Shown piece after piece: positions 1-20,826 of a stretch of DNA of 20,826 bases; position 1 is the first letter of the stretch, and every line of letters starts with the position of its first letter. The DNA comes from a virus. The notes under the pieces were generated by a model. It was given only the letters and a program-made list of their open reading frames with translations. It was not told where the DNA came from and did no database searches. The DNA lies in IMG/VR virus record IMGVR_UViG_3300030103_005721, positions 1 through 20,826 of that record, one strand, 5' to 3'. The position numbers were made by a program, and so were the translations under genes.

Positions 1-6
1 GGAGAG
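1..6 (+). promoter_or_regulatory. Ribosome binding site of the first small gene
   Basis: The bases GGAGAG lie three bases before the ATG at 10. This Shine-Dalgarno-like match supports that start, although the window begins here and nothing further upstream can be seen. Confidence 0.6.
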
Positions 7-9
7 ACC

Positions 10-204
10 ATGCGTCCACGAATCTCACCTGAACTGACCGGTGCCTTGCAGGTTGCTGCTGGGTTGGCGGGCCTGACCGTGAACAAGTACTTCGAGCTGG
101 TGCTCCGCCCGTTCGTGGAGGCAGACATGCGCCGACGCCTCGAAGACCGGGGCCTCAGCAAGGCTGTCGAGAGCGAGGACGGGAGCGCAGAGGCGGCCCG
201 ATGA
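10..204 (+). CDS. Small ribbon-helix-helix-like DNA-binding protein (candidate)
   Basis: This is a 64-residue protein. Residues 2-40 follow the pattern of ribbon-helix-helix (Arc/CopG/HicB-type) domains: a short basic strand (RPRIS), then an Ala-rich helix (about residues 7-20), a turn (GLTVNKY) and a second helix (about 26-42), ending in a charged tail. Such proteins are usually dimeric DNA binders that repress their own operon; that role is inferred here. A Shine-Dalgarno match precedes the ATG. The stop overlaps the start of the primase-helicase gene as ATGA, so the two genes are probably translated together. The gene could regulate the replication operon or be a small replication accessory protein. 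The fold is recognised from pattern only. Confidence 0.6.
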   Translation: MRPRISPELTGALQVAAGLAGLTVNKYFELVLRPFVEADMRRRLEDRGLSKAVESEDGSAEAAR

Positions 205-2456
205 TTGACTCGAGAGCACAACGTGTCTGGCCTGAGCCTGAACCTGGCCACCGCTATGTCACCCAGACCCTGCCGGGTGGGGACTACATCAGCACGGGCA
301 TCTTCAAAGAGGGGAAGGTGGACAACCAGGGCAGGGGCAGGACCATTGACAACTGCGTGGCAGTCACGTCGTTGTTCTTTGATGCAGACCTCATCACCCT
401 CTACGATGCTGCCCGAAAGGCGAACGGCGTGGTGCTGGAGCGGTCAGTCAAAGACCGCAAGGCAAAGCTGTACGCTGAGAAGACAGAGGTCATCGACGCT
501 TTCCGTGCGTTGATGCTCGACGAGTTCATGAACCTGCTCGAGGACGTGGTCGGTCACCCGCCCACCCTGCTGCTGGATTCAGGCTGGGGATTCCACGCCC
601 ACTACGCAGTGCACCCGACGATGCAGGCAGAGAAGGCTGCGCTCCGTCGGTGCGTGGCCGGTGTCATCGCTGAGGTGAACCAGCGTGCCCTCGACAGGGG
701 ACGCACGATGGAGCCTGCCATCGAGGTAGACTCCCTGCTCGACGCCACGATGGACGTGGGTGCGCGCCTAGCTCGAGTGCCCGGCAGCCACAACACAAAG
801 GCGCGGGGCAACCCTGTGCCTGTGCAGGTGGTGGCTGCGAGCGACACGGTGCTTGGACAGCATGACTTGCACCAACTCCTCGAGGACCTGCGCCGAGATG
901 GTGAGCTGCCCCTGGGCAACGTCGAGAGCAGCGGCCTCGTCCCCCGCAGTGGTCGCCCAAAGCAGGCGCGCAGGGTACAGTGCGACTTCCGTACGATGAC
1001 GCTGGACGACGGCCGCAGTTGGCAGTTGATCGTGCAGGCTCTGGCCCCCGGCGAGCGCGTCAAGGTTGTGTGTCCGTTTGGCGGTTCGTCGGTGGGCTCT
1101 GGGTTCTTCCACGTCGAGAGCGACGGGCGGGCCAGGTACTACTCCTCTCCGCAGGACACCACGTACTGGAACACCCACCAAGCGCAGCCCCGTGGAGGCA
1201 CAGCCAACCTCCTCCGCAAGCCCAGCAAGACAGGGCAGGGCGAGCCGTACAACACGGTGTCCAACCTCATCACACTGCTGCGGGAAGACGACGCCTTCGA
1301 CCTGTGGCGTGACAACTTCCGTGAGCTGGAGATGATGGGGCAAAACTACGTCAGTGATGCCACATGGATTGAGGTGCAGCAGAGGATGGAGACGGTGTAC
1401 CAGTGGTACTGGCGCCCGTCGAAAGACCTCGTGTTCTCGTCCATCGAGTCGGTGGCACGGGAGCGGGGGCGCAACCCCGTCGAGGATTACCTTCGACGGC
1501 AGCGTTGGGATGGCGTGCCCCGTTGTGAGCGGTGGCTCATCGACACCTGCCACCTGCCCGACAGGATGCTGTACCGTGCCTACGCCAAGCGGTTCCTCAT
1601 CGGTCTGGTGGCCAGGGTCATGAAGCCTGGCTGCAAGCTGGACACGTCGCTCGTGCTGACCGGGCCGCAGGGCTTCGGCAAGTCGACCCTGTTCCGCACG
1701 CTTGTGGACTGGGACGGGGTCGAGGGTGATCTGTTTAACGACACACCCATTGCCCTCGGGGACAAGGATAGCCTTATGGCGCTTTACTCCTGCCTCATTT
1801 ACGAGGATGCGGAGATGAGCAGCCAGCAGGTCAAGGGCCAGGAAAAGCGCAAGGCTTTCCTGTCCTCAAGCGTCGACCGTTTCCGTCCCCCATACGGACG
1901 CAAGATGCGGACGTACAAGAGGCACACTGTCATCGTCGGCAGCACCAACGAGTGCGAGTCCCTGCTTCGTGACCCGACGGGCAGCCGTCGGTACTGGGTG
2001 GTGCAGTGTGCCACCAACAAGCAGGCTGACCTCGAGTGGTTGCGAGACAACCGCGACCAGCTCCTAGCGGAAGCCGTGCACCTGTACAATGCCGGCGAGC
2101 AGTGGTGGCTGACCCGGGACGAGGACCACAGGCGGGCCCTCGAAAACGACCAGTACTTGGGCGTCGACTGGTACACCCAGTGCGCCACGGTGGCCTACGA
2201 TATGAACGGCGGCGGCAAGGCCAACGGCTTTACAGTCGGGCAGTTTGCCAAAGCCATCGACCAAAAGCTGTCCGCCCAGGCTCGTGGGTACAGCTTAGCA
2301 ATGGCTCTGAGGCGCGTCGGTTTCCGACGTGCACGCGAGAAGGGGGTGGTGTTCTACTTCAAGGACACCGATGCCCTCACAACCAGCGACGGGTTGCACG
2401 CAGTGCGTGACTTGCAAGGCGAGCGCCCGTCTTCCCTCCACCTGCAGGTCGGCTGA
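201..2456 (+). CDS. Primase-helicase: AEP-type primase fused to a VirE-like (SF3-like) helicase
   Basis: This 751-residue protein probably makes primers and unwinds DNA at the phage fork. The N-terminal part carries archaeo-eukaryotic primase-like motifs: an acidic pair in FFDADL (D61, D63), a Gly/His motif SGWGFHAHY (127-135), an acidic motif around VDSLLD (176-181), and RVPGSHNTK (192-200), typical of this primase class. The C-terminal part is a VirE/VapE-family ATPase: a conserved pre-helicase segment near residues 423-440, Walker A GPQGFGKST (488-496), a Walker-B-like IYEDAE (533-538), a sensor GSTNE (580-584), and DPTGSRRYW (591-599) with the likely arginine finger. Its ATG overlaps the stop of the upstream small gene. 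The ERF gene follows 24 bp later. The helicase half is secure; primase activity is inferred from motifs. A plasmid- or satellite-type replication initiator is an alternative role. Confidence 0.9.
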   Translation: MIDSRAQRVWPEPEPGHRYVTQTLPGGDYISTGIFKEGKVDNQGRGRTIDNCVAVTSLFFDADLITLYDAARKANGVVLERSVKDRKAKLYAEKTEVIDAFRALMLDEFMNLLEDVVGHPPTLLLDSGWGFHAHYAVHPTMQAEKAALRRCVAGVIAEVNQRALDRGRTMEPAIEVDSLLDATMDVGARLARVPGSHNTKARGNPVPVQVVAASDTVLGQHDLHQLLEDLRRDGELPLGNVESSGLVPRSGRPKQARRVQCDFRTMTLDDGRSWQLIVQALAPGERVKVVCPFGGSSVGSGFFHVESDGRARYYSSPQDTTYWNTHQAQPRGGTANLLRKPSKTGQGEPYNTVSNLITLLREDDAFDLWRDNFRELEMMGQNYVSDATWIEVQQRMETVYQWYWRPSKDLVFSSIESVARERGRNPVEDYLRRQRWDGVPRCERWLIDTCHLPDRMLYRAYAKRFLIGLVARVMKPGCKLDTSLVLTGPQGFGKSTLFRTLVDWDGVEGDLFNDTPIALGDKDSLMALYSCLIYEDAEMSSQQVKGQEKRKAFLSSSVDRFRPPYGRKMRTYKRHTVIVGSTNECESLLRDPTGSRRYWVVQCATNKQADLEWLRDNRDQLLAEAVHLYNAGEQWWLTRDEDHRRALENDQYLGVDWYTQCATVAYDMNGGGKANGFTVGQFAKAIDQKLSAQARGYSLAMALRRVGFRRAREKGVVFYFKDTDALTTSDGLHAVRDLQGERPSSLHLQVG

Positions 2457-2470
2457 CCTGCGCAGCAACG

Positions 2471-2480
2471 GACACACACG
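2471..2480 (+). promoter_or_regulatory. CA-rich leader before the ERF start
   Basis: The ten bases GACACACACG directly precede the ATG at 2481. There is no good Shine-Dalgarno sequence here, only a weak CGGA at 2469-2472. A very similar CA-rich leader precedes the exonuclease gene (3682-3700) and the SSB gene (4509-4514), so this may be a conserved translation-start context of the early operon. Confidence 0.35.
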
Positions 2481-3176
2481 ATGTACGAAACCTCCGACAA
2501 CATGCAGCAGCTCTTTCACGCACTGGCCCAGGCACAGGGTGAGATGCGGGCCGCTGCCTACGACGCCAAGAACCCCCACTTCAAGTCCAAGTACAGCACG
2601 CTGTCCTCGGTCCTCGGTGCGATTCTCCCTGCCCTCAACCGACACGGCCTGTCCCTCATGCAGCACCCTACCTTTGACGGCGACCTTGTGTCCCTCACCA
2701 CGGTGGTCACACACAGCAGCGGGCAGTGGATGCGTTCGACTATGTCGATGCCCATCGGCAAGCGCCGTGACGCGCACGCAATGGGGAGCTGCATCAGCTA
2801 CCTGCGCCGCTACTCCGCCTCCAGCATCAGTGGTTTGATGCAGGGCGACGACGACGGGAACGCTGCCGTCGGTCGGCCCGTGATGGCTCAGCCATCTCGC
2901 CCGGCTGCACCGCCCGCCCCCGAGGTGACGCTCGCCGCTGTCGAGCAGGCCTGCCTCGACGTGGACCTCACTCTGTCGGAGCTGGACCAGTGGTGCGTGT
3001 CGGTCAAGCGGCCCAAGGTTGCGAAGATGAGCAGCACTCGCCGGGCGCAGGTCATTCGGTGGCTGCGCTCCGACAAGGGCGACACCGTCCGCTCGTACTT
3101 CCAGGCCCAGGCTGACGCTTCCGAGCAGGCAGAGCAGCCCGTGACTGTGCCCACCCCGGGCGGTGACGATGCCTAA
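2481..3176 (+). CDS. erf: ERF-family single-strand DNA annealing protein
   Basis: This 231-residue protein matches the Erf family of phage recombinases, which anneal complementary single strands and work with a 5'-3' exonuclease in phage recombination. Family signatures seen are NPHFKSKY (31-38), the GLSLMQ segment (56-61), HSSGQW (78-83), GSCISYLRRY (102-111) and the acidic cluster GDDDGN (122-127). A Pro/Ala linker (about 133-150) leads to a C-terminal helical domain (about 152-215) that is less conserved and probably mediates oligomer or partner contacts. The length is normal for the family. The gene overlaps the start of the RuvC-like gene by 8 bp and sits in one operon with a PDDEXK exonuclease and SSB, which is the usual setting. 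Confidence 0.93.
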   Translation: MYETSDNMQQLFHALAQAQGEMRAAAYDAKNPHFKSKYSTLSSVLGAILPALNRHGLSLMQHPTFDGDLVSLTTVVTHSSGQWMRSTMSMPIGKRRDAHAMGSCISYLRRYSASSISGLMQGDDDGNAAVGRPVMAQPSRPAAPPAPEVTLAAVEQACLDVDLTLSELDQWCVSVKRPKVAKMSSTRRAQVIRWLRSDKGDTVRSYFQAQADASEQAEQPVTVPTPGGDDA

Positions 3177-3708
3177 GCGGCTCGTCATCGGGGTGGACCC
3201 CGGCCCCCTTGCCTCTGGCCTCGTTGTGTACGAGGTACCGGAGGAAGGGGCAGTTGGTCGAGTGCTGCACACAGAGAAGCAGGCGTCCCTCGACACGGTG
3301 CGCTTCGTTCTCGATGCCTGGCGTCGCCGGGCCGCCCAGTCCGACACACCCTGCAGCGTGGCCGTAGAGCGCACTCAGGCGGGCCCACCGTCGACCGCAG
3401 TAGTTCGTACCACCGAGGTGGTAGGACGGCTCTGGGAGGCTTGTACGGCCCGCAGCATGAACTGCCATCTGTACTACCGACGGCAGGTACTGCAAGCCTT
3501 GGGCTGTGCACGGCATGGCAACAAGGACTCGCACGTTCGCAACGCCCTTATCGAGATTCATGGGGGCTCACGCCAGGTAGCCATCGGCAAGAAGGCTGAC
3601 CCTGGTCCCCTGTACGGTGTGTCATCCCATGCGTGGCAGGCGCTGGGCGTAGTCTTCGCACACCTTCTTCTCCCTGCCCTTGACACACAGGATGCACACG
3701 ATGGATGA
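3169..3708 (+). CDS. RuvC-like Holliday junction resolvase, altered active site
   Basis: This 179-residue protein has the RNase-H-like fold pattern of phage RuvC-type nucleases, which cut branched DNA before packaging. It shows the first catalytic strand LVIGVDPG (D10), the second acidic position AVERTQ (E67), the KDSHVRNAL segment (120-127) seen in phage relatives, and a C-terminal helix SSHAWQALGVVFAH (152-165). In RuvC this helix carries two metal-binding positions three residues apart. Here they appear to be H154 and Q157. His is known at the first of these (Thermus RuvC), but Gln at the last is unusual. The ATG at 3169 gives a start at the conserved strand; a GTG at 3163 would add two residues. 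The gene overlaps its neighbours at both ends. Confidence 0.83.
   Translation: MPKRLVIGVDPGPLASGLVVYEVPEEGAVGRVLHTEKQASLDTVRFVLDAWRRRAAQSDTPCSVAVERTQAGPPSTAVVRTTEVVGRLWEACTARSMNCHLYYRRQVLQALGCARHGNKDSHVRNALIEIHGGSRQVAIGKKADPGPLYGVSSHAWQALGVVFAHLLLPALDTQDAHDG
3682..3700 (+). promoter_or_regulatory. Start region of the exonuclease gene with two candidate ATGs
   Basis: The stretch holds two copies of a CA-rich leader. One (GACACACAGG, 3682-3691) precedes an ATG at 3692 and the other (CACACG, 3695-3700) precedes the ATG at 3701. AGGA at 3689-3692 is placed eight bases before 3701, which favours 3701 as the start. Starts at 3692 or 3710 cannot be excluded. Confidence 0.4.
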
Positions 3709-4504
3709 GATGACAGACGCAGAGTACCGGGCCTACCCGGCCTGCAACTACAGCAAGCTCAAGCACTTGACCAAGAGCCCGCTGCACTACCGGCACAACC
3801 TTGAGAACCCGCCCGCAGACAACGCCGCGTTCCGCTTGGGCCGTGCCACGCATTGCCTCGTGCTCGAGCCCTTCACCTTCGACGAGCAGTTCGCTGTCTT
3901 CGAGGGGCGCAGGGACAAGCGCACCAAGGCCTACAAGGAGTTCCTCGAGACGGTCGGTGACCGTGACGTGCTCTCGCCCGAGGAGCACGAGCTGGCCTTG
4001 GCCATGGCCGAGGTGGTCAACGAGCACCCGTGGGTGGCTGAACTCCTGGCGCACCCCAACACCTTCACGGAGAAGGTGAGCATTTGGAAGGACACAGCCT
4101 GCGAGTGCAAGGCCAAGCTGGACATTGTCCACTACAGCGAGGAGCGCGGGCTTATCGTTGCGGACCTCAAGACCTTCTTCACCACCGACCCGCAGCAGAT
4201 CCGCAGGCAGGGGGCCAAGTTCATGTGGCCCATCCAGCACGCGCACTACCTGCACGCAGCCGCTGCGCTGTTCGATGTGCCTCTCCACCTTGTGGAGTAC
4301 AAGGCGTACAACATCGTGGTCGAGTCCGCTGCGCCCCACGACTGCATCGTTGTGCAGTGGCTGGACGCCACCCTGGACTCAGCCTTCCTCACCCACCGTT
4401 CTCTTCTCGATACCCTCGCCGAGTGCGAGGTCACCCAAAACTGGCCCGGCCGCGCCCATGCAGGCAACGTCGTCCAGATCGAAGCCCCCGACTACATGCT
4501 CTAA
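3701..4504 (+). CDS. PDDEXK exonuclease, RecE/exonuclease VIII-like
   Basis: This 267-residue protein belongs to the phage PDDEXK nucleases related to the RecE C-terminal exonuclease (the exodeoxyribonuclease 8-like family). It should resect double-stranded ends to give single strands for the annealing protein. Features seen are the N-terminal YPACNYSKLKHL segment (12-23), the GRATHCLVLEP motif with H51 (48-57), the metal-binding aspartate in CKAKLDIV (D141), the paired acid-lysine VADLKTF (D155, K157), and the helix with Q179 and Y183 (PIQHAHYLHAA). The length is typical. It overlaps the RuvC-like gene by 8 bp, and its TAA stop is part of the SSB ribosome binding site. Context with ERF, RuvC-like and SSB genes strongly supports a recombination role. 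Confidence 0.9.
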   Translation: MDEMTDAEYRAYPACNYSKLKHLTKSPLHYRHNLENPPADNAAFRLGRATHCLVLEPFTFDEQFAVFEGRRDKRTKAYKEFLETVGDRDVLSPEEHELALAMAEVVNEHPWVAELLAHPNTFTEKVSIWKDTACECKAKLDIVHYSEERGLIVADLKTFFTTDPQQIRRQGAKFMWPIQHAHYLHAAAALFDVPLHLVEYKAYNIVVESAAPHDCIVVQWLDATLDSAFLTHRSLLDTLAECEVTQNWPGRAHAGNVVQIEAPDYML

Positions 4505-4508
4505 GGAG
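4503..4508 (+). promoter_or_regulatory. Ribosome binding site of the SSB gene
   Basis: AAGGAG lies six bases before the ATG at 4515 and shares two bases with the TAA stop of the exonuclease gene. It sets the SSB start and argues against the upstream in-frame extension. Confidence 0.8.
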
Positions 4509-4514
4509 ACACAC

Positions 4515-4910
4515 ATGAGTGCAGCACACACCACCCTCGTTGGGCGACTGGCCCGCGACCCCGAGTCCCGCACCAGCAATCGCGGAACCACCATCGTCAA
4601 GCTCACCATCCCGGTCGACACCGGCTGGGGCGAGAACAAGACCACCACCTGGTGGACGGCAGCGATCTTTGGAAAGCAGGCCGAGCGCGCCCAGCAGTAC
4701 CTCAAGAAGGGCAGCTGGGTCTGCGTGTCGGGCAATGCCTCCGTGCGCTCGTACGAGAAGCGCGATGGTTCCACGGGGCACAGTGCAGAGGTTGCCGTTG
4801 ATAGCTGGTCTTTCGTCGGCAACAAGCAGCAGGAGGACAGCGAGCCCTACCGCTCGTCGCCGTCTCCCACTCGTCGGCCGTTGCCGCCCGAGGACGAGAT
4901 GCCCTTCTGA
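4515..4910 (+). CDS. ssb: Single-stranded DNA-binding protein
   Basis: This 131-residue SSB of the bacterial type binds single strands during replication and recombination. An OB-fold spans about residues 4-101, with the typical opening TTLVGRLARDPESR (6-19), the strand TTTWWTAAIFGKQAE (43-57), and the LKKGSWVCVSGNASVRSY segment (63-80). A short Ser/Pro linker leads to the acidic tail EDEMPF (126-131), which in bacterial SSBs docks partner proteins. The start is fixed by a strong Shine-Dalgarno sequence. It is the last gene of the plus-strand block. Its final 64 bp overlap, on the opposite strand, the end of the spanin-like gene, so the tail-coding stretch is constrained on both strands. Confidence 0.94.
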   Translation: MSAAHTTLVGRLARDPESRTSNRGTTIVKLTIPVDTGWGENKTTTWWTAAIFGKQAERAQQYLKKGSWVCVSGNASVRSYEKRDGSTGHSAEVAVDSWSFVGNKQQEDSEPYRSSPSPTRRPLPPEDEMPF

Positions 4911-5254
4911 GCAGCGACCACCAGCGCCTCGACAGCATCACAGTCGGGGCGCTGGGCGGCGCTCTGCCCGTATTGCCAGCATGCCTGCAGCATGCACTGC
5001 GGGCTGAGCGGATCACCACCCAAAGACGCAATGCAAGCGGGCGGCACCTTGGCAAGTGCAGCCCGCACTTCTGCGTCAATGACCACAGGCTTGCCCGCCG
5101 CCTCGACCAGGGCACGCTGCCCATCTTGAATGGTGCCGATGAGCTGGGTCTGCTCTTCGAGAATCTTGTGCGTCTTTTGCTTGTTGAGCGACACGCCAGT
5201 GGCAATGCCGCCGCCGAAAAGCAGGACACCGCCTACGATAAGAGCAGGAATCAT
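4847..5254 (-). CDS. Small one-span membrane protein, spanin (Rz)-like candidate
   Basis: This is a 135-residue protein. An N-terminal hydrophobic segment (about residues 2-21, Gly-rich: IPALIVGGVLLFGGGIATGV) is followed by a basic turn, a helical stretch rich in Gln/Glu (about 22-55), and a Cys-containing region (four Cys, in the segments PPACIASLGG and CMLQACW and again near RPDC). One membrane span followed by a helical periplasmic part, directly after an endolysin gene, fits an inner-membrane spanin or another lysis protein; no specific family is recognised. The ATG at 5254 overlaps the endolysin stop (ATGA). A TTG at 5272 would add six residues but is less likely. Its end overlaps the SSB gene tail to tail by 64 bp. 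Confidence 0.7.
   Translation of the reverse strand: MIPALIVGGVLLFGGGIATGVSLNKQKTHKILEEQTQLIGTIQDGQRALVEAAGKPVVIDAEVRAALAKVPPACIASLGGDPLSPQCMLQACWQYGQSAAQRPDCDAVEALVVAAQKGISSSGGNGRRVGDGDER
4921..4955. terminator. Strong hairpin just past the SSB stop, possible terminator of the early operon
   Basis: CCAGCGCC (4921-4928) pairs perfectly with GGCGCTGG (4948-4955). Inside it, CGAC (4930-4933) pairs with GTCG (4943-4946), and T4929/G4947 can form a wobble pair, giving about 13 paired positions around a nine-base loop. It begins 10 bases after the SSB stop. No T-run follows on either strand, so it is not a textbook intrinsic terminator. It also lies inside the spanin-like coding sequence on the minus strand. 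Termination or transcript protection is inferred. Confidence 0.4.
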
Positions 5255-5667
5255 TTTGGGTCCAACTGCCAATGTGGACCATCCCGGAGTGTAGGCCAGT
5301 CAGCGCCAGCGGTCAGTGTGTACTGGCCCGTCACCAACTCGTGGACAACCAGCCTGGCCCAAACGTCTTTGATGTGGCTGACCAAGGGGTGGTAATGGTC
5401 CCAGTCCCAGGACACCTTGCCGTCCACGTAAGGGGCCACGTCCACCGCCATCGAGGGCATGCTGTTGTGCTTTGACTTGGGCCACAGCAACCTGCTCCTG
5501 CCCTCTGCAACTGCTCGGTTTTGGCGCTCTTCGCCTCGATGCCCCTCGAGCACCGTAATGTCATACGGACACTCTGGGTCCGCCAGCGCCTCACGCATGA
5601 GAAGCTGGAGGTCAAGATGACAGGTGCTTAGGCGGCTCAACGACCGTTGGCTGTACGACCATCTCAC
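5251..5667 (-). CDS. Endolysin: M15-family peptidoglycan peptidase
   Basis: This 138-residue protein resembles phage L-alanyl-D-glutamate / D-alanyl-D-alanine peptidases of family M15, single-domain zinc enzymes that cut peptidoglycan stem peptides at lysis. Zinc ligands are visible as H67 and D76 in SKHNSMPSMAVDVAPY (65-80) and H132 in DGPHWQL (129-135). D123 in GADW is the likely catalytic or supporting acid. The N-terminus (SQRSLSRLSTCHLDLQLL) is the usual family opening, which supports the GTG start at 5667. No signal peptide is present, so a holin would be needed for export. The GTG overlaps the stop of the upstream 41-residue gene (GTGA), and its own stop overlaps the next start. It sits in the lysis cassette. 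Confidence 0.9.
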   Translation of the reverse strand: MRWSYSQRSLSRLSTCHLDLQLLMREALADPECPYDITVLEGHRGEERQNRAVAEGRSRLLWPKSKHNSMPSMAVDVAPYVDGKVSWDWDHYHPLVSHIKDVWARLVVHELVTGQYTLTAGADWPTLRDGPHWQLDPK

Positions 5668-5789
5668 TTTTTCTTGCGTCGTTTTTGAGCAGCCTTCACA
5701 GCCTTAAACTGCTTCAGCGCCTTCTTCTTCGTGGTGGGCTTGCTTTTCTTGGTGGCCTTGTGCTTGCCGCCCTTGGTCTTGTACATCAT
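5664..5789 (-). CDS. 41-residue polylysine-type basic protein
   Basis: The protein has 17 Lys and 2 Arg among 41 residues and no acidic residue, ending in KRRKKK. Such a composition suggests nucleic-acid or membrane-surface binding; no family is recognised. It begins with two ATGs (5789 and 5786). GGAG at 5793-5796 on the minus strand lies three bases before the first and six before the second, so the second may be the true start. Its first ATG overlaps the TGA of the upstream basic protein, and its own TGA overlaps the GTG of the endolysin gene. This tight coupling on both sides, plus the Shine-Dalgarno match, is the main evidence that this very short gene is real. Confidence 0.75.
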   Translation of the reverse strand: MMYKTKGGKHKATKKSKPTTKKKALKQFKAVKAAQKRRKKK

Positions 5790-6112
5790 TTTCTCCGACG
5801 CTGAGGTGAGGCCCGCTTACCGGACCGCTTTTGGGCAGCCTGCTTGGCAGGCCGCTTCATGCTTGGCGTCTTGCTGGACACCTTCTTGGTAGGACGGCAG
5901 TAGCTTTTGGAACCGCCAGCGCCCTTGGCACCACACGGCTTGCCACTGGCCGTCTTCCACTTTTCCTTGTCCCACCGCTTCAGGCTCTTGCCCTTCTCGG
6001 TCTTGCGGACCTGGCCCTTGGCTTTGCGGCACTTGGCCACCGCTTGGCTGGCGCGAGCCGACGGCCATTTCTTGTACTGTCGCTTGATCTTCTTTGTGCA
6101 TGCGTCTGCCAT
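5786..6112 (-). CDS. Lys/Arg-rich small protein with a Cys-containing core (DUF5872-like)
   Basis: This 108-residue protein has about 38 Lys/Arg and only four acidic residues. The central part (about 45-85) contains KRWDKEKWKTASGKPCG and SKSYCRPTKKVSSKTP, which resemble a small conserved domain of phages and other viruses that I associate with the DUF5872 name; the name is from memory. Four cysteines (5, 28, 60, 71) could bind metal or form cross-links, though no classical zinc motif is clear. The C-terminus (RPAKQAAQKRSGKRASPQRR) is a histone-tail-like basic extension. The ATG at 6112 begins 2 bp after the stop of the upstream basic gene. A longer upstream extension exists in frame but overlaps other genes and is rejected. 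Function is unknown; DNA or RNA binding is inferred. Confidence 0.75.
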   Translation of the reverse strand: MADACTKKIKRQYKKWPSARASQAVAKCRKAKGQVRKTEKGKSLKRWDKEKWKTASGKPCGAKGAGGSKSYCRPTKKVSSKTPSMKRPAKQAAQKRSGKRASPQRRRK

Positions 6113-6114
6113 GG

Positions 6115-6381
6115 CTACCTCGTGCTCTTCTTGCCCTTGCACCGCCACCGCTTTCGGCTCAGGCGCAACGGGCTGTTCGGATTCTTGGCTGCCTTGGGGT
6201 TCTTCTTCATCTGCCCAGCACTGCGGGCACAGTAGCTGTCGCCCTTGCTGGTTCCGGGCTTGACCCTGGGGCCACCGCCCTTGGCCTTGCCCGCCTGGCC
6301 GTAGCTGACCTTGCGCTTGCGGCCGGTCTTGGGGTCGCGGTACGTCTTGACCTTGGCCTTGCCCTTTGCCGGCTTGGCCAT
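6115..6381 (-). CDS. Lys/Arg-rich small protein (DUF6321-like)
   Basis: This 88-residue protein has about 30 Lys/Arg and two acidic residues. The N-terminal half is a Gly/Lys-rich tail (AKGKAKVKTYRDPKTGRKRK). The C-terminal half has a conserved-looking core: VKPGTSKGDSYCARSAGQMK (40-59) and NSPLRLSRKRWRCKG (69-83), with Cys51 and Cys81. I recall this core from phage proteins filed under the DUF6321 name; that identification is tentative. The ATG at 6381 overlaps the TGA of the holin candidate (ATGA). The next basic gene starts 2 bp after its TAG. It is one of three consecutive basic proteins between holin-like and endolysin genes. Function is unknown. Confidence 0.78.
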   Translation of the reverse strand: MAKPAKGKAKVKTYRDPKTGRKRKVSYGQAGKAKGGGPRVKPGTSKGDSYCARSAGQMKKNPKAAKNPNSPLRLSRKRWRCKGKKSTR

Positions 6382-6674
6382 CAGTGCACCGTTGGTTTGT
6401 CGATGAGGATTTTGTGGATGCCCGACAACGTGTCCTCCATGCGCTTGTGCTGCGCACGGCACTCGCTGATCTGCTGGAGCCAGGCCTCACGGTCAGCTCG
6501 GTGCTCGACAATAAGGGCGTCAACGCTCTTCAGGTGGGCGTCCACCCAACGGCTGACTGCCGGCACAAGGGTGCCTGTAGTGAACCGGGCAGCTCCGAGG
6601 GCCATCCCACCCAAAAGAACTACACTACTGGCCGGTCCTGTGAGCAGGCTGATCAGGTTGAGGTCTGCTTCCAT
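6381..6674 (-). CDS. Holin candidate: small membrane protein with a cytoplasmic helical tail
   Basis: This is a 97-residue protein. A hydrophobic N-terminal segment (about 6-30, including SLLTGPASSVVLLGGMALGA) could cross the membrane once. It is followed by a long charged helix (about 40-85) and a short polar end. Size, topology and position just upstream of the lysis genes fit a holin or a pinholin-type protein; T7 also has a small one-span lysis protein after its fibre gene. No sequence family is recognised, so an Rz-like or other membrane protein is an alternative. The ATG at 6674 follows a G-rich stretch that can act as a ribosome binding site, and its stop overlaps the start of the next gene. 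Confidence 0.6.
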   Translation of the reverse strand: MEADLNLISLLTGPASSVVLLGGMALGAARFTTGTLVPAVSRWVDAHLKSVDALIVEHRADREAWLQQISECRAQHKRMEDTLSGIHKILIDKPTVH

Positions 6675-6675
6675 T

Positions 6676-6918
6676 TCAGCCCCCCTGGCACTTGTTCAAT
6701 GCGTCAAGGACGGCCCGAGCGATGGTGCGAGAGTCGGCGGCGTTCGGACTGTACTGGTTACTGGGGTCGTAGGCTGTCAACCAGGCGGACACCTGCGACG
6801 AGGGAATGCAGACGGGAATGACACAAACCTCGTCCTCCCACGAGCTGTCGTCGGTGTCGGTGCTGCCAACGCTCACGCGGGCAACGGTCTGGTCGTAGTC
6901 AATGTGCAGGGTGGGCAT
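6676..6918 (-). CDS. Hypothetical 80-residue acidic protein
   Basis: No family is recognised. The protein is soluble and acidic in its N-terminal half (the VSVGSTDTDDSSWEDEV stretch, about 15-31), with a helical C-terminal part (about 63-77) and Cys residues at 32, 37 and 77. It begins 8 bp after the fibre-like gene ends and stops 1 bp before the holin candidate starts. It is therefore part of the same late operon, and its place between fibre and holin genes gives no clear functional hint. Coding is supported by tight packing and by the start at 6918, which follows an AGG-containing weak Shine-Dalgarno site. Confidence 0.65.
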   Translation of the reverse strand: MPTLHIDYDQTVARVSVGSTDTDDSSWEDEVCVIPVCIPSSQVSAWLTAYDPSNQYSPNAADSRTIARAVLDALNKCQGG

Positions 6919-6926
6919 GAGCAGAC

Positions 6927-7712
6927 CTAAGACGGGAGGGTGAAGCGCACGACGCGGTAGTAAAGCTCGAACTTTGCGTCGTCACCGGCCGAGATGGTGG
7001 CCGATCCGTTGGTACCGACGCCGACCATGATTTTCATATCCGTCGTGCCGTTGCTGTACACCATGTTCGCACTGCGAGTCTGCCCGTTGATGGCTTCGCC
7101 CGAGCTGTTGAGGTTGATGTAGGCGCCCCCCTGTCCTCGGCCCCCACTATGCAACACGTTGCACGTAGATTCGACGGGCGACCCGCTTGCAAGCGAAGTC
7201 TGACCGTTGAAGGTGAAAATCCCATAGGATACGTTTCCGCTCGCGTTGTAGCGGATGATGCCTCCCATGGCGTCGTTCGCTCCTGCAGTCGTCGCGGTGC
7301 CGTCCACGGAGCTAGCGCACACAATTTCTGTTGCAAAACGGTTCGCGGGCGTGGCAAAGCGGGCGACGGTCTGCAAGATGAACGTGTCGCCGCTCTTGAG
7401 CTGCACCGGCGAGCCTGCCCCGTCGACGGCCGTAAGGGCCTTCGTCCAGCGTGGCGCCTTTTGGTTTGTGCCTGCCGCCCATGCGTAGTCCGTTGACCCA
7501 GAGCCGAGCGCATTGAACACGACTTGGTTGACGCCCGAGGCGTAGGCGGTCGACTGCACAAGGCTGTCGGGGTCGGTTTGGGTCCATGACCCGTCGGCGA
7601 TGTTTACCTGTTCAAAACCCAGGGCCGACAGGTCTGCACCGCCACCACCACCCCCGCCCTGGCTTCCGCCCGAGGCTCCTGTAGTGGGGTCAAAGCATGG
7701 TGCGATGGGCAT
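6927..7712 (-). CDS. Short tail-fibre-like or virion surface protein
   Basis: This is a 261-residue protein. A short N-terminus (MPIAPCFDPTTGASGG) is followed by a run of seven glycines (residues 20-26) and then a Ser/Thr/Gly/Ala-rich, beta-type body to the C-terminus (ending YYRVVRFTLPS). The flexible glycine hinge between a small anchor and a beta domain is common in fibre and head-decoration proteins. The genes lie after the giant ejection-type gene, at the place of the T7 fibre gene 17, which suggests a host-recognition role; this is inference. GGGAG, five bases before the ATG at 7712, fixes the start. A longer in-frame upstream reading is rejected because it overlaps the previous gene. 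Confidence 0.65.
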   Translation of the reverse strand: MPIAPCFDPTTGASGGSQGGGGGGGADLSALGFEQVNIADGSWTQTDPDSLVQSTAYASGVNQVVFNALGSGSTDYAWAAGTNQKAPRWTKALTAVDGAGSPVQLKSGDTFILQTVARFATPANRFATEIVCASSVDGTATTAGANDAMGGIIRYNASGNVSYGIFTFNGQTSLASGSPVESTCNVLHSGGRGQGGAYINLNSSGEAINGQTRSANMVYSNGTTDMKIMVGVGTNGSATISAGDDAKFELYYRVVRFTLPS

Positions 7713-7714
7713 GC

Positions 7715-8158
7715 TTACTCCCGCCAGGTGATGGTCGTCTCGGTCATGGTCGGCGCAGTGCCTGCGTTGTCCACCTTGGCAAAGACGTACAGCGTGCTGT
7801 TGCCTGGGGCAGACAGCGGCTGGAACAGGGGCAGCCCAACGCTGAAGGCAGCGCACTGCTTGTTGGCGTCAGACACACCCGCCACCAGCTCAGCCTCGGT
7901 GTCGGGCACGATGACGTGGTCACCGGCCGCATCACAACACACCCGGATCGTGACCTTGGCTGCGCTTGGGGAGCTGGCGCTGGTCAACCGAATGTGGATG
8001 CCCTCGACAATGCCACGGTAGTTGGCCTGCGAAAACATAGGGGGGAAGTTCGCAAACAGGTCGTGCGCGTGCACGTCGCTGGTGTTGAACGAGGTGCCGA
8101 GAGCCTGCGATCCCGTCACGATGCTGTCGTGCAGGAAGTGTCGGATCGGTTGTGCCAT
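7715..8158 (-). CDS. Virion-associated protein of unknown function, fibre region
   Basis: This 147-residue protein is rich in alternating hydrophobic and polar residues, as expected for a beta-sandwich (for example EGIHIRLTSASSP near 52-64, AKVTIRVCCDAA near 67-78, NSTLYVFAKVDNAG near 120-133, and the final TETTITWRE). It has no signal peptide or membrane span. A very good ribosome binding site precedes the ATG at 8158. It lies between the giant gene and the glycine-hinged fibre-like gene, which starts 2 bp after its stop. It may be a fibre adaptor or part of the receptor-binding complex. No family is recognised. Confidence 0.65.
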   Translation of the reverse strand: MAQPIRHFLHDSIVTGSQALGTSFNTSDVHAHDLFANFPPMFSQANYRGIVEGIHIRLTSASSPSAAKVTIRVCCDAAGDHVIVPDTEAELVAGVSDANKQCAAFSVGLPLFQPLSAPGNSTLYVFAKVDNAGTAPTMTETTITWRE

Positions 8159-8161
8159 TGT

Positions 8162-8169
8162 CCCTCCTC
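8162..8169 (-). promoter_or_regulatory. Strong ribosome binding site before the 147-residue gene
   Basis: On the minus strand, GAGGAGGG ends three bases before the ATG at 8158. This is one of the strongest Shine-Dalgarno matches in the window and follows the longest minus-strand gap (8159-8197, 39 bp). Translation may restart here after the giant gene instead of being coupled. Confidence 0.75.
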
Positions 8170-8197
8170 AGTCTTGGACGGCGACAACGAAAGCATA

Positions 8198-11100
8198 TCA
8201 CTTTCGCGGTCGACCCACGTCCTGCTTTTGTCGACGGCTGCGACCGAGCGCCGCCTTCTGCTGTTCCTTGAGCGCACGCTCAGCCTGCTTCTCAACGTCG
8301 GTGAGCTGAATGGCAGTAGCCGCGCCTGGGTAGAAGAAGAACGGATGCACAAGACCCTCGCGCGTCGGGTCGATGTACGGAGAGGCAACGCCCGCTGAGC
8401 CCATCTTCGACAGGAACTGCCGCTGACGATTGATGCTCATGTAGGTCAGAAGCGTCATCAGCCAGTTGTACCTGCGTTCGTCTGACACCTTGTCGAAGCG
8501 GTACTCTCGTGGCCCCATTTGGGGCATGGCGGGGTCAATCACACGCTGACGCCCTGGCGTACCAGCCTCGCCCTCGACCGGCATGAGGTTGAACTTTTCC
8601 TGCATCTCTGGCCACAGCGTCTGCGGGAACCGCAGCATGAACGCCAGCTCGTTGGACGTAATCTTCCGCCCAGGGTCGTTCGGACTGCGGGCATCACCCA
8701 CCGCCCCAAAAATGGGCGAAATAAGCGGCACAAGATTTTCTTCACTCGCAGCAAGCAACGCACGCCGTGCGTTTTCGTTTTCCTCTGGCCCAAGGTTTGC
8801 GCTGTAGGCTGCAAGGTTGGCAAAGTCCACCAGCGCATCCGCTGCTGGAATCGATGGACCGAACACGCCTGTGCCCACACCCTCAAAGTCGTACACATCG
8901 CTGAGCATCGGACGGGTTCGCACGTAGTCCTGCCCAAATGCTGCGACGTTTTCCTGCTGTTGGCTGTTGTCAAGCAGGTTCAGTGCCCGCATGAACGTGT
9001 TGGGGTCGCGTGCTAGGCCCCGCAACGTCTCGGTGTAGTTCACGGTTTTGAACGTAGCAAAGAGAACGTAGCGGTTGACGCTGTTCTTGATCCTGTCAGG
9101 CACCGCACCGTAGTCCAGCACAACTGCCCGAGCGAGCGATGCGGCCTGTTCTTCAGTCATGCCTTGGCGCAGAGCACTTGCGAAAATGTTTTCGCGGAAC
9201 GCCTTGTCGGTAGCGTTCGCCATGTACTGGAACTGACTGGTCTTTGTCGGGTCGAGCTGGCTAAGAAACTGTCGGAAGGGACCGGCTGGTGTGGCGTCCT
9301 GCAAAACGCCTCCCTCCCTCATCACCTCGCCAATAAAGGCATCGTTGAACTCAACCTGGCCTCGCGAAGAGCCGAGGTTGTTGCGCTGCACCATGGACTC
9401 AAGCTCGCGCTGGGTGACCGGCCTCCCTGTGCGAGTAGTGAACGCAAGGTCGTCGGGGTTGCGCGGCCCTCGCACATTGAACAGCGGCCTGCCCACAATG
9501 CTGTTGAACTGCCGGGCAACGTCTCGCGTCTGGCTTGCATACCCTGGGCCGCTGAGCATGCGGACTGCGTTAACGGGACCGCTGGTCACGGCAGCAAGCA
9601 GTGGGGCAGTCATAGCGTTCATGCCTGCATATCGCGCGTTGCCCAAAGAAAAGTTGGGGCCGGCGAGCATGCCGCCCGCAGCGGATCGTCTGCCTGCAAT
9701 GACTGCCGACTGCAGCAGGCCCAATGCTGCCGCCATTGCGGCTGAACGTCGTTCCTTCGTGGGGCGGTTGGAGTCGAGTGCGCGTGTCATGGCGTCGCGG
9801 TTGCGGAGCGCGTCAATGTTGCTGGCCAGCTTGCCCGTCCGGGCTGCCGCCTGCAGCTCTTCGACGGCGCTGCTGAAATCGCTGCCGTACATCGCAAGGC
9901 GCGGGTCGTTGGGGTCGATCATCTCCAGATCGCGCAGGGCGTTGGACATTGCCTCCTTGTCGGTGCTGGGCTCGAAGCCAAGCGCACGGCGTTGTGCCGC
10001 TATGTCGTCGGCCAGCGGGCGGACGTAGGTGTCAAAGGCACGGTCAACGAGGTTGCGGCGCAAAGCGGTGATGATCACATCATCGGTGGCCCCGCCAGCC
10101 TTGGCCTGCAGCAGATGCATGTACAGCGTTGCGTCTGCGCGGTTGCCAAACACGTTGGCTGTCAGCAAGTCCTCGAGGTCTTGCGGAATGGTGCGGTTGA
10201 ACAGGAACACTGCGTCGGGAGACAAGCCGTTGTTTGCAGCGAACCTGGCAAACGTCTCGTCCAAACCTCTGATGACAGCCTTGATGTCAGAGGTGACAGC
10301 GTTTGTTTGAAACGTCGACAAGTTCAGGTTTGCGTTTTCTGCCAAGTTGCCCAACAGCATCTCGTAGTTGGGCGTCGTGCGCCTTTGGGTCACGAGGTGT
10401 TCATAGACCGCATGCGCCAGCTCGAGGCGGTTGCGCGGGGTCATGCTCAGCCCGTGCTTCTGGGCGATCCGATCCAGTTCGCCCGTATATTGGCCCACCT
10501 CCTCGGGGACCCGTTGCCCTGCTCGGTTGACCGCAGGTCTGGTTGCCGACGCGACAGTGCTGGGTGCTGAAAAGCTGGTCGTGCCGGTGTTGTTTTCCAA
10601 CGTGCTCATACGAGGACGTTGCCCTGGGGGGGTGTTTTCGTAGACCTCCGTGAGGGCATCCAGCGTGCCTTTGCGGTTCGACAGCAACAGGTTTGCTTCT
10701 TGGTCAACGCGCCCAGGACTGCGGCCGTAGGTGCTGGGCATCACGTCAACGTACAAGCCGGGGTTCACCGCCGCAGCCTCTCGCTGAACCTGGCGGACAA
10801 TGGCTCGCGAGTCGCTGCCCATGACCCACGACAACAGGGCGGGGAACACACCGTCTCGAGTGGGCACACCAACCGCTGAAGCAAATGGCGTCATGGACAA
10901 GCCGCGCCCCTCAGCTTGCGCAATGTTTTGTCCAAGGTTGCGTACTACCTCGCGAACCTGCTCGGTGGTGAACGGTCGAATGTCGCCGACTGCCTCAAGC
11001 AGGTTCGGGTTCTTGCCTGGTGCTGCAATGTACGTCCGGAGCACTGCGTCCCCGTTTCCAAAAATCTCGCGGTAGGCGTCTTGCCCAAAGAAGTCTTGCA

Positions 11101-14100
11101 GCAGACTCTTCCAGGCATCGTACATGACAGCGGCTTTTTCGCGATCGGTAGCCAACGTGCGAATGTTGGCTGGGATCGCGTTTTGAGCCATCTGCCCAAG
11201 GCCCCGTATAGAGGTGGCTGAGGGCGACTGGTAAGCAATGTAGAAGTACGCCTGCTCGGGGTCCATGTTGTACTGCCGCATGAGCCGTTCGGCGGAAGCG
11301 TCTACACCTTGAACCGCATCTTCAATCGCGCGCTCAATGCGCCTTTCGATAACGATGTTGAACGCTGCCTCAGGGTCACCGGTCTGCACACGCAGGTCGC
11401 GAATCTCAACCCGCACGTTGTCGCCAACAGTGCCCAGCCTGTTCTTGATGGTTTTGTTCATGCGCCCGATTGCTTGGTGCGTCTGTTGCGGGAACCGCGT
11501 GGGAATCTCCTCAACCTGCGCACCTGCACGCTTGGCTACGTCACGCAGTGCTCGACCCAGAGCTGACCCTCCAGACACCTTGACAATGGTCACAATGTCT
11601 TTGGCAAGACGCCGAGCGTTGCCCGTCCGTTGCACTCGGGTTTCCGGTCGCAGACTAAAACCGCGTTCCACAAGCGGCACGTCTGCCCTCTCAACCTGGC
11701 TGCCGTAGAACAGCGTGTCGCGCGCCTGGGTTCCCAGCACCTGGCGATAAGCAGAGCCCTCGAGAATATCGTTAACAACTGCGTACTCAGCTCCTGTGAG
11801 AGGCTGCTTGTTTTGCATGCGCACAAGCACACCGGACAGAAACTCAGACCGCTCGATGTTGCCCCGGCCTGCTGCCCGAATGAAGGGCTGGACTGCTGCG
11901 ATCGGGTACTCGTACACCTCAGCGCGGTTGCCGTTGATGACAGGGCCCAACCGCGTGGTTGGACGCAACGGTTCCATGATGCCTGCGACCGATTCAAACA
12001 CCTCGTCGGTCAACCGCTCCGTGGGCACCATGAGGTTCTTGGTAACGGCGGTCATGTTGCGATCAACAAGGTTTTCGAGCGTGCTCTCGACTGCACGCGC
12101 ACCGGCCCCTGCCGTAGCGCGCAACACCTCCTGTGGCCGGTCCCGCATGAAGGCAGCGTTGACGCGGTCGTTGCCCAAGCGCCTGTTGACAACGGTCCCG
12201 ACCGGGCCATCAAAGGGCGTGGCGTCAGCACTGCTTGCCCGCTGGACTGCCTGCCGGCCCAGGTCGTGAAGGGTAGACACAACCGGCTTGGTGCCCCTGA
12301 TTGCCACTGCGCCGTCCAACTGCACAAGCTGGTCTGCTGCAGCAGACAGTGCTGCTGGGTCGGCAGCCCCTCCAGTGGCTTGGCTCAGGATGACACGACC
12401 GCCAGGTACACGGTTGAGGTTGACTCCTGCGTCCTGCAGCTCATCGCGGATCGCCCGCGCCTTGGCTTGCGTGGGCAGGTCGCTTGCCATGGTGGCAGCA
12501 ACGCTGTTCCTGCGAGACGAAGCGATGTACCTGTTGGTGCTCGTCTCGATTGTTGCTGCCTGCGCAGGCGTCACCTTGTCGGTACGATTGGCGTTCAAGA
12601 TGCCCGCGTCGTCGAGCACCTTGCGTGCTGCCCGGCTGTTGGCAGCAAGGTCGGCCAGCTCACCTACTGTCACAGGTTGAGTCGGGTCGGCGCGAAGCCG
12701 CGCCTGCAGCAAGTACGGGGCAACCACCTCTTCCGCAACAGCCTCGCTGACCACTCGGGAGGTGTTGTTGAGCCCCTTGACAATGTCAATGTTCGACAGA
12801 CCCTCGTCGCTTTCCTGCAACTCCTGCGCGTACCGGATGACCTGCGATTGGTTGGCTGCCTCACGAGGGTTGGCCGCAGTGTACGCAGCTTTCTCAACCA
12901 CCTCTCCTGCTCGGGCAACCCTACCTGTGCCGCGTGTCTTGGCAGCAGCGCCTGCACGTTGCGCACCCTTGAGCGCCAACCGTCCTCCCGCCCGAGCGGC
13001 TGCCAAAGGACCAACGCCGTACAACGCCTCGATTCCAATGCCCATCCAGAACGGAGCGGTGGGCACGTTGCCTGGAATCTCTTGGTAACGGTCCTGCAAC
13101 ACGCCATAGCCAGGCTGCAGTTCATACGGCTCTGCGTCGTCGAACTCTGCAACAAAGGCAGGGATGCTCATGAACTCGTCGCCGAGCGACCGCCCTCGAG
13201 CCAAGGCCGTAGCAAACTTTTCGATAATGTTGCCAGACTGTCGTGCAACACGCTGCCCGGTAGGGTCAACAGCAGTGGGCCGACTGCGTGCCACGCCCTG
13301 GAACGGAAGCGGCAAGAACGTGCCTGCCTCCTCTGCTTGCCTGCGCGTCTGCTCTTGGGTCTGCCCTGGAATGTAGGGCAGCGGGCTGTCGCTTTCAGGG
13401 TCGTAGCCACCAATCTGGAAACCGCCAGTACGCAGCTTTTCAATCTCTTCTTGATCGTAGCCAACGAACTTCATGCCGCTGCGCAAGAGCTGGTCCATCT
13501 TGTACGCAAGGTCATCAGGGTCGAGAGGTCTTCCGGTTTCGGGGTCCATCTCGTAGAAGAATGGCATGAAATCAAACACGGCAGTGTTTACTGCCGCTGG
13601 AAAAATGCCCGTCAAACGCAGAATCTGAGTGGCTGGCGTTTCTTGGAGAAGACCCGCTTCCGTGTTGATTGTTGTCATCAAGCCCGACATGAGCGGTTCG
13701 TTTTCCAGTGCAAGCTGGCGCTGGTACTCTGGGTTTGCCAGCATGCCTGGCGTGGACTCAAGCAACCGCCGCTGATTTTCGGCTGCACGTTGCTTGCGAA
13801 TGTTCTCGACCAAGTCAGGGGTGTACACTTGCCTGGCTGAAGACTCCACCAGGGTTTGCCACGCCGTAGGATCGCTCAGAGCACCCGTGACAGGGTCACG
13901 GTACTTTTCCTTGATGACCGTTCTGCCGGTCATCGGGTCCGTTTCGCGAACCTCTCGGATGCGTGTTTCGCGTGCAACCGGCAGGTTGACCCAGGGGATC
14001 ATGCCGGTGAGCACACCGCCTTCCATGCCTGTTCGCTTGCGCCCGTCGGGATCGAGCCGCATGCCTTCGATCGAGCGCACGTCAATGTTTGCCCGCCGTC

Positions 14101-14878
14101 GTGCGTCCTCAGCCCGCTCTCGTACATACCGGGCTTGGTCGGGAGCGACACCGTACTCGGTGACGTACAACTCTTCTACGTCCCGAGCAGCCAAGCTTTC
14201 GGGCGTGGCCGCCGGCAGCGTGGGTCTTGTGCTCAGCGGGTTGATGCTTCGCAAAGCGCGACCGACAATGCCTTCTTCCGAAACTTGCGGTTCACGAGGA
14301 ACAAGGCGTTGCTGCTGTCGGTAGTACAGCTCTCGTTCACGACGAAAATCCTCAATGGCCTGCTGCGTTTCCGCTGCCTGCAGGTCGAGGTTGATGTTCC
14401 GCCTGCGCTGTTGTGATGGAAAGCGATCGGTTTCTACCATCATGGTTCGCGGCGTGCGGGGTGCTGCCCGTTGCATGTAGGCGAACTCGCGGTCCCTGCC
14501 GAGCGTAGCGATGGTTTGCTGCAGAGGGGTCGGTGGGGGCCTGTAGTCCTCTGCAAGACGCTCCATGAGCTGACCGACTGGAGCAGCACTCCTGATGTAC
14601 TCCAGGGGCGGCTCTGCGGGCGTCTGCTCGCGCTCTGCGCGTTGTTGAGCCCGCGCCTCTCGGATTTGGTCTTGGTTCATTCCAACCAAGCCGCTGTCGT
14701 CCGCCATGCGCGCGCCAGGTGGCGGCGAAAACTCCTGCGGTGCAGGCGCCCTTGCGGGTGCAGGCGCTACCGCTGCAGGCGTCGGCTCTGCCCCTGCGAT
14801 CTTGCGCAACGCCGCCGCACGCTCGGGGAAGCCTGCCCGTTCTGCTGCTGCTGCTGCGTCCAGCAGACTCTGGCTCAT
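8198..14878 (-). CDS. Giant internal virion / DNA-ejection-type protein (T7 gp16 position)
   Basis: This 2226-residue protein is the largest in the window. It has a Pro/Ala-rich stretch near the N-terminus (about 31-54), a mostly helical body with many Arg/Gln/Glu residues, a Gly/Ala-rich hydrophobic segment around 605-635 (WMGIGIEALYGVGPLAAARA), and another Ala-rich region near 1700-1760. A more conserved-looking block lies at about 1870-1960, with ANATDKAFRENIFASALRQG, LDYGAVPDRIKNSVNRYVLF and NYTETLRGLARDP; similar blocks occur in very large phage proteins. It ends in a Lys/Arg-rich tail. Its place after a 227- and a 610-residue gene parallels T7 gp14-15-16. No lytic transglycosylase or lysozyme motif was found. 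Its start overlaps the upstream stop (ATGA). Confidence 0.82.
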   Translation of the reverse strand: MSQSLLDAAAAAERAGFPERAAALRKIAGAEPTPAAVAPAPARAPAPQEFSPPPGARMADDSGLVGMNQDQIREARAQQRAEREQTPAEPPLEYIRSAAPVGQLMERLAEDYRPPPTPLQQTIATLGRDREFAYMQRAAPRTPRTMMVETDRFPSQQRRRNINLDLQAAETQQAIEDFRRERELYYRQQQRLVPREPQVSEEGIVGRALRSINPLSTRPTLPAATPESLAARDVEELYVTEYGVAPDQARYVRERAEDARRRANIDVRSIEGMRLDPDGRKRTGMEGGVLTGMIPWVNLPVARETRIREVRETDPMTGRTVIKEKYRDPVTGALSDPTAWQTLVESSARQVYTPDLVENIRKQRAAENQRRLLESTPGMLANPEYQRQLALENEPLMSGLMTTINTEAGLLQETPATQILRLTGIFPAAVNTAVFDFMPFFYEMDPETGRPLDPDDLAYKMDQLLRSGMKFVGYDQEEIEKLRTGGFQIGGYDPESDSPLPYIPGQTQEQTRRQAEEAGTFLPLPFQGVARSRPTAVDPTGQRVARQSGNIIEKFATALARGRSLGDEFMSIPAFVAEFDDAEPYELQPGYGVLQDRYQEIPGNVPTAPFWMGIGIEALYGVGPLAAARAGGRLALKGAQRAGAAAKTRGTGRVARAGEVVEKAAYTAANPREAANQSQVIRYAQELQESDEGLSNIDIVKGLNNTSRVVSEAVAEEVVAPYLLQARLRADPTQPVTVGELADLAANSRAARKVLDDAGILNANRTDKVTPAQAATIETSTNRYIASSRRNSVAATMASDLPTQAKARAIRDELQDAGVNLNRVPGGRVILSQATGGAADPAALSAAADQLVQLDGAVAIRGTKPVVSTLHDLGRQAVQRASSADATPFDGPVGTVVNRRLGNDRVNAAFMRDRPQEVLRATAGAGARAVESTLENLVDRNMTAVTKNLMVPTERLTDEVFESVAGIMEPLRPTTRLGPVINGNRAEVYEYPIAAVQPFIRAAGRGNIERSEFLSGVLVRMQNKQPLTGAEYAVVNDILEGSAYRQVLGTQARDTLFYGSQVERADVPLVERGFSLRPETRVQRTGNARRLAKDIVTIVKVSGGSALGRALRDVAKRAGAQVEEIPTRFPQQTHQAIGRMNKTIKNRLGTVGDNVRVEIRDLRVQTGDPEAAFNIVIERRIERAIEDAVQGVDASAERLMRQYNMDPEQAYFYIAYQSPSATSIRGLGQMAQNAIPANIRTLATDREKAAVMYDAWKSLLQDFFGQDAYREIFGNGDAVLRTYIAAPGKNPNLLEAVGDIRPFTTEQVREVVRNLGQNIAQAEGRGLSMTPFASAVGVPTRDGVFPALLSWVMGSDSRAIVRQVQREAAAVNPGLYVDVMPSTYGRSPGRVDQEANLLLSNRKGTLDALTEVYENTPPGQRPRMSTLENNTGTTSFSAPSTVASATRPAVNRAGQRVPEEVGQYTGELDRIAQKHGLSMTPRNRLELAHAVYEHLVTQRRTTPNYEMLLGNLAENANLNLSTFQTNAVTSDIKAVIRGLDETFARFAANNGLSPDAVFLFNRTIPQDLEDLLTANVFGNRADATLYMHLLQAKAGGATDDVIITALRRNLVDRAFDTYVRPLADDIAAQRRALGFEPSTDKEAMSNALRDLEMIDPNDPRLAMYGSDFSSAVEELQAAARTGKLASNIDALRNRDAMTRALDSNRPTKERRSAAMAAALGLLQSAVIAGRRSAAGGMLAGPNFSLGNARYAGMNAMTAPLLAAVTSGPVNAVRMLSGPGYASQTRDVARQFNSIVGRPLFNVRGPRNPDDLAFTTRTGRPVTQRELESMVQRNNLGSSRGQVEFNDAFIGEVMREGGVLQDATPAGPFRQFLSQLDPTKTSQFQYMANATDKAFRENIFASALRQGMTEEQAASLARAVVLDYGAVPDRIKNSVNRYVLFATFKTVNYTETLRGLARDPNTFMRALNLLDNSQQQENVAAFGQDYVRTRPMLSDVYDFEGVGTGVFGPSIPAADALVDFANLAAYSANLGPEENENARRALLAASEENLVPLISPIFGAVGDARSPNDPGRKITSNELAFMLRFPQTLWPEMQEKFNLMPVEGEAGTPGRQRVIDPAMPQMGPREYRFDKVSDERRYNWLMTLLTYMSINRQRQFLSKMGSAGVASPYIDPTREGLVHPFFFYPGAATAIQLTDVEKQAERALKEQQKAALGRSRRQKQDVGRPRK

Positions 14879-16707
14879 CGGTACGCCTGGGGCGTCAAGC
14901 CAACGTCGTCAGTGAACAGGCCCTCTGGAGTAAGCGGCTGAAGCAGTTGTTGCGCGCGAAGGCGGGCCATTTGGTCGAAGGCACGCTGACGCTGAACCGC
15001 GTTCACATCTGCCACCGCAGCCATGCGTGCCACCTCGTTGTCGGCCACCGGTGCAGGCGCGGCAACAGGCGCGGCAACAGGCGCAGCAACAGGCGGCACT
15101 GCAAAGTCGGGCTGAACCTGGCGGGCAAACTGCGCAGCCTCCGTGGCCGCCTCTTGTGCGTTGCCTGTCAGGGCCCCGGTGTTGAACGTCGTGTTGCGGG
15201 CATCCTGCTGCATGTTGTGGGCGCCAAAGAAAGCAAGCGCAGTGCGGCGCTTGTTGGCGTCGTTGGGGTACAGCTTGTTGATCTGCTGCATGAACGCCTG
15301 CACGCTCCGTTCGCCCGGTAGTGAACGCTGGATCAACTGCAAGGCCATGCGCTCAGCATCGTCCCGGGGCTCGATGATGCCCCCTTGGTCTTGGAAACGC
15401 TTGACGGTGTACGGCAACGCCTGTGCCACCAGCGGACTGATTTGCGAGGCTCGCTGAAACTGCTCGGTGGTGATGGTCGGGAGGCCCAGGGTCTGCTGTG
15501 CGGCCTGCTGTCCTGCCGACGGGCGGCCTGCCAGCTCAGCCATGCGGGTGTCAATCTGGCCCAAGCGGCCGAGACCACGGAGATAAGCCTCGTCGTAAAA
15601 AGCAGCAGTCCCTCGAGGCAGACGCTCGAGCATGCGTCCCTTTTCGTAGGCCGCGCGTGCAGCCATAAACTCGTCCTCGTTTTCAAACTCGCTCAGATCA
15701 GCCTGCCCGTCGTCACGCAGGGCGTTGACGTAGGTCTGCAGGAACGCTTGCTCCTCGTTGCTAAGAGGCTCCGCAATGCCCAGAGCCTCGCGCTGCTCCG
15801 TCAGTCGGGTTTTCAGATCGGCGATCTGTTCTGGCGTAGCACCTGACAGTTCTGCCGTCTCGAGCACCCTGGCCATTCGCCTTTCAAAAGGCTCCTCCCC
15901 AATGGCAACCTCAGCTCCCTGCAGGCGAGCGTTCTTTTCCTGGTCGATGACCCGACTGGGCTCGCTGCCTGAGCCGACAGACTCCTGAATGAAAGTGCCC
16001 GTGCCGAACAGAGCGTCGATGCGCGCTGCAACTGCAGGCGACACCGCTGTTGGATACCGAAACTTGAGCGCGGTGTACAGAGATGCCGCAGCTGCACGGT
16101 TGCGATTTGGGTTTTGATTTTGAGGGTCAATGCTGTCGTAGTACGCAGTCATGACCGAATCGATGTTTGCCCCCAGCTGGTTAGGGTCCAACAGCGAGGT
16201 GTCCCCGGATTGCCTTTCAGCGTTTGCAAGCACCGTTTGGATCAGAGTGTTTTCCTGCCTTCCGGTCCGGTACTCAGCCGCGATTTGGTCCTGCTTGTCA
16301 ATCGAAAGCTCTGCGCTTGCGATCTTGCGGTCGTTGTACCCCCTGCCGAACGAAGCAGACGCTTGCACCACTTGCGGCAGGTTGTAGCCGCCAGGTCCAC
16401 CTCGCTGGCCGCTGGTGCCGATTCCCGTGTCCAGACCGGTCGCCTTTCCGCTGGGGCCAAGGCCTGTCTCTCGGAAGCTGTTGAGGTTCTTGAGGATATT
16501 GTCGCGCTCATCCGACAACAGCTTCATCTGCTCCTGTGCGGTCACGTCCCGCCGCTTGTACTCCTCAAGCAACTGCTCGTACATCGCCTGCTGCATCTGC
16601 GACGGGTGGTACCGCGCGAACAGCTCGAGGCCCCGGCTGACCGTGGGCTCGGCGTTGACAAACTCGTTGGGCTTGTACGGCAAGAAGGTCGGTTGTGGGA
16701 GTGCCAT
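14875..16707 (-). CDS. Internal virion protein candidate (T7 gp15 position)
   Basis: This 610-residue protein is largely helical and rich in Gln, Ala, Arg and Glu. It begins with a Pro-containing leader (MALPQPTFLPYKPNE), then a helical part with QQAMYEQLLEEYKRRDVTAQ (residues 38-57). Near the C-terminus a repeated Val-Ala-Ala-Pro stretch (about 537-551) forms a flexible linker before a final helical piece with RAFDQMARLRAQQLLQPL. No enzyme motif is visible. It is placed between a Gln-rich hydrophobic-helix protein and a giant protein, as T7 gp15 is between gp14 and gp16, so a role in the ejected core is inferred. Its ATG shares one base with the upstream TAA, and its TGA overlaps the start of the giant gene. 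Confidence 0.75.
   Translation of the reverse strand: MALPQPTFLPYKPNEFVNAEPTVSRGLELFARYHPSQMQQAMYEQLLEEYKRRDVTAQEQMKLLSDERDNILKNLNSFRETGLGPSGKATGLDTGIGTSGQRGGPGGYNLPQVVQASASFGRGYNDRKIASAELSIDKQDQIAAEYRTGRQENTLIQTVLANAERQSGDTSLLDPNQLGANIDSVMTAYYDSIDPQNQNPNRNRAAAASLYTALKFRYPTAVSPAVAARIDALFGTGTFIQESVGSGSEPSRVIDQEKNARLQGAEVAIGEEPFERRMARVLETAELSGATPEQIADLKTRLTEQREALGIAEPLSNEEQAFLQTYVNALRDDGQADLSEFENEDEFMAARAAYEKGRMLERLPRGTAAFYDEAYLRGLGRLGQIDTRMAELAGRPSAGQQAAQQTLGLPTITTEQFQRASQISPLVAQALPYTVKRFQDQGGIIEPRDDAERMALQLIQRSLPGERSVQAFMQQINKLYPNDANKRRTALAFFGAHNMQQDARNTTFNTGALTGNAQEAATEAAQFARQVQPDFAVPPVAAPVAAPVAAPAPVADNEVARMAAVADVNAVQRQRAFDQMARLRAQQLLQPLTPEGLFTDDVGLTPQAYR
15054..15096. repeat. 12-bp tandem repeat, about 3.6 copies, in coding sequence
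   Basis: The unit CAGGCGCGGCAA occurs at 15054-15065 and 15066-15077, then with one change at 15078-15089, and partially at 15090-15096. On the minus strand it encodes the Val-Ala-Ala-Pro linker of the 610-residue protein. Copy number could vary by slippage without breaking the frame, because the unit is four codons. Confidence 0.85.
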
Positions 16708-17390
16708 TAGAAGACCCCCTGGCTGGTGCCCTGAAGGAACAGCGAGCTGTAATCCACAACAGGTTGCGGTTGTTCAAAGGCAGAAATAGCCGCGTCGCCG
16801 AATGACTGCTGCGCCTGCACCGCAGCCATCTGCTGCCCCTCGGGTCGAGCCAGCGCCTCGAGCAGGTCTTGCTGGAACGACTGCTGTGCGCGCATCGCGG
16901 CTGCCTGCTGGGCCACACCCAACGACTGTTGAGCAGCGGTGCCCACGGTTCCGGCAACAGCCTGGATGCGAGCGGCCCGTGCGTCTCGTTCGCGCTGTGC
17001 AAGGGCTGCATTTTCTTGCGCTCGCTGCATATCAAGCTGCATCTGCCTCTTCGCCTGCTCGGCCCTGAGAGCCTGCTCCTGGGCTGCCCGCTGCTCCTGC
17101 AGGGCCAAAGCCGCGTTCATCTGTTCCCGGCCTGTGAAGCCGCCCTGAGCGCCCATGAGGGCTGCCTGCTGCTGCGCTGCCTGCTGCACGTCAAGCATCT
17201 GCCCAGCCTGCCCTGCTCGTGCGTCCTGCATGAACTGTCGAGCGGACTCGTCGCGCAGCGCCTGCTGACGACGAACCTCGTCCTCCATCTCTGGACTGTA
17301 CAGCTGGCGTGCACGGCTAAGGCCACCCGCCAAGTTGGCGAGCGCACCAGTTCCAATGGCGGCGTAGGTCAATGCGGGGATTACAGCCAT
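16707..17390 (-). CDS. Gln/Ala-rich internal virion protein candidate (T7 gp14 position)
   Basis: This is a 227-residue protein. The N-terminus (about residues 2-24) is an Ala/Gly-rich hydrophobic helix (MAVIPALTYAAIGTGALANL) that could enter a membrane. It is followed by a very long helical, coiled-coil-like region (about 30-200) built of Gln, Ala, Arg and Met, with runs such as QQAAQQQAAL. T7 gp14, which forms a pore in the outer membrane at ejection, is similarly small with a hydrophobic N-terminal part. The resemblance here is in size, composition and gene order, not proven homology. GAGGA precedes the ATG at 17390. An upstream in-frame extension to 17468 is rejected because it overlaps the previous gene. 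Confidence 0.72.
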   Translation of the reverse strand: MAVIPALTYAAIGTGALANLAGGLSRARQLYSPEMEDEVRRQQALRDESARQFMQDARAGQAGQMLDVQQAAQQQAALMGAQGGFTGREQMNAALALQEQRAAQEQALRAEQAKRQMQLDMQRAQENAALAQRERDARAARIQAVAGTVGTAAQQSLGVAQQAAAMRAQQSFQQDLLEALARPEGQQMAAVQAQQSFGDAAISAFEQPQPVVDYSSLFLQGTSQGVF

Positions 17391-17397
17391 GGTGTCC

Positions 17398-18150
17398 TCA
17401 GTCCAGGGTGATGCCAGTGTAGTACGCTTCCATGTGAATGGACCAGTTGATGATGCAGCACGGGTCAATGCTGGTCAGGTGCGACAGGCCAACGGTGTAG
17501 CCCCCACCTGCACTTACCTTCCGCATGACAGTGCCGCTCAAGTTGCCCAGGCCGCCAATGGTGTACGGGTTGTACGGTCCAGCCACCCGCAGTGGGCTGC
17601 TGGTGTTGGGCACCCAGCCCTCTCGGTTGTTGCTGGAGATCAGGCTTTGCGTTGGCGCTGTGGGAACCACGCGACCGGTCGCAAACTGCTGTGACTCGGT
17701 GTACTCGCCTACGTACAGGGAGGCATCGTCTGAGCTCAACACGTTGTCGTCTGGCCCGTTGAATGTCTCCATCCACCAGTGGAAGATGACAAGCGCAGGG
17801 TGGCGCAGCTCGAAGGTGAACGCAGTTTGAGGCAACACCTCGAAGGCTTCTGTTGTAGCACCCTCTGCCCGGTTGCCTGTGAGTGCCACCGAGGCAAACT
17901 GTGCGCGCACTCCGAACCCGCCCGACCACTGGCTGCCTTGCCATCCTGTCACGCCGTGCTGCAAGCCGACAATGGGGTCGACCACGGGAGACTGAATGTG
18001 CTGCGTCTCAACCCAAGGCGTGCTCGACAGCAGGTCTGCGTCGACAACACCGTCGTGCAGATACACACGCAGTGCCTGGTCGTTGCCGTCAAGTGCCGTG
18101 GCGGTAAGGGCGGTGCCGTTCGTAAAGCTGTTCGGGGGCGAGTACGCCAT
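17398..18150 (-). CDS. Beta-rich virion protein of unknown function (250 aa)
   Basis: The N-terminus (FTNGTALTATALDGNDQALR, residues 9-28) is of a kind often seen in phage tail-associated or fibre-like proteins, where a short coiled segment leads into beta domains. The rest is rich in Gly, Thr, Ser and aromatic residues (for example ALVIFHWWMETFNGPDDNVL and AYYTGITLD at the end), and it has an adjacent Cys pair near 234-235. No family is recognised. The ATG at 18150 overlaps the stop of the preceding gene (ATGA), which decides the start over the much longer upstream reading. It is one of three beta-rich genes between the nozzle-like gene and the ejection-protein genes, so a tail or head-fibre role is likely. 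Confidence 0.68.
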   Translation of the reverse strand: MAYSPPNSFTNGTALTATALDGNDQALRVYLHDGVVDADLLSSTPWVETQHIQSPVVDPIVGLQHGVTGWQGSQWSGGFGVRAQFASVALTGNRAEGATTEAFEVLPQTAFTFELRHPALVIFHWWMETFNGPDDNVLSSDDASLYVGEYTESQQFATGRVVPTAPTQSLISSNNREGWVPNTSSPLRVAGPYNPYTIGGLGNLSGTVMRKVSAGGGYTVGLSHLTSIDPCCIINWSIHMEAYYTGITLD

Positions 18151-19070
18151 CACTTCTCCCGCATGACGAGGGCGTTCAACCGACCACCGTTGTAGTCCAA
18201 CTCTCCAACAGCGTTGAGATCGTACACGAGCAGGTTGGCGTAGGGCGATCCACTGCTGTCGTGCTGCGGGTGCATCAATCCACGAATGACTACGCGCAGC
18301 CCGTAGATGGTGGCGTTGGTAACAACGTCGTAGGCGAACATGCCGTAGGCTGCGTTGTAGCCCAAAGTCTGGGAGACTCCGGTCGTTCCGATTTTGCCAC
18401 CGGCCGACAACTTGTTGCCGACCACAAGCCACGCGGGGATGACGGTGGTCGACGATGTGTCCGCCAACTTGCTGCCCACCTGGCTGTCGATGGCGGTCAG
18501 AAAATCATCTTGCCCTGGAACGTCTTGCCAGTTTGCCAACGAGGAACTGGTCTTTTCCCACTGCAGGTACGCGACCCAGCAGTGCATGCTGTCGGTAGTG
18601 GTAGTCTGCCCAGAAGATACGTTGTCAAAGGTGATCTGCCCCTTGACGCCCGACGCTGACCACGGCGTTGTGGAAGTGTCGTACTTTGGTTTGCAGTTCA
18701 AGTGCCACCACACTCGAAGCACGTCACCGCTGGTCACCGACCAAGCATTGCTCGACAGGTTCAAGAAGGTGGCTGAACCAGCGGAGGTCTGAACGATGTG
18801 GGGGGTAGCCGGTGCGCTGCTGCTTGCGCTGCTGACAGTTGTGGTGGCAGCACCGGCTTCCGTAGGCAGACTGGTGTTGCCCAAGTGGGCTTGACCTGCG
18901 TACTTGATGGGGCCGCCGCTGTCTGCAAAGTGTGCAATATCAAAGGCTTGGTCGCGCGTGTTTGAGGTGTTGAGCGCCGAACCCTGCGTGTAGTCTGAAT
19001 AGGTGTTGTTCAGCGTGGTGGCGTCGGTCGTCTCGCCTGGCTCAACGCGACCGCGTTCGATGCGGCTCAT
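18150..19070 (-). CDS. Ser/Thr-rich beta-type virion protein of unknown function (306 aa)
   Basis: The protein is rich in Ser, Thr, Ala and Gly, with long stretches of low charge (TTTVSSASSSAPATPHIVQ, about 78-96), and beta-type segments such as DVLRVWWHLNC (about 117-127) and IYGLRVVIRGLMHP (about 258-271). It looks like a structural beta-sandwich protein; no family is recognised. The ATG at 19070 has GGAGG five bases before it and overlaps the upstream stop, so it is preferred over a GTG six bases earlier. Its stop overlaps the start of the 250-residue gene. Tail-fibre, head-fibre or tail-hub decoration are the likely roles by position. Confidence 0.68.
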   Translation of the reverse strand: MSRIERGRVEPGETTDATTLNNTYSDYTQGSALNTSNTRDQAFDIAHFADSGGPIKYAGQAHLGNTSLPTEAGAATTTVSSASSSAPATPHIVQTSAGSATFLNLSSNAWSVTSGDVLRVWWHLNCKPKYDTSTTPWSASGVKGQITFDNVSSGQTTTTDSMHCWVAYLQWEKTSSSLANWQDVPGQDDFLTAIDSQVGSKLADTSSTTVIPAWLVVGNKLSAGGKIGTTGVSQTLGYNAAYGMFAYDVVTNATIYGLRVVIRGLMHPQHDSSGSPYANLLVYDLNAVGELDYNGGRLNALVMREK

Positions 19071-19771
19071 CGCCACCTCCCAATGCTGACCACCCTGTTG
19101 CTAAACAGGTGTCCCTGCATGATGTGTGTGTTGTTGGTGACCTCTTTCTCGGCATCGTCAGGACCGGGACCGGTCAGCCTCCACTGGCATTGAACCTCAA
19201 CCGGACCTGATGGAGCCTGAGCCTCGCCAATGATGCGGAAGTGGTCCATCGGCTTGGCTGCTCCGTACCGCTCCGCCACCACCACACCGTTGTGCAAAAT
19301 CCGCATCGACACCCTACGGCTGATGGGCTTTGTAAACGGGCTGGCGTTGTTGTCCCGCTTGGCACTGCGGTAGAAAAACTGAAAGCAGGCGATGTTTCCG
19401 AACCACTCCGTCTGCAAGCTACCGCCCTTGAAAGGGTCCACCGTGTAGCTGAACGCTGTCCGCCAACCGCCACCGTAGAGCTGGTGCGTTGCTGCTCGGA
19501 AGGTTTCGTTTCGCGTGTTGCTCTGGGTAGCGCGGACGTTGGTCTGCTCGCCCTCGGTGTCTGCCTCACCCCCGCTGGCTGCCCACAGGTTGTGCACAAC
19601 AACGATGTGGGTTGCGTGGTCAACCAGACGCGCCTCGGTCACAACGTCAGCCGGGTACTGCGAACGGTCAAGCCCTGCAATCTGCCCGCGAAATGAGGTT
19701 TGCTCTGCGTTGAACTGCTCAGCTTCGATAAGCTGGTTGGCCTTGGCCTGGTGCTGGGTCCATTCCTTCAT
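19067..19771 (-). CDS. Beta-rich virion protein of unknown function (234 aa)
   Basis: A short helical N-terminus (MKEWTQHQAKANQLIEAEQF, about residues 1-20) is followed by a beta-type body with segments such as THIVVVHNLWAASG (about 54-67), RTAFSYTVDPFKGG (about 103-116) and VSMRILHNGVVVAER (about 154-168). Such a build, a short helix then a beta domain, is common for proteins that plug into a tail or portal complex. No family is recognised. The ATG at 19771 overlaps the stop of the nozzle-like gene (ATGA), and its TGA overlaps the next ATG. The neighbouring genes all look like virion proteins. Confidence 0.68.
   Translation of the reverse strand: MKEWTQHQAKANQLIEAEQFNAEQTSFRGQIAGLDRSQYPADVVTEARLVDHATHIVVVHNLWAASGGEADTEGEQTNVRATQSNTRNETFRAATHQLYGGGWRTAFSYTVDPFKGGSLQTEWFGNIACFQFFYRSAKRDNNASPFTKPISRRVSMRILHNGVVVAERYGAAKPMDHFRIIGEAQAPSGPVEVQCQWRLTGPGPDDAEKEVTNNTHIMQGHLFSNRVVSIGRWR
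19076..19080 (-). promoter_or_regulatory. Ribosome binding site of the 306-residue gene
   Basis: GGAGG on the minus strand ends five bases before the ATG at 19070 and lies inside the end of the upstream gene. It selects this ATG over the GTG at 19076. Confidence 0.75.
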
Positions 19772-20826
19772 GCCGTCTTCCCCGCAATGACCCGTACTCC
19801 GCGAGACTGGAACTCGATCTCGTACCCCACAAGCATAATGTCATCCGTGGTTTCCAAACGGAACTTGAACCACGAGCACGACTGCTGCGCAACGCTGATG
19901 CGAACCGGCACAAGCTGGGCCCGTTGCCACTTGGCAGTGCCCACAAGACCGGTGTCGAGCACAGGCTGACTGGCTGTGTCCGCAGGCTGCGCCAAGTACG
20001 TCTTGTTGGTACCGACCTCGGTGTACCCAAAGTCCTTGAAGTGAGCCAGATTCAGCTTTACGTCACCCGTTGTCTGAATCCACAGGGTCACGTACTGCAC
20101 TTGCTTCTTGACCTGAGCATCACCCATATCGAGCCATGCGCTTTCATACACAGACGTAGGCGGGTTGTTGGTCACGTAGGCGTCGGATTCAATCTTGCCA
20201 CCCATGGCTCGCTTGGCACTGATGACAAACAAACCGGCCTCGCTGTTGGCCCCCGCCTCTGCTCCAGTGTGGTGCCCGAACAGCAGGGTGCCGTTGTGCA
20301 ACCGGTCGATGCACCCAACCGGGAACCCGGTGCGGACACTCCAGCCTCGAACGATGTGGTACACCAAGCCCAGGTTTGGGCGATCGTTGCCGTCGGCAGG
20401 AATGTACAGATGGTACTCCTGCGTGCGCGGGCTGTACCGACCCACTGCGCGGTGCGCACAAGTGCGCGTCAGGCGCTGCAGTGCTTCTCTGATTGGCTGA
20501 CCAAGCGGAACCAACTGCACCTGCGAGCCACCAACAACACCACCCTTGATGGCGTACACTTGGTCTTCCGCAAGAAACACAGTGCCAACACCAGGGACAA
20601 TGTCGATGCTGTGCGGTGACCGACAGGCAACCTGATCGGTAATCGTTTGCGCAGTGAAGTTCGGGTACGAGCCCGTCACAATGTCGATGCCCTGCTCGCG
20701 CAACACCAGCAGCACGTTGTAGTGCTGAGCCATTCCTACAACCGCACCGCCTCTGCTGTTGAGGCTCAGGTAGTCAGCGCCGCCGAACTGGTCGGGCAGC
20801 CCTGGGTGGCTGTAGTACAAGCGGGA
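19768..20826 (-). CDS. Tail nozzle-like beta-propeller protein (T7 gp12 / P22 gp10 type), partial
   Basis: The C-terminal 352 residues are visible; the reading frame stays open through the right edge, so the N-terminus is missing. It resembles the beta-propeller tail proteins that close the tail tip or stabilise packaged DNA (T7 gp12 nozzle, P22 gp10). Signs are YYSHPGLPDQF near the cut end, the repeating blade-like pattern MAQHYNVLLVLREQGIDIVTG, TVFLAEDQVYAIKGG and GRYSPRTQEYHLYIPA, and a C-terminal beta domain (VQYVTLWIQTTGDVKLNLA). This is a fold-level resemblance read from sequence. Its position upstream of the gp14-16-like trio supports it. Its stop overlaps the next start. Confidence 0.7.
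   Translation of the reverse strand, partial: SRLYYSHPGLPDQFGGADYLSLNSRGGAVVGMAQHYNVLLVLREQGIDIVTGSYPNFTAQTITDQVACRSPHSIDIVPGVGTVFLAEDQVYAIKGGVVGGSQVQLVPLGQPIREALQRLTRTCAHRAVGRYSPRTQEYHLYIPADGNDRPNLGLVYHIVRGWSVRTGFPVGCIDRLHNGTLLFGHHTGAEAGANSEAGLFVISAKRAMGGKIESDAYVTNNPPTSVYESAWLDMGDAQVKKQVQYVTLWIQTTGDVKLNLAHFKDFGYTEVGTNKTYLAQPADTASQPVLDTGLVGTAKWQRAQLVPVRISVAQQSCSWFKFRLETTDDIMLVGYEIEFQSRGVRVIAGKTA

Follow-up and report, generated by a model that had tools for sequence, protein, structure and literature searches.

The internal proteins IPI, IPII and IPIII of phage T4 are small, basic and late, and they serve as a comparison for the genes studied here. In T4, the capsid-targeting sequence (CTS) is made up of the first 10 residues, with positions 4 and 7 serving targeting and positions 8 and 10 processing, and gp21 cleaves after L/I-x-E (PMC9026906). 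T4 ejects its internal proteins, and one of them, IPI, blocks a restriction enzyme (PMC9026906). The families DUF5872 (PF19197) and DUF6321 (PF19846) are already on record but nameless, and our literature search on DUF5872, DUF6321 and the cyanophage cluster T4-GC119 found no functional study. The present study adds a unified view of these proteins as modules that co-occur across phage types, together with capsid-targeting and protease-site evidence.

The window analysed here, a stretch of 20,826 nucleotides, belongs to a 30.4-kb IMG/VR record from an aquatic, podovirus-like phage. The plus strand of the window carries the replication arm (VapE-like primase/helicase, ERF, RuvC-like and PDDEXK proteins). 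The late arm runs on the minus strand, and the TerL, portal and capsid genes lie outside the window in the rest of the record. The late arm ends with a small membrane protein, three basic proteins (the trio, P0001 to P0003), an M15 endolysin and a spanin-like protein, laid out as follows.

6381-6674, minus strand: small membrane protein with a coiled-coil-like tail (the 'holin candidate'), poorly conserved
6115-6381, minus strand: P0001, 88 aa, a predicted beta-hairpin and then a DUF6321-like core (module C)
6301-6354, minus strand: predicted beta-hairpin of P0001, residues 10-27 (AlphaFold2)
6139-6237, minus strand: module C (DUF6321 C-terminal half) in P0001 (HMM match; hhalign)
5786-6112, minus strand: P0002, 108 aa, a DUF5872 member made of module A and module B
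6002-6100, minus strand: module A in P0002, DAC..K...WPSARAS...KCRK (HMM match; predicted helical hairpin)
5867-5983, minus strand: module B in P0002, LKRW...GKPCG...YCRP (HMM match)
5664-5789, minus strand: P0003, 41 aa, lysine-rich
5251-5667, minus strand: M15-type endolysin with a GTG start (phrog_465, E 3.7e-33)
4847-5272, minus strand: spanin-like small membrane protein with a TTG start and an alternative ATG at 5254 (called from sequence only)

The first-pass annotation had described three coupled basic reading frames between a holin candidate and an endolysin, and we confirm the lengths, the joints and the share of basic residues. The membrane protein and P0001 genes meet in TGATG with a 1-nt overlap, a 2-nt gap separates P0001 from P0002, and 4-nt overlaps join P0002 to P0003 and P0003 to the GTG start of the endolysin. 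For P0001, P0002 and P0003, respectively, the K+R content is 34.1%, 35.2% and 46.3%, the net charge +28, +34 and +19, and the mass 9.6, 12.1 and 4.7 kDa, with pI values of 11.3-11.6. Inspection of the three sequences revealed no hydrophobic, transmembrane or signal segment. The endolysin identity is likewise sound, given its phrog_465 match. The holin candidate stands as a membrane protein with one hydrophobic stretch; profile searches matched it to no family, and the name holin is unproven. For the spanin-like protein, the family search gave no match of weight. At the far end of the window, a tail or structural-looking protein (19768-20820, minus strand) matches phrog_5107 'amidase' (E 1e-13) and phrog_3287, a virion structural protein; the source of the 'amidase' name is probably another domain of the phrog_5107 profile.

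P0002 is a full DUF5872 member. It scores 36.9 bits against PF19197 (curated cut-off 27.5 bits), and its residues 6-96 align to profile positions 11-104 of 116, a match that spans nearly the whole profile, A and then B. DUF5872 consists of two separable modules, A and B, with two cysteines each; in other phages the two halves of this family without a function are often separate genes. The corresponding residues of P0002 (C5, C28, C60 and C72) are invariant among 22 homologues. In module A, both cysteines are present in 105 sequences, neither in 19 and a single one in none, 17 apparent single-cysteine cases being read from the alignment as one-column shifts. This joint keeping or loss points to the module A cysteines working as a pair, for instance in a disulphide, and the cysteine pairs of the modules may have either a disulphide or a metal role. 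The predicted model of P0002 is poor (pLDDT 62) and places the module A helices at residues 4-12 and 19-31. Searched by sequence against solved structures, P0002 and S-CAM8 gp114 gave no significant match, and matches of P0002 to antibodies and growth factors, none better than E 0.15, were set aside as chance.

P0001 is best described as a divergent relative of DUF6321, a label chosen because it falls below the Pfam cut-off: the PF19846 profile gave no match to P0001 at E 1 and its curated cut-off of 28.5 bits was not reached, and none of 40 P0001 homologues matched PF19846 either. The likeness emerges when profiles are compared. The P0001 core aligns over 37 columns to the C-terminal core of PF19846, S[FY]CAR...RKWxC (hhalign, 98.0%, E 1.4e-13), and P0001 matches a Pfam-positive DUF6321 member at 65% over 46 aa. 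Residues 46-82 align to the C-terminal half of DUF6321, both cysteines included, and the two cysteines, part of the module C signature SYCAR...RWRC, are invariant in the collected homologues. This C-terminal core is what the two have in common, whereas the N-terminal half of DUF6321 (GLN..G...Y....PGS.L) is missing from P0001, where a predicted beta-hairpin takes its place. Thus the two family names given in the first-pass annotation were correct, DUF5872 for P0002 and the C-terminal half of DUF6321 for the P0001 core.

The AlphaFold2 model of P0001 has a mean pLDDT of 88.5 over the protein. By sequence, P0001 had no significant match to solved structures, and a fold search of the PDB with the model found no match either, with HU and Cren7 appearing only at E 4-7. 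No likeness to nucleoid proteins or histones was thus seen for P0001, by sequence or by fold, or for P0002 by sequence. Against a viral library, the fold search returned uncharacterised marine virus proteins, two DUF6321 proteins among the results only at E 0.7-1.4. Pfam matches of one or two P0001 homologues to gpW, Imm27 and ribosomal L35 were judged to be chance. In pelagiphage Greip (MT375525.1, 2974-3225 of locus L133), a DUF6321-like protein is annotated as 'RecA-like recombination protein (Gp114)'; this annotation looks wrong, the likeness being to the basic module family.

All three trio proteins are under purifying selection. In comparisons of the window with three related contigs (L095, L096 and L097), dN/dS was 0.09-0.16 for P0001, 0.05 for P0002 where dS is unsaturated, and 0.09-0.12 for P0003. 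Identities to these contigs, in the same order, are 93/91/84% for P0001, 96/92/75% for P0002 and 95/78/54% for P0003, against 30/35/47% for the upstream membrane protein and 93/64/38% for the endolysin. P0001 and P0002 therefore outlast the neighbouring lysis genes, which diverge or get replaced. P0003, whose relatives are recognisable only in near contigs, had been taken for almost pure polylysine; this was mistaken, as the protein has an alignable relative in L097 with 54% identity.

To place the trio among other viruses, we gathered 367 loci from five viral-contig scans and from isolates. Module HMMs detected one or more of the modules A, B and C in 364 of the 367, and the full set of three in 136 loci; the window holds all three. 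Since each locus was fetched through similarity to one module, finding that module in it was built into the design, unlike finding its partners, except that A and B arrive together where P0002-like proteins were the query. Every module pair lies on the same strand (531/531), and most pairs fall within 1 kb (AB 189/191, AC 171/189, BC 140/151). The first-pass annotation had made its reading depend on the genes being kept as a set, and the modules do co-occur in most loci. Their order varies, and they stand alone, in pairs or fused, in proteins of up to ~1,250 residues. The phages that bear them infect cyanobacteria, SAR11, roseobacters, vibrios and flavobacteria, and algal giant viruses also have DUF5872. 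The set looks largely restricted to viruses, because a P0002 profile scan of bacterial and archaeal genomes yielded only five MAG contigs. T4-GC119 (S-SM1 SSM1_115, S-CAM8 gp114) is one long protein in which HMMs place A and C, in a row with a variant form of B and a further module, D; these are fused with protease-like linkers, whereas the window encodes its modules in separate small genes.

Further small basic proteins accompany the set. DUF5754/Tlr6F has been reported in polinton-like viruses, giant viruses and phages (PMC12220804). It is also a small, basic, cysteine-bearing viral protein, but it is another family and is absent from the window. In L126 (6511-6801), a module SFRARHxC...YWSCKKW with a weak DUF5754/Tlr6F match adjoins a P0002 homologue, and in 28 of 29 cases this motif is no more than 1 kb away from the A/B/C set. 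A tiny basic module, KHSKHHTxKHMxxM..., occurs within 1 kb of the set and on the same strand in 13/13 cases (L045 6246-6398, L038 5381-5548, L040 3440-3595 and L027 6250-6411 are examples). Another, GLYxNIxARRKAGxSRSK (L028 5840-5980, L064 6273-6407, L045 6401-6559), lies at most 1 kb from the set in 41/41 cases, 40 of them on the same strand.

The position of the modules differs between phage types. T4-like cyanophages have them as T4-GC119, which lies between TerS and TerL. The T7-like P-SCSP2 and HTVC142P carry them between the scaffold and capsid genes, P-SCSP1q carries them after the capsid gene, and roseophages CRP-7 and CRP-212 have them directly upstream of the terminase genes. Pelagiphage HTVC203P and roseophage CRP-207, where the modules lie between lysis and replication or terminase genes, resemble the window in layout. 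Neighbours in 39 loci belonged, among the best 25 families, to terminase, head, tail and endolysin families, with one integrase; the M15 motif, sought with a narrow regular expression, was near the modules in 12/364 loci, a number too small to speak for a tie to lysis. Lysis genes are thus not the usual neighbours: in most relatives the modules adjoin packaging, head and tail genes. The link between the trio and lysis looks mostly positional, because the lysis genes belong to the same late operon.

Capsid-targeting signals were found in the T4-like clade. CTS-like starts occur in 22 of 28 module ORFs there and in 14 of 334 other ORFs, an enrichment that counts kin sequences separately and overstates independence, since at 75% identity the CTS starts reduce to only ~6 distinct ones. 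In this group of T4-like contigs the consensus M-K-x-F-x-x-F-L-x-E heads both A+B and C proteins, and examples such as MKKFKEFLAE/S and MKSFKEFLNE/S (slash, putative cut) match the T4 CTS in register. The cultured phage protein S-SZBM1_192 combines the start MKTFKQYITE/A with DUF6321, and in L146 a D module lies exactly between a CTS-like site and a C module (MKSFREYLTE/ACW...NCVPVNE/TAAW). The T4-type prohead protease (PF03420) was detected in 6 of 29 records, including the two largest CTS-module contigs, of 135 kb and 108 kb. In the long fused proteins, module A has [LI]xE no more than 10 aa ahead of it in 18/27 cases and module D in 25/32, against 7% and 6%, respectively, at random positions of the same proteins; these are figures for distinct cases with common ancestry and show position-specificity, not independent events. 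Before module B, the strict [LI]xE signal is weak (5/25) and the relaxed [LIVF]xE is found in 19/25.

Virion proteomics bears on the same point. Four unique peptides of S-CREM2 gp137 (4.1% coverage) have been recovered from CsCl-purified particles (PMC10665884). We find DUF6321 at the C-terminus of gp137, and the peptides are not tied to that part of the protein. S-SZBM1_192 is missing from the S-SZBM1 list of 30 confirmed virion proteins, which is weak counter-evidence because lysine-rich proteins yield short tryptic peptides. The detected S-SZBM1_190, annotated as a virion structural protein, was considered as a module carrier and holds no module.

Because the module set is conserved, its location late, its T4-like members furnished with a CTS and protease-like sites, and gp137 present in virions, we favour capsid cargo as the explanation: we see about an even chance that the trio are small, basic, late DNA-associated proteins, most likely in the virion head, like the T4 internal proteins. 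The strong charge suggests DNA binding, and homology suggests that packaging may extend to the window phage. The proteins would be produced at the same time as the rest of the late proteins and would be enclosed alongside the packaged genome or bind to it; from there they might reach the next host and have some effect in it. Their location among lysis genes would be incidental, the end of the late operon being a free site beside them. The trio is more likely to be packed with the viral DNA than used for bursting the cell.

We liken the way the trio would work to that of T4 internal proteins and do not assign it to their class, because neither a CTS nor a T4-type protease was found in the window record. 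P0001, P0002 and P0003 carry no CTS, unlike the T4 proteins; the likeness lies in size, charge and late position. The 30-kb record, perhaps incomplete, had no PF03420 match, and packaging here would therefore need another route. A scan of all loci found no CTS in the non-T4 lineages either, whereas the T4-like relatives of the trio have both the 10-residue CTS and the L/I-x-E cut site as in T4 internal proteins. Cysteine modules are not known from the T4 internal proteins.

More tentatively, and with doubts exceeding our confidence, we propose that aquatic tailed phages and algal giant viruses draw on a common kit of interchangeable basic cysteine modules of 30-50 residues as head cargo, T4-like members making a polyprotein cut by the prohead protease and podoviruses like that of the window using separate genes. 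Capsid cargo is a concrete function that the targeting sequences and protease-like sites suggest for two large nameless families, whose modules occur in hundreds of contigs and isolates, many of them Synechococcus and Prochlorococcus phages, and are listed only as DUFs or hypothetical proteins. The same signals suggest that head cargo may be a mosaic of small modules common to unrelated phage types. If true, this would also point to the proteins that could be delivered into host cells along with the DNA of phages that are very abundant in the ocean.

Other roles have to be weighed against head cargo. The modules could be late DNA-binding helpers in the completion of replication or in packaging, as cofactors of terminase or scaffold or as genome condensers, that stay out of the particle. 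Such helpers would suit the strong positive charge, the frequent position beside terminase and scaffold genes and the non-T4 lineages without a CTS; we nevertheless think them unlikely, as the CTS on A+B and C proteins of T4-like relatives would place these inside the head and gp137 was found in virions. We are still more sceptical of a role in host takeover, in which the proteins, once made or ejected, would bind RNA, ribosomes or the nucleoid of the host. The breadth of hosts, from cyanobacteria and SAR11 to roseobacters, vibrios and flavobacteria, disfavours a host-specific target, and the genes are late, not early, although RNA or DNA binding is frequent among small basic proteins and, T4 internal proteins being ejected, action in the host is compatible with the packaging model.

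Of the functions put forward in the first-pass annotation, packaged basic proteins are the option favoured by the evidence, and cationic lysis helpers, which would join holin and endolysin in disturbing the membrane, found no support. The latter idea draws on the position of the trio between a membrane protein and the endolysin in the window and in L095, and on M15, lysozyme or holin-like genes near the modules in L027, L063, L097, HTVC203P and CRP-207. Most relatives, however, have their modules away from recognisable lysis genes, as the rarity of the M15 motif illustrates; P0001 and P0002 are kept where lysis genes have diverged or given way to others; T4-like kin bear a CTS; and the trio sequences are without a hydrophobic membrane segment. 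We hold a lysis role to be very improbable. That the frames arose by chance and have no product, as their small size and low complexity in a GC-rich genome might suggest, we regard as practically negligible: dN/dS values of 0.05-0.16 contradict it, and invariant cysteines, the Pfam match and recurrence in hundreds of contigs stand against it.

Head cargo, our preferred reading, concerns the modules themselves, and CTS-like starts were also seen on other proteins. CTS-bearing proteins that resemble SAM-dependent methyltransferases (THIDIGGGKxDxG...VYDPYNRP) adjoin module genes on the plus strand of four loci, starting at L136 4949, L137 4402, L138 4998 and L139 4866, and are possible capsid-packaged enzymes. 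A 174-aa protein (L141 5307, plus strand) has a CTS followed by a P-loop (GHFASGKSTAVEKA) and is a possible packaged kinase. In L146, a 323-aa protein (5536, plus strand) has a CTS-like start and then FYHRTDPTSALNIQKNGVRAS, which recalls the start of an ADP-ribosyltransferase; it could be an Alt-like packaged enzyme.
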